This document shows positions 1-64,000 of a stretch of DNA of 64,000 nucleotides, piece after piece. Positions within the stretch are counted from its first letter, which is position 1. Each line of letters opens with the position of its first letter. Below the pieces are notes generated by a model. It was not told the origin of the DNA. It did no database searches and saw only the letters and a list, made by a program, of their open reading frames with translations. Both the position numbers and the translations under genes were made by a program. The stretch covers positions 186,001 through 250,000 of the forward strand of contig NZ_SLVX01000002.1 in assembly GCF_004341885.1 (NCBI RefSeq), written 5' to 3'. The DNA comes from Shinella granuli. GTDB taxonomy: Bacteria > Pseudomonadota > Alphaproteobacteria > Rhizobiales > Rhizobiaceae.

Positions 1-1
1 C

Positions 2-613
2 AACATCCTGCTCGTCGCCGACGAGGTGATCTGCGGCTTCGGCCGCACCGGCCACTGGTTCGGCCACCAGCATTTTGGCGTGGAGCCGGACCTCGCGCCG
101 ATCGCCAAGGGCCTTTCGTCCGGCTACCTGCCGATCGGCGGCGTGATGGTCTCCGACCGCGTCGGCAATGTGCTGGTGGAAGAGGTCGGCGATTTCAACC
201 ACGGCTTCACCTATTCCGGCCACCCCGTCTGCGCCGCCGCGGCGCTGGAGAACCTGCGCATCATCGAGGAGGAACAGCTCGTCGAGCGCGTGCACGACGA
301 TATCGGACCCTATCTCGCCGCAGGCCTGAAATCGCTGGAAGACCTGCCGATCGTCGGCGAGGTCCAGCAGGTCGGCCTGATGGCCGCCGTCCAGCTCGCC
401 GAGGACAAGGCGAGCCGCAAGCGCTTCGAGGACAAGGAAAAGGCCGGCGTCACCGTGCGCAACCATTGCCTGGAAAACGGCCTCGTCCTGCGCGCCACCG
501 GCGACCGCATGCTCTTCTCCCCGCCGCTCGTCATCACCCATGCGGAGGTCGACCAGATGATCGACATCACGCGGAAGGGGCTGGAGCATGCGTGGAAAGT
601 GATGACGGCCTGA
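2..613 (+). CDS. Class III (PLP-dependent) aminotransferase, 3' part only
   Basis: The last 203 residues of a class III aminotransferase (omega-amino acid:pyruvate / acetylornithine / GABA superfamily); the 5' end lies before the window. The visible part opens with LLVADEVICGFGRTG, the signature of the family with the Asp that contacts the PLP pyridine nitrogen, followed by APIAKGLSSGYLPIGG, which holds the PLP-binding lysine, and the TYSGHPVCAAAALENL segment. These enzymes move an amino group from an amine or omega-amino acid to pyruvate or 2-oxoglutarate in the cytoplasm. The substrate cannot be told from this fragment. Its stop lies six bases from the stop of the convergent vapC gene. Confidence 0.9.
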   Translation, partial: NILLVADEVICGFGRTGHWFGHQHFGVEPDLAPIAKGLSSGYLPIGGVMVSDRVGNVLVEEVGDFNHGFTYSGHPVCAAAALENLRIIEEEQLVERVHDDIGPYLAAGLKSLEDLPIVGEVQQVGLMAAVQLAEDKASRKRFEDKEKAGVTVRNHCLENGLVLRATGDRMLFSPPLVITHAEVDQMIDITRKGLEHAWKVMTA

Positions 614-619
614 TTGGCC

Positions 620-1009
620 TTACGCGATCCGAAGGCCGAGATGCTCGGCCATCGGATCGAAATCCCTGTCGGCATGGAGCAGGCTGTGGCCGTGCTCCAT
701 GCAATAGGTGCCGATGATGAGGTCGGCGGTCTTGCGGATGGTGATGCCCTTTGAACGGAGAAGGCGGAAATTCGCGGCGGCTTTGACTGCAATTTCTGGC
801 GAAAGCATCGCGGCTTGCGCGAAGGCCGCCAACTCTTTCTGCAGGTAAGTCGCATGCTTATCGCTACGAGCGCCGCGCAGAACTTCCAATAAGACGATAT
901 CGCCAACGATGATTTGTGCCGGGTTCGAAATTGCCCTGAGCCGCATGACCTCGGGCGTATCGCGGTCGTGGATCAGCGCGATCCAAACAGAACTATCGAC
1001 GGCGATCAT
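620..1009 (-). CDS. vapC: VapC-type PIN-domain toxin ribonuclease
   Basis: A 129-residue PIN-domain protein, the usual VapC length. The acidic metal-binding residues of the fold are visible: Asp5 (VDSSVW), Glu42 (LLEVLRG), Asp96 (KTADLIIG) and Asp114/116/118 (HADRDFDPM). VapC toxins are Mg-dependent endoribonucleases, commonly cutting tRNA or rRNA, and are held inactive by VapB. The start at MIAVDSS fits PIN proteins; the longer reading frame upstream is only the out-of-frame antitoxin. It overlaps the 3' end of vapB by 17 bases, so the two are probably translationally coupled. The target RNA cannot be predicted. Confidence 0.85.
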   Translation of the reverse strand: MIAVDSSVWIALIHDRDTPEVMRLRAISNPAQIIVGDIVLLEVLRGARSDKHATYLQKELAAFAQAAMLSPEIAVKAAANFRLLRSKGITIRKTADLIIGTYCMEHGHSLLHADRDFDPMAEHLGLRIA

Positions 1010-1232
1010 TCCGCAGCGTCTTGAAGCAATTCTTCGGATCGATATCCGTGCGCATCTCGTCGAGGTCGCCCTCCCAGCCCATGCCGCGAAGGTTTTCGAG
1101 AGCTTCGCGGCGCTGGCAATTTTGCACGAATTCACGAAGCGCCAGATCCACGATAGCCTTCTTCGTGGGAAGGCCGGTGAATTCTTTTGCTTTCGCAATC
1201 AAATCGTCATCGAGATCGATGTTCGTGCGCAT
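993..1232 (-). CDS. vapB: VapB-type antitoxin
   Basis: A 79-residue protein starting MRTNIDLDDDLIAKAKEFTG, the ribbon-helix-helix-like N-terminus typical of VapB antitoxins of the type II TA family that begins MRTNI(D/V)DD. The remainder would wrap the PIN toxin. I chose the internal Met at 1232 over one 11 codons upstream because the family starts exactly at MRTN. It is upstream of and overlaps vapC, the normal antitoxin-first order, and probably represses its own promoter between 1233 and 1294. The function rests on motif and context. Confidence 0.8.
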   Translation of the reverse strand: MRTNIDLDDDLIAKAKEFTGLPTKKAIVDLALREFVQNCQRREALENLRGMGWEGDLDEMRTDIDPKNCFKTLRNDRRR

Positions 1233-1294
1233 GGCGGCCTCGTGTGCATGAAGTAAGAAAATCATACACCAAAATGAGGCAGATCACAACGAAA

Positions 1295-2797
1295 TCACTG
1301 AAACGCCGTCTCGAAGAAGCTCCTCAGTTTGCGCGAATGCAGCTTCTCCGTCGGCATGCCTGCCAGCTTCTCCAGCGCCCGGATCCCGATGCGCAGATGC
1401 TGGTTCACCTGCGTCCTATAGAAGGCCGTCGCCATGCCCGGCAGCTTCAGCTCGCCATGCAGCGGCTTGTCGGAAACGCACAGCAGCGTGCCGTAGGGCA
1501 CGCGGAAGCGGAAGCCGTTGGCGGCGATGGTGGCCGATTCCATGTCGAGCGCGATGGCGCGGGACTGGGAGAGGCGTTTGACGGGGCCGCGCTGGTCGCG
1601 AAGCTCCCAGTTGCGGTTGTCGATGGTGGCGACGGTGCCGGTGCGCATGATGCGCTTGAGGTCGTAGCCTTCGAGGCCCGTCACCTCCTCGACGGCGCTT
1701 TCCAGCGCCACCTGCACTTCGGCCAGCGCCGGGATCGGCACCCAGACGGGCAGGTCGTCGTCGAGCACGTGGTCCTCGCGCACATAGGCGTGGGCCAGCA
1801 CGTAGTCGCCGAGCGTCTGGCTGTTCCTGAGGCCCGCGCAATGGCCGAGCATCAGCCAGGCGTGCGGGCGCAGCACGGCGATATGGTCGGTGATCGTCTT
1901 GGCATTGGAAGGGCCGACGCCGATATTGACCAGCGTGATGCCGCCATGGCCCTTCTTCTTGATGTGATAGGCCGGCATCTGCGGCAGGCGGGCGAGCGTC
2001 AGGTCGGTCTCCGGCTTGTCGGCGCCGGCGGGCGTCACGATGTTGCCGGGCTCGACGAAGGCCGTATAGCCGTTGCCGCCCTCGGCCATCTGCAGGCGCG
2101 CCCAGGCGCAGAACTCGTCGACATAGAACTGGTAGTTCGTGAAGAGCACGAAGTTCTGGAAATGGTTCGCGCTCGTCGCCGTGTAGTGGCTGAGGCGGGC
2201 GAGCGAATAATCGATGCGCTGCGCGGTGAAGGGCGCGAGCGGCGAGGGCTCGCCGGGACCAGGCTCATAGGCGCCGTTGGCGATCTCGTCGTCGGTGGTG
2301 GTGAGGTCCGGCGCATCGAAGAGATCGCGCAGCGGCAGCTCGATGCCCTCGGCGATCTCCGCCTCCACATAGGCGCCTTCGCCGAAGGCGAAATGCAGCG
2401 GGATCGGGGTCGTCGATTCCGACACGATGACGCGGACGCCGTGGTTGCGCATCAGCAGGCCGAGTTGTTCCTTGAGATAGTGCCGGAAGAGTTTCGGGCG
2501 CGTGATGGTGGTCGTGTAGACGCCCGGCGAGGCGACATAACCGTAGGACAGGCGGGAATCGACATGGCCGAAGCTGGTCGTCTCGATGGAGACCTGCGGA
2601 TAGCAGGCGCGGAAGCGCTTGTCCGGGCTGCCGTTCTTGCCGAGCGAGACGAAGGCGTCGGTCAGGAAGGTCGTGTTGCGGTCGTAGAGGGCCTGCAGGG
2701 CATCGACCGCGGCCACCGGATCCTCGAAGGATTGCGGCTCATAGGGCTCGGGCGTCGCGAAGGAAAGGGGCTTCGGGGAAAAGATTCGTTTGCTCAT
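1295..2797 (-). CDS. amn: AMP nucleosidase
   Basis: A 500-residue protein with the full length and order of bacterial AMP nucleosidase: an N-terminal Amn-specific domain (about residues 1-180), then a nucleoside phosphorylase-like catalytic domain with LVNIGVGPSNAKTITDHIA and WLMLGHCAGLR. It cleaves AMP to adenine and ribose 5-phosphate in the cytoplasm, which adjusts adenylate pools. The segment LDMESATIAANGFRFRVPYGTL matches the PNP/UDP family substrate site. It stands alone: vapBC lies downstream on the same strand with a 62-base gap, and a small SMR-like membrane protein gene lies upstream, 60 bases away. Confidence 0.93.
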   Translation of the reverse strand: MSKRIFSPKPLSFATPEPYEPQSFEDPVAAVDALQALYDRNTTFLTDAFVSLGKNGSPDKRFRACYPQVSIETTSFGHVDSRLSYGYVASPGVYTTTITRPKLFRHYLKEQLGLLMRNHGVRVIVSESTTPIPLHFAFGEGAYVEAEIAEGIELPLRDLFDAPDLTTTDDEIANGAYEPGPGEPSPLAPFTAQRIDYSLARLSHYTATSANHFQNFVLFTNYQFYVDEFCAWARLQMAEGGNGYTAFVEPGNIVTPAGADKPETDLTLARLPQMPAYHIKKKGHGGITLVNIGVGPSNAKTITDHIAVLRPHAWLMLGHCAGLRNSQTLGDYVLAHAYVREDHVLDDDLPVWVPIPALAEVQVALESAVEEVTGLEGYDLKRIMRTGTVATIDNRNWELRDQRGPVKRLSQSRAIALDMESATIAANGFRFRVPYGTLLCVSDKPLHGELKLPGMATAFYRTQVNQHLRIGIRALEKLAGMPTEKLHSRKLRSFFETAFQ

Positions 2798-2857
2798 GAA
2801 TCACTATAGGTGTTGCTTTCTGACAAGCAAACGACAACTTCAGCGCGCCCGCAAGAC

Positions 2858-3178
2858 CTAACGCGGGGCCGCCAGGATGATGCCGGCACCGACGAGCGCC
2901 AGCGTTGCGCCCGCCATGTCGAAGCGGTCGGGGCGAAGCCCTTCGGCAAACCAGAGCCACAGGAGGGAGGCGGCGATATAGACCCCGCCATAGGCCGCAT
3001 AGGCGCGGCCGGCAAAGGCGCTGTCGACCTGCGTCAGCAGCCAGCCGAAAAGCGCGAGCGAGACCATGCCGGGCAGCAGCCAGAGGATGGTTTTATCGAG
3101 CCGCCACCAGGCCCAGAAGGCGAAACATCCGGCGATCTCGGCAAGGGCCGCGGCGGAAAAGACAAGAAGGGATTTCAT
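2858..3178 (-). CDS. UPF0060 / YnfA family small membrane protein
   Basis: A 106-residue protein with four hydrophobic helices, matching the YnfA (UPF0060) family in length and sequence. Visible family features are [15 protein letters not shown] near the N-terminus, [22 protein letters not shown] in the third helix and [17 protein letters not shown] at the C-terminus. YnfA proteins are related in fold to small multidrug resistance (SMR) transporters, and some export cationic drugs; the substrate here is unknown. I start at [10 protein letters not shown], the standard family start, rather than ten codons upstream. Confidence 0.88.
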
Positions 3179-3298
3179 CCGCGGCTCCAGGCTCAGGCAC
3201 GTCGCCATGCGCCCCCTCTTTCGGATTTCCGCCGACGGGAACGGATATGCGCTGGCCTGACCGGTTTAGCACGAATGGCAGGAGGGGAAAGCGTAATC

Positions 3299-3475
3299 TC
3301 AGCTCATCGACTGGCGCTGGAGCGTGACGAAGAGGACGAGGCCCGCCCCCTGCTTTTCGATGCCGAGACCGCCGGCATTGCTCCAGGCGAGCGCACCGAC
3401 CGGGGCGATCATCATCGCCGAAAGAGCGAGGATGCGCAGGGCGGTGGCGCAGGTATGGGCAAGGGCGGTCGTCAT
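3299..3475 (-). CDS. Possible small membrane protein (58 aa)
   Basis: A short open frame coding 58 residues (MTTALAHTC... ending RQSMS) with a hydrophobic stretch near residues 14-31 that could be a signal or a single membrane helix. It lies between the YnfA-like gene and another tiny membrane protein on the same strand. There is no strong ribosome-binding site. I do not recognise a family, so it may be a chance frame. Confidence 0.3.
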   Translation of the reverse strand: MTTALAHTCATALRILALSAMMIAPVGALAWSNAGGLGIEKQGAGLVLFVTLQRQSMS

Positions 3476-3506
3476 TTCGGTGTGTCCAGCAGTCTTGGAG
3501 GGAGGA

Positions 3507-3671
3507 TCAGAGCGAGGCGCGGCACATGTCCGGCGTCGCGCAGGCGACGAACTTGCCGGTCGTGTTGTGCGTGCTGCGGCGGTAGTCGGTCTCGACGGCG
3601 GCGGCGAGCATGATCGCGAAAATGGCCATCAGCAGGGTGATGATCGTCAGGCGGCGCGCGAGGATGTCCAT
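3507..3671 (-). CDS. Small hypothetical single-pass membrane protein (54 aa)
   Basis: Codes 54 residues with a clear hydrophobic helix (LTIITLLMAIFAIMLAAAVE, about residues 8-27) followed by a short polar tail with two cysteines (CATPDMC). A GAGGGA ribosome-binding sequence sits about eight bases before the ATG at 3671, which decides between this start and one seven codons upstream. No family is recognised. The topology suggests a small inner-membrane protein with a periplasmic tail. Confidence 0.5.
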   Translation of the reverse strand: MDILARRLTIITLLMAIFAIMLAAAVETDYRRSTHNTTGKFVACATPDMCRASL

Positions 3672-3692
3672 GGTGTCGTCCCTCATTGACAT

Positions 3693-4035
3693 GTTTCAGT
3701 GTGACCCTTGTCGCATTGCGGGACTGAACACTCCCTGAGAGGCCGGTTCATCTCCCGTTCAGGAAAGCTGTGATCGCGCCTTGCGGGGAGGGAACGGGCC
3801 GCGTGGAGCGGCAGCAGGCAGGGCGCACCAGAAGGGGTGGCCACTCATCGAGTCGGCCGGTTGGCCGGCATCAGGCGGCTATGAGCCCAATATTCGGCCC
3901 GGGGGAACTGGCATTTTCATGTGGAGAAACAGATTGGCCCGGGAAAGGGCGAGCAGCGCGCCGGCGCGCTGAAAATCGCGGGAACGGCCGAATGCCGGCG
4001 CCGGGGCGCCGGCCGGTTTCCTCAATCCCTGCCGT
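3693..4035. other. Intergenic region, no feature seen
   Basis: About 340 bases between two leftward genes. Short frames on both strands lack ribosome-binding sites and recognisable sequence. The region next to 3693 probably holds the promoter of the 54-residue membrane protein. No repeat or hairpin stood out. Confidence 0.4.
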
Positions 4036-4374
4036 TCAAAGCCGCGACCAGGTCTGCGACTTGCAGAGCACCTTCAGGACGCAGCCCTTCATCTTCAGCG
4101 AATGGCCGCTGACCGAACCGGAGCCGCTATAGGTCTTGTCGGCTGCCGGATCGGTGATCGAACCGGTATAGTCCGCGCCGGCGCCCTCCAGCCTGCCGAT
4201 GCGCTTGCCGGCGAATTTCCCGGTTTTCAATGTGATGCAGAAACTGCCGCCGCATCTGGCGATGGCCGCGGTCTCGCCGCTGGCGGTCTTCCAGGTGCCC
4301 TCGATCGGCTCGGCGGCAAGGGCCATGCCGGGAACGGCGAACAGCGCCGCGGCCATCCATGTCTTCAGCTTCAT
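4036..4374 (-). CDS. DUF2147 family secreted protein
   Basis: A 112-residue protein with an N-terminal signal peptide (MKLKTWMAAALFAVPGMALA, cut before AEPIEG) and a small beta-rich domain that matches DUF2147: EGTWKTASGETAAIARCGGSFCITLKTG ... YTGSITDPAADKTYSGSGSVSG ... MKGCVLKVLCKSQTWSR. The Cys pairs fit an oxidised periplasmic fold. The biochemical role of DUF2147 is not established; many Rhizobiales carry several copies. A 14-base palindrome lies 37-50 bases upstream of the start. Confidence 0.8.
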   Translation of the reverse strand: MKLKTWMAAALFAVPGMALAAEPIEGTWKTASGETAAIARCGGSFCITLKTGKFAGKRIGRLEGAGADYTGSITDPAADKTYSGSGSVSGHSLKMKGCVLKVLCKSQTWSRL

Positions 4375-4840
4375 TCTTTTCCTCCTCCAGAATGCGGGGA
4401 GAACGATATCTTACGCGAACGTAAAGGTAAATATGCCGGAAGGGCGGATTTGCGCGCGTTTTCGCCCTCGGCGCCGACGAAAATTTGCATCCTGGGAAAA
4501 CCCGACCGGTTTGCGTGGTTAGCGAAAGGTTGAAATCGCCGGTTGAACAATCGGTAAATTTTGAAGCGAATGCGGCGGTTTCCAGCGCTTCCGATGTTTA
4601 ACGAAAACCCAATTTTACCAAGCGTTTGGACTTTGTTTGTCTCAAATTAAGCATGCATTTTAAGCGCATTTTGAAAGGCCCGCGGCATAGTGGAGCCATA
4701 AGACGAGCAGGGAAAACCCGCCGGCAAAACTCTGAAGGAAGACCAAGGCCGCTGAAGACGGCAGGCGCCCAAGGAGGCCCGAAAGGGCAGGTAAAACAGG
4801 ACAATACGAGCAGAAAACCAGGTAGACAGGGACAATCGAA
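4375..4840. other. Intergenic region with divergent promoters
   Basis: About 465 bases separating the leftward DUF2147 gene from the rightward Sel1-like gene. It is noticeably A/T-richer than the coding DNA around 4500-4680, as expected for promoters reading both ways. Apart from the palindrome at 4411 I see no repeat, RNA gene or convincing coding frame. Confidence 0.45.
4411..4424. promoter_or_regulatory. 14-bp palindrome, possible operator of the DUF2147 gene
   Basis: TTACG-CGAA-CGTAA is an inverted repeat placed 37-50 bases before the DUF2147 start codon, where a repressor or MerR-type activator would bind. The TTACG half-site recalls MerR-family regulator sites, but the regulator is not identified. 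Confidence 0.3.
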
Positions 4841-5110
4841 ATGGCACGCTTTGACTTTCAGAACACCGAAACGGCCGCCATGACGGGCGGCGAGAACCGC
4901 GCCGAGATCTTCTGCGACATGGGCCTCATGTATGCCACCGGCCGCGGCTGCGCCGTCGACGTGGTGCAGGCGCACAAATGGCTCAACATCGCCGCCATCA
5001 AGGGTTGCGAACGCGCCGCCGAGCTGCGCGCCGACCTTGCCGCGACGATGACGAAGACCGACCTCGCCCTGGCGCTGCGTGCAGCGCGCGAGTGGATGAC
5101 GGTTCATTGA
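4841..5110 (+). CDS. Single Sel1-like repeat protein
   Basis: An 89-residue protein carrying one Sel1-like (SLR) repeat: FCDMGLMYATGRGCAVDVVQAHKWLNIAAIKG has the paired-helix pattern with the G-x-G-C turn and the W/A-rich second helix. SLR units are TPR-like protein-interaction repeats. There is no signal peptide, so it is probably cytoplasmic. Small stand-alone SLR proteins of this kind are common in Rhizobiaceae; their partner is unknown. Its 3' end is followed within six bases by the left arm of the GGCAGTA inverted-repeat element, where the gene faces the convergent aminotransferase. Confidence 0.75.
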   Translation: MARFDFQNTETAAMTGGENRAEIFCDMGLMYATGRGCAVDVVQAHKWLNIAAIKGCERAAELRADLAATMTKTDLALALRAAREWMTVH

Positions 5111-5115
5111 TGGGG

Positions 5116-5230
5116 GGTAGCCAGTAGGCAGTAACCAATGGGGAACAGGAAGGCTCCACGGTCAAAAGAAAAAGCCTCATCCGACCGCGACCGACCAAAT
5201 TCCCCTGCCTACTGTCTACTGCCTATTGCC
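5116..5230. repeat. Inverted-repeat element of the GGCAGTA family, copy 1
   Basis: The left arm (5116-5139, GGTAGCCAGTAGGCAGTAAC...) and right arm (5206-5230, TGCCTACTGTCTACTGCC...) are imperfect inverted copies built from the heptad GGCAGTA, with about 66 bases between them. The element lies between two convergent genes and could act as a bidirectional terminator. The right arm reaches into the 3' end of the HisC-like gene and supplies its last six codons and stop. A second copy lies at 32225. Confidence 0.7.
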
Positions 5231-6330
5231 TCCAACACCTGCGGCAACGCCTCCTCCAGCAACGCCATATCGTTTTCCGGCCCGACGCTGATGCGGATGC
5301 ATCGGTTGAGGGGGGCGATGCCCGGCATGCGGATGAAGACGCCATGTTCCATCAGGCCGTCGACAATGGCGCGGGCGTGGGTGCCGTCCCGGCCGCAATC
5401 GATGGTGACGAAATTGGTGGCGGAGGCGAGGGGGGACAAGCCGTTGGACCGCGCGATCTGCGAGATGCGCTCGCGGGAGGCGCCGATACGGACGATGACG
5501 TCCGCAAGATAGGCCTGGTCCTTCAGCGCGGCGAGCGCCGCCTGGACCGAAATCCGGGCCATGCCGAAATGATTTCGGATCTTGTCGAAGGCCTGCGCAT
5601 TGCCGAGCGTGCCGATCGCATAGCCGATCCGCGCGCCGGCAAGGCCGTAGGCCTTCGAGAAGGTGCGCATGCGCAGGATGTTCGGCTGGCCGATCAGCGC
5701 GCCGATCGGGGGAATGGTGCCCGCCGGCGCCGTCTCGCCATAGGCCTCGTCGAGAATGAGCAGCGTCGTTTCCGGCAGCGCCCGCGCGAAGGAGACGACG
5801 CTGTCGGCGTCCCACCAGCTTCCCATCGGATTGTCCGGATTGGCGAAATAGACGAGCGGCGCATTCTCCCGCCGCACGGCTTCGAGGAGGCCGTCGAGGT
5901 CCTCCCGGTCGTTGACATAGGGCACGGTGACGAGCCGGCCGCCGAACCCGTTCACATGGTAGTTGAAGGTCGGATAGCCGCCGAGCGAGGTGACGACCGG
6001 CGTACCCGGCTCGATGACCAGCCGCACGATCTCGCCGAGCAGCCCGTCGATGCCGCCGCCGATGGCGATGTTGTCGCGCGAAATGCCGTGATGAAGGGCA
6101 AGCGCCTCCCGCAGGTCGAAATTCTCCGGATCGGCATACATCCAGGTCGTGCCGGCGGCAGCGCCGATCGCCGCCAGGACGGACGGCGCCGGGCCGAAGC
6201 CGCTCTCGTTCGCGCCGATGCGGGCGCGCACGGCAAGGCCGCGATTGCGCTCGATGGCTTCCGGCCCGACGAAGGGCACGGTTGCGGGCAGGGACTGGGC
6301 GAGGGCGGTGAAGCGGGAGAATGCGGACAT
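5209..6330 (-). CDS. HisC-like class I/II PLP aminotransferase
   Basis: A 373-residue aminotransferase of the histidinol-phosphate type. It shows NESGFGPAPSVLAAI near the N-terminus, NPDNPMGSWW (substrate/PLP contact), LLILDEAYGE (PLP Asp and Tyr) and RTFSKAYGLAGARIGYA (PLP-lysine and the following phosphate-binding Arg). It transfers an amino group using PLP in the cytoplasm. Histidinol phosphate or an aromatic amino acid are the likely substrates, but no his genes are nearby, so I leave the symbol empty. I start at MSAFSRF (6330), after a short GCAGG ribosome site. The final residues AIGSRQ and the stop codon are made from the repeat arm at 5206-5230, so the C-terminus was probably rewritten by the repeat. 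Confidence 0.82.
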   Translation of the reverse strand: MSAFSRFTALAQSLPATVPFVGPEAIERNRGLAVRARIGANESGFGPAPSVLAAIGAAAGTTWMYADPENFDLREALALHHGISRDNIAIGGGIDGLLGEIVRLVIEPGTPVVTSLGGYPTFNYHVNGFGGRLVTVPYVNDREDLDGLLEAVRRENAPLVYFANPDNPMGSWWDADSVVSFARALPETTLLILDEAYGETAPAGTIPPIGALIGQPNILRMRTFSKAYGLAGARIGYAIGTLGNAQAFDKIRNHFGMARISVQAALAALKDQAYLADVIVRIGASRERISQIARSNGLSPLASATNFVTIDCGRDGTHARAIVDGLMEHGVFIRMPGIAPLNRCIRISVGPENDMALLEEALPQVLEAIGSRQ

Positions 6331-6451
6331 GGGACCTGCTGGGATCGATCGAGACGGATGCGGGAGGCCGCTGCCGATGCGCCGCAAGATCGCGCCGCCG
6401 GAATCGGTTCCCGGCGGGCAGCCTAGCCAATAATATCGTGACGCGAAACGA

Positions 6452-6880
6452 TCAGTTGGCGGCCGAACCGATGCCGGCTTTCTCCACGCCCACCATGTAG
6501 CGCCGTTCCGGCTGCTTGAGGCGGCCGGTGATGCCGCCGGTGAAATAATCGGACCGCACGATCATGCGCAGGAGCTCCTCGTCGATCTCCTTGATGAACT
6601 GCACGCCGATGCGGTTGTCGTTGCGATAGACTTCCGCGCAGCCGATGCGCGAGGCGACGCCGACGATGGAGAGGTAGTAGTGCAGCGGCAGGCCGATCGT
6701 CGTGCCGACGGTAAAGCTCGCGCCGCCGAGCGATATGTCGATCAGCCTGCAACTGCGCGTCTTGGGTGCCATCAGGTCGAAACCGACCGTCATCAGCATG
6801 CCCTGCCGGTTGACCGCGAACCGCTCCCATTTCCGCTCGTAGAGGCCTGCGCCTGTGCGCTGCTTGGCGTCGTCACTCAT
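6452..6880 (-). CDS. PilZ domain protein (c-di-GMP receptor)
   Basis: A 142-residue single-domain PilZ protein. The c-di-GMP binding signature is present: RKWER (RxxxR) near residues 15-19 and DISLGGASF (D-x-S-x-x-G) near residues 48-56, with the beta-barrel strand GCAEVYRNDNRIGVQF. PilZ proteins bind cyclic di-GMP and alter motility, polysaccharide synthesis or other surface functions in the cytoplasm. A GGGAGAAAG ribosome site precedes the start. A second PilZ-fold gene lies 128 bases upstream on the same strand. Confidence 0.85.
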   Translation of the reverse strand: MSDDAKQRTGAGLYERKWERFAVNRQGMLMTVGFDLMAPKTRSCRLIDISLGGASFTVGTTIGLPLHYYLSIVGVASRIGCAEVYRNDNRIGVQFIKEIDEELLRMIVRSDYFTGGITGRLKQPERRYMVGVEKAGIGSAAN

Positions 6881-7007
6881 TGCCGCTTTCTCCCAAAGAG
6901 GACGTCATGTCCGACAGAGACGGGCAGAGTGTCGCAGGCGATTATTTTGTTTCGTTGAAACAAATATTTAAAAGTTTAAACGCTCCGCTTTTCGGCGCAG
7001 GCGACGC

Positions 7008-7364
7008 TCAGGCCTCGTGGTCCTGCGGCGTGCGGCCGAGCACCAGATCGAGGAAATCCGCATCCAGGAACATGTTGAAGCGCACCACCAGCTCCTCGCC
7101 GTCGCGCTTGAATTCCGTGCAGGGGATTTCGTCGCGGATGCCGTGGATCTCCAGGTAGAAGTTCTCCGGCAGGGTCAGCGCCTTGTTGATCGAAAGCACC
7201 GCGCCGGCGCTGGAAATGCTGCGGATGAGGCAGGTATAGCGCATCGCCGTGCTGAGATGGTGGCCGATCGGCGTGACGAAGCCGGGCCTGTCGATGCGAT
7301 ACTGGACGAAACTGCGCTTGGGATGGCGCAGGCGAAGCTGGTCGTGGACGTGTTCGAGGGGCAT
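7008..7364 (-). CDS. PilZ-fold protein with degenerate ligand motif
   Basis: A 118-residue protein whose pattern ([17 protein letters not shown] ... [34 protein letters not shown] ... VRFNMF) follows the PilZ barrel. However, the RxxxR motif is not in the canonical spacing, and the D/N-x-S-x-x-G motif reads SISSAG, with Ser in place of the acidic or Asn residue. It may therefore fail to bind c-di-GMP and act as a partner or a differently tuned receptor. The Met at 7364 follows a strong GGGAGGGAG ribosome site; the longer frame upstream is not credible. Confidence 0.7.
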
Positions 7365-7480
7365 GGCTCCCTCCCGCTCCTGTGGCTCGTGACCGAGTGT
7401 ACCGAAACGGGATGGACAAAACGTGAAGACGGCCGCTTGCATTCGAACAAGCGGCCGCCGGATGGATAAAGGGCTGGGGC

Positions 7481-8704
7481 TTACTGGAAGGCCTGGAGAC
7501 CCGTCTGGGCGCGGCCGAGGATGAGGGCGTGGATGTCGTGCGTGCCCTCGTAGGTGTTGACCGCCTCCAGGTTCATGACGTGGCGGATGACGCCGTATTC
7601 GTCGGACACGCCGTTGCCGCCATGCATGTCGCGCGAGACGCGGGCGATGTCGAGCGCCTTGCCGCAATTGTTGCGCTTCATCAGCGAGATGAGCTCGGCC
7701 GGGGCGCGGTGCTCGTCGAAGAGCCGGCCGAGGCGCAGCGCCCCCTGCAGGCCGAGGGCGATCTCGGTCTCCATGTCGGCGAGCTTCTTCTGGATGAGCT
7801 GCGTGGCGGCGAGCGGCTTGCCGAACTGCTTGCGGTCGAGCGTGTACTGGCGGGCGGCATGCCAGCAGAACTCGGCGGCGCCCATGGCGCCCCAGGCGAT
7901 GCCGTAGCGGGCGCGGTTGAGGCAGCCGAAGGGACCGGCAAGGCCGGCGACCTCGGGCAGCAGGTTCTCCTCGGGCACGAAGACGTCCTGCATCATGATC
8001 ATGCCCGTCACCGAGGCGCGCAGCGAGAACTTGCCCTCGATCTTCGGCGTCTCGAAGCCCTTCATGCCGCGTTCCAGCACGAAGCCCTTGATCTTGTTGT
8101 CATGCGCGTCGGATTTCGCCCAGACGACGGCGACATCGGCGATCGGCGAATTGGTGATCCAGTTCTTCGCGCCGGAGACGAGGTAGCCGCCGTCGACCTT
8201 CTTGGCGCGGGTGATCATGGAGGAGGGGTCCGAGCCGTGGTCGGGCTCGGTGAGGCCGAAGCAGCCGACCCATTCGCCGGAGGCGAGCTTGGGCAGATAC
8301 TTCTTGCGGGTCTCTTCCGTACCGTAGGCGAAGATCGGGTGCATGACGAGCGAGGACTGCACGGACATGGCCGAGCGGTAGCCCGAATCGACGCGCTCGA
8401 CTTCGCGGGCGACGAGGCCGTAGGAGACGTAGTTGGCGCCGACGCCGCCATATTCTTCCGGGATCGTCGGGCCGAGCAGGCCGAGTTCGCCCATCTCGCT
8501 CATGATCTCGCGATGGAAGATCTCGTGGCGGTTGGCCTCGGTGACGCGCGCGGCGAGCTTGTCCTGGCAATAGGCGCGGGCCGTGTCGCGGATCATGCGC
8601 TCTTCGTCGGTGAGCTGGTCTTCCAGGAGGAAGGGGTCTGCCCAGTCGAAGGGCGCCATCTTGGCGCGGGCCTGCTGCGGGGTGGCGCTGTGATGCTCGC
8701 TCAT
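7481..8704 (-). CDS. gcdH: Glutaryl-CoA dehydrogenase
   Basis: A 407-residue acyl-CoA dehydrogenase that oxidises and decarboxylates glutaryl-CoA to crotonyl-CoA with FAD, in lysine, hydroxylysine and tryptophan breakdown. Family features are [32 protein letters not shown] (FAD and substrate contact), [17 protein letters not shown] (signature 2) and [20 protein letters not shown] with the catalytic Glu386. The [14 protein letters not shown] ending is diagnostic of glutaryl-CoA dehydrogenase rather than other members. Start follows an AGGAGGAC ribosome site. It is monocistronic, with an unrelated esterase divergent from it. Confidence 0.93.
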
Positions 8705-8933
8705 GGATGTCCTCCTGTCGCGGTTTTGTCGTTGCAGAAGTGCTACATCAGCTCGCCCCTCTTCGAAAGGCCGGGAACGAAAGGGATCGCCAAACCCTTT
8801 GGCTATTTGTGAATGCCCTCATGAGCCTGGAGAATGAGCCATCCCCCGCATTTTTCCCGTTCCGCCTTGATCCTGCCGTGCCGGATGAGCAAATAACCTG
8901 ACGATGAGCAATTCCACGAAAGAGAGGCCAAGC

Positions 8934-9962
8934 ATGCGGGACCGTTTCAAGCGATCGGTCGAACGGCTGCTGCCGACCGAAGCGCGCCTGGGTGACCTGT
9001 TCTGGCCGTTTCACCGCAACCCGGAACGCAAGGCGCCCACCGCCCGGCGGCGCCCGGCCGGCGCCTCCAGGCTTGCCGAAGTCGCCGGCTTCGGCAGCAA
9101 TCCGGGCTGCCTTCTGATGTTCGAGCATATTCCGGAGGACCTTCCGGCAGGACGGCCGCTCGTTCTGGTGCTGCACGGCTGCCGGCAGGATGCCGAAAGC
9201 TATGATCGTGGGGCCGGCTGGGCGTCGCTGGCGGAAGAGCGCGGCTTTTCGGTCGTCTATGCCCAGCAGCGCGAGGCGAACAATCCGCGGCGCTGTTTCA
9301 CCTGGTTCCGGCCGAGCGAGGTGACGCGCGACCGGGGCGAGTTGATGTCGATCCGCCAGATGGTGGCCCATACGGCCGAACGTGCGGCAAGCGACCCGGA
9401 GCGCGTGTTCATCACCGGCCTTTCGGCGGGCGGCGCGATGACGGCGGCGATGCTTGCCAACTATCCCGAGCTCTTTGCCGGCGGCGCGATCATTGCGGGC
9501 CTGCCCTTCGGCGCCGCGCGCGACGCCACCCGCGCCTTCGACGCGATGGGCGAGGCGCCGGAGAAGAGCCCGCGCGAATGGAGCGAGCTGGTGCGCACCG
9601 TCTCCCCGCGCATCTCGCGCAAGCCGGCCATCTCCATCTGGCACGGCACGGCGGACGAAACCGTCGCCCTTTCGAACGGCCTCGCCCTGGTCGAGCAATG
9701 GCGCGACCTCTATCGCCTGCCGCAGGAGGCCTTCGTGGAAAAGCGCATGAAGGGCCGCCGCACGCGCATCTGGCCGGACAGGGAGGGCAAGCCCCTCGTC
9801 ACCTTCCATGAAATCGACGGCATGGGCCACGGCACGCCGGTGGAGCGCGGCGAGGGCGGCGGTTACGCCGCCACCGTCGAGCCCTTCATGCTGGAGGCCG
9901 GCTTTTCCTCGACGCTGGAGATCGCCAGGACCTGGGGCCTGACGCGCAGGTGGAAGCGGTAG
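8934..9962 (+). CDS. PHB-depolymerase-family esterase
   Basis: A 342-residue alpha/beta hydrolase of the extracellular PHB depolymerase family (esterase_phb). The catalytic triad can be read: Ser164 in GLSAGG, Asp in HGTADETV and His in MGHGTPV; the oxyanion-hole segment is VLHGCRQDAESYD. It may hydrolyse polyhydroxybutyrate oligomers or other short esters. No clear signal peptide is present, so location is uncertain. I prefer the ATG at 8934, which follows GAGAGG at proper spacing, over the ATG at 8904, which has no ribosome site; the longer form would be 352 residues. It ends seven bases before iolB, convergent. Confidence 0.82.
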   Translation: MRDRFKRSVERLLPTEARLGDLFWPFHRNPERKAPTARRRPAGASRLAEVAGFGSNPGCLLMFEHIPEDLPAGRPLVLVLHGCRQDAESYDRGAGWASLAEERGFSVVYAQQREANNPRRCFTWFRPSEVTRDRGELMSIRQMVAHTAERAASDPERVFITGLSAGGAMTAAMLANYPELFAGGAIIAGLPFGAARDATRAFDAMGEAPEKSPREWSELVRTVSPRISRKPAISIWHGTADETVALSNGLALVEQWRDLYRLPQEAFVEKRMKGRRTRIWPDREGKPLVTFHEIDGMGHGTPVERGEGGGYAATVEPFMLEAGFSSTLEIARTWGLTRRWKR

Positions 9963-9969
9963 CCGGCGC

Positions 9970-10764
9970 TCATGCCAGCAGCCACTCGTGCTCCTTGGCG
10001 TTGTGGAACTTCCACACGCGCTTCGGCCCGGCCATCACGTTGAGATAATAGAGATCGTAGCCGTGGATGGTGGCGCAGGGGTGGTAGCCCTTCGGCACCA
10101 GCGTCACGTCGCCGTCCTCCACCGCCATCGCCACGTCGAGCGAACGGTCGTCCGTATAGACGCGCTGGAAGGCGAAGCCCTGCGGCGGGTTGAGGCGGTG
10201 GTAGTAGGTCTCCTCCAGGAAACTTTCGTGCGGCAGGTTGTCCTGGTCGTGCTTGTGCGAGGGATAGGACGAGGTGTTGCCGCTCGGCGTGATCACCTCC
10301 ACGACGAGCAGCGAATGAGCCGAACTGTCGTCTTCCGGCATGATGTTGTGGACATGCCGGACATTCGAGCCCTTGCCGCGGCTGATCTTCGGATGCGTGC
10401 CCGGCGGAATGGCCTTGGCCCTGTAGTCGCCGCCGCCCGGGGCCGAGCAGACGGCGAGCTCCAGGTCCGTCTCCGCCGTCACCGACCAGTTGGAATCGGC
10501 CGGGATGTAAAGCGCATGCGGGGCGCCGTCGAAGGGGCTCATGCGCTCGCCGAGGATGCCGAAATCCTTGCCCGCCGCCGTCGCCTTGCCCTTGCCGGAG
10601 ATCCACACGAGGCAGACCTCGCGGCTTCCCGTCTCGGCCGCCAGGATCTCGCCCGGCTTCATGCGGTGCAGGTCGAAGCCGACATAGGTCCAGCCGGCGC
10701 TTTCGGGTGTCACATGGCTGACGCGGCCATGGTTGCCTTCGGGTTTGATGAGCAGGGTCGACAT
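9970..10764 (-). CDS. iolB: 5-deoxy-glucuronate isomerase
   Basis: A 264-residue IolB-family protein, two cupin-like halves. Readable family features are TYVGFDLHRMKPGE, NMLPEDD-like HNIMPEDDSSAHSLLVVEVITPSGNTSSYPSHKHDQ and EETYYHRLNPPQGFAFQRVY, carrying the metal-binding histidines. It converts 5-deoxy-D-glucuronate to 5-dehydro-2-deoxy-D-gluconate, the step between IolD and IolC. It is the last gene of the leftward operon iolC-iolD-iolE-iolB, 35 bases behind iolE. The Met at 10764 follows AAGGAAGA and replaces one eight codons upstream. Confidence 0.94.
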   Translation of the reverse strand: MSTLLIKPEGNHGRVSHVTPESAGWTYVGFDLHRMKPGEILAAETGSREVCLVWISGKGKATAAGKDFGILGERMSPFDGAPHALYIPADSNWSVTAETDLELAVCSAPGGGDYRAKAIPPGTHPKISRGKGSNVRHVHNIMPEDDSSAHSLLVVEVITPSGNTSSYPSHKHDQDNLPHESFLEETYYHRLNPPQGFAFQRVYTDDRSLDVAMAVEDGDVTLVPKGYHPCATIHGYDLYYLNVMAGPKRVWKFHNAKEHEWLLA

Positions 10765-10799
10765 GGGCTTCTTCCTTTCAGTCGGCATCGGGGGGAGGA

Positions 10800-11717
10800 C
10801 TATCCTTTCGGAAACCCTTCCGTCTCCACGGTATAGCCGGCCGCCGTCATGACGCGCATCAATTCCGCATGACCGACCTCGGCCATCTTCTGCGGCGGCG
10901 CTTCACGCGGATCCTGCTCGGCCTCGACGACGAACCAGCCTTCATAGCCATGATCGGCGAAACGCTGCACGATGGCGCCGAAATCGAGTGAGCCGTCGCC
11001 CGGAACGGTGAAGGCGCCGAGCGCCACGGCGTCGAGGAAGGACTGTTTCGTGCGGTCGAGCCCGTCGACCACGGACCGGCGGATGTCCTTGACGTGCACA
11101 TGGTTGATGCGGGCGTGGTGGTTGTCGATGGCGCGCAGCACGTCGCCGCCGGCAAAGGCGAGATGGCCGGCATCGAGCAGCAGCGGAATGCCTTCGCCCG
11201 AATTCTTCATGAAGGCGTCGAGCTCCGGTTCGGTCTCGACGACGGCGGCCATGTGATGGTGGTAGGAAAGCGGCATGCCCTGGTCGGCGCACCATTCGCC
11301 GAATGCGGTGAGGCGGCGGCCATAGGCCTTCATCTCGTCGTCGGAAAGGCGCGGCTTGGTGGCAAGCGGCCTGGAGCGGTCGCCCTGGATGGACCGGCCG
11401 ACTTCGCCATAGACGATGCAGGGCGCGTTGACCGCCTTGAACAGCTCGATCATCGGCAGGATGCGGTCCTTGTTGACCGCAAGCTCCTCGTCGACCAGCG
11501 TGCCGGAGAACCAGCCGCCGCACAGCGTCACGTCGGCCGCGCGCAGGATGGGCAGCATGACGGCGGGATCCTCGGGGAAGCGGCGGCCCTTCTCCATGCC
11601 GGTGAAGCCGGCGCTGCGGGATTGCCGCAGGCACTCTTCCAGGGATACGTCGTCGCTGAGCTCCGGAAGGTCGTCGTTCCACCACGCGATGGGCGACATG
11701 CCGAGTTTGGCTTTCAT
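10800..11717 (-). CDS. iolE: Myo-inosose-2 dehydratase
   Basis: A 305-residue TIM-barrel protein (AP endonuclease 2 / xylose isomerase-like fold) with the IolE start MKAKLGMSPIAWWNDDLPEL. The second half shows the metal-site pattern YHHHMAAVVETEPELD, LLLDAGHLAFAGGD and INHVHVKDIR. It dehydrates scyllo-inosose (2-keto-myo-inositol) to the trione-diol used by IolD. An AAGGAGAC ribosome site precedes the start. It lies between iolD, 122 bases upstream across a palindromic repeat, and iolB. Confidence 0.95.
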   Translation of the reverse strand: MKAKLGMSPIAWWNDDLPELSDDVSLEECLRQSRSAGFTGMEKGRRFPEDPAVMLPILRAADVTLCGGWFSGTLVDEELAVNKDRILPMIELFKAVNAPCIVYGEVGRSIQGDRSRPLATKPRLSDDEMKAYGRRLTAFGEWCADQGMPLSYHHHMAAVVETEPELDAFMKNSGEGIPLLLDAGHLAFAGGDVLRAIDNHHARINHVHVKDIRRSVVDGLDRTKQSFLDAVALGAFTVPGDGSLDFGAIVQRFADHGYEGWFVVEAEQDPREAPPQKMAEVGHAELMRVMTAAGYTVETEGFPKG

Positions 11718-11780
11718 TATCGTCTCCTTGGCGGGAAGCGGGACTTCCCTTGCATTGTCATTATCTCTTCCCTCTCTTTC

Positions 11781-11809
11781 GTCATCCTCGGGTCAAGCCC
11801 GAGGATGAC
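11781..11809. repeat. Palindromic intergenic repeat in the iolD-iolE gap
   Basis: GTCATCCTCGGG (11781-11792) and CCCGAGGATGAC (11798-11809) form a perfect 12-bp inverted repeat with a five-base loop. The same GTCAT-CCTCGGG style of hairpin is a common intergenic repeat in Rhizobiales and has relatives at 36114 and 30741. Within the operon transcript it would form a strong hairpin without a T-run, so it may set mRNA processing or stability between iolD and iolE. Confidence 0.75.
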
Positions 11810-11839
11810 GGTGGAGAGGAGGAGAGGGCGTTATCTATC

Positions 11840-13690
<1,851 letters not shown>

Positions 13691-13771
13691 GGTCTTCCTC
13701 CCGAATTCTCTTGCTTGCCGCAATCCCTGACCGGGCGAACCGCCTCACGTCTTGCGGGATTGCCCTGTCCC

Positions 13772-15700
13772 TTAAAGGCCGCGCGTCCGCAGCCAGGCGT
13801 CGGTCAGCGCGCGGAAGCGGCCGGCCATGTCCGATATCGCCGCCTCGTCGTCCATCTTTCCGGCCATCCAGGCACGGGCGGCGTCGACGAAGATCGTGCG
13901 GCCGACGGCAAAGCCCTTGACGGCCGGCGCCACCCTGGTCGCCTCGAAGGCCTTCACCAGCTCCTCGGTCGGCGCTTCGAGGCCGAGCAGCACGATGCCG
14001 CGGCAATAGGCGTCGTTCCTCGCGATGACGGCCTCGATGTTCTCCCACGCGCCGCTGGAGGCCTGCGGCTCCAGCTTCCACCAGTCCGGCTTGATGCCGA
14101 GGTCATAGAGCTCCTGCAGCGCCGTCGACACCGTATCATCCTTGAGCGGCCCGTTCTTGCCCGCGATGATCTCGATCAACAGTTCGCGCCCGACGCGGCG
14201 CGCGGCTTCGAAGAGCGCGCGCAGCTTCTCCTGCTGCTCCGTCTTGAGCGCGGCCGGATCGTCGGGATGATAGAAGCACAGGCACTTGATGCAATGGTCG
14301 AGCGGCCATTCGACGAGCTGCGAGCCGATATCCTGGCTGAACTCGAAGCGCAGCGGCCTGGAGCCCGGCAGCTCGACCGGCCGGCCGAGCCAGGAGAAAT
14401 TCTGCGTCGCGGCGTCGAAGAAGGCGTCGCGGCCGAAGCGCTCGTCGATCAGCATGCCGTAGCCGGGGCGGCCGTCCGCGACCCGCGCGGCGGCCTTGAC
14501 GGTCAGGCGCTTGAATTCGGAAATCTTCTCGTGCGGCACCTTCAGCTCGTCGGCGACGTCGACGAGCTGCATGCGGTGGTCGCAGGCAAGCGCCATCAGC
14601 AGCGGGATGTCGTCCTGCTTGCGGTTGGTCGCCCAGTGGATGTGGTTGATCGCCTCGTCCTTGCGCAGCGCCCGGTGCTTGCTGCCGTTCGCCAAGAAGA
14701 AGGCGAGTTCGTCCCAGCTCGGATATTCCGGCGAGCAGAGCAGGCGGGAGACGGCGAAGGCGCCGCAGGCATTCGCCCAGGTGGCGGAGGTCCTGTGATC
14801 CTCGCCCGTCAGCCAGCCGCGCAGGAAGCCCGACATGAAGGCGTCACCCGCGCCGAGCACGTTGTAGACCTCGATCGGGAATCCCTGCCCGACGACGCCG
14901 TCCTCCAGGTCGTCGGAGATCGGGCCGTCATAGACGATGCAGCCCATGGCGCCGCGCTTCAGGACGATCGTCGCCGCGGAGACGGCGCGGATCGCCTTCA
15001 GCGAGGACAGCACGTCGTCGGCACCCGAGGCGATCATGATCTCCTCCTCGGTGCCGACGATGAGGTCGCAATCCGGCAGCACGGATTTCAGGATGGCGGA
15101 GACGCGGTCGGATTTCACATAGCGCTCGAAGCCTTCCGCATGGCCGGCAAGGCCCCAGAGGTTCGGGCGGTAGTCGATGTCGAAGATGACCTTGCCGCCG
15201 CTCTCCTTGGCGATGCGGATCGCCTTGCGCTGGGCGGCTTCGGTGTTGGGGCGGGAAAAATGCGTGCCGGAAACGAGAATCGCACGGGAAGATCGCACGA
15301 AGGCCTCGTCCACGTCGCCCTCGTTAAGCGCCATGTCGGCGCAGTCGGTGCGCACGAAGATCATCGGCGAGACGCCTTCGGCCTCGATGGCGAGCAGTAC
15401 GAGCGCCGTCAGCCGCTCCCTGTCGGTCCTGATACCCTCGACGTTCACGCCCTCGCGGGCGCATTGCTCGCGGATGAAGCGGCCCATCTGCTCGTCGCCG
15501 ACGCGGGTGATGAGGGCGGACCGGAGACCGAGGCGGGCGGTGCCGATGGCGATGTTGGCCGGGCAGCCGCCGACGGATTTGGCGAAGGAGGCGGTGTCCT
15601 CCAGGCGCGTGCCGAGCTGCTGGCCGTAGAGATCGACGGACGAACGGCCGATCGTGATGACGTCGAGCGTCTTGTCCTGGCCCTGGTCAGTGTGCGGCAT
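13772..15700 (-). CDS. iolC: Bifunctional 5-dehydro-2-deoxygluconokinase with C-terminal aldolase-like domain
   Basis: A 642-residue fusion. Residues about 10-335 form a PfkB-family sugar kinase (LDVITIGRSSVDLYGQQLGTRL at the start, NVLGAGDAFMSGFLRGWL with the catalytic Asp near residue 290). Residues about 345-640 are a DUF2090 TIM-barrel (LMALACDHRMQLVDVADEL ... KCLCFYHPDDP ... AVKGFAVGRTIF) taken to be the aldolase for the kinase product. It would phosphorylate 5-dehydro-2-deoxygluconate and split the product to dihydroxyacetone phosphate and malonate semialdehyde, so no separate iolJ is needed. Start follows GGGAGGAAGAC. First gene of the operon, with a GGAA-N6-TTCC palindrome 89-102 bases upstream. 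Confidence 0.93.
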   Translation of the reverse strand: MPHTDQGQDKTLDVITIGRSSVDLYGQQLGTRLEDTASFAKSVGGCPANIAIGTARLGLRSALITRVGDEQMGRFIREQCAREGVNVEGIRTDRERLTALVLLAIEAEGVSPMIFVRTDCADMALNEGDVDEAFVRSSRAILVSGTHFSRPNTEAAQRKAIRIAKESGGKVIFDIDYRPNLWGLAGHAEGFERYVKSDRVSAILKSVLPDCDLIVGTEEEIMIASGADDVLSSLKAIRAVSAATIVLKRGAMGCIVYDGPISDDLEDGVVGQGFPIEVYNVLGAGDAFMSGFLRGWLTGEDHRTSATWANACGAFAVSRLLCSPEYPSWDELAFFLANGSKHRALRKDEAINHIHWATNRKQDDIPLLMALACDHRMQLVDVADELKVPHEKISEFKRLTVKAAARVADGRPGYGMLIDERFGRDAFFDAATQNFSWLGRPVELPGSRPLRFEFSQDIGSQLVEWPLDHCIKCLCFYHPDDPAALKTEQQEKLRALFEAARRVGRELLIEIIAGKNGPLKDDTVSTALQELYDLGIKPDWWKLEPQASSGAWENIEAVIARNDAYCRGIVLLGLEAPTEELVKAFEATRVAPAVKGFAVGRTIFVDAARAWMAGKMDDEAAISDMAGRFRALTDAWLRTRGL

Positions 15701-15787
15701 GTCTTCCTCCCGGTCTCGCGGCGCCGTCATTCAGGGTGCGGCGGTCCGTGCGGAAAATGAAACATGAATTCCATAATTATGTCAATT

Positions 15788-15803
15788 CGGAATATACATT
15801 CCG
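15788..15803. promoter_or_regulatory. Candidate IolR operator upstream of iolC
   Basis: CGGAATATACATTCCG is a near-perfect palindrome with the GGAA-N6-TTCC pattern reported for alphaproteobacterial IolR. It lies in the A/T-rich iolR-iolC gap, about 90 bases before the iolC start, where it could overlap the iolC promoter and allow repression by IolR until inositol breakdown intermediates appear. The first bases of the pattern are close to the iolR stop at 15807. Confidence 0.6.
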
Positions 15804-15806
15804 TTT

Positions 15807-16679
15807 CTATTCCACAGCATTTCCCTTCGAGGAGCGTTTGAGGCTGCGTCGCTTTTCGGCAATGGCGACCGGCAGCGCCATGGCGAGCGCCATGGAGGCC
15901 GAGAGCGAGCGGAAGCCGGCATAGTCCGCCTCCGACACCTCGAACCAGTGGGTGGCGGAGGCGGCCAGCGGCGAGAAGACCGAGTCGGTGATGGCGACGA
16001 TCGGAACGCCGCGGGCGGCCAGTTCCTGCGCCTGCGCCAGGCTTTCGGCGGCATAGGGGGCGAAGCTGGCGGCGATCACCGCATCCTTGCGGGTGGCGAA
16101 CTGTGCCATCTCGGCGTCGATGCCGTTCGGCGAGGCGATGATCTGGTGGCGGATGCCGAGCTTGCCGAGGGCGTAGGCCATGTGCGCGGTGAGCGGGTAG
16201 GAGCGGCGCTTGGCGACGAGATAGATCGTTTCGGCCCGCGCCAGAAGCTCGACGGACCTGGAGAAGGTCTCGCCGTCGATCGTGCTGGCAAGCCGCGCGA
16301 CGGACTGGCTGGCGGCGGTGAGGAAGCCGGAGAGCAGCTCCGTGTCGCTGTTGGACGCCGGCCCGGCCTCTAGGGAGAGCAGGCGTTCCTCATAGGAGAG
16401 CGTGCGGTCGCGCAGCCGGGCGCGAAAAACGTTCTGCAGGTCGGAAAAGCCCTCATAGCCGAGGTGGTGGGCAAGGCGCACCAGCGTGGAGGGTTGCACG
16501 TCGGCCGCCGTCGCGATGCTCGCCGCCGTGCCGAAGGCCATCTCGTCCGGATTGGAAAGCGCATAGGCCGCCACCTGCGCCAGACGCTTAGGCATGCTCA
16601 CCTTGCGCTCGATGATGACGCTGCGCAGGCTGTCGAAATCACGGGGCACGCGTGCCAGGGCCGCTTCGGTGCTGTTCAT
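15807..16679 (-). CDS. iolR: RpiR-family transcriptional regulator of inositol genes
   Basis: A 290-residue RpiR-type regulator: an N-terminal helix-turn-helix (residues about 15-90, including FGTAASIATAADVQPSTLVRLAHHLGYEGFSDLQ) and a C-terminal SIS sugar-phosphate binding domain (TIYLVAKRRSYPLTAHMAYALGKLG ... AASFAPYAAESLAQAQELAARGVPIVAITDS). RpiR-type IolR proteins of rhizobia repress the iol genes and respond to a phosphorylated inositol breakdown product. It lies directly upstream of iolC on the same strand and divergent from an oxidoreductase gene. Start at MNSTEAALAR follows GGGAGGACAG; the Met 12 codons upstream is less likely. The symbol rests on family plus position. Confidence 0.88.
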   Translation of the reverse strand: MNSTEAALARVPRDFDSLRSVIIERKVSMPKRLAQVAAYALSNPDEMAFGTAASIATAADVQPSTLVRLAHHLGYEGFSDLQNVFRARLRDRTLSYEERLLSLEAGPASNSDTELLSGFLTAASQSVARLASTIDGETFSRSVELLARAETIYLVAKRRSYPLTAHMAYALGKLGIRHQIIASPNGIDAEMAQFATRKDAVIAASFAPYAAESLAQAQELAARGVPIVAITDSVFSPLAASATHWFEVSEADYAGFRSLSASMALAMALPVAIAEKRRSLKRSSKGNAVE

Positions 16680-16746
16680 GGTTCTGTCCTCCCTCGTGCG
16701 GCCATTCTGCGACAAACGAAATAAATATTCTATTTTATCGGAAAAG

Positions 16747-16761
16747 ATAGTTTTCGTTCCA
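16747..16761. promoter_or_regulatory. Weak second IolR-like site in the iolR-oxidoreductase gap
   Basis: The 15-mer ATAGTTTTCGTTCCA shares the CGTTCCA half of the inositol-gene motif, but the other half is degenerate. On the opposite strand AGAA-TATTTA-TTTC (near 16715-16731) is another imperfect match. Together they mark the A/T-rich divergent promoter region where autoregulation would act. Confidence 0.3.
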
Positions 16762-16810
16762 AATCTTTCCCGCTATGCATGGTGCCGAAGACGCCCATGC
16801 GGCGAGGTAT

Positions 16811-16865
16811 AGAGCAAATCCGGCGCGAATGCGTAGCGGTTTTGCAGCCGCATTCGCGTGGAAAG
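16811..16865. repeat. RIME-like half element upstream of the oxidoreductase
   Basis: Begins AGAGCAAATCCGGCGCGAA and aligns well with the first palindrome of the RIME-like element at 30019 (both AGAGCAA..TCC.GC...GCG.AGCG.TTTTGC). Inside it CGCGAATGCG (16824-16833) and CGCATTCGCG (16849-16858) form a perfect 10-bp inverted repeat. It sits in the 5' leader of the following gene. Confidence 0.55.
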
Positions 16866-16892
16866 GCAACCCCGGCAGATGGAGGAGACGGC

Positions 16893-18014
16893 ATGAAGGC
16901 CTTGGGAATAGGACTGATCGGTACCGGCTACATGGGCAAGTGCCATGCGCTCGCCTGGAACAATGTCAGCGCGGTCTTCGGCGACGTGGAACGCCCGCGC
17001 CTCGTGCATCTGGCCGAGGCCAACGCGGCGCTTGCCGCCAGCCGCGCCCGCGAATTCGGCTTTGCCAGATCGACTGCCGACTGGCGTGATCTTCTCGCCG
17101 ATCCCGAGGTCGACGTGATCTCGGTGACGACGCCGAACCAGTTCCACGCCGAGATGGCGATCGCTGCGCTGGAGGCGGGAAAACACGTCTGGTGCGAAAA
17201 GCCGATGGCGCCGGCGCTGGCCGATGCCGAGCGCATGCTCGCCGCCCAGCGTTCCTCCGGCAGGGTCGCGGTCATGGGCTACAACTATATCCAGAACCCG
17301 GTCATGCGGCACATCCGTTCCCTCATCGACGAGGGCGCGATCGGCACGGTCAACCATGTCCGCGTCGAGATGGACGAGGATTTCATGGCTGATCCGGAAG
17401 CGCCGTTCTACTGGAAGAGCGAGGCCGCTTCCGGTTACGGCGCGCTCGACGATTTCGCCGTGCATCCGCTCTCGCTGCTGTGGAGCCTGTTCGGCCATGT
17501 CGAGGCGGTGATCGCCTCGCTGGCAAAGCCCTATGCCGACCGCCCGCTGAAGGAGGGCGGCCGCCGCGCCGTGGAGAACCACGACATTGCCAGCGTGCTG
17601 ATGCGCCTTCCCGGCGGCATTTCCGGCGTGCTGATGGCCAACCGTTCCGCCTGGGGCCGCAAGGGCCGCATCGCGCTGCAGGTCTACGGCTCGAAAGGCT
17701 CGATCCTCTTCGACCAGGAGCGCATGAACGAGTTCCAGCTCTATACGGTGGACGGCCGTGCGAGCGAGCAGGGCTTTTCCACGATCCTGACGGCCCCGCA
17801 CCACAAGCCCTACGACCGGTTCATCCCGGCCCCCGGCCACGGCCTCGGCTTCAACGATCTCAAGGTCATCGAATGCCGCGAGCTGATCGCCGCCATATCG
17901 GGCATGGCCTCGCATTCCATCGACTTCAACCATGGCCTGCGCATCGAGAAGTCCGTTCATGCCATGGCGCAATCTTTTCGGGAAGGCCGCTGGGTCGAGA
18001 TCGCCGCCGCGTGA
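16893..18014 (+). CDS. Gfo/Idh/MocA-family dehydrogenase, probably inositol-related
   Basis: A 373-residue NAD(P)-dependent oxidoreductase: Rossmann motif GIGLIGTGYMGKCHALAW at the N-terminus, ISVTTPNQFHAEMAIAALEAGKHVWCEKP with the family EKP lysine, and a C-terminal alpha/beta domain holding WGRKGRIALQVYGSKGSILFDQERMNE. It is divergent from iolR, the same place as the oxidoreductase next to iolR in Sinorhizobium (recalled as iolY), so oxidation of scyllo-inositol, D-chiro-inositol or a related polyol is likely. The start at 16893 follows GGAGGAGACGGC; the frame is open earlier, but those Mets lie inside the RIME-like repeat. It is not the canonical idhA as far as I can tell. Confidence 0.85.
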   Translation: MKALGIGLIGTGYMGKCHALAWNNVSAVFGDVERPRLVHLAEANAALAASRAREFGFARSTADWRDLLADPEVDVISVTTPNQFHAEMAIAALEAGKHVWCEKPMAPALADAERMLAAQRSSGRVAVMGYNYIQNPVMRHIRSLIDEGAIGTVNHVRVEMDEDFMADPEAPFYWKSEAASGYGALDDFAVHPLSLLWSLFGHVEAVIASLAKPYADRPLKEGGRRAVENHDIASVLMRLPGGISGVLMANRSAWGRKGRIALQVYGSKGSILFDQERMNEFQLYTVDGRASEQGFSTILTAPHHKPYDRFIPAPGHGLGFNDLKVIECRELIAAISGMASHSIDFNHGLRIEKSVHAMAQSFREGRWVEIAAA

Positions 18015-18021
18015 TTTTTTC

Positions 18022-18050
18022 GGCGGCCGGACCAAAAAAATCCGGCCGCC
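18022..18050. terminator. Hairpin between the oxidoreductase and the caspase-like gene
   Basis: GGCGGCCGGA (18022-18031) and TCCGGCCGCC (18041-18050) are perfect 10-bp arms around an A-rich loop, eight bases after the oxidoreductase stop. There is no T-run on the 3' side, so it is a weak or factor-dependent terminator at best. Confidence 0.4.
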
Positions 18051-18112
18051 CGCACATTGAAACGGCGGGGGCCATACGTAATACTCTCGGCAATAATGCC
18101 GGAGGGAAGGGC

Positions 18113-21100
18113 ATGATCAAGCAATTGCAGAGACGCTGGGCGCCGGTCCTCTTCGTCTCGGTTGCTGTCGTCGTGTTCAATGCGGGCGCCGCCGAGGCGA
18201 AACGCGTTGCACTGCTGATAGGCAACCAGAAATACGAAGAGACCGCCCAGCTCAACAACCCTGCGAACGACGTCGAGCTGATGCGCGCCTCGTTCGAAAA
18301 TGCAGGCTTCGATTCCGTCAGGACCGTCCACGATCTCAACCGCGCCGCCATGGTGAAGGCGCTGCGCGAGTTCGAGGACGATTCGATGGATGCGGAAATG
18401 GCGGTGGTCTACTATTCCGGCCACGCCATGGAGATGAACGGGATCAACTACCTGATCCCCGTCGACGCGGCGCTGAGGAGCGACCGGGACGTCGAAGACG
18501 AGAGCGTCGCCATCGACCGCGTACAGCGCTCGCTGGAAGGCGCCAAGAGACTGAAGCTCTTCATCCTCGATGCCTGCCGCAACAATCCCTTCGCCGCCTC
18601 GATGACGCGGTCGATCGGCACCCGCGCCGTCACGCGCGGCCTTGCCCGCGTCGAGCCCGAATCGGCCGACACGCTGATCGCCTTCGCCTCGAAGGCCGGC
18701 ACGGTGGCGCTGGACGGCGAGGGCAGGAACAGCCCGTTCGCGACGGCACTCTCCAAATACCTGACGGAACCCGGCCTCGACGTGCGCATCGCGCTCGGCA
18801 AGGTGCGCGACGAGGTGGTGGAAGCCACCAACCGCGAGCAGGAGCCCTTCGTCTACGGTTCGCTCGGCGGCGCGCAGATCTTCCTGAACATCAAGGAAGT
18901 GAACATCAACGTCACCAACAGCGGCAACACGCAGGAGGTCTCGCCGAACGGCCAGTCCGAGGCGGCGGCCGACTGGCAGAACATCCGCGACCTCGCCGAC
19001 GAGGACCTGATCGCCGCCTTCATCGCCAAGCACGGCAAGGATCCCGTCTACAAGATGCTGGCGGAAAAGAAGCTCGCCAGCCTCAAGGAAGCCACCCAGA
19101 ACGACGGCCAGGACGCGGCCGGCATCGCATGGGAGGCCCTGAAGGGCTCGACCGACGCGGCCGCGCTCCAGCGCTTCATCGAGCGCTATCCGGACAGCCA
19201 GCACCGCAGCGATGCCGAACAGCTCATCGCCGCGCTGGAGCCGAAGAAGGGCCTCAGCGTCGACGTCGCCGGCAAGGAGACGCCGGCCTCGCGCGACTGC
19301 TTCCTGCTCGCCGGCGAGCCGCAGTCGCTGCCCGGCTTCATGGGCGTCAACTTCCTGAAGATCGATGCCAAGCGGGCGCTCACCGCCTGCGCCCAGGCCG
19401 TCAACGAGAACCCGTCCGACGGCATGCTCGTCAACCTGCTCGGCCGCGCGCACGACGCCGACCGCAACTATGTCGAAGCCCGCCGCAACTACGAGAAGGC
19501 GATCGAGCTCGGCAACATGTACGCCCTGACGAACCTTGCCTGGTTCTCCGTCTACGGCACGGATGGCCCGGTCGACGTCGCCAAGGGCCTGTCGATGTTC
19601 GAGAAGGCCTCGATCGCCGGCAATTCCTATGCGCAGGCTTCGCTCGGCTGGCTCTACCGCGAAGGCTACGGCGGCACCCGCCAGGACTACAACGAGGCGG
19701 TGAAATGGTACCAGCAGTCGGCCAACCAGGGCTATGCCAACGCCATGGCGACCATGGGCTGGTTCTACCGCGAAGGCCTCGGCGTTTCGCAGGATTACGT
19801 CCAGTCGCTCAACTGGTACCGCAAGGCGGCGGAGGCCGGCGATGCCAACGCCATGTCCTCGCTCGGCTGGGCCTACCAGAACGGCCTCGGCACGGCGCAG
19901 AGCTATACGGAGGCCAAGGTCTGGTACGAGAAGGCCGCCAATATCGGCGATTCCTACTCGATGGCCTCGCTCGCCTGGCTCTATGACGTCGGCAACGGCG
20001 TGAAGCAGGACTATGTCGAAGCCCGCTACTGGTACGAGAAGGCCGCCAATGCCGGCAGCGCCTATGCCATGGGCAACCTGTCGCGCCTCTACGACCAGGG
20101 CCTCGGCACGCCGGCTGACGCCAAGGAAGCCGTCCGCTGGGCGGCCGCCTCCGTCGAAAGCGGCGATGCCAACAAGCTGACGGAGCTCAAGGACAATCCG
20201 GGCAACTTCACCGTCGCCTTCCGCAAGGAGATGCAGAACCTCCTGAAGGAGCGCGGCTATTACAGCGGCTCCTCGGACGGCGAATTCGGCCCGGCGACGC
20301 TCGCCGCCATCGACAAGCTGGCGACCGGCCGCAACGAGAGCAGCTCGCTGACGAACACCAACACGACCACCACCACCGACGACAGCCAGTCGACGGTGAC
20401 CCTCGGCGGCTCGGATACCGACCAGTGCTACGAGCTCGCCGGCGAACCGAACCTGCGCCCGGGCTTCCTCGGCAAGCTCTTCGCGCAGATCGACTACGGC
20501 CGTGCGATCCCGGTCTGCGAGGCGGCGCTCAACGCCAATCCGACGGACAACTCGATCCGCAACATGCTGGGCCGCGCCCATGACGCCGCGCGCAACTTCC
20601 CGAAAGCGCGCGAGCTGTACCAGAAGGCCGCCGACGAGGGGAACCTCTACGCGCTGACCAACCTTGCCTGGTACTCGATCTACGGCACGGACGGCCCGGT
20701 CGACATGGCCAAGGGCACCCGCATGTTCGAGCAGGCCTCGAATGCCGGCAATCCCTACGCCCAGGCCTCCCTCGGCTGGCTCTACCGCGAAGGCTACAAC
20801 GGCACGCGCAAGGACTATGACGAGGCGATCAAGTGGTATCGCAAGGCCGCCGAGCAGGGCTATGCCAATGCGCAGGCCACGATGGGCTGGTTCTACCGCG
20901 AAGGCCTCGGCACGCCGCGCGACTACAATGTCTCGCTCGACTGGTACCTGAAGGGCGCGGAAGGCGGCGACGTCAACGCCATGTCCTCCGTCGGCTATGC
21001 CTACCAGTCCGGCCTCGGCGTCGCGGTCGACTATGTCGAGGCGCGCAAGTGGTACGAGAAGGCCGCGGGCTTCAACGACTACTATTCGATGGCCTCGCTC

Positions 21101-21463
21101 GGCTGGCTCTACGACGTCGGCAACGGCGTGAAGCAGGACTATGCCGAGGCCCGCAACTGGTACGAGAAGGCGGCCAACGGCGGCAACACCTATGCCATGG
21201 GCAATCTCTCGCGCCTCTACGACCAGGGCCTCGGCACGCGCGCCAACGCCAAGGAGGCCGCCCGCTGGGCCGCCGCCAGCGTCGAGGGCGGCGACCAGGG
21301 CAAGCTGCAGGAACTCAAGGGTTCGCCGGCGAACTTCACGCCGCAGTTCCGCAAGGAGTTCCAGCAGATCCTCAAGGATCGCGGCTACTACAGCGGCCCG
21401 ATCGACGGCGACTTCGGCACCTCGACGCAGAACGCGATCGACCGCCTGGCCGCCCGCACGTAA
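18113..21463 (+). CDS. Secreted caspase-like (C14) protein with duplicated Sel1-repeat blocks
   Basis: A 1116-residue protein. An N-terminal hydrophobic segment (about residues 8-30, ending GAAEA) is a signal peptide or anchor. Residues about 31-260 are a caspase-like peptidase domain: KRVALLIGNQKYEE, VVYYSGHAMEMNG with catalytic His104, and ILDACRNNPF with catalytic Cys155. Two long similar blocks follow, residues 395-740 and 768-1116. Each starts with a cysteine pair region (DCFLLAGEP / QCYELAGEP), runs through about six Sel1-like repeats and ends with a peptidoglycan-binding-like unit (LLKERGYYSGSSDGEFGPAT and ILKDRGYYSGPIDGDFGTST). A Thr/Asp-rich linker (745-765) joins them. It is probably periplasmic and acts in envelope or protein-complex processing; the substrate is unknown. 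Start follows GGAGGGAAG; the open frame upstream is a shadow. Confidence 0.87.
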   Translation: MIKQLQRRWAPVLFVSVAVVVFNAGAAEAKRVALLIGNQKYEETAQLNNPANDVELMRASFENAGFDSVRTVHDLNRAAMVKALREFEDDSMDAEMAVVYYSGHAMEMNGINYLIPVDAALRSDRDVEDESVAIDRVQRSLEGAKRLKLFILDACRNNPFAASMTRSIGTRAVTRGLARVEPESADTLIAFASKAGTVALDGEGRNSPFATALSKYLTEPGLDVRIALGKVRDEVVEATNREQEPFVYGSLGGAQIFLNIKEVNINVTNSGNTQEVSPNGQSEAAADWQNIRDLADEDLIAAFIAKHGKDPVYKMLAEKKLASLKEATQNDGQDAAGIAWEALKGSTDAAALQRFIERYPDSQHRSDAEQLIAALEPKKGLSVDVAGKETPASRDCFLLAGEPQSLPGFMGVNFLKIDAKRALTACAQAVNENPSDGMLVNLLGRAHDADRNYVEARRNYEKAIELGNMYALTNLAWFSVYGTDGPVDVAKGLSMFEKASIAGNSYAQASLGWLYREGYGGTRQDYNEAVKWYQQSANQGYANAMATMGWFYREGLGVSQDYVQSLNWYRKAAEAGDANAMSSLGWAYQNGLGTAQSYTEAKVWYEKAANIGDSYSMASLAWLYDVGNGVKQDYVEARYWYEKAANAGSAYAMGNLSRLYDQGLGTPADAKEAVRWAAASVESGDANKLTELKDNPGNFTVAFRKEMQNLLKERGYYSGSSDGEFGPATLAAIDKLATGRNESSSLTNTNTTTTTDDSQSTVTLGGSDTDQCYELAGEPNLRPGFLGKLFAQIDYGRAIPVCEAALNANPTDNSIRNMLGRAHDAARNFPKARELYQKAADEGNLYALTNLAWYSIYGTDGPVDMAKGTRMFEQASNAGNPYAQASLGWLYREGYNGTRKDYDEAIKWYRKAAEQGYANAQATMGWFYREGLGTPRDYNVSLDWYLKGAEGGDVNAMSSVGYAYQSGLGVAVDYVEARKWYEKAAGFNDYYSMASLGWLYDVGNGVKQDYAEARNWYEKAANGGNTYAMGNLSRLYDQGLGTRANAKEAARWAAASVEGGDQGKLQELKGSPANFTPQFRKEFQQILKDRGYYSGPIDGDFGTSTQNAIDRLAART

Positions 21464-21490
21464 ACACAGCACCGGCCCAGCACCCGGAAA

Positions 21491-21530
21491 GAAAACCGCC
21501 AGCGTCCGAAAGGGCGCTGGCGGTTTTCGT
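21491..21530 (+). terminator. Intrinsic terminator of the caspase-like gene
   Basis: GAAAACCGCCAGCG (21491-21504) and CGCTGGCGGTTTTC (21515-21528) form a perfect 14-bp stem with a ten-base loop, 28 bases after the stop codon. The TTTT run closes the 3' arm. The A-run in the 5' arm means it could also stop leftward transcription. Confidence 0.85.
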
Positions 21531-21579
21531 TGAGGAACAGCTTTCCGGAGTGCCGATGATTCGGGCGCTGCAAAGAGAA

Positions 21580-21610
21580 ATGCCGCACGCGTTGCTGGCG
21601 CGTGCGGCAT
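21580..21610 (-). terminator. Terminator hairpin of the RTX gene
   Basis: ATGCCGCACGCG (21580-21591) and CGCGTGCGGCAT (21599-21610) form a perfect 12-bp stem. Read leftward it is followed by TTTCTCTTTG, so it fits a terminator for the RTX gene that ends at 21649. Confidence 0.7.
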
Positions 21611-21648
21611 GACAAGCTCGGGAGCGCCCCCTGTGCCAGGGGCGGAGC

Positions 21649-22761
21649 TTAGAGCAGGAAGTCGCTCGAATAGTAGCGCGTGAGGCCGGCGTCAATCTCG
21701 AAATCGGCGCGGCCGTCGCCATTCACGTCGCCGGAGATGATCGTGCCGGAGTAGCGCAGTTCGCCCGCCGTGCCGGAGAAGGCATCCTTGCCGATGAAGG
21801 TGAAGGCGTTGTTGCCGCTTCGGCCCGTATTGGCGTCGATGTCTCTGAGGTCGATGACGTCGCCCTCGCTGTCCGGCTTGAAGTCGTCGATCACGTCGCG
21901 CTGCGAGCCGACCTTGCTGTCGGAAACGCGGGTGAAGCGGAACGTATCGGCGCCGGAGCCGCCGACGAGGAAATCGTTGCCGCTGCCGCCGACCAGGAGG
22001 TCGTTGCCCGCGCCGCCGAGAAGGTCGTCATTGCCCGAACCGCCGTAGAGCTTGTCGTTGCCGCTGTCGCCGTAAAGGTCGTCGTTGCCGTTGTCGCCGT
22101 AAAGGATGTCCTTGCCGGCGCCGCCATAGAGCCTGTCGTTGCCGCCGAGGCCTTCCAGTTGGTCGTTGCCGTTGCCGCCGCGCAGGATGTTCTTGCCGCC
22201 GGTGCCGATCAGCGTGTCATTGGAGCTGGTGCCCGTGGCGTTCTCGATGCTGGTCAGCTTCTCGTTGCGCCCGTCGACGGCCTTGGCGAAGCCCTTGTCG
22301 AGGTCGACATAGATGCCGCGGCCTTTCTCGCTGGAGGAATCCTGCAGCGAATAGTTGACCGTGTCGGTGCCGGAGCCGCCGTTGAACGCGTTGCGGTAGC
22401 CGACGGAGTAGAAAGTGTCGTTGCCGCTGTCGCCCCAATAGTCGCTGGCATAGGTCTTCACTTCGAACCGGTCGTTGCCGTCGCCGCCGTGGACCTTGTC
22501 ATATTCGCCGCTGGCCCTGGCCGCGCCGCTGTGCTTGTAGACGTCGTTGCCGGAGCCGAGGAAGATATCGTTGCCGCCCTCGAAGCTGTTGCGCACGAGA
22601 TCGTTGCCGCTGCCGGCCTCCACATAGTTGAGGCCGCCCCGGCTGTCGGTCCGGTTCAGAACGATTTCGTCATCGCCGCCATAGGTGTAGATTTCCACCT
22701 CGGTGCGAGAGTTCTGGACGACGTAATCGTCTCCATTCGTGCCTCTGTATACATAGGCCAT
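21649..22761 (-). CDS. RTX calcium-binding protein, type I secretion substrate
   Basis: A 370-residue protein made largely of glycine/aspartate nonapeptide repeats (GGxGxDxLx). The clearest run is residues about 190-275 (LRGGNGNDQLEGLGGNDRL ... GDNGNDDLYGDSGNDKLYGG). These bind Ca2+ and fold as a parallel beta-roll after secretion. The C-terminal 95 residues resemble the serralysin (M10) C-terminal domain (ADTFRFTRVSD ... DVIDDFKPDSEGDVIDLRDID) and end in SSDFLL, a typical type I secretion tail. No N-terminal signal peptide and no protease HExxH domain are present. No ABC/HlyD/TolC secretion genes are nearby. I start at MAYVYRGTNGDD, after GGAACGAGG; the longer frame is rejected. Role is probably surface or adhesion related. 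Confidence 0.85.
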   Translation of the reverse strand: MAYVYRGTNGDDYVVQNSRTEVEIYTYGGDDEIVLNRTDSRGGLNYVEAGSGNDLVRNSFEGGNDIFLGSGNDVYKHSGAARASGEYDKVHGGDGNDRFEVKTYASDYWGDSGNDTFYSVGYRNAFNGGSGTDTVNYSLQDSSSEKGRGIYVDLDKGFAKAVDGRNEKLTSIENATGTSSNDTLIGTGGKNILRGGNGNDQLEGLGGNDRLYGGAGKDILYGDNGNDDLYGDSGNDKLYGGSGNDDLLGGAGNDLLVGGSGNDFLVGGSGADTFRFTRVSDSKVGSQRDVIDDFKPDSEGDVIDLRDIDANTGRSGNNAFTFIGKDAFSGTAGELRYSGTIISGDVNGDGRADFEIDAGLTRYYSSDFLL

Positions 22762-23037
22762 GTCCTCGTTCCTTTCTGCAACCACGTGCCGTTGTCCGAC
22801 TTCTAGCGCCGGCAAGCTGAACCGCTGTTGAACAAAGTGGGGAGACAGAAGGCATTTTCGAGGCCGGTTGCCAAAAAATCCGCAGCCGCAAGCCGGCGCG
22901 GCCACAGCGGAAAACCTGCCGGGCCGCCGCCCGGGAGAATCACATTCCCGGAAAGCCGCTGGTTTCGAGGCAGACCCGAAGGCACAAAAGGCCGTTTGCC
23001 GGCTGCGTGCCGCAAGGTCTTCTTTCTGTGGGGGAAC

Positions 23038-23127
23038 TGGCGGAGAAGAAGGGATTCGAACCCTCGATACCGTTTCCGGTATACTCCCTTAGCAGGGGAG
23101 CGCCTTCGACCACTCGGCCACCTCTCC
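23038..23127 (-). tRNA. tRNA-Ser (anticodon GCT)
   Basis: Read on the minus strand the sequence begins GGAGAGGTGGCCGAGTGG, has the anticodon stem-loop CTCCCCTGCTAAGGGAG with GCT, a long variable arm (TACCGGAAACGGTA) typical of serine tRNAs, and the T-loop GGTTCGAATCCC. It closes with CTTCTCC, discriminator G and a genome-encoded CCA. Length is 90 nt including CCA. It decodes AGC/AGU serine codons. It is a free-standing gene between the RTX and porin genes. Confidence 0.96.
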
Positions 23128-23925
23128 GCTCGCGGTTTCACTATGCGGCAGAGCTTGCGATTGCAAGGCCTTTTTGTTTTTCGCCCACATTTTGATGACA
23201 GCGCCGGGCCTTCGGGGTGAAAGCCGGATGGCGGCGCTGCCGAATTCGGCCTCCCGCGCGCAAGGCCGTTCCTGAAAAGGGTGCCCCGCGGATAGCGGCG
23301 TCGGCTCCGAGGCGTGATTGACGACGCGGGCGGGTTCGAAAGGGCGTTTTCGCGCACAGCCGGGCCGCAGGTTTGCGACCTTATATATAGGGTCGTGTCG
23401 GAGGGCCTGTTCCCAGGCCCATGATCCCGGCGGGCGAACCGCCTCGTTGGAGCCGGAAAACCCGCCGCGTGATTCCCCGAATCGAAACGCGAAAAGCGGG
23501 TGTCCAGGCCCCCGGTACGGGCTGCCGCGGCGTCTCCGGCGGGCGGGCGGCGGCGCGCAAATCGTCTTCGTGCCACGGGAAAGGGCGGTCCTTGCCCTTC
23601 TTTTGCCCGGTCTATGGCAGGGGAATTGAGGAAATCCGCTTCGCTAAGTGCCCGCTTCATAAGGCCTTTTGTTAATGATCCATAAACTTTTAGCGATCCG
23701 CCCGGCCATTTTGTGTCCTTTCCGCAACAGCGCGGGGCGAAGGCTGACACAAACCCGACCTGCTTTCAGTTTGGAGATTGCTTACGGAGGCGCGTCTTGT
23801 ATTTTCACCTTCGGAAGCAGGGGCGGTTGATCGTCCGCTTCCTGAACTTGGGGATGGGGCAGGGAACGCTGTCCTTCAGCAAAAAACCCAGACCCGTTTG
23901 AAACTTTTTGACTGGAGGTCAGAAA
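23128..23925. other. Long intergenic region upstream of the porin
   Basis: About 800 bases between the tRNA-Ser and the porin. Reading frames here have no ribosome sites, and the longest leftward one runs through the tRNA, so I see no gene. The stretch 23640-23710 is A/T-rich (TTGTTAATGATCCATAAAC) and may hold the porin promoter, giving a 5' leader of about 200 bases. Rhizobial porin messages often carry long leaders; no small RNA is identified. Confidence 0.4.
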
Positions 23926-24966
23926 ATGAACATCAAGAGCCTTCTCATCGGCTCCGCTGCCGCTCTCGCAGCAGTATCCGGCGCCCAGGCCGCCGACGCT
24001 ATCGTTGCCGCTGAGCCGGAGCCGCTGGAATACGTTCGCGTTTGCGACGCATTCGGCACGGGTTACTTCTACATTCCGGGCACCGAAACCTGCCTGCAGA
24101 TCAGCGGTTACGTCCGTTTCCAGGTTGATTTCCAGGATGACGTTGTCGGCAACGACGCTGGCTACCGCGTTGGTACGCGTGGTTACATCTCGCTCGACGC
24201 CAAGAGCGACACCGAGCTCGGCACGCTGACCGGCCACATCGACCTCCAGGCTGACTCCCACCAGGACGTCTTCCTCGATGGCGCATGGATCCAGCTCGGC
24301 GGCTTCAAGGCCGGTTACTTCTACACCGAGTGGGATAAGGGCATCAACGGCGAGACCGACGCTCTCGACGGCGGCTTCCTGAACCTCATCGGCGGCAACT
24401 CGCTGCTGAACGCCATTTCGTACAAGTACGAAGGCGGCGCCTTCTCCGCTACCGTTGCTCTCGAGTCCTTCGCCAACAAGGCTTGGTCGCGCTTCGAAGA
24501 CAACCTCGGCATCTCCGGCGTTGTCACCGGCTCGTTCGGCGCTGTCAGCGTTGACCTGCTCGGCTCCTACGACTTCGACGCTGAAAACGGCAACATCCGT
24601 GGCCTCGTTTCCGCTGACCTCGGTCCGGGCACCCTGCAGGGCGCAGTCGTCTGGTCGTCGGGTGCAAACCGTTACTGGGACGCTTCCGAATGGTCGGTCG
24701 CTGCCTCGTACAAGGCTAACCTGACCGACAAGCTGGCCATCACCCCCGGCTTCCAGTACTGGAACACGATCGACTATAACGCCAATGGCGACTACCGCGG
24801 CAGCCGCGACGCCTGGCGCGCTGGCGTAACGCTCGACTACACGATCGTTACGGACCTGACCACCAAGGTCAGCCTGCAGTACACGGACATCGACAACGGC
24901 GCTGGCAACAAGGGCGCTGGCGACGACACCTGGGGCGGTTTCGTCCGTCTGCAGCGTTCGTTCTAA
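23926..24966 (+). CDS. Outer-membrane porin, Porin_2 (RopA/Omp2b) family
   Basis: A 346-residue porin with signal peptide MNIKSLLIGSAAALAAVSGAQA, cut before ADAIV. The mature start (VAAEPEPLEYVRVCDAFGTGYFYIPGTETCLQISGYVRF) is the Porin_2 hallmark with its two cysteines, and it ends in VRLQRSF with the terminal Phe needed for BamA-dependent assembly. It forms a beta-barrel for passive diffusion across the outer membrane. Codon choice differs sharply from the neighbours (many GCT and GTT codons), as expected for a highly expressed gene. ATG at 23926 follows GGAGGTC with good spacing. A strong terminator follows. Confidence 0.96.
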   Translation: MNIKSLLIGSAAALAAVSGAQAADAIVAAEPEPLEYVRVCDAFGTGYFYIPGTETCLQISGYVRFQVDFQDDVVGNDAGYRVGTRGYISLDAKSDTELGTLTGHIDLQADSHQDVFLDGAWIQLGGFKAGYFYTEWDKGINGETDALDGGFLNLIGGNSLLNAISYKYEGGAFSATVALESFANKAWSRFEDNLGISGVVTGSFGAVSVDLLGSYDFDAENGNIRGLVSADLGPGTLQGAVVWSSGANRYWDASEWSVAASYKANLTDKLAITPGFQYWNTIDYNANGDYRGSRDAWRAGVTLDYTIVTDLTTKVSLQYTDIDNGAGNKGAGDDTWGGFVRLQRSF

Positions 24967-24993
24967 TCTGATCTGACATCTGTCAGTGATGGG

Positions 24994-25022
24994 AGACCCG
25001 GCTTTCGAGCCGGGTCTTTTTC
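24994..25022 (+). terminator. Intrinsic terminator of the porin gene
   Basis: AGACCCGGCT (24994-25003), tetraloop TTCG, AGCCGGGTCT (25008-25017) and a T-run to 25021: a textbook rho-independent terminator 28 bases after the porin stop. Confidence 0.95.
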
Positions 25023-25108
25023 GTTTCAGGATGCTGGATTGCGGAATGCGCGCGCCTCCTCCACGCCTTGCAAAAGGTGCGGGCGGATTCGGCGAAACGG
25101 GGTAGGGG

Positions 25109-25984
25109 TCAGCCCAGGCCGGAGAGGAATGCCCTGACCGACGGGAAGACATCGGCGTGGTGCAGGAGCGGGGCGTGGCCCTGGCCCGGCGCGGTCAGCG
25201 TCTGGACGGTTGCGGCATGGGCGGCCATGCGGGCGAGCGTCTGCCGGGAAAACAGGCGGGAACGTTCGCCGCGCACCACGAGCAGCGGCTTTTTCGCCAG
25301 GAGCTCGAACTGCGGCCAGAGCGTCGGCAGCGGCTTTGAAAAGTCGATGGCCTTCAACTGGTCGGTCAGCCTCGGGTCGAAGTCGGCGACGATCCGGCCA
25401 TCCCGCTCGGCATAGATCGCTTCGGCCATGTCGTGCCAATCGGCGGGCGCAAGGGCGGGAAAGGTGGCGCCGTGAATGGCCTTGAGCCCTTCGGCCGCCG
25501 CCTCGAAACTGGCGGGAGCGCTCGTGCGCGAAAGATAGTCGTTGATCTCCCTGAGACCGTCCGCCTCGATTTGCGGTCCGATATCGTTGAGAATCGCGCC
25601 GGCAATGCACCCGGGTTCTACGGCCGCCATGACATGCAGGATCAGCCCACCGCGCGAGGTTCCCGCAAAGAGCGCGCGGGTGAGGCCAAGGGCGGACAGG
25701 ACGGTGAGGGCGTCCCGGCATTCCACCGCGACGTTGTAGCTGGCTGGATCGGCCTCACGCCCAGACAGGCCGCGTCCGCGATAATCGAGGGCGATGACCC
25801 GGCGCGGCTCTGCGGGATCCCGCGCGAGGCGCAGGGCGAGCGGGTGGAAATCGCGCGCGTTGCGGCTGAGGCCGGGCAGGCAGACGAGCGGCAGGCGGCC
25901 GCCGGCCGTGGCCGGTGCATAATCGCGTGCATGCAGCAGCACGCCGTCCTCGGCGGAAAAGAAGCGGCTTTCGAATCCGTCCAT
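25109..25984 (-). CDS. Alpha/beta hydrolase
   Basis: A 291-residue alpha/beta-hydrolase-fold enzyme: oxyanion region VCLPGLSRNARDFHPLA, ALDYRGRGLSG, nucleophile elbow GTSRGG (Ser in ALFAGTSRGGLI), and the histidine in APGQGHAPLLH near the C-terminus. These features fit esterases, C-C hydrolases or haloperoxidase-like enzymes acting on small molecules in the cytoplasm; the substrate is not predictable. No signal peptide. A GAGGCGAG ribosome site precedes the start. It lies in the same direction as, and about 250 bases downstream of, the transglycosylase gene. Confidence 0.85.
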   Translation of the reverse strand: MDGFESRFFSAEDGVLLHARDYAPATAGGRLPLVCLPGLSRNARDFHPLALRLARDPAEPRRVIALDYRGRGLSGREADPASYNVAVECRDALTVLSALGLTRALFAGTSRGGLILHVMAAVEPGCIAGAILNDIGPQIEADGLREINDYLSRTSAPASFEAAAEGLKAIHGATFPALAPADWHDMAEAIYAERDGRIVADFDPRLTDQLKAIDFSKPLPTLWPQFELLAKKPLLVVRGERSRLFSRQTLARMAAHAATVQTLTAPGQGHAPLLHHADVFPSVRAFLSGLG

Positions 25985-26060
25985 GTCTGTGCACTCGCCT
26001 CGGCAACGGGGAAGGACGCTCGGGCCTGGACCGCGCCGAGCGGGAAGAGGAAGGCCAGCC

Positions 26061-26122
26061 TAGAGCATTTCCCGCCGCAGCGGTATCGCTTCGGTGCCGG
26101 ATAATGCGGCAGGAACAAGAGT
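26061..26122. repeat. Degenerate RIME-like intergenic repeat
   Basis: Starts TAGAGCATTTCCCGCCGCAG and continues with a short palindromic pattern (CGGTATCGCTTCGGTGCCGG), ending near ATAATGCGG. The layout (AGAGCATTT..CCG...GCGGTA.CG.TTCGG...AATGCGG) resembles the first half of RIME-type elements. Located between the alpha/beta hydrolase and the transglycosylase. Confidence 0.45.
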
Positions 26123-26233
26123 CGGTTTCGCGCCGGCAATCGCAGCGAGACGAAAGGTGGCGTCTTTGCGATTCGGAAAAAAGCCGAAAGGCGCCGGCGG
26201 CCATGCAGGCGGCAGGGCCTGTGGCCGGCCGCG

Positions 26234-28303
26234 TCAGCGGCCGACGCGGAGGTCGTGCACGATATCGGCCTTCTGGCCAAGGCGGGTCTTGTAGACCTGG
26301 TAGTTCTCCATCACGCGCTGCACATAGCTGCGGGTTTCGGAAAAGGGGATGCGCTCGATCCAGTCGACGACCTCGTCGATCGGCTTGCCGCGCGGGTCGC
26401 CATAGCGGGCGATCCATTGCGGCACGCGGCGGGGGCCGGCGTTGTAGGCGATGAAGGTCAGCACATAGGAGCCGCCGAAATCGCTGATCTGCTCGCCGAG
26501 ATAGTGGGCGCCGAGCGTGGCATTGTAGGCGGCGTCCGTCGTCAGCCGCTCCTTGGAATAGGCAAGGCCATGGCGCTTTGCCACGCCCTGCGCCGTGCCG
26601 GGCATCAGTTGCAACAGGCCCTGCGCATTGGCGGGGGAGACGGCGGCCGGGTTGAAGGCGCTTTCCTGCCGGGCGATGGCATAGGCGAGCGCCTTGCCGG
26701 AGCCGGCAATGTCGGCGCTGTCGGGGATGACGCCGATCGGGAAGGCCAGCGCCGCCACATCGATGCCGCGCCCGAAGGCGATCTTGCCGATCTGCAGCGA
26801 AAGCTGGTGGTTGCCGCCCTTTTCCGCCTGCGCGGCGAGAAGTGCAAGTTCGCCCGGGCTCATCAGCTCGCCGGCGAGCGCCCGGTAGAGGCTGTCGCCA
26901 CGCCAGCCGTGGCCGGCGGCCTGCAGGCGGGCGATCGCCTGCACCGCCTCGCGCTGGTTGAAGCGGGTGCGCTCCTCGACGGTCGGCTTCGGATAGGCGA
27001 CGTTCAGCGCCGTGCGGCCGAGCCGCGCGGCGGCAAGCTGGCCGTAGAAGGTGCCGGGGAAGTTCGCCGCCTTGGTGAAATACTCCCTTGCCTCCGCCGG
27101 ATTGCCCTTTTCCGCTGTCCGTCCCAGCCAGTACCAGGCGCGGGAGACGGAGAGCGGCCGGTCGGAGACCTGCAGGATGCGCTGGAAGTGGCCGGCCGCG
27201 GTCCTGGGATCGTCGAGATCGCGCAGCGCATACCAGCCGGCATGGAACTCCGCCTCGACGATGTCGGTCGGCTCGTCCGCGCCGTGCCGGGCCGCGACGC
27301 GATAGGCATCGCGGAAATCGCCGAGATCGGCAAGGCCCCGGCTGACGATGCGCTGCTCGTTCCACCAGGCGCCGGGATTGATCAGCCGCGCCGGATCCTC
27401 CGACATGGCGGAGAAGAGTTTTCCGGCCGCACGATATTCCTCGTTGTTGCGCAGATGGCGGATGCGCAGGAACGTATAGGCCGGGTCCTTCTGCCAACTG
27501 GCATCGACGGCCTTGATGAGCGCGCCCGCGGTCTTGTTCTTGCGGATGACCGCCGCCCAGGCGCGGTAGAGCGACTGCGCCTTGCCGAGATCGCCGAAAC
27601 GTTGCGCCTGGTCGGCGCGGTCGCGATAGAGCAGCATCTCCATGCGAAACTTGTGGTCGGCCTCGGTCAGAAGCGCGCCGAACTCATCGAGAATCTTCGT
27701 CTCGATATCCTTGGAAAGCGTCTCCTTCTGCCAGAAGGATCGCAGCACCTCGCCGGCGCGCGCCGTGTTGCCGCCCGCAACGAGCGCGCGGCAGAGCACG
27801 ATGGCCCCTTCGGCCGTTTCCGGACGCGTCGTGCCGAAGGCGGCGATGACGTCGGCGCTCGGCGGGTTTTCGCGGGCGAGCGCCCGTTCGGAATGGGCGC
27901 GCAGCGCCTTCAGGCCCGGCCAGCCCTTCAATTCGTTCTGCGCGGCGGCGATTTCCCAGGAGGGCACGCCGCGCTGGCCGGAAACGGCGATCGCCCAGGT
28001 CAGGATATGCCGGTCGAGGCTGTCCTTGGGCAGGCGGTTGCGGGCGGCAAGGGCGGTGGCCGCGTCGCGGTTGGAAAGCGCATCGAGCCCTTCGCGCAGT
28101 TCCGCGCTTGCCGGCTCCAGGCTGTCCGCGCGCGGAATGGCATTGGTGATGATGTCCTTCGAGGGCATGTCCGCGGCAAAGCCGAGCGGCTTCATCGCCG
28201 GAACGACGCTATTGTCCGCCTCGACGGGCGAGGAGCGCAGCGCAAGGCCGGCCACACCGGCAAGGAGCAAGGCGCAAAGGGCGAAACTGTTTCTCGAGAT
28301 CAT
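26234..28303 (-). CDS. Soluble lytic murein transglycosylase
   Basis: A 689-residue periplasmic enzyme that cleaves peptidoglycan between MurNAc and GlcNAc with 1,6-anhydro ring formation. The N-terminus has a signal/anchor (FALCALLLAGVAGLALRSS). A long alpha-superhelical, TPR-like region fills residues about 60-510. The SLT domain follows: AYAIARQESAFNPAAVSPANAQGLLQLMPGTA with catalytic Glu547, then LGAHYLGEQISDFGGSYVLTFIAYNAG and YVQRVMENYQVYK. It is a single-gene unit. A CtrA-like TTAA-N7-TTAA site lies 85 bases upstream, which could tie its expression to the cell cycle. Confidence 0.93.
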   Translation of the reverse strand: MISRNSFALCALLLAGVAGLALRSSPVEADNSVVPAMKPLGFAADMPSKDIITNAIPRADSLEPASAELREGLDALSNRDAATALAARNRLPKDSLDRHILTWAIAVSGQRGVPSWEIAAAQNELKGWPGLKALRAHSERALARENPPSADVIAAFGTTRPETAEGAIVLCRALVAGGNTARAGEVLRSFWQKETLSKDIETKILDEFGALLTEADHKFRMEMLLYRDRADQAQRFGDLGKAQSLYRAWAAVIRKNKTAGALIKAVDASWQKDPAYTFLRIRHLRNNEEYRAAGKLFSAMSEDPARLINPGAWWNEQRIVSRGLADLGDFRDAYRVAARHGADEPTDIVEAEFHAGWYALRDLDDPRTAAGHFQRILQVSDRPLSVSRAWYWLGRTAEKGNPAEAREYFTKAANFPGTFYGQLAAARLGRTALNVAYPKPTVEERTRFNQREAVQAIARLQAAGHGWRGDSLYRALAGELMSPGELALLAAQAEKGGNHQLSLQIGKIAFGRGIDVAALAFPIGVIPDSADIAGSGKALAYAIARQESAFNPAAVSPANAQGLLQLMPGTAQGVAKRHGLAYSKERLTTDAAYNATLGAHYLGEQISDFGGSYVLTFIAYNAGPRRVPQWIARYGDPRGKPIDEVVDWIERIPFSETRSYVQRVMENYQVYKTRLGQKADIVHDLRVGR

Positions 28304-28626
28304 GTCATATCCCGGTGCCTGGCCGGCGGCGCGTTGCGAACGTCATTTTCCGCCGGATCCTTGACAATCAATTAACCCTTTGTTGCCTTAACGAAACCTT
28401 AAGCGCAGCGCTCACCAAGCCGTGAATGGGCCCGCTTTCCAGGCGACGGATCAGAGGAGGCGAATATTCGCGCATCCGCCGCCCTTCCGCCTTGATCATG
28501 CATGAAAAACGCCCCTCGCGCCGCTTGCCGCAAGACTGTCACATGATTATTGTGCGGGCGTTTTTAACCACGGAATACGGCCAAAGCATGTAAGCCCACG
28601 GGCGGCTCTGGCCTCAGGAGTTCTCG
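28304..28626. other. Divergent intergenic region, transglycosylase / dapA
   Basis: About 320 bases with promoters presumably reading both ways. It holds a CtrA-like site (28388-28402) and a widely spaced inverted repeat, AAAAACGCCC (28505-28514) with GGGCGTTTTT (28556-28565), just before dapA. No coding frame is credible here. Confidence 0.45.
28388..28402. promoter_or_regulatory. Candidate CtrA binding site
   Basis: TTAA-CGAAACC-TTAA matches the full TTAA-N7-TTAA consensus of the alphaproteobacterial cell-cycle regulator CtrA. It lies 85 bases before the lytic transglycosylase start and 225 bases before dapA, so the transglycosylase is the more likely target. Confidence 0.45.
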
Positions 28627-29511
28627 ATGCTCAAGGGATCCTTTCCCGCTCTCGTCACCCCGTTCACCGATGCCGGCGCCGTCGATGAAGACGCCTTTGC
28701 CGCGCATGTCGAATGGCAGATCGGCGAAGGCAGCCACGGCCTCGTACCGGTCGGCACGACCGGCGAGTCGCCGACGCTGTCGCATGACGAGCACAAACGG
28801 GTGGTGGAACTCTGCATCAAGGTGGCGGCCGGCCGCGTGCCGGTGATCGCCGGCGCCGGCTCGAACAACACGAAGGAAGCGATCGACCTCGCCCAGCACG
28901 CCGAAAAGGCGGGCGCGGACGCCATTCTCGTTGTCACGCCCTATTACAACAAGCCGACGCAGAAGGGGCTCTTTGCGCATTTCGCGGCGATCGCCGAGAA
29001 TGTGAAGCTGCCGATCGTCATCTACAACATTCCCGGTCGCTCGGTGGTCGACATGTCGCCGGAGACGATGGGCGCGCTTCACAAGGCGCATCCCTCGATC
29101 GTCGGCGTCAAGGATGCGACCGGCAAGATCGAGCGCGTTTCCGAACAGCGCATCACCTGCGGCAAGGAATTCGTCCAGTTTTCCGGCGAGGACGCGACCG
29201 CGCTCGGCTTCAACGCCCATGGCGGGACGGGGTGCATCTCGGTGACGGCCAATGTCGCCCCGCGCCTGTGCGCGGAGTTCCAGCAGGCGACGCTTGCCGG
29301 CGATTATACAACGGCGCTGGAATACCAGGACAAGCTGATGCCGCTGCACAAGGCGATCTTCCTCGAGCCCGGCCTTTGCGGCGCGAAATATGCGCTGAAC
29401 CGCACGCGCGGCATGAACCGCTTCGTCCGTTCGCCGCTGCTTTCCGCGCTGGAGCCGGCCACGGAGGCGGCCATCGACGCGGCGCTTCGCCACGCCGGCC
29501 TCTTGAACTGA
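28627..29511 (+). CDS. dapA: 4-hydroxy-tetrahydrodipicolinate synthase
   Basis: A 294-residue TIM-barrel enzyme that condenses pyruvate with aspartate semialdehyde, the first committed step to lysine and diaminopimelate for peptidoglycan. Motifs: [38 protein letters not shown] (signature 1), [18 protein letters not shown] with the catalytic Tyr, and VGVKDATG with the Schiff-base lysine. Directly followed, after one base, by smpB, as in other Rhizobiaceae. The ATG follows CTCAGGAG. Confidence 0.97.
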
Positions 29512-29512
29512 C

Positions 29513-29992
29513 ATGGCGACGAAAGCGCGTCCGACGACGGTCAAGAAGATTGTGGCGGAGAACCGGAAGGCCCGCTTCAACTACGAGATCATTGATACCT
29601 ACGAGGCCGGTCTTGTCCTGACCGGCACGGAGGTCAAGTCGCTGCGCGAGGGCAAGGCGAACATCGCGGAATCCTACGCCTCGGACGAGGGCGGCGAGAT
29701 CTGGCTGATCAATTCCTACCTGCCGGAATATCTGCAGGCGAACCGCTTCAACCACGAGACCCGCCGGCGGCGAAAGCTCCTGCTGTCGCGGCGGGAAATC
29801 CACCGTCTGCGCAATGCGATCAACCGCGAGGGCATGACGCTGGTGCCGCTGAAGATCTACTTCAACGATGCCGGTCGGGCGAAACTCGAACTCGCGCTCG
29901 CCAAGGGCAAGAAGCTGCACGACAAGCGCGAGACCGAGAAGGAGCGCGACTGGAATCGCCAGAAGAGCCGCCTGCTGCGCGACCGCGGCTGA
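29513..29992 (+). CDS. smpB: SsrA-binding protein SmpB
   Basis: A 159-residue Smp[39 protein letters not shown] at the N-terminus, [15 protein letters not shown] in the middle and a basic C-terminal tail ([27 protein letters not shown]). It binds tmRNA and delivers it to stalled ribosomes for trans-translation. The start lies one base after the dapA stop, so the two are probably co-transcribed. The tmRNA gene itself is not in this window. Confidence 0.97.
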
Positions 29993-30018
29993 GGCGTCTT
30001 CTTCCCCGCTTCTTTCCC

Positions 30019-30121
30019 TAGAGCAATTCCAGCAAAAGTGCGAAGCGCTTTTGCGTCCGAAATTGCGTAAAACAAACAGATAGAGCGTTTTCGCGATTCG
30101 AAGAAAAGCGGAAATGCTCTA
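30019..30121. repeat. Full RIME-like mosaic repeat (two palindromes)
   Basis: A 103-base element bounded by TAGAGC ... GCTCTA. The first palindrome is GCAATTCC-AGCAAAAG ... CTTTTGCG-GAAATTGC; the second is GAGCGTTTTCGC ... GCGGAAATGCTC. This is the two-palindrome layout of Rhizobium-specific intergenic mosaic elements. Its last bases (CTA, 30119-30121) are the stop codon of the leftward gene 30119-30595. Confidence 0.8.
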
Positions 30122-30595
30122 GAACTGGTTGTAGAGCTGCGCGATGACCGACTGGCGCGCGCTGCGGGCAAGCTGTTCGTTGCCGACCTCCGCGGGCACG
30201 TCCGGCGAGGCGGCCGGGTTGGCGCTCGGCGTGCGGGCGGTCAGAAAGCTCGACATCAGGCTGTTGAGGTCGTTGCTGTCGATGGCAAGGCGCGCGGTCG
30301 GGTTGCTGCCGCCGGTGACGCGCCCATCCGCTGCCGCCTGCGAGGGCGGAACGGCGTAGGAGGGCAGGGCGGAGACGCCCGGTAGCCCGTTCGACGTGTA
30401 GAGGAAGCCGAGGTCGCCGATCTCCTCGGCGATGTCGGATGGGGTCGAGACCTGGGTGACCGGCTGCGGCGCGGCAAGCGCGGCGAGGGCGGAGACCGCG
30501 GGGCGGGTTTCCGCCGCCATGGCCGGTGCGCGCATGTCGAGCGTGCCCGATGCTCCCCGGTAGCTGTTTGCCGAAAGCGATACTGCGTCCACCAT
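30119..30595 (-). CDS. Hypothetical protein, Ala/Ser/Pro-rich (158 aa)
   Basis: A 158-residue protein of low complexity (Ala, Ser, Pro rich), starting MVDAVSLSANSYRG and ending RQSVIAQLYNQF. I see no signal peptide, membrane helix or known domain. The segment IAEEIGDLGFLYTSNGLP and the amphipathic end look conserved rather than random. It sits between smpB and the NYN gene. The stop codon is the final TAG of the RIME-like repeat, so insertion of the repeat may have trimmed or extended the original C-terminus. Function unknown; the ribosome site is weak. Confidence 0.6.
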   Translation of the reverse strand: MVDAVSLSANSYRGASGTLDMRAPAMAAETRPAVSALAALAAPQPVTQVSTPSDIAEEIGDLGFLYTSNGLPGVSALPSYAVPPSQAAADGRVTGGSNPTARLAIDSNDLNSLMSSFLTARTPSANPAASPDVPAEVGNEQLARSARQSVIAQLYNQF

Positions 30596-30740
30596 CGTGC
30601 CGATGTCCCAATGCGAAATGACTGTCCGGCATCGGGAATAGCAGGGGAGTCTTGAAGAACCTTAAGACCTGGCGGGGGAATTTGATTCAATGTTTAAGGA
30701 AAGCTTGAAAAGCCTGGTTTTCGGGGACTTTGCCCTCATA

Positions 30741-30794
30741 GAATCCACAGCCGCACCCGGAGCACGGATGGTCGGGGCGAGCCCGACCACGACG
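30741..30794. repeat. Palindromic intergenic repeat, GGTCGGG type
   Basis: Contains GAATCCACAGCCGCACCCGG and the hairpin TGGTCGGG (30769-30776) / CCCGACCA (30782-30789). The order ATCCAC...CACCC...GGATGGTCGGG...CCCGACCA.GACG is shared with the element at 36114-36185, so both belong to one family. Confidence 0.65.
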
Positions 30795-30825
30795 AAGGAG
30801 AGGCAGGCAGGCCTGCAAGATCGCC

Positions 30826-31401
30826 TCAATCGGCGACATTCTCCACCGGCTCCACGGCGCGCTGCGGGCGCTCGGACGGATCGCGGCCGATCTCGGCCTT
30901 CAGCGAGCCGAGATCGATGAAATAGTCGGCCTGGCGACGCAGGTCGTCGGCGATCATCGGCGGCTGCGTCTGCATGGTCGAGACGACGGAGACCTTGCGG
31001 CCGCGGCGCTGCAGCGCCTCGACGAGCGTGGTGAAATCGCCGTCGCCGGAGAAGATGACGAGGTGGTCGACGGTTTCGGACTGTTCCATCGCGTCGATGG
31101 CCAGTTCGATGTCCATGTTGCCCTTGATCTTGCGGCGGCCGAGCGAGTCGGTGAATTCCTTGGCCGGCTTCGTGACGACCTTGTAGCCGTTATAGTCGAG
31201 CCAGTCGATCAGCGGGCGGATGGAGGAATATTCCTGGTCTTCGATCAGCGCCGTGTAGTAATAGGCGCGCAGCAGATAGCCGCGCTTCTGGAAGGCCTTC
31301 AGGAGCTTTCTGTAGTCGATGTCGAACCCGAGTGTCCTGGAAGCCGCATAGAGATTTGCACCGTCGATGAAGAGGGCGATTTTCTCGCGGGGGTCGAACA
31401 T
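30826..31401 (-). CDS. NYN-domain (LabA/DUF88) putative ribonuclease
   Basis: A 191-residue NYN-domain protein of the LabA-like group. Acidic residues of the PIN-like active site are present: IALFIDGANLYAASR (Asp13), KGNMDIELAIDAM and LVIFSGDGDFTTLVEALQRRG. NYN proteins are predicted Mg-dependent RNases; the rhizobial gene is widely conserved next to rpoZ-rsh. The start at MFDPREKIALF matches the family, though the ribosome site is modest (AAGGATTT). Divergent from rpoZ across a 411-base gap. Confidence 0.85.
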   Translation of the reverse strand: MFDPREKIALFIDGANLYAASRTLGFDIDYRKLLKAFQKRGYLLRAYYYTALIEDQEYSSIRPLIDWLDYNGYKVVTKPAKEFTDSLGRRKIKGNMDIELAIDAMEQSETVDHLVIFSGDGDFTTLVEALQRRGRKVSVVSTMQTQPPMIADDLRRQADYFIDLGSLKAEIGRDPSERPQRAVEPVENVAD

Positions 31402-31812
31402 ACTGCGAAATCCTTTTAAATAGAAGTTGATGTAAACGGTTGGGTTTTGGCCAAGTGCCGAGGTGGCCGGATGCACTATCCGGTTGAATTAACTCTTTTT
31501 CATATAATCTTCATTTAGGGCAGAGGGCCCGGCTTTCCAAGCAAATCTAGGTTGCGAAGGCGATTTTTCCCTCCGGCATCGTTTCAGCAAATTCGGGTGC
31601 TCCGGAATTGGGGAATAGTTCCCGCGCTTTATCCTATTTGTCCGATATTTCGGCCTTTTACTTTCCGTAACGTGAGGGCTAAATCAGAAGTTACATGGGC
31701 AGCCTTACGACACGCGCCGCAGCGGCACGGGGAAGGAAAAACTTGAATTTGCCTTCCATTGCCTGTATCGGGCATGCAAACTCATGAAATTCTCGATCAC
31801 AAAGGACAGGCA
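31402..31812. other. Divergent intergenic region, NYN gene / rpoZ
   Basis: About 410 bases, A/T-rich near 31480-31520 (CTTTTTCATATAATCTTCATTTAG) and 31600-31690, consistent with promoters reading in both directions. No repeat, hairpin or credible gene is seen; an in-frame Met 18 codons before rpoZ has no ribosome site. Confidence 0.45.
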
Positions 31813-32217
31813 ATGGCCCGTGTCACCGTTGAAGATTGCATTGACAAGGTAGACAACCGCTTCGAGCTGGTTCTCCTTGCAAGCCATCGCGCCCGCCTCA
31901 TCTCGCAGGGCGCCGCCATCACCATCGACCGCGACAACGACAAGAACCCTGTCGTCGCGCTGCGCGAGATCGCCGACGAGACGCTTTCGCCCGACGATCT
32001 CAAGGAAGACCTGATCCACTCGCTGCAGAAGCATGTGGAAGTCGACGAGCCCGAGCCCGATCCGGCAAGCCTGGTCGCCGATGCCGCTTCCGGCATCGCT
32101 GCGATCGAGGAGGACGAGGATCAGCCGGAGACCATCGCCTTCGACCGCATGTCGGAAGAAGAGCTGCTGGCCGGCATCGAAGGCCTCGTGCCGCCGGAAA
32201 AGAGCGACGATTATTGA
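31813..32217 (+). CDS. rpoZ: RNA polymerase omega subunit
   Basis: A 134-residue omega subunit: [33 protein letters not shown] is the conserved N-terminal half, and [15 protein letters not shown] is the following helix. It assists folding and assembly of the beta-prime subunit and contributes to the (p)ppGpp site on RNA polymerase. The C-terminal half is acidic and longer than in E. coli, as usual in Rhizobiales. I start at 31813 rather than the earlier in-frame Met, guided by the family start and the preceding GGACAGGCA. It lies upstream of rsh, with a repeat and a terminator between them. Confidence 0.95.
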
Positions 32218-32224
32218 TGCCGGG

Positions 32225-32325
<101 letters not shown>

Positions 32326-32342
32326 TTATATTGCGGATGCCG

Positions 32343-32378
32343 GTGCGCCCCTCTTAAGGTCGGGGCGCACTTTTTTTT
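32343..32378 (+). terminator. Intrinsic terminator between rpoZ and rsh
   Basis: GTGCGCCCC (32343-32351) and GGGGCGCAC (32362-32370) form a perfect 9-bp stem followed by eight T residues. It lies 33 bases before the rsh start, so rpoZ transcripts should end here. Confidence 0.92.
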
Positions 32379-32411
32379 GCCCCGCCGCGCCGGGGAGGGA
32401 GCCGACCGAGA

Positions 32412-34643
32412 ATGATGCGTCAATATGAACTCGTCGAACGGGTTCAGAAATACAAGCCGGATGCCAACGAGGCCCTGCTGAACAAGGCCTATGTCTATGC
32501 CATGCAGAAGCACGGGCAGCAGAAGCGGGCGAGCGGCGACCCCTACATTTCGCATCCCCTCGAAGTCGCCGCCATTCTCACGGACATGCGCCTCGACGAA
32601 TCGACGATCGCCGTCGCCCTGCTGCACGACACGATCGAGGACACGAGTGCGACCCGTGCCGAGATCGACGAGCTGTTCGGCGAGGATATAGGCACGCTGG
32701 TCGAAGGCCTCACCAAGATCAAGAAGCTCGATCTCGTCTCCAAGAAGGCCAAGCAGGCGGAAAACCTGCGCAAGCTCCTGCTCGCCATTTCCGATGACGT
32801 GCGCGTGCTCCTCGTCAAGCTCGCCGACCGGCTGCACAACATGCGCACGCTCGACCATATGACGCCGGAAAAGCGCGCCCGCATCTCCGAGGAGACGATG
32901 GACATCTATGCGCCGCTCGCCGGCCGCATGGGCATGCAGGACATGCGCGAGGAGCTGGAAAACCTCTCCTTCCGCCACATCAACCCGGAAGCCTTCGACA
33001 CCGTCACCCGCAAGCTGGAGGACCTTTCCCAGCGCAACGAGGGCCTGATCCGCAAGATCGAGGACGAACTGCGCGAGCTGCTGGTGGTGAACGGCCTGCC
33101 CGACGCCCTCGTCAAGGGCCGGCAGAAGACGCCCTATTCGGTCTTCCGCAAGATGCAGTCGAAGTCGCTGTCCTTCGAGCAGCTTTCCGACGTCTACGCC
33201 TTCCGCATCCTCGTCGACGACATTCCCGCCTGTTATGCGGCGCTCGGCATCGTGCACACGCGCTGGCGCGTCGTGCCCGGCCGCTTCAAGGACTACATCT
33301 CGACGCCGAAGCAGAACGACTACCAGTCGATCCACACGACCATCGTCGGTCCGTCGCGCCAGCGCATCGAGCTGCAGATCCGCACCAAGCGCATGCACGA
33401 GATTGCCGAATACGGCATCGCCGCCCATTCGCTCTACAAGGACAAGGAAGTGGTGAACGGCGACGAGCGCACGCGTTCGCCCCGCTCCAACGCCTATGCC
33501 ATGCTGCGCCGGACGATCGAATCGCTGGCGGAAGGCGACAATCCCGAGGAATTCCTGGAACACACCAAGCTGGAGCTCTTCCAGGACCAGGTCTTCACCT
33601 TCACCCCGAAGGGCCAGCTCATCACCCTGCCGCGCGGCGCGACGCCGATCGACTTTGCCTATGCGGTCCACACCAATATCGGCGATACCTGCGTCGGCGC
33701 GAAGATCAACGGCCGCATCATGCCGCTCGTCACCCGCCTCAGCAACGGCGACGAGGTGGAGATCATCCGCTCGGGCATCCAGGTGCCGCCGCCGGCCTGG
33801 GAGGAGATCGTCGTCACCGGCAAGGCGCGCGCCGCCATCCGCCGCGCCACCCGCGCCGCCGTGCGCAAGCAATATTCCGGCCTCGGCTACCGCATCCTGG
33901 AGCGCACCTTCGACCGCGCCGGCAAATCCTTCTCGCGCGACGGCCTGAAGCCCGTGCTGCACCGGCTCGGCCAGAAGGAGGTGGAGGATGCCATCGCCGC
34001 GGTCGGCCGCGGCGAGCTCTCCTCGCTCGACGTGCTGCGCGCCGTCTTCCCGGATTACCAGGACGAACGCGTCACGGTGAAGCCGAGCTCCGACGACGGC
34101 TGGTTCAACATGCGCAGCGCCGCCGGCATGGTGTTCAAGCTGCCGGGCAAGACCAAGGCGGCTCTCGAAGGCGCGGCCCAGGAGACCGGCCCCGAGGCCC
34201 TGCCGATCCGTGGCCTCTCCGGCAATGCCGAGGTGCATTTCTCCGCCGGCGGCGCCGTGCCGGGCGATCGCATCGTCGGCATCATGGAAAAGGACAAGGG
34301 CATCACCATCTACCCGATCCAGTCGCCGGCACTGCAGAAGTTCGACGACGAGCCGGAGCGCTGGATCGACGTGCGCTGGGACCTCGACGAAGCGAACAAC
34401 ACCCGCTTCATGGCGCGCATCATGATCAACGCGCTGAACGAGCCTGGGACGCTTGCCGAAGTCACCCAGACGATTGCCACCAGCGACGTCAACATCCGCT
34501 CCATGTCGATGACGCGGGTCGCGGCCGACTTCACAGAGGTGCATATCGATCTGGAGGTCTGGGACCTGCGCCAGCTCAACCAACTGATGAGCCAGCTCAA
34601 GGAACTCCAGTGCGTCTCGACGATCAGCCGGGTCTTCACATGA
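32412..34643 (+). CDS. rsh: Bifunctional (p)ppGpp synthetase/hydrolase (Rsh/SpoT)
   Basis: A 743-residue long RelA/SpoT homologue, the single Rsh of Rhizobiales, making and degrading the stringent-response alarmone. Domains in order: HD hydrolase (His48, LLHDTIED with His72/Asp73) to about residue 195; synthetase (about 235-350, RFKDYISTPKQNDYQSIHT and ELQIRTKRMHEIAEYGIAAH); TGS (about 390-455, VFTFTPKGQLITLPRGATPIDFAY); and ACT at the end (about 665-743, NEPGTLAEVTQTIATSDVNI). HD residues are intact, so hydrolase activity is expected. A strong terminator sits just 33 bases upstream. Confidence 0.97.
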   Translation: MMRQYELVERVQKYKPDANEALLNKAYVYAMQKHGQQKRASGDPYISHPLEVAAILTDMRLDESTIAVALLHDTIEDTSATRAEIDELFGEDIGTLVEGLTKIKKLDLVSKKAKQAENLRKLLLAISDDVRVLLVKLADRLHNMRTLDHMTPEKRARISEETMDIYAPLAGRMGMQDMREELENLSFRHINPEAFDTVTRKLEDLSQRNEGLIRKIEDELRELLVVNGLPDALVKGRQKTPYSVFRKMQSKSLSFEQLSDVYAFRILVDDIPACYAALGIVHTRWRVVPGRFKDYISTPKQNDYQSIHTTIVGPSRQRIELQIRTKRMHEIAEYGIAAHSLYKDKEVVNGDERTRSPRSNAYAMLRRTIESLAEGDNPEEFLEHTKLELFQDQVFTFTPKGQLITLPRGATPIDFAYAVHTNIGDTCVGAKINGRIMPLVTRLSNGDEVEIIRSGIQVPPPAWEEIVVTGKARAAIRRATRAAVRKQYSGLGYRILERTFDRAGKSFSRDGLKPVLHRLGQKEVEDAIAAVGRGELSSLDVLRAVFPDYQDERVTVKPSSDDGWFNMRSAAGMVFKLPGKTKAALEGAAQETGPEALPIRGLSGNAEVHFSAGGAVPGDRIVGIMEKDKGITIYPIQSPALQKFDDEPERWIDVRWDLDEANNTRFMARIMINALNEPGTLAEVTQTIATSDVNIRSMSMTRVAADFTEVHIDLEVWDLRQLNQLMSQLKELQCVSTISRVFT

Positions 34644-34812
34644 CGGTTCTATGCAAAAATGTGGCATCCTGCCCTGAATAAGGCAGGTTTGCCCAAGATT
34701 TGACCAGTCATTATGCGCGCCTTGCATAGCTGTATTGGCATAGTGTCGCTGGTGTCTTTGGGGTGGAGATCCTATCTTCTGCATCGGGAGGTCAACCGAA
34801 AGAGGTTTACCA

Positions 34813-34965
34813 ATGTTGAAGCAGATCAAGAATTTCACCCGCGCCCTGCGCATCCCGACCGCCGAAGACCGCGAAATGGCCTACCTCAATGGCGCCATCG
34901 ACCGGATCGACCTGGAATACCGCCAGCGTCAGATCGACCGCGGCCTCTTCCGCAAGTCCTACTAA
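34813..34965 (+). CDS. Small DUF3563-like protein (50 aa)
   Basis: Codes 50 residues beginning MLKQIKNFTRALRIPTAEDR, then EMAYLNGAIDRIDLEYRQRQ, then IDRGLFRKSY. The REMAYLNGA.DR.DLE.R.R.IDRGLFR pattern is that of the small DUF3563 proteins common in Rhizobiales and Burkholderiales, of unknown function. An AGAGG ribosome site lies eight bases before the ATG. It is 169 bases downstream of rsh in the same direction, with a short hairpin (34668-34687) between, so it probably has its own promoter. Confidence 0.75.
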   Translation: MLKQIKNFTRALRIPTAEDREMAYLNGAIDRIDLEYRQRQIDRGLFRKSY

Positions 34966-35070
34966 GCCCGCGGAACCGTGTGGCGCCCCTCCGGCGCCAC
35001 GGCGACCGCCCTATGTGGCCCCATGAGGGCGCCATTGAAATGCCACTAACGGATCGGCTATGTCTGGGCC

Positions 35071-35664
35071 ATGTTGTTCCGACGCCGAAAGAAGGCCGGC
35101 TGGCTTGACCGATTGCGCGAATTCTTCTGGCCGCGCAAGGGCTTCACGCGTCCGGCGCGCTATCTTGCCAAGCGCATTCTGCGCCTGTCCGCCTCGCCGC
35201 ATGCCGTGGCCGCAGGTGTTGCGGCCGGCGCCTTTTCGGCCTTCACGCCACTCATCGGCTTTCATGTCATCCTGGCGCTGGCGCTCGCCTATCTGATGGC
35301 CGGCAACCTGCTCGCCGCCGCGCTCGCCACCACCATCGCCAACCCGCTGACCATTCCGCTCATCGCGCTCGCGACCTTCCGCGTCGGCGAGGCGCTGCTC
35401 GGCATAAAATCCGCCGAGGCGGTGACGGCCGCCGAACTCTTTCATCGGCTGGAGCACCTGGAGCTGTCCGAGCTGTGGCAGCCCGTCCTGAAGCCCATGC
35501 TGGCCGGCGCCGGCCTTCTGGGCACGGCCGCCGCCGTGCTGGCCTACGCCGTCACGCGCTTTGCCGTGCGCTCCTTCAAGGCCCGCCGCCATGCGCGTCT
35601 TCTGGAGCGCGCCGGTCTTGCGGCGGCCAGCCCCGTCCTTTCCCGTGGAGACAAATCCCTATGA
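35071..35664 (+). CDS. DUF2062 membrane protein
   Basis: A 197-residue protein with a basic N-terminus ([24 protein letters not shown]) and the DUF2062 core: [57 protein letters not shown], with two or three membrane helices. A last helix is at about residues 145-165. DUF2062 proteins are inner-membrane proteins of unknown function, sometimes fused to glycosyltransferases. Its stop overlaps the acpS start (ATGA), and the same neighbour order occurs in other Rhizobiaceae. Confidence 0.85.
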
Positions 35665-36071
35665 TCATCGGCATCGGCAGCGACCTCATCGACATCCGCC
35701 GGGTGGAGAAGTCGCTGGAGCGGTTCGGCGAGCGCTTCACGCAGCGCTGCTTCACCGAGATCGAGCGGGCGAAGTCCGACAAGCGCAGGAACCGCGCCGC
35801 CTCCTATGCCAAGCGCTTCGCCGCCAAGGAGGCCTGTTCCAAGGCGCTCGGCACGGGGCTCGCGCAGGGCGTGTTCTGGAAGGACATGGGCGTCGTCAAC
35901 CTGCCGGGCGGCAAGCCGACCATGAAGCTCACCGGCGGCGCGCTGGAGCGGTTGAAGCAGATGGTGCCCGAGGGCCACGAGGCGCGCATCCACATCACCA
36001 TCACGGACGACTTCCCGCTCGCTCAAGCTTTCGTGATCATCGAGGCGCTGCCGGCCGGAACGCCGGGATAA
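35661..36071 (+). CDS. acpS: Holo-[acyl-carrier-protein] synthase
   Basis: A 136-residue phosphopantetheinyl transferase: [33 protein letters not shown] with the Mg-binding Asp8, then [19 protein letters not shown] carrying the second acidic site. It attaches 4'-phosphopantetheine from CoA to apo-ACP for fatty-acid synthesis. The ATG overlaps the DUF2062 stop by four bases, which suggests translational coupling, and fixes the start. lepB follows after a palindromic repeat. Confidence 0.96.
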
Positions 36072-36113
36072 GGGGCGCGATTTGCTGACGAACCTTGCCC
36101 ACCCACCGACGCC

Positions 36114-36185
36114 ATCCTCGGGCACGCCCCGAGGATCCACGCGGCACCCGCGGCTGTGGATGGTCGGGTCACGCCCGACCATGAC
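36114..36185. repeat. Double palindromic repeat between acpS and lepB
   Basis: Two hairpins in tandem: ATCCTCGGG (36114-36122) / CCCGAGGAT (36128-36136), and ATGGTCGGG (36160-36168) / CCCGACCAT (36174-36182). The first matches the iolD-iolE palindrome at 11781, and the second matches the GGTCGGG hairpin at 30769, so this copy links the two. Confidence 0.7.
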
Positions 36186-36296
36186 GGAGGAGGGCTTGAC
36201 GGGTTTTGCCGGCAGCGGGAGCTCGGACAACCGGCACGGGCGACTTTTTGGCCGACACGATTTCCAACAGGCAACCTTTCCTCTATAGAGGGCCCC

Positions 36297-37067
36297 ATGT
36301 TTGCAGATAAGGACAGATCCGGCGTGGCAGAGAAGACTGAGAAGGCCGAAGGCGGCCTGTGGGAAAATGTCAAGGTAATCATCCAGGCGCTGCTGCTCGC
36401 CGTCGTGATCCGCACCGTGCTTTTCCAGCCCTTCACCATTCCTTCCGGATCGATGATGCCGACCCTGCTCGTCGGCGATTATCTCTTCGTCAACAAGTTC
36501 TCCTACGGCTATTCGAAATATTCGCTGCCGTTCTCGCCGAACCTGTTCTCCGGCCGCATCTTCGCGAGCGAGCCGACGCGCGGCGACATCGTCGTCTTCC
36601 GCTTTCCGCCGAACCCCGACATCGACTACATCAAGCGCCTCGTCGGCCTGCCGGGCGACCGCATCCAGGTGCGCGACAGCGAGCTTTTCGTGAACGGCGT
36701 GCCGGTCAAGCGCGAGCACAACGGCTTCTTCCGCGCCGACGACCAGTACGACACCGGCGAGGACGTGCCGGTCTTCCGCGAGACCATGGACAATGGCGTT
36801 GCCTACGACACGCTGGACACGCGTCCCGGCACCGTCGGCGACAACACGCGCGAGTTCATCGTGCCGGAAGGCCACTATTTCATGATGGGCGACAACCGCG
36901 ACAACTCGGCCGACAGCCGCTTCGACGTCGGCTTCGTTCCGGCTGAAAACCTGATCGGCCGCGCCAGCCTGATCTTCTTCTCGCTCGGCAACGACACGTC
37001 CTTCAGCGAGGTCTGGAAATGGCCGACGAACCTGCGCTGGGACCGCCTGTTCAAGGTCGTTGAATGA
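36297..37067 (+). CDS. lepB: Signal peptidase I
   Basis: A 256-residue type I signal peptidase that removes signal peptides at the periplasmic face of the inner membrane. One N-terminal membrane helix (VKVIIQALLLAVVIRTVLFQ) is followed by FTIPSGSMMPTLLVGDYLFVNK with the catalytic Ser, DIDYIKRLVGLPGDRIQ with the catalytic Lys, and the family box GHYFMMGDNRDNSADSR. Start MFADKDRSGV at 36297 is chosen because the upstream frame runs through the palindromic repeat; an inner GTG start is also possible. Its stop overlaps the rnc start by four bases. Confidence 0.94.
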   Translation: MFADKDRSGVAEKTEKAEGGLWENVKVIIQALLLAVVIRTVLFQPFTIPSGSMMPTLLVGDYLFVNKFSYGYSKYSLPFSPNLFSGRIFASEPTRGDIVVFRFPPNPDIDYIKRLVGLPGDRIQVRDSELFVNGVPVKREHNGFFRADDQYDTGEDVPVFRETMDNGVAYDTLDTRPGTVGDNTREFIVPEGHYFMMGDNRDNSADSRFDVGFVPAENLIGRASLIFFSLGNDTSFSEVWKWPTNLRWDRLFKVVE

Positions 37068-37783
37068 AGGGCGCCATTCCGCTGAACGACGTCAACCGCA
37101 AGGCTCTCGAAGAGCTGATCGGCTACGTCTTCACCGACAAGGACCGTCTCGACCGGGCGATCACCCATGCCAGCGCCCGGCCCGGCAAGGGCAGCAATTA
37201 CGAGCGGCTGGAATTCCTCGGCGATCGCGTGCTCGGCCTGTGCGTCGCCGAAATGCTGTTCCGCACCTTTCGCGAGGCGAAGGAGGGCGAGCTTTCGGTC
37301 CGCCTGAACCAGCTCGTCAGCGCGGAAAGCTGTGCGGCGGTCTCCGATGACCTCGGCCTGCACCGCTTCATCCGCACCGGCGCGGACGTGAAGAAGCTCA
37401 CCGGAAAAGCCATGCTGAATGTGCGGGCCGATGTGGTAGAGTCGCTGATCGCCGCGATCTATCTCGACGGCGGGCTGGAGGCGGCGCGGGGTTTCATCCT
37501 GCGCAACTGGGAGGGCAGGGCCGCCCGCGCGGAAGGCGCGCGGCGCGATGCCAAGACCGAATTGCAGGAATGGGCGCATGCCAGGTTCGGCGTGACGCCG
37601 AACTACCGGGTGGACGAGCGCTCGGGGCCGGACCACGATCCCCGCTTCACCGTGACGGTGGAGATCCGGGGCGTCGCGCCGGAAACCGGCATCGACCGCT
37701 CGAAACGGGCCGCCGAACAGGTGGCCGCGACAAAGATTTTGGAACGCGAAGGCGTCTGGCCGAAAAGCCAAGCCACGGATTGA
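37064..37783 (+). CDS. rnc: Ribonuclease III
   Basis: A 239-residue RNase III that cuts double-stranded RNA in rRNA and mRNA processing. The catalytic domain shows the signature ERLEFLGDRVLGLCVAEMLF and the downstream acidic residues in VVESLIAAIYLDGG. The C-terminal dsRNA-binding domain (DAKTELQEWAHARFGVTPNYRVDERSG ... AAEQVAATKILE) is complete. ATGA overlap with lepB and an eight-base gap to era show the lepB-rnc-era operon. Confidence 0.97.
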   Translation: MKGAIPLNDVNRKALEELIGYVFTDKDRLDRAITHASARPGKGSNYERLEFLGDRVLGLCVAEMLFRTFREAKEGELSVRLNQLVSAESCAAVSDDLGLHRFIRTGADVKKLTGKAMLNVRADVVESLIAAIYLDGGLEAARGFILRNWEGRAARAEGARRDAKTELQEWAHARFGVTPNYRVDERSGPDHDPRFTVTVEIRGVAPETGIDRSKRAAEQVAATKILEREGVWPKSQATD

Positions 37784-37791
37784 CGGATATC

Positions 37792-38736
37792 ATGAGCGAA
37801 GAACAGAACAACCCCGCCGAAGGCAGCACGAGCGGCGAGGGCCCGACCCATTCGGGCTTCGTCGCGCTCATCGGCGCGACCAATGCCGGCAAGTCGACGC
37901 TGGTCAACCGTCTCGTCGGCGCCAAGGTGTCGATCGTCAGCCACAAGGTGCAGACGACGCGCGCCATCGTGCGCGGCATCGCGATCCACAACAATGCCCA
38001 GATCGTCTTCATGGACACGCCCGGCATCTTCAAGCCGCGCCGCCGGCTCGACCGCGCCATGGTCACGACCGCCTGGGGCGGGGCGAAGGACGCCGACGTC
38101 ATCATGTTCCTGATCGACAGCGAGCGGGGCCTCAAGGGCGACGCCGAGGCGATCCTGGAGGGGCTGAAAGAGGCCCACCAGCCGAAGATCCTCGTCCTCA
38201 ACAAGGTCGACCGCGTCAATCCGGAAGACCTGCTGAAGCTCACCGCCGCGGCGAATGAAGTCGTGAAATTCGAGCGCACCTTCATGATCTCGGCGCTGAA
38301 CGGCTCGGGCTGCGAGGATGTGATGAACTATCTTGCCGCGACGCTTCCCGAGGGCCCCTGGTACTATCCGGAAGACCAGATCTCCGACCTGCCGATGCGC
38401 CAGCTCGCGGCGGAAATCACCCGCGAGAAGCTTTTCCTGCGCCTGCACCAGGAGCTTCCCTATTCCTCGCATGTCGAGACGGAGAAGTGGGAGGAGCGCA
38501 AGGACGGCTCGGTGCGCATCGAGCAGGTGATCTATGTCGAGCGCGACAGCCAGAAGAAGATTGCGCTCGGCAAGAACGGCGAGGCGATCAAGGCCATCTC
38601 CATGGCCTCGCGCAAGGAGCTGTCGGAGATTCTCGAACAGCCCGTGCACCTCTTCCTCTTCGTGAAGGTGCGTGAGAACTGGGGCGACGACCCCGCCCGC
38701 TTCCGCGAGATGGGCCTCGACTTCCCGACCTCGTGA
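37792..38736 (+). CDS. era: GTPase Era
   Basis: A 314-residue Era GTPase for 16S rRNA maturation and 30S assembly: G1 GATNAGKST, G3 DTPGIFKPRRRLDRAM, G4 NKVD, and the KH RNA-binding domain with YVERDSQKKIALGKNGEAIK near the C-terminus. The start MSEEQNNPAEGS at 37792 gives the family length; the longer frame upstream overlaps rnc. In many Rhizobiales recO follows era, but here recO lies 10 kb away at 49028. Confidence 0.97.
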   Translation: MSEEQNNPAEGSTSGEGPTHSGFVALIGATNAGKSTLVNRLVGAKVSIVSHKVQTTRAIVRGIAIHNNAQIVFMDTPGIFKPRRRLDRAMVTTAWGGAKDADVIMFLIDSERGLKGDAEAILEGLKEAHQPKILVLNKVDRVNPEDLLKLTAAANEVVKFERTFMISALNGSGCEDVMNYLAATLPEGPWYYPEDQISDLPMRQLAAEITREKLFLRLHQELPYSSHVETEKWEERKDGSVRIEQVIYVERDSQKKIALGKNGEAIKAISMASRKELSEILEQPVHLFLFVKVRENWGDDPARFREMGLDFPTS

Positions 38737-38742
38737 CGGGGC

Positions 38743-39708
38743 TTACGGCCGTGCCTTGACGGCGGGGCCGATCTCCAGGATGCGGTTCGTCCAGACATAG
38801 CCGGGGAAGTCTTCCGGCAGGTCCTCCACCTGCCCGGCCGTGTCGATGCCGACCGTGCTGCCGCCGGCATAGGGGCCGATGAGGACCACCTCGCTGCCGG
38901 CGTCCTTCATGCGCGTCAGGAAGCGGTTCGGCCAGCCCCAGAACAGGAAGGCGTAGTTGCTCGGCACCGGCACCAGCGTGTTGCGGCAGGCCTCCGGCAC
39001 ATAGCCGATCCAGCCCGTGCCGAAATAGCGCAGCAGGCAGGCCTTCACCGAGGTCTTCGTGTAGCCCTTGAGGCCTGGCACCGCGGCGAGCGCCGCGTCC
39101 GTCGGCTCCGCCCCGCCATAGATGCCGAAGACCTTGTCCTTCCAGGCCGGATTGGCCGCCAGCAGCGCGGCCAGCGCCTCGCCTTCCTCCGCCCGCCGGC
39201 TCTTGAAGTTGATCAGCAGCTTGCCGGCCGGATCGGCGGCGAACATGTCTTCCAGCATCGGCATCTGCCCGACGCCCTTGCCGCGGAACGGGTATGTCTT
39301 GCCGCCGTCGGGCGTATAGCCGTAGCCGATGTCGAGCGTCTTCAGCGTGGCGCTGTCCGTCTCCTCGGTCACGCCCTGGCCGTCCGTCCGGCAGTCGAGC
39401 GTCCAGTCGTGGAAGACGGCGAATTTTTTGTCGGGCGTCAGGTGAACGTCGATCTCGACGACCTCGGCGCCCGCGGCAAAGGCCGCCTGCATGCCGGCGA
39501 CGGTGTTTTCCAGGAAATCGTGCCTGGGCGGGTCGATGAGGCTTGCCGTGCAGGTGTCGTCGTCGATCCCCTCATGGCTGAAGGTCTGGTGCGCGCCGCG
39601 ATGGGCCATCAGCTTCGTTGCGCCTTCCGGCGCGCTGGCGATCAGCGAACTGTTGAAGGACCAGATGAGCAGGGCGAAGCCCAGAATGAAGATCGGCGCG
39701 TTTCGCAT
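38743..39708 (-). CDS. Glycerophosphodiester phosphodiesterase family protein
   Basis: A 321-residue GDPD TIM-barrel protein with an N-terminal signal or anchor helix (APIFILGFALLIWSFNSSLIA). Active-site motifs are MAHRGAHQTF (His-Arg), FLENT (Glu), EIDVHLTPDKKFAVFHD (Glu, Asp, His). It would hydrolyse glycerophosphodiesters to glycerol 3-phosphate and an alcohol outside the cytoplasm. AGGAGGAG precedes the start. It lies 69 bases downstream of the GGDEF-EAL gene on the same strand and is convergent with era. Confidence 0.9.
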   Translation of the reverse strand: MRNAPIFILGFALLIWSFNSSLIASAPEGATKLMAHRGAHQTFSHEGIDDDTCTASLIDPPRHDFLENTVAGMQAAFAAGAEVVEIDVHLTPDKKFAVFHDWTLDCRTDGQGVTEETDSATLKTLDIGYGYTPDGGKTYPFRGKGVGQMPMLEDMFAADPAGKLLINFKSRRAEEGEALAALLAANPAWKDKVFGIYGGAEPTDAALAAVPGLKGYTKTSVKACLLRYFGTGWIGYVPEACRNTLVPVPSNYAFLFWGWPNRFLTRMKDAGSEVVLIGPYAGGSTVGIDTAGQVEDLPEDFPGYVWTNRILEIGPAVKARP

Positions 39709-39777
39709 AAAACTCCTCCTGCGGTCCCGGGAACAGGGATAGGGGCTCGCAGGAGAGACGGCAAGCGGCGGAAAGTA

Positions 39778-42141
39778 TCAGGCGCGGGCGCGGCGATCGG
39801 GGCTCTGGGCGGCCTCGCGGGCCTTCTCGACAAGCCGCTGCATCGCCCAGATGCCGATCTCCTCGAGGGAGAGGGGACGGCTGATGAGATAACCCTGGTA
39901 GAGGTCGCAGCCTGCGGCGGCGAGCAGCGCCATCTTCTCCGTCGTGTCGACGCCTTCCGCGATCACCGACATGTCCTGCGCATGGCAGAGCGCGACGAGC
40001 GCGCGCAGCGTCGGAAGGGCGGCGGAGCGGGTGAGGCTTTCGACGAGCTCGCGGTCGAGCTTGATGGTCTCGGCGGGATATTCGATGATCTGCTGCACCG
40101 AGGTGTAGCCCGCGCCGAAATCGTCGATGGAGATGCGGAAGCCGCGGGCACGCAGGATCTCGATGTTGCGGCGCGACTGCTCGCCGAGCTTGACGGCGAA
40201 GGTCTCGGTCAGCTCGATCTCGATCATGCGGGCATCGATGCCGTGCCGGTCGGCGCTGTCGCAGAAATGGTCGCTGATCGACTTCGTGTAGAGCTCGGCG
40301 GAAGAAATGTTGATGCAGAGGATCGTCTCGGGGCCGAAGAGTTTCCTGATCTGCCCGTATTCCGCCATCGCCCGGTCGATCACCCACCAGTCGATCTTGC
40401 TGAAGAGGCCGGTCGTCTCGGCGATCGGGATGAATTCGTCGGGCGTCACGCGGCCGAGAACGGGCGAGGTCCAGCGCAAGAGCGCCTCGCAGCCCGTCAC
40501 CTTGCCGTGGCCGTCGACGATCGGCATGTAGACGAGGTGGAATTCGCGGTCGGGATCGAGGACGCGCAGCTCCTCCTCGATGCGGCGCTGGCGGTTGCGC
40601 TTCTCGTGCAGCGAGCGGGAATAGCGGGCCGAGCCGTTCTTGCCCTGGGATTTCGCCTGGTACATGGCCGCATCGGCATTGGCGACGAGTTCGGCCAGCG
40701 TGCGGGCATCTTCCGGATAGACGGCGATGCCGATGCTGGCGGTGACCGGATAGGCCTTGTCCAGCACCTCGAACCCCTCGGCGAAGAGGGCGAGGATGTT
40801 CTCGGAGATTTCCGTGATCGTGCCGCTGCCTGGCTGGCAGCGCAGCATGATGGCGAATTCGTCGCCGGAAAGCCGGGCGAAAAGTCCGTCCGGCAGGCCG
40901 CGTTCGGAAACGACGCGGGCGACGATGGCGGAGATGCGGTCGGCCAGTGTCTTCAACAGCTCGTCGCCGATCTTGTGGCCGTGCTTGTCGTTGACGAACT
41001 TGAAGTTGTCGACGTCGATGAAGAGCAGGGTGCAGCCGATATCCTCGGCCTCCGCTTCCTCTAGGATCTGCGTGGAGCGGATGTTGAAATATTCGCGATT
41101 GGAAATGCCCGTCAGCGTATCCGTCCAGGAGGCGTTCTGCACGAGATCGAAGGACTGCATGGACTGGTCGTGCAGCCGCTTGACGTTGGCCGAGAGGCGG
41201 CCGATCTCGCCGATCTCGTTCATCTCCGGCAGGGCGCTGCGGTTGCCGGTCATCACGTCGGTGAGCTGGCGGTCGAGCCGGGCGATCGGATTGGTGATGT
41301 AGCGGCGTACCAGGCCGAGCACCAGGATGATCGTGCACAGGCTGAGCGCGATGGCGCCGAGCGCGAGCAGCGACTTCAGCGTCCACAGCCGGTTCTCGAT
41401 GAAGGCCGGATCCGGCGTCAGCCGGGCGAAGAGAGACGGGCTCAGCGTCGCGGTCGCGGAAAGACCGCCCTGTGCCAGAAGCTGGTGCTGGCCGATTTCG
41501 ATCGCCGTGCCGTATTCCTTCTCCAGCGCCCGCTTCATGTCGAGGAAGAGTTTCGGCCGCACCGCGGTCTGCACGAGGATTGCGCCGCTCTTGGCGCTGG
41601 CGACCGGTCGGTTGAAGGTCAGCGGATCGATGAACTCCGAATGCACGATCAGCGGTTCGATGCCGGCGGCGTTGAGATAGGTCCAGGAGGAGAGCCGCGG
41701 GCTCTCGATCACATGCCTTGCATGCCGGATCTGCTGCGGCGTGATCTCGGCGAACGGATCGTCGCTGTCCTCGAAATAGTAGTCGACCGTCAGCGGCGGG
41801 CGGATGATCGCCACGGAGATGAAGCGCTTGCGGTCGTCGGAGAGCGAGGTGATGCTTTGCTGCAGACGCACGCCGAGCGCGGTGTTGCGATAGGCCGCAT
41901 CCGGCTCGTTGACGAAGAGGCGCACCGCGCCGCCCTCGACGAGCGAATAGATGAAGCTGCGGTTCTGCGTCACCTCGTTCTGGAAGACGGCGGTGAGCAG
42001 GCCCATCTGCTGCCAGAGGCGCGCGCGTTCCAGCGCCAGGATGGAGGAACTCTGCACGTAGTAGATCAGCGAGGCGGCGAGCACGTAGCCAGCAAGCACG
42101 ACCGGGAAGATGAGGGAAAGGGCGCGTTTACCGAGCGTCAC
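39778..42141 (-). CDS. Membrane GGDEF-EAL protein (c-di-GMP cyclase/phosphodiesterase)
   Basis: A 787-residue protein. Membrane helix 1 is about residues 10-30, a periplasmic sensor domain spans 31-253, and helix 2 is about 255-279. A HAMP-like linker (280-330), GGDEF domain (340-505) and EAL domain (525-770) follow. The cyclase active-site motif reads SGDEF (425-429) rather than GGDEF. The EAL domain keeps CEALLRW (Glu552), NISSAEL, EIELTET, SIDDFGAGYTS, IKLDRELV, IAEGVD and YQGYLIS, so c-di-GMP phosphodiesterase activity is expected. The GTG start (42139-42141) lies inside the end of the PotD-like gene, a 14-base overlap. The pair resembles NspS-MbaA, in which a periplasmic polyamine-binding protein controls a GGDEF-EAL partner. 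Confidence 0.93.
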   Translation of the reverse strand: MTLGKRALSLIFPVVLAGYVLAASLIYYVQSSSILALERARLWQQMGLLTAVFQNEVTQNRSFIYSLVEGGAVRLFVNEPDAAYRNTALGVRLQQSITSLSDDRKRFISVAIIRPPLTVDYYFEDSDDPFAEITPQQIRHARHVIESPRLSSWTYLNAAGIEPLIVHSEFIDPLTFNRPVASAKSGAILVQTAVRPKLFLDMKRALEKEYGTAIEIGQHQLLAQGGLSATATLSPSLFARLTPDPAFIENRLWTLKSLLALGAIALSLCTIILVLGLVRRYITNPIARLDRQLTDVMTGNRSALPEMNEIGEIGRLSANVKRLHDQSMQSFDLVQNASWTDTLTGISNREYFNIRSTQILEEAEAEDIGCTLLFIDVDNFKFVNDKHGHKIGDELLKTLADRISAIVARVVSERGLPDGLFARLSGDEFAIMLRCQPGSGTITEISENILALFAEGFEVLDKAYPVTASIGIAVYPEDARTLAELVANADAAMYQAKSQGKNGSARYSRSLHEKRNRQRRIEEELRVLDPDREFHLVYMPIVDGHGKVTGCEALLRWTSPVLGRVTPDEFIPIAETTGLFSKIDWWVIDRAMAEYGQIRKLFGPETILCINISSAELYTKSISDHFCDSADRHGIDARMIEIELTETFAVKLGEQSRRNIEILRARGFRISIDDFGAGYTSVQQIIEYPAETIKLDRELVESLTRSAALPTLRALVALCHAQDMSVIAEGVDTTEKMALLAAAGCDLYQGYLISRPLSLEEIGIWAMQRLVEKAREAAQSPDRRARA

Positions 42142-43222
42142 TGATCTGGGCCAGACTGCTGATGATGCGGCGGCGGGCCTGGACCGATTGCACGGTCAGT
42201 TCCTCCTGGAACTGGCTCTTGGCCAGGATTTCCGGTGCGGCATAGATTTCGGGATTGGAACGCATGTCTTCCGGCAGCAGGGCGAGGGCGGCGGAGCTGG
42301 CGGTCGGCATGTTGAGCTTGATGGCGTTGCGGGCGCCGTTCTCGGCATTGCTGATATAGTCGACCAGTTGCAGCGCCAGCGCCTTGTTGTGCGAGCGCTC
42401 GCTGACGGAGATGCAGTCGAGCCAGGAGAGCGTGCCCTCCTTCGGCACCACGTAGCGCCAGAGGCCGGGCGAGGCGACCTTGTCGTTCAGCGTGTACTGG
42501 TCGCCGCTATAGCCGAGCGCCATGTGGATGTTCGGGCCCTTGTCGGGGCTCTGCACCGAGGTGACCACATAGTCGTAGGTGAGCACATAGGGCGCCTGCG
42601 CCTTCATCAGTTCGTAGGCCGCCTTCAGCGTCTCGTTGTCGTTGGCGTTCACCGACTTGCCGAGCAGGACGAGCGGGGCGACGAAGGCCTCGGCGTGATC
42701 GTCGTACATGGCGATATGGCCGTGCAGGCTTTCGGCCGGCTTCATCAAGTCCGCCCAGGAGGTCGGCGGCGTCGTGATCTTGTCGGAGCGGTAGAGGATG
42801 CCCATCGTGCCCCAAAGATAGGGCACGCCGTAGCCGCCGCAGCGGCTCGCCCAGCCCTCCGCATAGTCCTTCAGGGACGGCACGTTGTTCTGGTCCAGCG
42901 CGGCGATGACGCCGCGCTTGCCGTAGAGCCGGGCGCCGTTCTCGTTGGTCACGACGACGTCGACATTGCTGTTCGGGTCGGCGAGGATCTCGTCGCGCAC
43001 GTCGCCGCTGTCATAGAAGGTCTGGCGCACCTCGATACCCGTTTCGGCGGTCCAGTCGGCAAGGATCTGTTCGTCGATATAGGCTTCCCAGATCAACAGG
43101 TTGAGGGTTGCCGCGCGCGCGGGGCCTTCCGCGGGGAGGGCCGCCAGTGAGACTGCTGCAAGAAAAGCGCCGCGCATACCGAAGGCCCCGTTGCCGTTAC
43201 GTGCGGTGAGGATAGACGGCAA
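42128..43222 (-). CDS. PotD-like periplasmic polyamine-type binding protein
   Basis: A 364-residue extracellular solute-binding protein of the spermidine/putrescine (PotD) type with a signal peptide ending PARAA (about residue 39). By alignment from memory to E. coli PotD, key ligand residues are kept: Trp45 and Tyr48 (IWEAYI), Asp175 and Glu178 (YDDHAEAF), and Trp267 and Asp269 (LSWLDC). No ABC permease or ATPase genes adjoin it. Instead its TAA overlaps the start of the GGDEF-EAL gene by 14 bases, so it probably serves as a ligand sensor for that enzyme rather than for transport. The true ligand is unproven; a polyamine is the best guess. Confidence 0.88.
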   Translation of the reverse strand: MPSILTARNGNGAFGMRGAFLAAVSLAALPAEGPARAATLNLLIWEAYIDEQILADWTAETGIEVRQTFYDSGDVRDEILADPNSNVDVVVTNENGARLYGKRGVIAALDQNNVPSLKDYAEGWASRCGGYGVPYLWGTMGILYRSDKITTPPTSWADLMKPAESLHGHIAMYDDHAEAFVAPLVLLGKSVNANDNETLKAAYELMKAQAPYVLTYDYVVTSVQSPDKGPNIHMALGYSGDQYTLNDKVASPGLWRYVVPKEGTLSWLDCISVSERSHNKALALQLVDYISNAENGARNAIKLNMPTASSAALALLPEDMRSNPEIYAAPEILAKSQFQEELTVQSVQARRRIISSLAQISDAR

Positions 43223-43405
43223 GACTTTATGAAGCGTTACAACCTCTAAGCCTGTATTAACGGGCGTTCAACCGTGGCACAGTCCTGCCGACCTTTATGG
43301 CGGTGATATATATTGTGGACGTGGTCGCGGGCTCACGGGCCTGCAGTTGGCCTCCCGCCGGCCGCGCACTATGGTCGCCGACCGCGCCAACCAGAGGAAT
43401 TCGAC

Positions 43406-45715
43406 ATGGCCCCGACACCGCTCAAGATCGCGAACCTGATCGCCGCCGAGATCAAGGCGACCTCCGCGCAGGTTTCCGCCGCCGTGGCGCTCATCGACGA
43501 GGGCGCGACGGTGCCCTTCATCGCGCGCTACCGCAAGGAAGTGACCGGCGGCCTCGACGACACGCAGTTGCGCACGCTGTCCGAGCGACTGACCTATCTG
43601 CGGGAGCTGGAGGCGCGCCGCGCCTCGATCCTCGAATCGATCGCGGGGCAGGGCAAGCTGACGGACGAGCTTTCGGCGAAGATCGCCGCCGTCACGACCA
43701 AGGCGGAGCTTGAGGACATCTACCTGCCCTACAAGCCCAAGCGCCGTACCAAGGCGGAGATCGCCCGCGAGCGCGGCCTCGGCCCGCTCGCCGAACAGAT
43801 TCTCGCCGACCGTGCGCCGGTGCCGGCGGAGCTGGCCGAAACGTTCCTCTCGGCCGAGGTGCCGGATGTCAAGGCGGCGCTGGAGGGCGCACGCGACATC
43901 GTCGCCGAGCAGTTCACGGAAAATGCCGATCTCCTCAAGCGCCTGCGCGACTACATGAAGGACAATGCCTTCCTGCGCTCGCGGGTCGTCGAGGGTAAAA
44001 AGGAGGCCGGCGCGAAGTTTTCCGACTATTTCGACCATACCGAACGCTGGGCGACGGTGCCCGGCCACCGGGCGCTCGCCATGCTGCGCGGCTGGAACGA
44101 GGAATTCCTGTCGGTCGACATCGTCGTCGACCAGGACAGCACCGAGGCCGTCAAGCCGGTGGAGCGCATCATCGCCTCCTTCTATGCCATCGGCACGAAG
44201 CCCGGCGACAGGTGGCTGGCCGAGGTGATCGGCTGGACCTGGCGGGTGAAACTCTCCATGTCGCTCTCGCTCGACCTGATGCGCGAGATGCGTGAACGCT
44301 CCGAGGAGGAAGCGATCCGCGTCTTTGCCCGCAATCTCAAGGACCTGCTGCTCGCCGCCCCCGCCGGCACGCGCGCCACGATGGGCCTCGATCCCGGCAT
44401 CCGCACCGGCGTGAAAGTCGCCGTCGTCGACAATACCGGCAAGGTGGTCGAGACGACGACCGTCTATCCCTTCCCGCCGAAGAACGACGTGCGCGGCACG
44501 CAGGCGGAACTTGCCAGCCTCATCCGCAAGCACAAGGTCGAGCTGATCTCGATCGGCAACGGCACCGGCAGCCGCGAGACGGAACGGCTGGTTGCCGACA
44601 TGCTCGCGCAACTGCCTGCGCCCAAGCCCACCAAGGTCATCGTCTCGGAGGCCGGCGCCTCGGTCTATTCCGCCTCGGAAACGGCGGCCGCCGAATTTCC
44701 CAACCTCGACGTCTCGCTGCGCGGCGCCGTCTCCATCGCCCGCCGCCTGCAGGATCCGCTTGCCGAACTGGTGAAGATCGAGCCGAAGTCGATCGGCGTC
44801 GGCCAGTACCAGCACGACGTCGACCAGGGAAAACTCTCCCGTTCGCTGGATGCGGTGGTGGAAGACGCGGTGAACGCCGTCGGCGTCGATCTCAACACCG
44901 CCTCCGCGCCGCTGCTCGCGCGCGTCTCCGGCCTTGGAAAATCCTCGGCCGAGGCGATCGTCGCGCATCGCGATGCCAACGGCCCGTTCGAAAGCCGCAA
45001 GGAACTGATGAAGGTCCCGCGCCTCGGCGCGCGCACCTTCGAGCAGTGCGCCGGCTTCCTGCGCATCCCGAACGGCAAGGAGCCGCTCGATGCCTCCTCG
45101 GTGCACCCGGAAGCCTATGGCGTCGCCAAGAAGATCGTCGCGGCCTGCGGGCGGGACGTGCGCACGCTGATGGGCGACAGTGCGGCGCTGAAGACGCTCG
45201 ATCCGAAGGTGTTCGTCGACGAGCGTTTCGGCCTGCCGACGGTGAAGGACATCCTCGCCGAACTGGAAAAGCCCGGCCGCGACCCGCGTCCAGAATTCCG
45301 GACCGCGACCTTTGCCGACGGCGTCGACGACATCAAGGACCTCAAGGTCGGCATGCTGCTGGAGGGCACGGTGACGAACGTCGCCGCCTTCGGCGCCTTC
45401 GTCGATATCGGCGTGCACCAGGACGGGCTCGTGCACGTCTCCCAGCTCGCCGACCGCTTCGTCAAGGATCCGCACGAGGTGGTGAAGGCCGGCGACGTGG
45501 TGAAGGTGCGCGTCACCGAGGTGGACGTGCCGCGCAAGCGCATCGGCCTCACCATGCGCAAGGACGGCGGCGCGCCGGCCGCCCGCGACAATGCCCCGCG
45601 GGGCGACCGGAACGCCCAGATGAAGCCGAAATTCAGCCAGGCGGCACCCAAGCAGCAGGCACCCGCGCAGGGCGCCTTCGGCGCGGCGCTGGCCGAGGCG
45701 ATGAAGCGAAAATAA
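43406..45715 (+). CDS. tex: Tex-like RNA-binding transcription accessory protein
   Basis: A 769-residue Tex protein with all parts: N-terminal helical region ([23 protein letters not shown]), YqgF-like nuclease-fold domain ([24 protein letters not shown]), helix-hairpin-helix segments ([24 protein letters not shown]) and a C-terminal S1 RNA-binding domain ([32 protein letters not shown]). Tex binds nucleic acid and affects transcription in many bacteria. The ATG at 43406 follows AGAGGAAT. It is divergent from the PotD-like gene, 183 bases away. Confidence 0.95.
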
Positions 45716-45859
45716 GGCAAGCCCCAGTTTTCCTAATGGCTGTCGGCAGAAATCGTCGTTTGTCCTGAACCGCCCCGCCGTCCATTGTTGCGGCGTGGGC
45801 GGGCTCAAACGGGCCGGGCCGCAAGGCGCGGCCAGCATCCGACAGACAGGAAAGCAGAC

Positions 45860-46753
45860 ATGACGATCACGATTTCGCGCCGGCAGGCCATGGCCGGCGC
45901 TCTTCTTGCCATTCCCGCGGTTTCGGCGCTGACGGCCGGCACCGGCCTTGCCGCCGGCGGGGACCGCGCGCAGCGGCTTGCCGCGCTGGAGGCGCGTCAC
46001 GGCGGGCGCATCGGCGTTGCCATACTTAATCTCGCGACAGGCGCGCGCCTCGGTCACAACACGGAGGAACGCTTCCTGATGTGCAGCACCTTCAAGGCGT
46101 TGCTGGCGGGCCACATCCTCGCCCGGGTGGACCGGGGCGAGGAGACGCTGGACCGGCGCATCGTCGTGAAGGAAGCGGACCTCGTGGACTGGTCGCCGGT
46201 GGTGGAGAAACGTGTCGGCGGGGAGGGTATCTCGATTGCCGAACTCTGCGAGGCGACGATCACGCTCAGCGACAATGCCGCCGCCAACCTGCTGCTCGCC
46301 GCATCGGGCGGGCCGAAGGCCGTCACGGCGTTCCTGCGCGGTTTCGGCGACACGGTGACGCGGCTCGACCGCACGGAGCCGACGCTCAATTACCATGAGG
46401 CGCCAGACGACGAGCGCGACACGACGACGCCGACCGCCATGGTGGAAACGCTGCGCAGGCTGCTCTTCGCGGAGGTGCTGTCGGCCCGCTCGAAGGCGCA
46501 GCTTGCCGCCTGGCTGGTGATGAACAAGACGGGCGACACGCGGCTGCGCGCCGGTTTCCCGGCCGGCTGGATGACCGGCGACAAGACCGGCACGAACGGC
46601 GACAAGGCCGGCAATGCCAACGATGTCGCCGTCGCCTGGTCGCCGGACCGCGGCGCCGTCATCGTCGCCGCCTTCTGCGAAATCCCCGGCATTTCCGGCG
46701 ACGCGCGCAATGCCGTCATCGCCGAGATCGGGCGCATCGCCGCCGAGGTCTGA
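45860..46753 (+). CDS. Class A beta-lactamase
   Basis: A 297-residue serine beta-lactamase. The active-site elements are all present: STFK (Ser76, Lys79), SDN (137-139), the omega-loop Glu173 in RTEPTLN with the DERDTTTP end, and DKTGT (Lys242). It hydrolyses penicillins and perhaps some cephalosporins in the periplasm. The N-terminus ISRRQAMAGALLAIPAVSAL looks like a twin-arginine signal peptide. There is no ampR-like gene nearby, so constitutive or low expression is likely. The start is set by the signal peptide; the longer frame upstream is dropped. Confidence 0.93.
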   Translation: MTITISRRQAMAGALLAIPAVSALTAGTGLAAGGDRAQRLAALEARHGGRIGVAILNLATGARLGHNTEERFLMCSTFKALLAGHILARVDRGEETLDRRIVVKEADLVDWSPVVEKRVGGEGISIAELCEATITLSDNAAANLLLAASGGPKAVTAFLRGFGDTVTRLDRTEPTLNYHEAPDDERDTTTPTAMVETLRRLLFAEVLSARSKAQLAAWLVMNKTGDTRLRAGFPAGWMTGDKTGTNGDKAGNANDVAVAWSPDRGAVIVAAFCEIPGISGDARNAVIAEIGRIAAEV

Positions 46754-46782
46754 GACGGGGGCGCCGTCCTTGCGGCGGCGCT

Positions 46783-47106
46783 TCAGCCCTCCAGCTCGCC
46801 CTTGAGCGCCGAAAGAACGCTCATCGCGTGGCCGGCATACTGGCTGATCCAGCGGTCGTGGATCGCCTGGATCGGCAGGGCATTGAGGTGGTTCCAGCGT
46901 TCGCGCCCCTCACGGCGGGCGACGATCAGGTCCGCCTCTTCCAGCACCTTCAGGTGCTGCATGACCGTGCAGCGGTCCATCTCCGCGAAACGCTCGCACA
47001 GTGCGCCCGTCGTCAGGGGCGCATCCTTGATCGCATCCAGCATCTGCCGCCGTTTGCCATTGGCCAGCGCCTTGAAAACGGCGTCCTCTTTCGATTCGCT
47101 TGACAT
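46783..47106 (-). CDS. ArsR-family transcriptional repressor
   Basis: A 107-residue winged-helix regulator: FKALANGKRRQMLDAIKDAPLTTGALCERFAEMDRCTVMQHLKVLEEADLIVARREGRERWNHLN. It lacks metal-binding cysteine clusters, which fits the subgroup paired with AHSA1/SRPBCC genes. It is divergent from such a gene at 47179, and a perfect palindrome covers its own start, which suggests autorepression. The effector is unknown. Confidence 0.9.
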   Translation of the reverse strand: MSSESKEDAVFKALANGKRRQMLDAIKDAPLTTGALCERFAEMDRCTVMQHLKVLEEADLIVARREGRERWNHLNALPIQAIHDRWISQYAGHAMSVLSALKGELEG

Positions 47107-47124
47107 GTTATATTTTTATAACAT
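47105..47124. promoter_or_regulatory. Operator palindrome of the ArsR/AHSA1 pair
   Basis: ATGTTATA-TTTT-TATAACAT is a perfect inverted repeat with 8-bp arms, A/T-only except for one G/C pair, overlapping the ArsR start codon and lying 54 bases before the AHSA1 gene. This is the place and shape expected for the ArsR operator controlling both genes. Confidence 0.75.
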
Positions 47125-47178
47125 ATTTTGGCGGCAGGCAAGATCGAGAGGGGCAGTACGCCCCGGGAGGAGGACGGC

Positions 47179-47667
47179 ATGACGCTGGAATTTCGTGTGA
47201 ATGGGCGCATCGGCAAGCCGGTCGCCGAGGTCTTCGACGCGGTGGTCAATCCGGAAAAGCTCAGCGGCTACTTCACGACCATCGGCGGGTCGAGCGCCCC
47301 GCTGGTCGAGGGCACGACGGTCACCTGGTGGGGCATGGCCCCGGTCATCGTCGACAGGGTGGAGGAGAACGCGCTGATCGTCTTTCGCTGGGATGCGATG
47401 GTGGATGAGGGGGAGGCGCCCTACAAGACGCGTGTCGAGATGCGCTTCAAACCGCTGGAGGACGGCGGCACGATGGTGACCATCGCCGAGACCGGCTGGC
47501 GCGACAACGCCCGCGGCCAGAAATCGTCCTACATGAACTGCGAGGGCTGGTCGCAGATGCTGGCCTGCATGAAGGCCTATGTCGAATACGGCATCAACCT
47601 GCGCGAGGGCTACTACCCGAGCGAGCTCAAGGGCGTCGTCGCCTCCGAGCAGCAGGATTTCACATGA
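47179..47667 (+). CDS. SRPBCC/AHSA1-domain protein
   Basis: A 162-residue START/Bet v1-like protein of the AHSA1 group: IGKPVAEVFDAVVNPEKLSGYFTT at the N-terminus and EGWSQMLACMKAYVEYGINLREGY near the end. The fold encloses a hydrophobic ligand pocket; ArsR-AHSA1 pairs are frequent, but their ligands are mostly unknown. The ATG at 47179 is preceded by GGGAGGAGGAC. A VOC-family gene follows, and the three form a small regulated cluster. Confidence 0.85.
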   Translation: MTLEFRVNGRIGKPVAEVFDAVVNPEKLSGYFTTIGGSSAPLVEGTTVTWWGMAPVIVDRVEENALIVFRWDAMVDEGEAPYKTRVEMRFKPLEDGGTMVTIAETGWRDNARGQKSSYMNCEGWSQMLACMKAYVEYGINLREGYYPSELKGVVASEQQDFT

Positions 47668-47681
47668 GACGGGAGGTTGCC

Positions 47682-48044
47682 ATGACGGCTGAAATCAAGG
47701 GCGGCATCAACATCGCCATGAAGGTCCCCTCGCACCAGTACGAGGCGACGCTCGCCTTCTACCGCGACGTCGTCGGGCTGGAGCCCTTCGACGACAAGGC
47801 CCCGGCAAGGGGCTTCCTGCTCGGCCCGAACCGGCTGTGGATCGACGAGGCGCCGGGCTACAGCCAGGCGGAGGTGTGGCTGGAGCTCTTCACACCCGAC
47901 CACAAGGTCGCCCTCGGCCATCTGGAGCGGAACGGCGTCGTGCGCTGCGATCCCATCGAGGATCTGGGCGCGGGCTTTCGCGGCGGCTGGGTGATGAACC
48001 CGGCCAATATCGTGCACATGGTGCGCGAGCCCGACGCCTGGTGA
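47682..48044 (+). CDS. VOC (glyoxalase/dioxygenase fold) family protein
   Basis: A 120-residue protein with a single vicinal-oxygen-chelate unit: AMKVPSHQYEATLAFYRDVVGLEPFDD ... FLLGPNRLWIDEAPGYSQAEVWLELFTPD ... NPANIVHMVREP. VOC proteins include glyoxalases, resistance proteins and dioxygenases; the activity here is not clear. I choose the ATG at 47682 because it follows a perfect GGGAGG site; the ATG at 47664, overlapping the previous stop by four bases, is the alternative and would add six residues. It is convergent with the transpeptidase gene. Confidence 0.78.
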   Translation: MTAEIKGGINIAMKVPSHQYEATLAFYRDVVGLEPFDDKAPARGFLLGPNRLWIDEAPGYSQAEVWLELFTPDHKVALGHLERNGVVRCDPIEDLGAGFRGGWVMNPANIVHMVREPDAW

Positions 48045-48090
48045 CGAAGACGGTCCGGGGACGGGCGCAAGGCCGCCCCCGGAAAATGCC

Positions 48091-48822
48091 TCAGATGGCG
48101 GCGGGCGGCGTCAGGCCGTCGGCGGCGGCCATCGGCACAGGCTGGTCGGCCGGCGCCTGGTGCTGCAGCACGACGACGCGGCTGCCGGTCGGCACGCGGC
48201 CGTAGAGGTCGATGATGTCCTGGTTGAACAGGCGGATGCAGCCGCTCGACACCGCCTTGCCGATCGACCACGGCTCGGACGTGCCGTGGATGCGGAAGAG
48301 CGTGTCCTTGCCGTCCTTGTGCAGGTAGAGCGCGCGCGGCCCGAGCGGGTTGGTCAGCCCCGGCTCCATGCCGCCGGCCCATTTCAGGTTCCGCTCCGGC
48401 TCGCGCGCGATCATGTTCTGGGTGGGCGTCCAGCGCGGCCATTCCGCCTTGCGGCCGATGCGCGCGCCGCCCTCGAACTCCAGCCCCGCCTTGCCGACGC
48501 CGATGCCGTAGCGCATCGCCATGCCGTCGCCCTGCACGAGGTAGAGGAAGCGGTTCTGCGTGTCGATGACGATGGTGCCGGCCGGCTCCGCCGTCTGGTA
48601 GGCGACCTGCTGGCGGAAATATTTCGGATCCACCTTGCTGATATCCATCGCCGGCAGCGGGAAGCGCTCTTCGGGATGCGGCCCGTACATGGCGACATGC
48701 ATCGGGTCCGGTCCCTTCTTCACCGGCTTGGCGGTGGTGGCGCAGCTTGCAAGCGTCGCCGCAAGGGCAAGGAGGGCGAGGGGGCGGAGAGCCGCGAAAG
48801 CGCGGGCGCGGGACACACACAT
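48091..48822 (-). CDS. L,D-transpeptidase (YkuD), probable lipoprotein
   Basis: A 243-residue YkuD-domain enzyme. The N-terminus (ALLALAATLASCATT) has a lipobox with Cys27. The catalytic box is FRIHGTSEPWSIGKAVSSGCIRLFNQD, with His179 and Cys195. L,D-transpeptidases form 3-3 peptidoglycan cross-links or attach proteins to the wall; in Rhizobiales they matter for polar growth and sacculus anchoring. It has its own promoter region of about 200 bases facing recO. Confidence 0.92.
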   Translation of the reverse strand: MCVSRARAFAALRPLALLALAATLASCATTAKPVKKGPDPMHVAMYGPHPEERFPLPAMDISKVDPKYFRQQVAYQTAEPAGTIVIDTQNRFLYLVQGDGMAMRYGIGVGKAGLEFEGGARIGRKAEWPRWTPTQNMIAREPERNLKWAGGMEPGLTNPLGPRALYLHKDGKDTLFRIHGTSEPWSIGKAVSSGCIRLFNQDIIDLYGRVPTGSRVVVLQHQAPADQPVPMAAADGLTPPAAI

Positions 48823-49027
48823 GAAGGGGGCACCTGTCGTTCTTCAATTCCGGAATCTGGCTTGAAAGCCTTGCGCGGGGTTCTTTGTCGGCAAAGCGGG
48901 CACCGGCGCGGCGAGAAAAAAGCGAAACTGTGGCAATGGCTTGGGTGTGTCCCTGCGGCCACGCGTCGTTCCGCCGCATGCTGCGGCCCGCTTGCCCCGG
49001 CGCCGGTGAGGGCGTAAGGCTTTGACC

Positions 49028-49792
49028 ATGCAATGGAGTGAGGAAGCCATCGTTCTCGGCGTGCGGCGCCACGGCGAAAGCTCTGTCATCGCCGAGGTGA
49101 TGACGCGCAGCCGTGGCCGGCATCTCGGCATGGTGCGCGGCGGGCGCTCGCGGACCATGCAGCCGGTGCTCCAGCCCGGCAACTCGGTCGACGTCACCTG
49201 GCGCGCGCGGCTCGACGAACATCTCGGCGAGTTCCGCATCGAGCCGCTGGAGCTGCGCGCCGGGCGGCTGATGGAGACGGCGACCGCCGTCTACGGCGTG
49301 CAGGCCATGGCGGCGCTGCTGCGCTTCCTGCCGGAGCGCGACCCGCATCCCCATCTCTACGAGGCCCTTTCCGTCATCCTCGACCACCTGCACGAGCCGG
49401 CCGATGCCGGCGAGCTCTTCGTGCGCTTCGAGCTTGCCGTGCTCAACGACCTCGGCTTCGGCCTCGACCTCTTCGAATGCGCCGCCACCGGCACGCGTGA
49501 GGATCTCTGCTACGTCTCGCCGAAATCGGGCCGCGTCGTCTCGCGCGCGGCCGGCGCGCCCTGGGCGGACAAGATGCTGGCGCTGCCGGCCTTCCTCGGC
49601 GACGAGAGCCGGCACGCTGCCGATGCCGCCGCCCTTGCCGACGGCTTCCGGCTGACGGCCTTCTTCCTCAACCGCCATGTCTGCGAGCCGCGCGGGCTGG
49701 AACTCGCCAGCGCCCGCGACGGCTTCATCCAGGCGGCGCTGAAGGCGCTCGGCGCGCCGCGACACGATCAACCCGAAGAGGCGCATGCATGA
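49028..49792 (+). CDS. recO: DNA repair protein RecO
   Basis: A 254-residue RecO: OB-fold N-terminus ([41 protein letters not shown]), central helical part ([36 protein letters not shown]) and the Cys-bearing segment near [10 protein letters not shown]. It helps load RecA at gaps together with RecR. ATG at 49028 is used; the TTG six bases earlier is unlikely. The stop overlaps the next start (ATGA). It lies away from era, unlike the usual order. Confidence 0.93.
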
Positions 49793-50298
49793 CGGTCGAA
49801 ATCTATCCGGGGCTGACGGTCGCCGGCGTCGGCACGCTGCCGCTTGACGTGGTGAGACGCGACGGCGGGCTGAAGGTGTTGCAGGCGATGCTGGCCGGGG
49901 ATCTGCCCGCTCCGCCGATGGCCAAGACGCTCGCCTTCAGCCTGACGGAGGTGGAGGACGGCCGCGTCGTCTTTGCCGGCCTGCCGTCGGCCGATCATCT
50001 CAATCCGCTCGGCACGGTGCATGGCGGCTGGACGGCGACGGTGATGGATTCGGCGCTCGGCTGCGCCGTCTTCTCCGTCGTCAGGCCGGGCGAGGCCTAT
50101 ACGACGATCGAGTTCAAGCTGAACCTCGTGCGCCCCGTCCTGCCCGGCATGGGCGAGGTGTTCTGCGAGGGCAGGATCGTGCATCGCGGCCGCACCATCG
50201 CCACATCCGAAGCCTGGCTGCGCGATGGAAGCGGCAAGCTGCTGGCCCACGGCACGGAAACCTGCGCGATCTTCCCGATCGAAAACCTGATGCGCTGA
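49789..50298 (+). CDS. PaaI-family thioesterase (hotdog fold)
   Basis: A 169-residue hotdog-fold thioesterase. It shows the motif [28 protein letters not shown] with the acidic active-site residue and the CoA-binding turn, then [41 protein letters not shown]. It probably cleaves acyl- or aryl-CoA thioesters in the cytoplasm; the substrate is unknown. ATGA overlap with recO suggests co-translation. Confidence 0.85.
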
Positions 50299-50308
50299 TT
50301 CGGGCCTG

Positions 50309-50830
50309 TCATCGGCCGGTTCGGGTGGAAAGCACTTCCCAATGCGCGCGCGTCGCGGCGAAGTCGCCGCCGGCTTCGACGATCTCGACGACATGGCTGA
50401 ACCGGTCGCCCTCGCCGGCCAGCCGGAGGCGGACCGTGCCGGCCTTCGCGTCCGCCGCCACGTCCCGGATGCCGTCCAGGCGGGTGGGACGGCGCGCTCC
50501 GGTCCGGGTGCCCATCGGCCGGCCGGCGACCGGCATCCATGTCAGCGTGCCGTTTTCCATCACCAGCGGCGCGGCGCCGAACGCGACGGGCATCCAGTCC
50601 TCCTCGCCATCGGCCGAAAAATGCGCGACATGGAGGGTGCCGTCATCGAGGCGTTCCGGCTGCCCGGCGTGGTTTGCGACCAGTTTGTAGAGGTGCCCGC
50701 CATCGCCGCAATAGGTGACCACGCGGCCATGCCCGTCGATGCGGCAGGCGAGGGCATAGGCATGGCCGAAGCCGTCCTCGGGCCGCCGGTCCCCTTGCGG
50801 GACGTCGGCGTTGCGAAGGATCTGGGACAT
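50309..50830 (-). CDS. PhoX/DUF839-like short protein, possibly a gene remnant
   Basis: A 173-residue protein that resembles the middle-to-late part of PhoX (DUF839) phosphatases: VVTYCGDGGHLYKLVANHAG, LDDGTLHVAHFSADGEEDWMPVA, RRPTRLDGIRDVAAD and FSHVVEIVEAGGDFAATRAHWEVL. Full PhoX proteins are about 600 residues with a Tat signal; here the N-terminal metal-site region and the C-terminus are missing. It has no signal peptide. It may be a decayed PhoX, or a small stand-alone form kept in Rhizobiaceae. Phosphatase activity should not be assumed. Confidence 0.6.
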   Translation of the reverse strand: MSQILRNADVPQGDRRPEDGFGHAYALACRIDGHGRVVTYCGDGGHLYKLVANHAGQPERLDDGTLHVAHFSADGEEDWMPVAFGAAPLVMENGTLTWMPVAGRPMGTRTGARRPTRLDGIRDVAADAKAGTVRLRLAGEGDRFSHVVEIVEAGGDFAATRAHWEVLSTRTGR

Positions 50831-50992
50831 GGCGGGCTCCGGACTGGTATCGGGAAGAGGCTATTGTGCCCGCCTTGTATGAAAACCGTGCGACAAGCTG
50901 AAGAGAACGCCGGCCTCAAACGTAACCCCGTTTAGTCTTTGGAAAAAACCGGGTAGTCTTCGCGCCCGGACAATGCCCGTGTTGGAGTCGCA

Positions 50993-53842
50993 ATGCTCGA
51001 AATCCTCTCTCTGGTCGCTCTCGGCCTGGCGCTCTATACCCTCAATGCATCGCGAAACAGTGCGCAGAAACTCGGCGAAGAGGTGATGCGGCTGAAGCGC
51101 GAGGTCGAAATGCTGAAGGCCGGGGGCCTGGCCGCGCCGGTGGAGGCGGCGACCGCCGACACGGCCGAGGCCATCCGCGAGGAGGACGCCGAGGAGGAGG
51201 AGGCGCCGGCCGATTTCGCGAGCCCCTGGGCCGCCGCGCAGACGGCTGGCACCGACGAGGCCGCGAAGGGCCGCGCGATCTTCGGCGGCAGTACGCCCGC
51301 CGTTCCGGCCGAAGCCGTTGCGAGCGAGACTGCGGAGGAGGCTGCCGCGACGGCTTCCGCCGTTCCCGCGGCTGCGGCAAAGCCGAAGGAGAGCTTCGAA
51401 AGCCGCATCGGCGCGCGCTGGGCCGTCTGGGTGGGCGGCATCGCGCTGGCGCTCGGCGGCATCTTCATGGTCAAGTATTCCATCGAGGCGGGGCTGCTCA
51501 GCCCGGCGGTGCGGCTGTCGCTTGCCGCCGTCTTCGGTCTCGTTCTGATGGCGGTGGGCGAGTTCGTGCGCCGCCGCACCCTGCCGGTCATCGCCAATGC
51601 CTTCCAGAACGCCATGATTCCCGGCGTGCTGACGGCGGCCGGCGCCATCACGCTCTTCGCCGTCACCTATGTCTCCTATGAGTTCTACGGCTATTTCGGC
51701 CCGCTGACCGCCTTCGTGCTGCTTGCCGCCGTTTCCTTCGCGACGATCGGCCTGTCGCTCCTGCACGGGCAGGCGCTTGCCGGCCTTGGCCTGCTCGCCT
51801 CCATGGCCACGCCCGCGCTGGTCGCGACCGAGGAACCGAGCGCCTGGGGCCTTTTCGGCTTCCTCTCGGTCGCCTGGCTTGCCACCTTCACTGCCGCGCG
51901 CATCCGCCGCTGGCAGGTCGTGCCGGCACTCGCCAATGCCGGCATGGCGCTCTGGGCGGTGCTCTATCTCTCGCAGGCGAGCGCGGTCGAGGTCCTGCCG
52001 GTGCTTCTCGCCATGCTCGTTCTCGCCGTCGGTCATGGCCTCCTCTGGCCGGGAAATGTCACGGCGGACGACATGCCGCCCGCGACGGGCGCTGCCTCCG
52101 CCGATCCGCTGGACCGCCTGTTCGCCCCGCCGGCCGTCGCGGTATCGCTGACCGGCGCCCTTGCCCTGGTCTTCCCGGCATTGGTTCTGGCCAATGCCGT
52201 TCCGGCGCTGTCCCGGGCGGATTACGGTTTCGCCGCGGTCGTGATGGCGCTCGCCGTGCTCGGCGCGCTGCGCGGCTGGGCGGTCTATCCGGCGCTCTTT
52301 TCCGCCATCGCGGCGGTGGTCGGCGTCGGTGCGATGGTGGTCTCGCCGGGCGGCTTGCTGTTCGAGGATTTCTCCACGCTCGCCCCGCCGACGCTGGAGG
52401 GCGCGTCGACATTGCCGGTACCGGTGCTCGGCCTCGTGCCGGTCAACCTGCTGCTGGCCCTCGCCGTCGCCTATGCTGCGGTCGGCCTTGCGGCGGTGCG
52501 CCTGCGCCTGGCAGGGTCTTCCGCCTTTGCAGCGCTCTGGAGCCTCATCGCCCCGGCGGTGCCCTTCGCCATCCTCGCCATGAGCTTCCTCAATTTCGGC
52601 AATCTCTCCTTCGATCTGAAGCATGGCCTGCTTGCGGTGGTGCTCGGCCTTGTCTTCCTCGCTGCTGCGGACGCCTTTTCCCGCGGGCGGGGAGAGGAGG
52701 AGGGTGTCTTCCTTCCGCAATGGGCGCTCGTCGCCGGCGGCTTCGCCTTCCTCGTGCTGGCGCTGCATGCCATGACGGACGGCCTTGCCACGACGATCGG
52801 CATTGCGGTCCTCGGCGCCGCCGCCGTCTTTTCGACGCGCCTTCGCCGCTGGCCGGTCCTGCCCTGGCTGATGGCCGGGGCGGCCGCGATTGTCGCCGGC
52901 CGCATCGGCTGGGAGCCGACCATCGTCGGCGCGGCAAACCTTTCCAAGACGCCGGTCTTCAACCAGTTGCTCGCCGGCTACGGCATTCCGGCCGCTCTGC
53001 TCGCGCTCTCGGCCTTCGAGCTTCGCCGCTGGCCGGGAACGCAAATCCGCAATCTCCTGCAGGCGCTGGCCAGCCTCTTCCTTCTGCTGACGGCGGCGAT
53101 CCTCGTGCGGCACGGCATGAACGGCGGCGTGCTCGACAGTTCCGTGCCGACGCTCGGCGAACAGTCGATCTACACGCTGCTGGTCATCGGCGCTTCGGCG
53201 ATCCTGATGTCGCTCGACCTGAAATCGCCGAGCCCGGTCTTCCGCTACGGCTCCATGGTGGTCGGCGGGCTCTCGATCCTGTCGATCCTCAGCGCCCATT
53301 TCGTCGGCCTCAACCCCTATTTCACCGGCGAACTGCTCGGCAAGTGGCCGGTCCTGGATCTGCTCTTCGTCGGTTACCTCCTGCCCGGCATCGCCTATGG
53401 CGGCCTTGCCTTCCATGCGCGCGGCCGGCGGCCGATGCCCTATGTGATCATGCTGGCGCTGACCGGCGTGGCGCTCGCCTTCGCCTGGGTCACGCTCAGC
53501 GTGCGCCGCTACTGGCATGGCGAGGGCATCGCCGACTGGAAGGGGTTCCTCCAGCCGGAGACCTATACCTATTCGGTCGTCTGGCTGCTGCTCGGCGTGC
53601 TGCTGCTGGCGGTCGGCTCGAAGTTCGATTCCAAGAGCATCCGCCTTGCCTCCGCCGGCCTCGTGCTGATCGCGGTCATCAAGGTCTTCCTGATCGACAT
53701 GGCCAATCTCGAAGGCATCCTCCGGGCGCTTTCCTTCATCGGGCTGGGCGCGGTGCTGATCGGCATCGGCCTGTTCTACCAGCAGATCCTCTCGGGAAAG
53801 TCCGGGACCGGCGAAAAGGCGGAATTGAACGCCGAGGCGTGA
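50993..53842 (+). CDS. DUF2339 large polytopic membrane protein
   Basis: A 949-residue protein with an N-terminal helix and coiled-coil stretch (SAQKLGEEVMRLKREVEMLKAG), an Ala/Glu-rich linker to about residue 130, then FESRIGARWAVWVGGIALALGGIFMVKYSIEAGLLSPAVRLSL, the hallmark of DUF2339. About twenty-five hydrophobic helices follow to the C-terminus. The function of DUF2339 is not known; the family is inner-membrane and widespread. It stands alone; a long frame on the opposite strand is only a shadow of it. Confidence 0.9.
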   Translation: MLEILSLVALGLALYTLNASRNSAQKLGEEVMRLKREVEMLKAGGLAAPVEAATADTAEAIREEDAEEEEAPADFASPWAAAQTAGTDEAAKGRAIFGGSTPAVPAEAVASETAEEAAATASAVPAAAAKPKESFESRIGARWAVWVGGIALALGGIFMVKYSIEAGLLSPAVRLSLAAVFGLVLMAVGEFVRRRTLPVIANAFQNAMIPGVLTAAGAITLFAVTYVSYEFYGYFGPLTAFVLLAAVSFATIGLSLLHGQALAGLGLLASMATPALVATEEPSAWGLFGFLSVAWLATFTAARIRRWQVVPALANAGMALWAVLYLSQASAVEVLPVLLAMLVLAVGHGLLWPGNVTADDMPPATGAASADPLDRLFAPPAVAVSLTGALALVFPALVLANAVPALSRADYGFAAVVMALAVLGALRGWAVYPALFSAIAAVVGVGAMVVSPGGLLFEDFSTLAPPTLEGASTLPVPVLGLVPVNLLLALAVAYAAVGLAAVRLRLAGSSAFAALWSLIAPAVPFAILAMSFLNFGNLSFDLKHGLLAVVLGLVFLAAADAFSRGRGEEEGVFLPQWALVAGGFAFLVLALHAMTDGLATTIGIAVLGAAAVFSTRLRRWPVLPWLMAGAAAIVAGRIGWEPTIVGAANLSKTPVFNQLLAGYGIPAALLALSAFELRRWPGTQIRNLLQALASLFLLLTAAILVRHGMNGGVLDSSVPTLGEQSIYTLLVIGASAILMSLDLKSPSPVFRYGSMVVGGLSILSILSAHFVGLNPYFTGELLGKWPVLDLLFVGYLLPGIAYGGLAFHARGRRPMPYVIMLALTGVALAFAWVTLSVRRYWHGEGIADWKGFLQPETYTYSVVWLLLGVLLLAVGSKFDSKSIRLASAGLVLIAVIKVFLIDMANLEGILRALSFIGLGAVLIGIGLFYQQILSGKSGTGEKAELNAEA

Positions 53843-53878
53843 CAGGCTAGGTCATGGGCAACCACTTGCGGATCGCCC

Positions 53879-54532
53879 ATGACCTTCGCCTGCCTCGCTG
53901 CTGCCTTTTCGCCCCTCGGGCCCCTTGCCGAGCGCCTGCTGCCGCAGGCCTTTTCCGCCGATGACGGCTCGCACGACGCCGCGCACCTCATCCGCGTCTG
54001 GAAGAGCGCGCGCCGCATCCAGGCGGAGGAGGGCGGCGACCCGCGGCGGCTGGCGGCCGCCGTGCTGCTGCACGATTGCGTGGCGGTGGAGAAGAATTCG
54101 CCGCTGCGCGCCGAGGCCTCGCGCCTTGCTGCCGAGAAGGCGGCCGGCCTGCTTGCCGCCGAAGGCTGGAGCAAGGAGGACGTGGCCGCCGTCGCCCATG
54201 CCATCCTCACGCACAGCTTCTCCGCCAATCTTGCCCCGCAGACGCTGGAGGCAAAAATCCTGCAGGATGCGGACCGGCTCGATGCGATCGGCATGATCGG
54301 CGCCGCGCGCTGCTTCTACATTGCCGGCCGCATGGGCAGCGGCCTCTATGATCCCCTGGATCCGCTCGGCGAAAACCGCCCGCTCGACGACAAGGCCTTC
54401 GCCATCGATCATTTCGAGGTCAAGCTGTTCAGGCTGGCGGAAGGGTTCCAGACGGCGGCGGGCGCGCGCATGGCGGGGGAGCGGACGGAGCGCCTGCGGG
54501 CGATCCGCGCCATGCTGCTGGATGAAATCTGA
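53879..54532 (+). CDS. HD-domain phosphohydrolase
   Basis: A 217-residue HD-superfamily protein: SHDAAHLIRVWKSARRI (first His), LLHDCVAVEKN (HD pair), AHAILTHSF and ILQDADRLDAIGMIGAARCF (last Asp). The metal site is complete, which predicts a metal-dependent phosphohydrolase of the YedJ/YpgQ type acting on nucleotides or small phosphates. It follows the DUF2339 gene by 36 bases in the same direction. Confidence 0.87.
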   Translation: MTFACLAAAFSPLGPLAERLLPQAFSADDGSHDAAHLIRVWKSARRIQAEEGGDPRRLAAAVLLHDCVAVEKNSPLRAEASRLAAEKAAGLLAAEGWSKEDVAAVAHAILTHSFSANLAPQTLEAKILQDADRLDAIGMIGAARCFYIAGRMGSGLYDPLDPLGENRPLDDKAFAIDHFEVKLFRLAEGFQTAAGARMAGERTERLRAIRAMLLDEI

Positions 54533-54611
54533 AGAAAAACATGCTTTTGTGCCGCCGTATTGAATCTGTCCGGCAGGCCGTTGAATCAACGTTTCAGGAA
54601 AGGTCGCCCGC

Positions 54612-55457
54612 ATGAAGGTCGAGGGTCTCAACATTCACCCGCTGAAGAGCGGCCGGGCCATCCCCGTCGAAAGCGCCGGCGTGCGCCTCGACGGCCTTGC
54701 CGGCGACCGGCGCTTCATGGTCGTCGAGCCGGACGGCCGCTTCATCACCCAGCGCGAGCTGCAGGCGCTGGCCCGCGTCGAGGCGACGGCGGTCGGCGAA
54801 AGCCTGCATCTCGAAATGGAGGGCCGCCAGCTCCTTGCCAGCTTCGATCCCGAGGATCGTCTCGACGTGACCGTCTGGGACAGCCCGGTCAATGCCGCCG
54901 TCGCCGACGAGGCCGTCAACGACGTCCTGTCGGACTGGCTCGCGCGCCCGGTCAGGCTCGTGCACATGGATGCGCGGGCCGAGCGGCTGGAGGGCGAGGA
55001 CTGGGCCGGCAGCCCGGCGCCGGTCGCCTTCGCCGACGGTTTCCCCATCCTCGTCACGACCACCGGCTCGCTCGCCGACCTCAACCGCACCCTTCTCGCC
55101 AAGGGCCAGGAGCCCGTCGGCATGGACCGCTTCCGCACCAACATCCTCGTCTCCTGCGACGAGCCCTGGGCGGAGGACCTGTGGGAATCGATCGAGATCA
55201 ACGGCATCGCCTTCGATTTCGTCAAACCCTGCGCCCGCTGCATCATGACCACGCAGGACCAGATGACCGGCGAGCGCATCGGCGGCAACCCGATCCAGGG
55301 CCTTGCCGAAAAGCGCATGTCCGCCGACCGCCGCGTGCCCGGCGTGCTCTTCGGCTGGAACGCCGTGCCGCGCGGCGAGGGCGAGGTCCGCCTCGGCGAT
55401 ACGGTGCGCGTGACGCGGACGCGCAGCGAGCGCTGGCCGATGAAGGTGCGGGCTTAA
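54612..55457 (+). CDS. MOSC-domain protein with N-terminal beta-barrel
   Basis: A 281-residue MOSC protein. The N-terminal MOSC_N barrel has LNIHPLKSGRAIPVESAGVRLDGLAGDRRFMVVEPDGRFITQRE, and the C-terminal MOSC domain has RFRTNILVS and FVKPCARCIMTTQDQMTGER with the conserved cysteine. It is related to mitochondrial mARC and YcbX, molybdenum-cofactor enzymes that reduce N-hydroxylated compounds. A similar reductive or sulfur-carrying role is inferred. Its stop overlaps that of the convergent corA by four bases. Confidence 0.88.
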   Translation: MKVEGLNIHPLKSGRAIPVESAGVRLDGLAGDRRFMVVEPDGRFITQRELQALARVEATAVGESLHLEMEGRQLLASFDPEDRLDVTVWDSPVNAAVADEAVNDVLSDWLARPVRLVHMDARAERLEGEDWAGSPAPVAFADGFPILVTTTGSLADLNRTLLAKGQEPVGMDRFRTNILVSCDEPWAEDLWESIEINGIAFDFVKPCARCIMTTQDQMTGERIGGNPIQGLAEKRMSADRRVPGVLFGWNAVPRGEGEVRLGDTVRVTRTRSERWPMKVRA

Positions 55458-56446
55458 ACCCACCCGCGTCGCTTGAAGTAGAGGAACGGCATCAGCGCCG
55501 AGATGATCATCAGGCCGATCGCGTAGGGGTAGCCGAAGTGCCATTGCAGCTCCGGCATCAGCTCGAAGTTCATGCCATAGGCCGAGGCGACCAGTGTCGG
55601 CGGCAGGAAGACGACCGAGGCGACGGTGAAGATCTTGATGATCTGGTTCTGCTCCAGGTTGATGAGGCCGAGCGTCGCGTCGAGCAGGAAGTTGATCTTG
55701 CCCGACAGGAAGGCGGCGTGGTCGCCGAGCGAGGCGGCATCGCGCTGCACCAGCTTGACGAGCTGGCGGATTTCCTTGGAGGGCCGGCGGGTCGGGTTCT
55801 CCACCGCCGCATGATAGGCGACGAGGCGCGAGATGCTGACGAGGCTTTCGCGCACGCCGCTGAGGAAATCGCCCTTGCGGCCGAGCTGCTCGATCAGCGC
55901 CTCCAGGTCGCGCGTCTTCTTGGTGGAGGAACCCGTCTTGCTGCGGAAGACCTCGCGCGAAATGCCGTCGATCTCGTTGCCGAGCCGTTCCAGCACGTCC
56001 GCCATGCGGTCGATGACCGCCTCGATGACGCCGAGCATCACGTCCTCGCCGGTCTCGTAGCTGTGGCCGTTGCCGCGCAGCGCCCGGTTGCAGAAGGTGG
56101 TGAAGGGCTTTGCGTCGGCATGGCGCACCGTCACCAGCGTCGGGCCGGTGAGGATGAAGGTCACCGGCATCTTCGTCGGTTCGTCGCCGTCGAGATTGGT
56201 GAGCGCCGTCATCGTCATGAATTCCGCGCCGTCCTCTTGGTAGAGGCGGGCGGAAAGCTCGATATCCTCCATCTCCTCCCGCGTCGGGATGGAAATGTGG
56301 AGCGCCGCCTCCACGTCCGTCACCTCTTCGGGCGTCGGGCTCAGGAGGTCGTACCAGAGGGCAGGGGCGATCGCCTGCTCGATGGCCGGGTTGGAAATTT
56401 CACGCAGGCAGAAGCGGTCCGCCCTGCGGGCATAGATTTGCAGCAT
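55454..56446 (-). CDS. corA: CorA-family magnesium/divalent cation channel
   Basis: A 330-residue CorA protein: soluble N-terminal funnel, long helices, and two C-terminal membrane helices around the YGMNF signature (Gly-Met-Asn at 291-293), ending in the basic KRRGWV. It forms a pentamer that admits Mg2+, also Co2+ or Ni2+, in the inner membrane. No Mg riboswitch pattern is evident upstream. The GMN selectivity motif is intact. Confidence 0.93.
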   Translation of the reverse strand: MLQIYARRADRFCLREISNPAIEQAIAPALWYDLLSPTPEEVTDVEAALHISIPTREEMEDIELSARLYQEDGAEFMTMTALTNLDGDEPTKMPVTFILTGPTLVTVRHADAKPFTTFCNRALRGNGHSYETGEDVMLGVIEAVIDRMADVLERLGNEIDGISREVFRSKTGSSTKKTRDLEALIEQLGRKGDFLSGVRESLVSISRLVAYHAAVENPTRRPSKEIRQLVKLVQRDAASLGDHAAFLSGKINFLLDATLGLINLEQNQIIKIFTVASVVFLPPTLVASAYGMNFELMPELQWHFGYPYAIGLMIISALMPFLYFKRRGWV

Positions 56447-56747
56447 GCTTCACTCCTTGAGGCATTCTCGCCGTCCGGAGCAAAGCCTTTTCGGGGCTCC
56501 TACCGGATCGGTCGCTCGATTGCTCTCGATAGTCGACTGTCGGGGTCCATGATCTTATCCGGGTTCGGTTGGCGCTATGTGACGCCTGACGGGGGCATGC
56601 GCTCAAAATGCCGTGGCGTCAAGCACATCCGGTGGGGCGCGGCGTGGCGGGCTTTCATCAATCCGGCTGATCGTCCGGTCAATTAAATTCGCTTTTGTTC
56701 ATGCATGGCGCGGCGTAGGGTCCGGGCCTGATTTCCGGAGACGCACC
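56447..56747. other. Divergent intergenic region, corA / MFS
   Basis: About 300 bases between the divergent corA and MFS genes. It should hold both promoters, for example the TTGCTCTCGATAGTCGAC and ATTAAATTCGCTTTTGTTC areas. I see no repeat, hairpin or coding frame with support. Confidence 0.4.
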
Positions 56748-57983
56748 ATGTCCACCCCATCCGTCGTTGCGGCACCTGCCGCCAGCCGGCCCATGCCGTG
56801 GCTCATCATTCTCGCCGGCTCGCTGATCGCGGTGCTCACCTTCGGCCCGCGCTCGGCGATGGGCTTCTTCCAGTTGCCCATGCTGCAGGATACCGGCTGG
56901 GACCGCACCACCTTCGGCCTCGCCATGGCGCTGCAGAACCTTGCCTGGGGCGTCAGCCAGCCGTTCTTCGGCGCCATCGCCGACAAGTTCGGCACCTGGC
57001 GCGTGCTGCTCGTCTCGGGCCTCGTCTATGCGCTCGGCCTGTTCCTGATGTCGCTCGGCACCTCGCCGCTCTGGCTGCATGTCGGCGGCGGCGTGCTGGT
57101 CGGCCTCGGCGTCGGGGCCGGCTCCTTCGGCATCCTGCTCTCGGCCTTCGCGCGCAATGTGACGCCGGACCAGCGCTCCATGGCCTTCGGCATCTGCACG
57201 GCGGCGGGCTCGGCGGGCATGTTCCTCTTCGCGCCGCTGTCGCAGGGCCTCATCAGTGCCTATGGCTGGTCGGACAGCCTCGTCTATCTCGGCGTGCTGA
57301 TGCTCATCGTGCCGCTGCTCGGTATTCCACTGCGCGGCAACTCCTCTTCCGGCATCACCGCGGCGAGCGAATACAAGCAGACCATCGGCGAGGCGCTGCG
57401 CGAGGCGCTCGGCCATCGCAGCTACGTGCTGCTGGTCGCCGGCTTCTTCGTCTGCGGCTACCAGGTCGCCTTCATCACCGCGCATTTCCCGGCCTATCTC
57501 GGCGATATCGGCATCGATGCGCGCTATGCCGTCATCGCGCTGGCGCTGATCGGCTTCTTCAACATCATCGGCTCGCTCGCCGCCGGCTTCATCGGCCAGC
57601 GTTATTCGAAGCCCTATTTCCTCGCCTATATCTACCTTGCCCGCTCGGTCGCGGTGGCGGCCTTCATCCTCCTGCCGAAGTCGCCGGCCTCGGTCATCGT
57701 CTTCGCCATCGTCATGGGCCTGCTCTGGCTTTCCACCGTGCCGCCGACCAACGGCCTCGTCGCCATCATGTTCGGCACGAAGCATCTCGGCCTGCTCGGC
57801 GGCATCGTCTTCTTCTCGCACCAGGTCGGCTCGTTCCTCGGCGTGTGGATGGGCGGCTATCTCTACGACCATTTCGGCACCTACGATCCGGTCTGGTGGC
57901 TCGGCGCGGCGCTCGGCATCTTCGCGGCGATCGTGCACTGGCCGATCGAGGAGAGGGGCGTCGCACGCCCGGCCGCCGCCTGA
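56748..57983 (+). CDS. MFS transporter
   Basis: A 411-residue major-facilitator protein with twelve predicted membrane helices. Visible features are a loop-2 motif in FFGAIADKFGTWRVLL, GLGVGAGSFGILLSAFARNVTPDQRSMAFG, and VPPTNGLVAIMFGTKHLGLLGGIVFFSHQVGSFLG near the end. It resembles the monocarboxylate/oxalate-formate (OFA-like) branch. The substrate is not known. Start MSTPSVVAAP at 56748 is taken, since the upstream frame runs into the promoter region. A terminator follows. Confidence 0.87.
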   Translation: MSTPSVVAAPAASRPMPWLIILAGSLIAVLTFGPRSAMGFFQLPMLQDTGWDRTTFGLAMALQNLAWGVSQPFFGAIADKFGTWRVLLVSGLVYALGLFLMSLGTSPLWLHVGGGVLVGLGVGAGSFGILLSAFARNVTPDQRSMAFGICTAAGSAGMFLFAPLSQGLISAYGWSDSLVYLGVLMLIVPLLGIPLRGNSSSGITAASEYKQTIGEALREALGHRSYVLLVAGFFVCGYQVAFITAHFPAYLGDIGIDARYAVIALALIGFFNIIGSLAAGFIGQRYSKPYFLAYIYLARSVAVAAFILLPKSPASVIVFAIVMGLLWLSTVPPTNGLVAIMFGTKHLGLLGGIVFFSHQVGSFLGVWMGGYLYDHFGTYDPVWWLGAALGIFAAIVHWPIEERGVARPAAA

Positions 57984-57994
57984 TCCGGAACCTT

Positions 57995-58027
57995 GCCCCG
58001 CCCGAAGGAATTCGGACGGGGCTTCTT
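57995..58027 (+). terminator. Terminator of the MFS gene
   Basis: GCCCCGCCCGAA (57995-58006), loop GGAA and TTCGGACGGGGC (58011-58022) form a 12-bp stem with one mismatch, followed by TTCTT. It lies 12 bases after the stop. Confidence 0.75.
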
Positions 58028-58060
58028 GCAAACCGTCACAAAAGTTTCTAAATCTGAACC

Positions 58061-58083
58061 ACCGGCAATGCCGGTTTTGTTTT
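58061..58083 (+). terminator. Terminator-like hairpin in the nadA leader
   Basis: ACCGGC-AAT-GCCGGT followed by TTTGTTTT. It is a short stem with a T-run directly before the nad palindrome; it either backs up the MFS terminator or acts as an attenuator if nadA transcripts start upstream of it. Confidence 0.5.
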
Positions 58084-58088
58084 GGAGC

Positions 58089-58113
58089 TATTATGCTCAG
58101 ATTGAGCAAAATA
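58089..58113. promoter_or_regulatory. Candidate operator of the nad operon
   Basis: A 25-base palindrome: TATTATGCTCA, then GAT, then TGAGCAAAATA, with ten of eleven arm positions paired. It lies 41-65 bases before the nadA start, where a promoter would be. It fits the kind of site used by the alphaproteobacterial NAD-biosynthesis repressor NadQ, as I recall the motif. Confidence 0.6.
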
Positions 58114-58153
58114 GCCTTTCCGCCGGAGGGCGGCGGAAGAAAGGGAGGGTTCC

Positions 58154-59233
58154 ATGACCGTTCTGGCCCAGCATGCGGGGATGGCCGAAGCCGCTCGTCC
58201 GCTCACCGCCGCGGAGCGCTTCGGCGTCGTCGAGAAACCGGACCTCGCCTTCACGCCCGAGATCGCCCGCGAGACCGAGCACCTCTACGAGAAGGTGAAG
58301 CAGTTCATCCCCGCCTTCGAATGGCCGGTCTATGCGCCCTATGTCGCCGCCATCAACCGGCTGAAGAAGGAGCGCGGCGCGGTCATCCTCGCGCACAATT
58401 ACCAGACGCCGGAAATCTTCCACTGCGTCGCCGACATCGTCGGCGATTCGCTGCAGCTCGCCCGCGACGCCACCAAGGTGGATGCCGAGATCATCATCCA
58501 GTGCGGCGTGCATTTCATGGCCGAGACCTCCAAGCTGCTGAACCCGGAAAAGACGGTGCTCATTCCCGACGCCAAGGCCGGCTGCTCGCTGTCGGATTCG
58601 ATCACCGGCGAGGACGTGCGCCTGCTCAAGCAGCGTTATCCCGGCGTGCCGGTCGTCACCTATGTCAACACCTCGGCCGACGTGAAGGCGGAGACGGACA
58701 TCTGCTGCACCTCCTCCAACGTGCTCGCCGTCGTCGAGAGCCTGGAGAGCGATACGGTGCTCTGCATCCCGGATGAGTACCTGGCGATGAATGTCGCCAA
58801 GCAGACGAACAAGAAGATCCTCACCTGGAAGGGCCACTGCGAGGTGCACGAGCGCTTCACGGCAGCCGAGCTGCTCTCCTACAAGGAGGCCCATCCCGGC
58901 ATCGAGATCATCGGCCACCCCGAATGCCATCCCGACGTCATCGCCGTCTGCGATTTCGCCGGCTCCACCTCGGGCATGATCAACTATGTGAAGGACCACC
59001 GTCCCTCGCGCGTGCTGCTCGTCACCGAATGCTCCATGGCCTCCAACATCCAGGCCGAGCTGCCGGGCGTCGATTTCGTCAAGCCGTGCAATCTCTGTCC
59101 GCACATGAAGCGCATCACGCTGCCGAAGATCCTCGACAGCCTGGTGCACATGACGGAAGAGGTCGTGGTCGACCCGGCGATCGCCGATCGCGCCCGCCTT
59201 GCCGTCGAGCGGATGGTGAACCTGAAGCAGTAG
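58154..59233 (+). CDS. nadA: Quinolinate synthase A
   Basis: A 359-residue [4Fe-4S] enzyme that condenses iminoaspartate with dihydroxyacetone phosphate to quinolinate. It has three similar lobes, each with a cluster cysteine: [24 protein letters not shown] and [14 protein letters not shown]. Also visible are [12 protein letters not shown] and [11 protein letters not shown]. Ribosome site GGGAGGG precedes the ATG. It is first in the unit nadA-nadB-parD-parE-nadC. Confidence 0.96.
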
Positions 59234-59301
59234 AGTAGCGCGTCAGCGCGAAATTTCGAGAAAGGCAGCGCCGAAGAGCCATTACGCCGATCCGTTGCCG
59301 C

Positions 59302-59420
59302 TGCCCCTCATCCCCTGCCGGGACCTTCTCCCCGCAAGCGGGGAGAAGGCGGAAAGCGGCGAGCCCAGCGCTCCTCGCCCCGCTTGCGGGGAGAGGATGC
59401 CGGCAGGCAGGTGAGGGGCA
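59302..59420. repeat. REP-like repeat with nested palindromes between nadA and nadB
   Basis: A 119-base element with outer inverted ends TGCCCCTCA ... TGAGGGGCA and CTGCCGG / CCGGCAG. Inside is a perfect hairpin CCTTCTCCCCGC (59324-59335) / GCGGGGAGAAGG (59338-59349) and a second near-perfect one, CTCGCCCCGC / GCGGGGAGAG (about 59374-59395). The CTTCTCCCCGC..GCGGGGAGAAG unit is a common Rhizobiaceae intergenic repeat. Confidence 0.8.
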
Positions 59421-59453
59421 TACTGGCGGACCGAAGCGTCGGAGGAGTATGAC

Positions 59454-61052
59454 ATGCCCATTGATAGTTTCCGCCCGCAATCCTGGAACGGCATCGACGA
59501 TATCGTCATCGTCGGCGGCGGCCTGGCTGGCCTCTTCTGCGCGCTGAAACTCGCGCCGCGTCCCGTCACCATCCTCGCCGCCGCGCCGATCGGCCAGGGG
59601 GCGTCCTCCGCCTGGGCGCAGGGCGGCATCGCGGCGGCGATGAGCCCCGGCGACACGTTCGAAAAGCACGTTGCCGACACGCTCGAAGCCGGTGCCGGCA
59701 TCGTCGACGAGAAGATGGCGCGCTTCATGGTCTCCGAAGGCCCGGCGCGCATCCATGACCTCCTCGAATATGGCGTGCCTTTCGACCGCGACCTCGAAGG
59801 CAAGCTGCTGCTCTCCCGCGAGGCCGCCCATTCGGAGCGCCGCATCGTGCGCGTCAAGGGCGACATGGCCGGCAAGGCCATCATGGAGGCGCTGATATCC
59901 GCCGTGCGGAAGACGCCGTCGATCCGGGTTCTCGAAGGTTATGTCGTCGAGGAGCTGGTGCGCGAGGGCCGCTTCATCTCCGGCGTCGTCGCACGGCCGG
60001 ATGCCGGCCAGTCGAAGAACCGCGTGCATTTCCCGGCCCGCGCCGTGGTGCTCTGCTCGGGCGGCGTCGGCCATCTCTATGCCGTCACCACAAATCCGTG
60101 GGAGGCCTGCGGCCAGGGCGTCGGCATGGCCGCGCGCGCAGGCGCCATCATCGCCGATCCGGAATTCGTGCAGTTCCACCCGACGGCCATCAACATCGGC
60201 CGCGACCCGGCGCCGCTCGCCACCGAGGCGCTGCGCGGCGATGGCGCGCACCTCATCAATTCCGCCGGCCACCGCTTCATGCTGGATATCCACGAGGACG
60301 GCGAGCTCGCCCCGCGCGACGTCGTCTCGCGCGGCGTCTTTGCCGAGGTGCAGGCCGGTCGCGGCGCCTTCCTCGATTGCACCAAGGCTGTCGGCGCCCA
60401 TTTCCCGGACATGTTCCCGACGGTCTACGCCTCCTGCATCGCCGCCGGCATCGATCCCGTCACCCAGCCGATCCCCGTCGTGCCCGCCGTGCACTACCAC
60501 ATGGGCGGCGTGCTGACGGATGCGGAGGGGCGCACCTCGATCGACGGCCTGTGGGCGGCCGGCGAGGTCACTTCCACCGGTGTACACGGCGCAAACCGCC
60601 TTGCCTCGAACTCGCTGCTCGAAGCCGTGGTCTTCGCCGCGCGCATCGCGGAAAACATCAAGGGCATGCTGCCGGAGCCGAAGATCAACGACTGGGGCAA
60701 GAATGCCGGCGAGAGCGACGACCTCGTCACCATCGAGGACAGCCCGGCGCTGAAGCGCCTGCGCCGCGTCATGAGCGACCATGTCGGCGTCATCCGAAGC
60801 CGCGAGGGCCTTGCGACGGCGATCCGCGAGATCGCCGCGCTGGAGCGCGAAAACAGCCGCATGCGCTTCCACAACATCGTCACCACCGCAAAGCTCATCG
60901 CGACGGGCGCCTATCTGCGCGAGGAAAGCCGCGGCGGCCACTTCCGTTCCGATTTCACCGAGCAGAAGGCGGACTGGAAGCACCGCACCTTCCTCACCCT
61001 CGCCGATGCCGAGAAGGTGGTTGCGGACCTTTCGGAAACGGCGGCGGCTTGA
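59454..61052 (+). CDS. nadB: L-aspartate oxidase
   Basis: A 532-residue flavoprotein of the succinate dehydrogenase/fumarate reductase flavoprotein family. FAD motif [16 protein letters not shown] (about residues 16-31), [13 protein letters not shown], the catalytic region [11 protein letters not shown] and [14 protein letters not shown], and [16 protein letters not shown] at the end of the FAD fold. It oxidises aspartate to iminoaspartate, the NadA substrate. Start at 59454 follows GGAGGAG. It is separated from nadA by a repeat element of about 120 bases. Confidence 0.96.
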
Positions 61053-61112
61053 GGCTTGGCAAAAATTGACAATCGCTCTTCCCACGCTAGAATCGGGCGA
61101 AAGGATCGCACG

Positions 61113-61370
61113 ATGCCGACGCTGAATGTCAGCCTGACCCCGGAATTCACCGATTTCATCGAGGAAGCCGTCGCAAGCGGCTCCTATGTCTCGGCAAGCG
61201 AGGTCGTGCGCGATGCGTTGCGCCTGATGCGCCAGGAGCAGGAAAGCGAGGCGGCCAAGCTCGCGCTCCTGCGCAAGGCGGTCGATGCCGGGCTGGCTCA
61301 GTCGGAGCGGGGCGAGTTTTCCGGCCGCTCCGTCACGGACATATTCACCGCTGCCATCGGCGAGAAATGA
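61113..61370 (+). CDS. parD: ParD-type antitoxin
   Basis: An 85-residue ribbon-helix-helix antitoxin: MPTLNVSLTPEFTDFIEEAVASGSYVSASEVVRDALRLMRQEQ is the ParD DNA-binding part, and the tail (LLRKAVDAGLAQSERGEFSG) would bind the toxin. The ATG at 61113 follows GAAAGGAT; the Met 19 codons upstream lies close behind the nadB stop and is unlikely. Its stop overlaps the parE start by four bases (ATGA), in the antitoxin-first order. Confidence 0.88.
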   Translation: MPTLNVSLTPEFTDFIEEAVASGSYVSASEVVRDALRLMRQEQESEAAKLALLRKAVDAGLAQSERGEFSGRSVTDIFTAAIGEK

Positions 61371-61738
61371 CCGTTCGGCTGACGGTTGAGGCCGGGCGGG
61401 ACCTTGCGGAGATCGCGCGCTACACGGTGACGGCCTTCGGCGTTGCCCAGGCCATGCACTATGCCGCGTTGATCGAGCATGCCATGGGCCTCCTGGCTGA
61501 AAACCCGCTCCGGCCGGCGTCGCGTGCCCGCGACGAGCTTCGCCCCGGCGTGCGCTCCATGCATCTTTCCCGCGCCGCAGCCCGGCGCCACGCCGCTGCG
61601 CATGTCCTTTATTATCATCTTGTCGCGGGCCCGGATGAGGCACAGGATATCGTCATTCTCCGCGTCCTGCATGAACGCATGGAGCCGCTGAAGCGGCTCG
61701 TCGACGCCAACAGCCCTGAAAAGGATTCTCCGCCATGA
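61367..61738 (+). CDS. parE: ParE/RelE-superfamily toxin
   Basis: A 123-residue ParE-like toxin: LTVEAGRDLAEIARYTVTAFGVAQAMHYAALIEHAMGLLAENP at the start, PGVRSMHLSRAAARRHAAAHVLYYHL in the middle and DIVILRVLHERMEP at the end. This is the usual RelE/ParE layout (gyrase-targeting ParE type). It overlaps parD by four bases and the nadC start by four bases, so toxin, antitoxin and NAD synthesis genes are translationally chained. Confidence 0.87.
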   Translation: MTVRLTVEAGRDLAEIARYTVTAFGVAQAMHYAALIEHAMGLLAENPLRPASRARDELRPGVRSMHLSRAAARRHAAAHVLYYHLVAGPDEAQDIVILRVLHERMEPLKRLVDANSPEKDSPP

Positions 61739-62640
61739 CCACCCCCTATCTCCCCGTTCTCTCGCCCCTGATGGTGGAGGACCAGGTGCGCGCGGCGCTG
61801 TCGGAAGACCTTGGGCGCGCCGGCGACATCACCAGCCAGGCGACCATCGCGCCGGAGCGTTCGGCGCGGGCGGAACTGAATGCGCGCGAGGACGGCGTCG
61901 TCGCCGGCCTCGATCTCGCCCGCGCGGCGTTCCGGTTGATGGATCCCGAAATCCGCTTCGAGGCCTTCGTGGAGGACGGCGACCGGCTTGCGCCCGGCAC
62001 GGTGATCGCGCGGGTTTCCGGCCCCGCCCGCGCCGTGCTTTCGGCCGAGCGGGTGGCGCTCAACTTCCTCATGCACCTTAGCGGCGTGGCGAGCTACACG
62101 GCGCGTTTCGCCGCCGAGATCGCCCATACGCCGGCCACGGTCTGCTGCACGCGAAAGACCATTCCGGGCCTGCGCGCGCTCGAAAAATATGCGGTGCGCA
62201 TGGGCGGCGGCTCGTCGCACCGTTATGGCCTCGACGACGCGATCCTCATCAAGGACAACCACATCGCCGTCTCCGGCGGGGTCGCCGGCGCCATCCATGC
62301 CGCGCGCGCCTTCGCCGGCCATCTCGTCAAGGTGGAGGTCGAGGTGACGACGCTGGAGGAACTGGAGGAGGCGCTGGAGGCGCAGCCGGACGTCATCCTG
62401 CTCGACAATATGGGGCCGGAGCTCCTGCGCCGCGCCGTCGAGATCAATCGCGACTGCGCGGGGCTGAGCGAGGCGACCTATGCCGCCGATCCGCGCCGCG
62501 TGAAGCTGGAAGCCTCCGGCAACGTGAACATCAAGACCGTCCGCGCCATCGCCGAAACCGGGGTCGACTACATCTCGACCTCCAAGATCACCATGGCCGC
62601 GCCGACGCTCGACATCGGCCTCGACGTCGTCGTGAGCTGA
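61735..62640 (+). CDS. nadC: Nicotinate-nucleotide pyrophosphorylase (quinolinate phosphoribosyltransferase)
   Basis: A 301-residue NadC: N-terminal LSPLMVEDQVRAALSEDLGRAGDITSQA, the active-site stretch CCTRKTIPGLRALEKYAVRMGGGSSHRYGLDDAILIKDNHIA, KVEVEVTTLEELEEAL, ILLDNMGPELLRRAVE and VDYISTSKITMAAPTLDIGLDV. It turns quinolinate and PRPP into nicotinate mononucleotide. The ATG overlaps the parE stop by four bases. Confidence 0.96.
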   Translation: MTTPYLPVLSPLMVEDQVRAALSEDLGRAGDITSQATIAPERSARAELNAREDGVVAGLDLARAAFRLMDPEIRFEAFVEDGDRLAPGTVIARVSGPARAVLSAERVALNFLMHLSGVASYTARFAAEIAHTPATVCCTRKTIPGLRALEKYAVRMGGGSSHRYGLDDAILIKDNHIAVSGGVAGAIHAARAFAGHLVKVEVEVTTLEELEEALEAQPDVILLDNMGPELLRRAVEINRDCAGLSEATYAADPRRVKLEASGNVNIKTVRAIAETGVDYISTSKITMAAPTLDIGLDVVVS

Positions 62641-62709
62641 CCCGTCCGGAACACCCCGGCGGACGATGCGTTCCGGTTCCATGGACAATGGCAATCGGAA
62701 GGATGCATC

Positions 62710-63225
62710 ATGTGGAAGATCGTTGCAGGCGCGGTACTGGCCGCCCCGCTCATGAGCCTGCCCGCCGCCGCCCAGCAGGCGACGGATACGGCGCGGGCGA
62801 ATTTCGTCGATCGTGACGGCAAGGAGACCGGCCGCGCGCAGGTGACCGCCGGCCGCGACGGCGTGCTGTTCGAGGTGGAGGTTTCCGGCCTCGAGCCGCG
62901 CAAATGGGTGGCGCTGCACATCCACGAGAACGGAACCTGCGAACATGCGGGCGGCCACGAATCGGCGGGCGGCCATTTCAATCCGGATGAAAAGAGCCAC
63001 GGCTTCGTCTCGGCGGACGGTCCCCATGCCGGCGACCTGCCGAACCAGTATGTCGCCGAGGATGGCGTGCTGCGGGCGCAGGTCTATTCGACGATGGTGC
63101 GCCTCGACGATGCCGAGCGCGGCATCCGCGGCCGCGCGCTCGTCGTGCACGCCGGCTCGGACGACTACCGCACCGATCCGGCAGGCGGCGCGGGCGACCG
63201 TCTCGCCTGCGCCGTGATCGAATAG
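62710..63225 (+). CDS. sodC: Cu/Zn superoxide dismutase, periplasmic
   Basis: A 171-residue SodC with signal peptide MWKIVAGAVLAAPLMSLPAAA. Metal ligands and motifs: VALHIHENGTCEH (two Cu His), SAGGHFNPDEKSHGF (bridging His), PHAGDLPN (Zn Asp), ALVVHAGSDDYRTDPAGGAGDRLACAVIE with the Cu His and the second Cys of the structural disulfide. It removes superoxide in the periplasm. It follows nadC after 69 bases and probably has its own promoter. Confidence 0.94.
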   Translation: MWKIVAGAVLAAPLMSLPAAAQQATDTARANFVDRDGKETGRAQVTAGRDGVLFEVEVSGLEPRKWVALHIHENGTCEHAGGHESAGGHFNPDEKSHGFVSADGPHAGDLPNQYVAEDGVLRAQVYSTMVRLDDAERGIRGRALVVHAGSDDYRTDPAGGAGDRLACAVIE

Positions 63226-63228
63226 GGC

Positions 63229-63990
63229 CTACTCGGCCGGGGCCGCATCCGGCTCCGGCCCGCCGGGCTTCTGCCCGAAGGCGATGCGCACGCGGCGGTT
63301 CATTTCCCGCGTCGTCTTGAACCATTGCGGCGTCGACACCCAGTAGCGCAGCGTCAGGATGGCCGCGCTTTCCTCCAGGCTGTCGACGAAGACCTGCGGC
63401 GGCGGCACGGATTCGATCATGGGATCTTGCTTTGCGATCGACAGCAGCCGGTCGATCTCGTCATCGATGTCGCGGTCGTTCGGCACTTTCACCTGGAGAT
63501 CGTGCTTGCGGGTGCGTTCGCGGCTGTAATTGGTGACGGGCGTGTTCCAGAGCGTCGAATTCGGCGCCAGGCGATAGAGGCCGTCGCTTGTCCTGAGTTC
63601 GGTGGCGAAGAGCCCGACTTCGGTGATCGTGCCGGAAACGTCCTTCGTCTCGATATATTCGCCCACCCGGAAGGGGCGCAGCACCAGAAGCATGATGCCC
63701 GCGGCGATGTTCTGCAGCGTGCCCTGGAGGGCGAGGCCGATCGCGAGGCCTGCGGCACCGAGAGCGGCGATGATCGAGGCCGTCTGCACGCCGAACTGGC
63801 CGAGCACCGTCACGAAGACGAGCACGAGCACCGCATAGCGCAGGATGTTCGCGAAGAAATGCGCGAGCGTCGCATCGATGCCGCGCACATGCGAAAGCCC
63901 GGTGAGCGCCCAGCGGTGCAGGATGCGGGAGAGAAACCAGCCGAGCACGAGCAGCACCATCGCGCCGAGGATGGAGAAGGAATATTGCAC
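63229..63990 (-). CDS. MscS-family mechanosensitive channel, 5' end probably outside the window
   Basis: At least 253 residues of a small-conductance mechanosensitive channel: membrane helices at the N-terminal side, then the pore helix ASIIAALGAAGLAIGLALQGTLQNIAAGIMLLVLRPFRVGEYIE, followed by the beta domain (VSGTITEVGLFATELRT) and a C-terminal alpha/beta domain. It opens under membrane tension to release solutes. The frame stays open to the window end, so the Met at 63990 may be internal and the first membrane helices may lie beyond 64000. Confidence 0.9.
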   Translation of the reverse strand: MQYSFSILGAMVLLVLGWFLSRILHRWALTGLSHVRGIDATLAHFFANILRYAVLVLVFVTVLGQFGVQTASIIAALGAAGLAIGLALQGTLQNIAAGIMLLVLRPFRVGEYIETKDVSGTITEVGLFATELRTSDGLYRLAPNSTLWNTPVTNYSRERTRKHDLQVKVPNDRDIDDEIDRLLSIAKQDPMIESVPPPQVFVDSLEESAAILTLRYWVSTPQWFKTTREMNRRVRIAFGQKPGGPEPDAAPAE

Positions 63991-64000
63991 GGCAAGCGCG

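Follow-up and report, generated by a model that had tools for sequence, protein, structure and literature searches.

Within the 64,000-nucleotide window of Shinella granuli DNA analysed here (contig NZ_SLVX01000002.1, positions 186,001 to 250,000), a gene for a polyamine-type periplasmic binding protein runs into a gene for a membrane protein with GGDEF and EAL domains. Does this binding protein serve a transporter, or do the two proteins form a receptor that passes a polyamine signal to cyclic di-GMP? Sequence comparison and a predicted fold indicate that the genes very probably encode an NspS-MbaA polyamine-sensing pair of a Shinella-like rhizobium. Both this assignment and the case against transport draw support from sequence, the tree, the fold and the linkage of the genes.

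The two frames lie on the minus strand as the earlier note described, and the overlap that it reported is borne out, with nspS ending (42128) inside mbaA and sharing the first 14 bases of that frame, which starts with GTG (42141). This arrangement probably couples the translation of the two genes and would keep NspS and MbaA production in step. The start proposed for nspS needs revision. The note began the gene at a TTG (43222); the most likely start is an ATG 45 bases downstream (43177), giving 349 aa, because nine relatives compared keep this ATG, an in-frame stop separates the TTG and ATG positions at locus L045, and at other loci a shift or a stop interrupts the upstream frame. The TTG was rejected on these grounds and is retained only as the origin of residue numbers where stated. 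Judged by its neighbours, which include a GDPD gene identified by Pfam and flanking genes that we take to be era and tex, the pair is probably chromosomal.

Table 1. Features of the nspS-mbaA locus, in window coordinates
Feature	Position	Strand	Description or basis
nspS-like gene	42128..43177	minus	PotD-type periplasmic polyamine-type solute-binding protein, 349 aa, presumed signal peptide
mbaA-like gene	39778..42141	minus	membrane GGDEF-EAL protein, 787 aa, GTG start; Pfam GGDEF and EAL
nspS/mbaA overlap, 14 bp	42128..42141	minus	reading frames
MbaA first hydrophobic stretch, residues about 6-30	42052..42126	minus	hydropathy
MbaA periplasmic domain, residues about 31-251, presumed NspS docking and sensing part	41389..42051	minus	homologous through clade
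MbaA second hydrophobic stretch, residues about 252-283	41293..41388	minus	hydropathy
GGDEF domain, residues 339-502, SGDEF at 425	40636..41127	minus	Pfam and motif
EAL domain, residues 531-756, catalytic motifs present	39874..40551	minus	Pfam and motif
Cys128 codon (from TTG 43222), first of invariant pair	42839..42841	minus	alignment
Cys270 codon (from TTG 43222), second of invariant pair	42413..42415	minus	alignment

Pfam (SBP_bac_8, 2e-29), homology and fold all identify the binding protein as a periplasmic protein of the PotD/PotF type; a PHROGs search with it gave no match. NspS and MbaA are each 59% identical to their counterparts in Sinorhizobium meliloti 4H41 (locus L061; 338 and 770 aligned residues, respectively) and 33% and 35% identical to those of Vibrio pacinii (locus L086), alignments that back the NspS-MbaA assignment first made from the DNA alone. 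In a tree of 89 of 118 aligned rows (the 29 omitted being duplicates, near-copies and one fragment), the binding protein falls inside an NspS clade of 49 of the 89 rows (support 100/99), apart from transporter PotDs and from six PotD-like paralogs of the same genome. This clade contains Sinorhizobium and Vibrio, and no record named V. cholerae is among the tree rows. The predicted fold is likewise of the polyamine-binding protein type.

Pfam and hydropathy agree with the earlier description of the second protein as a two-helix membrane protein with a periplasmic domain of about 220 residues, GGDEF (7.5e-37) and EAL (2.8e-60), and this order of transmembrane helix, periplasmic domain, transmembrane helix, GGDEF and EAL matches MbaA. 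Intact EAL catalytic residues and an SGDEF cyclase motif, also reported before, are both seen by motif. EAL-type motifs occur at residues 552, 611, 641, 672, 694, 729 and 749, their individual roles being our assumption; no RxxD inhibition site was found by pattern in the GGDEF domain. The periplasmic domain shares homology with its counterparts in other MbaA proteins, as shown by profile matches in probable Vibrio genomes and by full-length alignments with the S. meliloti 4H41 and V. pacinii proteins. It has no Pfam match, dCache_1 included, and dCache_1 matches are weak and confined to 2 of 43 MbaA members. Profile-profile comparison relates the periplasmic part to dCache/HAMP-bearing N-termini with a probability of 98.6% at 13% identity. 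A PDB sequence search with the sensor profile returned one chance-level row (E 0.76). A HAMP domain before GGDEF is putative in published NspS-MbaA pairs. Shinella MbaA has no Pfam match to HAMP; its entire N-terminal part can be aligned with profiles of relatives that carry this domain.

The earlier note knew of no rhizobial example. Chavez-Jacobo et al. (2023) described S. meliloti smc00991/smc00992 as NspS-MbaA carrying these SGDEF and EAL motifs, reported that nspS mutants no longer respond to specific polyamines, and named Shinella in the phylogeny that they present, where the overlap is 13 bp in a few isolates (PMC9993111). The claim of novelty thus fails, and the Shinella pair is a well-supported but ordinary case of a described system. 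It resembles S. meliloti NspS-MbaA in gene order, overlap, SGDEF/EAL motifs and topology as well as in the identity of both proteins. It differs in the length of the overlap (14 bp versus 4 bp in L061 when counted in the same way; PMC9993111 gives 3), in its site (the 6-kb flanks of L061 have no tex or era match) and at two contact positions (N and L in Shinella, D and F in L061). With the Vibrio system, measured on V. pacinii, it shares architecture, linkage, SGDEF and a cysteine pair described below, whereas the Vibrio overlap is 17 bp by the same count, position 48 is Thr in all 11 of the named Vibrio rows that were counted and Tyr in Shinella, and V. cholerae MbaA has EVL in place of EAL (PMC9993111).

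By this reading, NspS would be exported and would catch an extracellular polyamine, likely a triamine. Liganded, closed NspS would then dock on the MbaA periplasmic domain, and docking would shift MbaA from net phosphodiesterase towards diguanylate cyclase, with effects on biofilm, exopolysaccharide and motility. We infer this direction of MbaA output, and an unlikely but serious competitor is that MbaA is a phosphodiesterase only, its SGDEF domain being regulatory. SGDEF does depart from GGDEF, and biofilm or EPS is raised in S. meliloti mbaA mutants according to work cited in PMC9993111. However, SGDEF is also the motif of V. cholerae MbaA, and a figure legend of PMC8967002 states that polyamine induction of vps genes needs this site; according to the same paper, norspermidine bound to NspS favours MbaA cyclase activity in V. 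cholerae. Two polyamines have opposite effects in V. cholerae, a behaviour that S. meliloti did not show (PMC9993111).

As to the ligand, the pocket sequence leads us to infer a polyamine. All six PotD ligand residues previously read as kept (W45, Y48, D175, E178, W267 and D269, numbered from TTG 43222) are present and, together with D74, Y238 and D241, are invariant in 13 of 13 Shinella rows (12 genomes). Eight V. cholerae NspS residues are predicted to contact norspermidine (Young et al. 2021, as relayed in PMC9993111); mapped through other Vibrio-type sequences, six of these eight are kept in Shinella NspS, and the equivalents of D90 and F131 are N and L. The host genome encodes homospermidine synthase (PF03435 and PDB search) and has adjacent carboxy(nor)spermidine-type decarboxylase and synthase genes, both under NCBIfam cut-offs. 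The same two-protein receptor could instead have a natural ligand other than a polyamine, such as a different amine or a compound derived from an amino acid. The residues at positions 93 and 136 differ from genus to genus, those of Shinella being unlike the published V. cholerae contacts, and proteins called PotD can have other ligands, as does the SAR11 PotD with GABA that appears in the VIA-align structure list for NspS. We nevertheless consider such a ligand distinctly improbable, given the nine invariant pocket residues, closest folds that are polyamine binders, and an S. meliloti ortholog that acts in polyamine responses (PMC9993111).

The distribution of the genes also fits an NspS-MbaA pair. 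The MbaA sensor domain is present in 21 of 21 Shinella genomes searched, this one included, and nspS lies beside mbaA in all 10 Shinella loci checked (our own and nine others). Across the Rhizobiaceae, close relatives keep the linkage, which holds in 15 of 15 family loci; the strict search cut-off (1e-150) makes 15 of 151 a lower bound. The occurrence of the sensor domain throughout the genus and this family linkage argue that the pairing is not chance. At least 79 loci were covered by a collection scan and, among the matches listed, to which these frequencies refer rather than to totals, 47 are NspS-MbaA, and all but one of these 47 named loci (46) have genes overlapping by 4, 14 or 17 bp; at locus L035 the coverage upstream of mbaA is only about 1.2 kb. 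Distances of NspS and of the MbaA sensor part correlate (r=0.952, 43 loci), the pattern that co-inherited genes should show. In some settings MbaA may work on its own, since three of four probable Vibrio genomes, chosen for having no nspS upstream of mbaA, lack any NspS-level protein. In a plasmid collection, the sensor domain occurs in 7 of 72,556 records, all 2.0 to 4.6 Mb.

Bacterial binding proteins can serve distant permeases, and this genome holds 16 further NspS matches, some beside ABC ATPases. That our protein serves a distant polyamine ABC transporter, its GGDEF-EAL linkage being incidental, is nonetheless highly improbable in view of the linkage in the 47 named loci, the separation of the NspS clade from the six paralogs, and the lack of an ABC ATPase motif in the flanks of 21 rhizobial loci (L045-L065), a motif test able to detect such a gene because it found one within 1.5 kb at four of seven paralog loci. 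The 1.5-kb flanks of the locus itself contain no ABC ATPase or permease gene by motif, in keeping with the earlier argument against transport. Linkage, tree and missing ABC genes thus lead us to reject a transport role. Shinella NspS shares its fold and most ligand-pocket residues with PotD/PotF/SpuD-type binding proteins of ABC transporters, and it differs from them in the absence of an adjacent ABC ATPase, its place in the NspS clade and its cysteine pair. Separately, 7 of the clade's 11 named Vibrio loci, as well as L087, L113 and L115, show an ATPase motif at their edge, about 5 kb downstream; we take these to be unrelated genes.

The cysteine pair, C128 and C270 (from TTG 43222), was counted in the part aligned to the NspS profile over all 118 rows, near-copies included. 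Exactly two cysteines occur in each of 77 NspS-clade rows, always at these two positions. None of 41 rows outside the clade has both (L111 has one of the two), six outside rows have two cysteines, though not at both of these positions, and the pair is missing in 14 outgroup rows. This invariance within the clade and absence outside suggest that C128 and C270 form a disulphide. In the NspS model, C270 is in a strand and C128 lies five residues before the long strand 99-111. There is no sign of the pair in PMC9993111 or in listings from the searchable NspS literature, which leaves out most subscription papers. It offers a simple annotation test for signalling NspS versus transport PotD.

Sister binding proteins lacking the pair have as neighbours either GGDEF-EAL proteins or hybrid histidine kinases, most of which carry dCache domains. 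In the other 32 listed loci, the binding-protein gene adjoins a GGDEF-EAL gene in 16, a hybrid kinase gene in 5 and a dCache-HAMP protein without further domain in 1; 2 reach a contig end, and 8 have no such receptor gene, 5 of these 8 having an ABC ATPase motif. HAMP was found in 10 of 10 GGDEF-EAL proteins and 5 of 5 kinases scanned, and dCache_1 in 7 of 10 and 4 of 5 (Pfam, partly below cut-off). The sister group has the same adjacency of binding protein and membrane receptor, and mostly keeps W45, Y238, D241, W267 and D269, but lacks the cysteine pair and in some cases has a kinase output. We tentatively propose that NspS-MbaA may be one branch of a larger group of two-gene receptors that combine a polyamine-type binding protein with membrane receptors of exchangeable output (GGDEF-EAL, hybrid histidine kinase or HAMP only), and that the NspS branch may be marked by an invariant C128-C270 disulphide near the hinge, which may fix a signalling over a transport role. 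The kinase-linked relatives hint at polyamine-type receptors with other outputs.

A polyamine input to cyclic di-GMP is thus likely in Shinella and several other Rhizobiaceae, where it would connect life on surfaces with a metabolite common in plants and microbes.

The earlier note described a PotD-type binding protein gene (nspS) running 14 bases into a GGDEF-EAL gene (mbaA), and both minus-strand genes were recovered as described, with Pfam matches to SBP_bac_8, GGDEF and EAL (see table). It also held that MbaA is a two-helix protein with a 220-residue periplasmic domain, intact EAL catalytic residues and an SGDEF cyclase motif. We likewise find two hydrophobic stretches around a periplasmic part of ~220 residues, intact EAL motifs and SGDEF at residue 425; no RxxD site was found ahead of SGDEF. 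The binding protein scores far under the NCBIfam cut-offs for PotD (101.8 bits, cut-off 582) and PotF (101.7 bits, cut-off 636), which fits a relative other than the transporter protein. The nspS start had been placed at 43222, a TTG from which NspS residues are counted here. Since an ATG at 43177 is kept in the nine relatives shown, all from the window's genus, and the frame upstream of it is broken or shifted in several, sequence comparison indicates that the start should be moved to this ATG.

Coordinates of nspS, mbaA and the adjacent downstream gene in the window
Feature	Start	End	Strand	Pfam match
nspS, PotD-type binding protein gene		42128	minus	SBP_bac_8 2e-29
mbaA, 787-residue GGDEF-EAL protein	42141 (GTG)	39778	minus	GGDEF 7.5e-37, EAL 2.8e-60
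glycerophosphodiester phosphodiesterase gene	39708	38743	minus	

The two genes are linked across Rhizobiaceae loci. MbaA occurs in at least 15 of 151 genomes of the window's family at a strict cut-off, with nspS directly upstream in 15/15 loci and an overlap of 14 bases in six and 4 bases in nine. A phylum sample gave an MbaA match in 12 of 398 genomes, 10 of them outside the family. At six of these 10 loci nspS lies within 1.2 to 1.5 kb upstream of mbaA; at the other four (L032–L035; one genus, probably Vibrio) it is absent from that interval. Three of the four genomes (G328, G475, G495) have no NspS-level protein genome-wide, and the fourth (G398) has one NspS relative elsewhere (5e-86). L032 and L034 carry a different gene upstream of mbaA, which we take to be pheA. 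These searches suggest orphan MbaA proteins without NspS in three probable Vibrio genomes.

Among the matches listed in a collection scan, 47 of 79 named loci encode the periplasmic MbaA sensor domain. The two genes overlap in 46 of the 47, by 4 (15 loci), 14 (20) or 17 bases (11); the remaining locus, L063, has frameshifts. Of the 21 named rhizobial loci among those listed, only five have matches to the flanking genes, presumably tex and era, around the pair (flanks up to 6 kb), and the conserved unit, judged from these sequences, is therefore the pair itself and not its neighbours. The glycerophosphodiester phosphodiesterase gene, which starts 69 bases past mbaA, may be co-transcribed with it; a homologue lies near the pair in one of the 21 rhizobial loci listed (L049). 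Two further observations concern MbaA variants. G545, from the window's genus, encodes, in addition to the usual sensor domain, a second and divergent one (E 2.2e-88), possibly an extra, horizontally gained pair. In Aureimonas leprariae, an MbaA-like frame (L072:6890-8512) with GGDEF and without EAL by Pfam overlaps the NspS gene by 14 bases, possibly as a cyclase-only variant or a broken frame.

Exactly two cysteines, at window positions 128 and 270, are found in the aligned domain of 77/77 rows of the NspS clade; both are present in 0/41 rows outside it, and L111 has one of them. This pair and the MbaA sensor domain select the same 47 of 79 named loci among the matches listed. In a model of NspS, C270 lies inside strand 231-240 and C128 just ahead of strand 99-111 (mature numbering). 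Because this fold is expected to place the two strands next to each other as crossover strands, a C128–C270 disulphide beside the hinge is likely. PMC9993111 and the other publications surveyed, which do not include the main NspS mutagenesis paper, give no sign of the cysteine pair.

As cited in PMC9993111, the residues predicted to contact norspermidine in V. cholerae NspS are W41, D70, D90, F131, Y233, D236, W261 and D263. Mapped via Vibrio-type relatives, the window equivalents are W45, D74, N93, L136, Y238, D241, W267 and D269, so that six of eight contacts are kept, among them W45, W267 and D269, which the earlier note had named as PotD ligand residues. Of 13 rows from the window's genus (one locus counted twice), 12 have N at position 93 and 10 have L at position 136. 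The 11 Vibrio rows all carry D and F at these two sites, and nine Sinorhizobium/Ensifer rows carry either D or G at position 93. In S. meliloti 4H41 the two residues are D and F, in agreement with the statement that all eight contacts are conserved in S. meliloti (PMC9993111). With both positions varying by genus, specificity may differ between genera. The host genome encodes a homospermidine synthase, which matches a solved enzyme of this kind at 809 bits, and has adjoining genes for a decarboxylase and a synthase of the carboxy(nor)spermidine type, which score below the NCBIfam cut-offs (407.7 bits against 409 and 446.7 against 800); by these matches the host probably makes its own triamines.

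The nearest binding-protein relatives of the NspS clade lack the cysteine pair. They adjoin GGDEF-EAL proteins in 16 of 79 named loci among the matches listed; ten partners scanned with Pfam have HAMP in 10/10 (one below cut-off) and dCache_1 in seven (three over cut-off). At five listed loci (L099, L101, L108, L110, L111), from Desulfobacterota, SAR324 and Gammaproteobacteria, an NspS-like gene is directly followed by a HAMP-HisKA-HATPase-receiver hybrid histidine kinase gene, with dCache_1 in 4/5 (two over cut-off); from sequence these are candidate binding-protein-dependent polyamine kinases. The L087 binding protein adjoins a dCache-HAMP protein without a further Pfam domain. The MbaA sensor profile aligns to these N-termini at full length (probability 98.6%, 13% identity), a score that membrane helices can inflate. 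The published phylogeny includes Shewanella and Desulfuromonas pairs without overlap (PMC9993111); our loci from these genera (L109, L112) fall in this second group, outside the NspS clade. Two (L088, Marinobacter) or three (L091, Halomonas) tandem NspS-like genes precede one GGDEF-EAL gene, which might let several ligands act through a single receptor.

In V. cholerae, MbaA is shifted towards its cyclase state by NspS carrying norspermidine and stays a phosphodiesterase with apo or spermidine-bound NspS; induction requires the SGDEF site (PMC8967002; PMC8079147). The earlier note knew of no rhizobial example, but S. meliloti NspS-MbaA has been published: in one background, biofilm and EPS of nspS mutants, probably also without mbaA, no longer responded to putrescine and spermine; no opposing action of two polyamines was seen (PMC9993111). 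A 2026 S. meliloti polyamine paper also mentions the NspS/MbaA polyamine signalling system (PMC13293326). By analogy, the window pair would most likely work as in V. cholerae and S. meliloti. It is a real, well-conserved NspS-MbaA pair, and adds a further member to a system already known in rhizobia.
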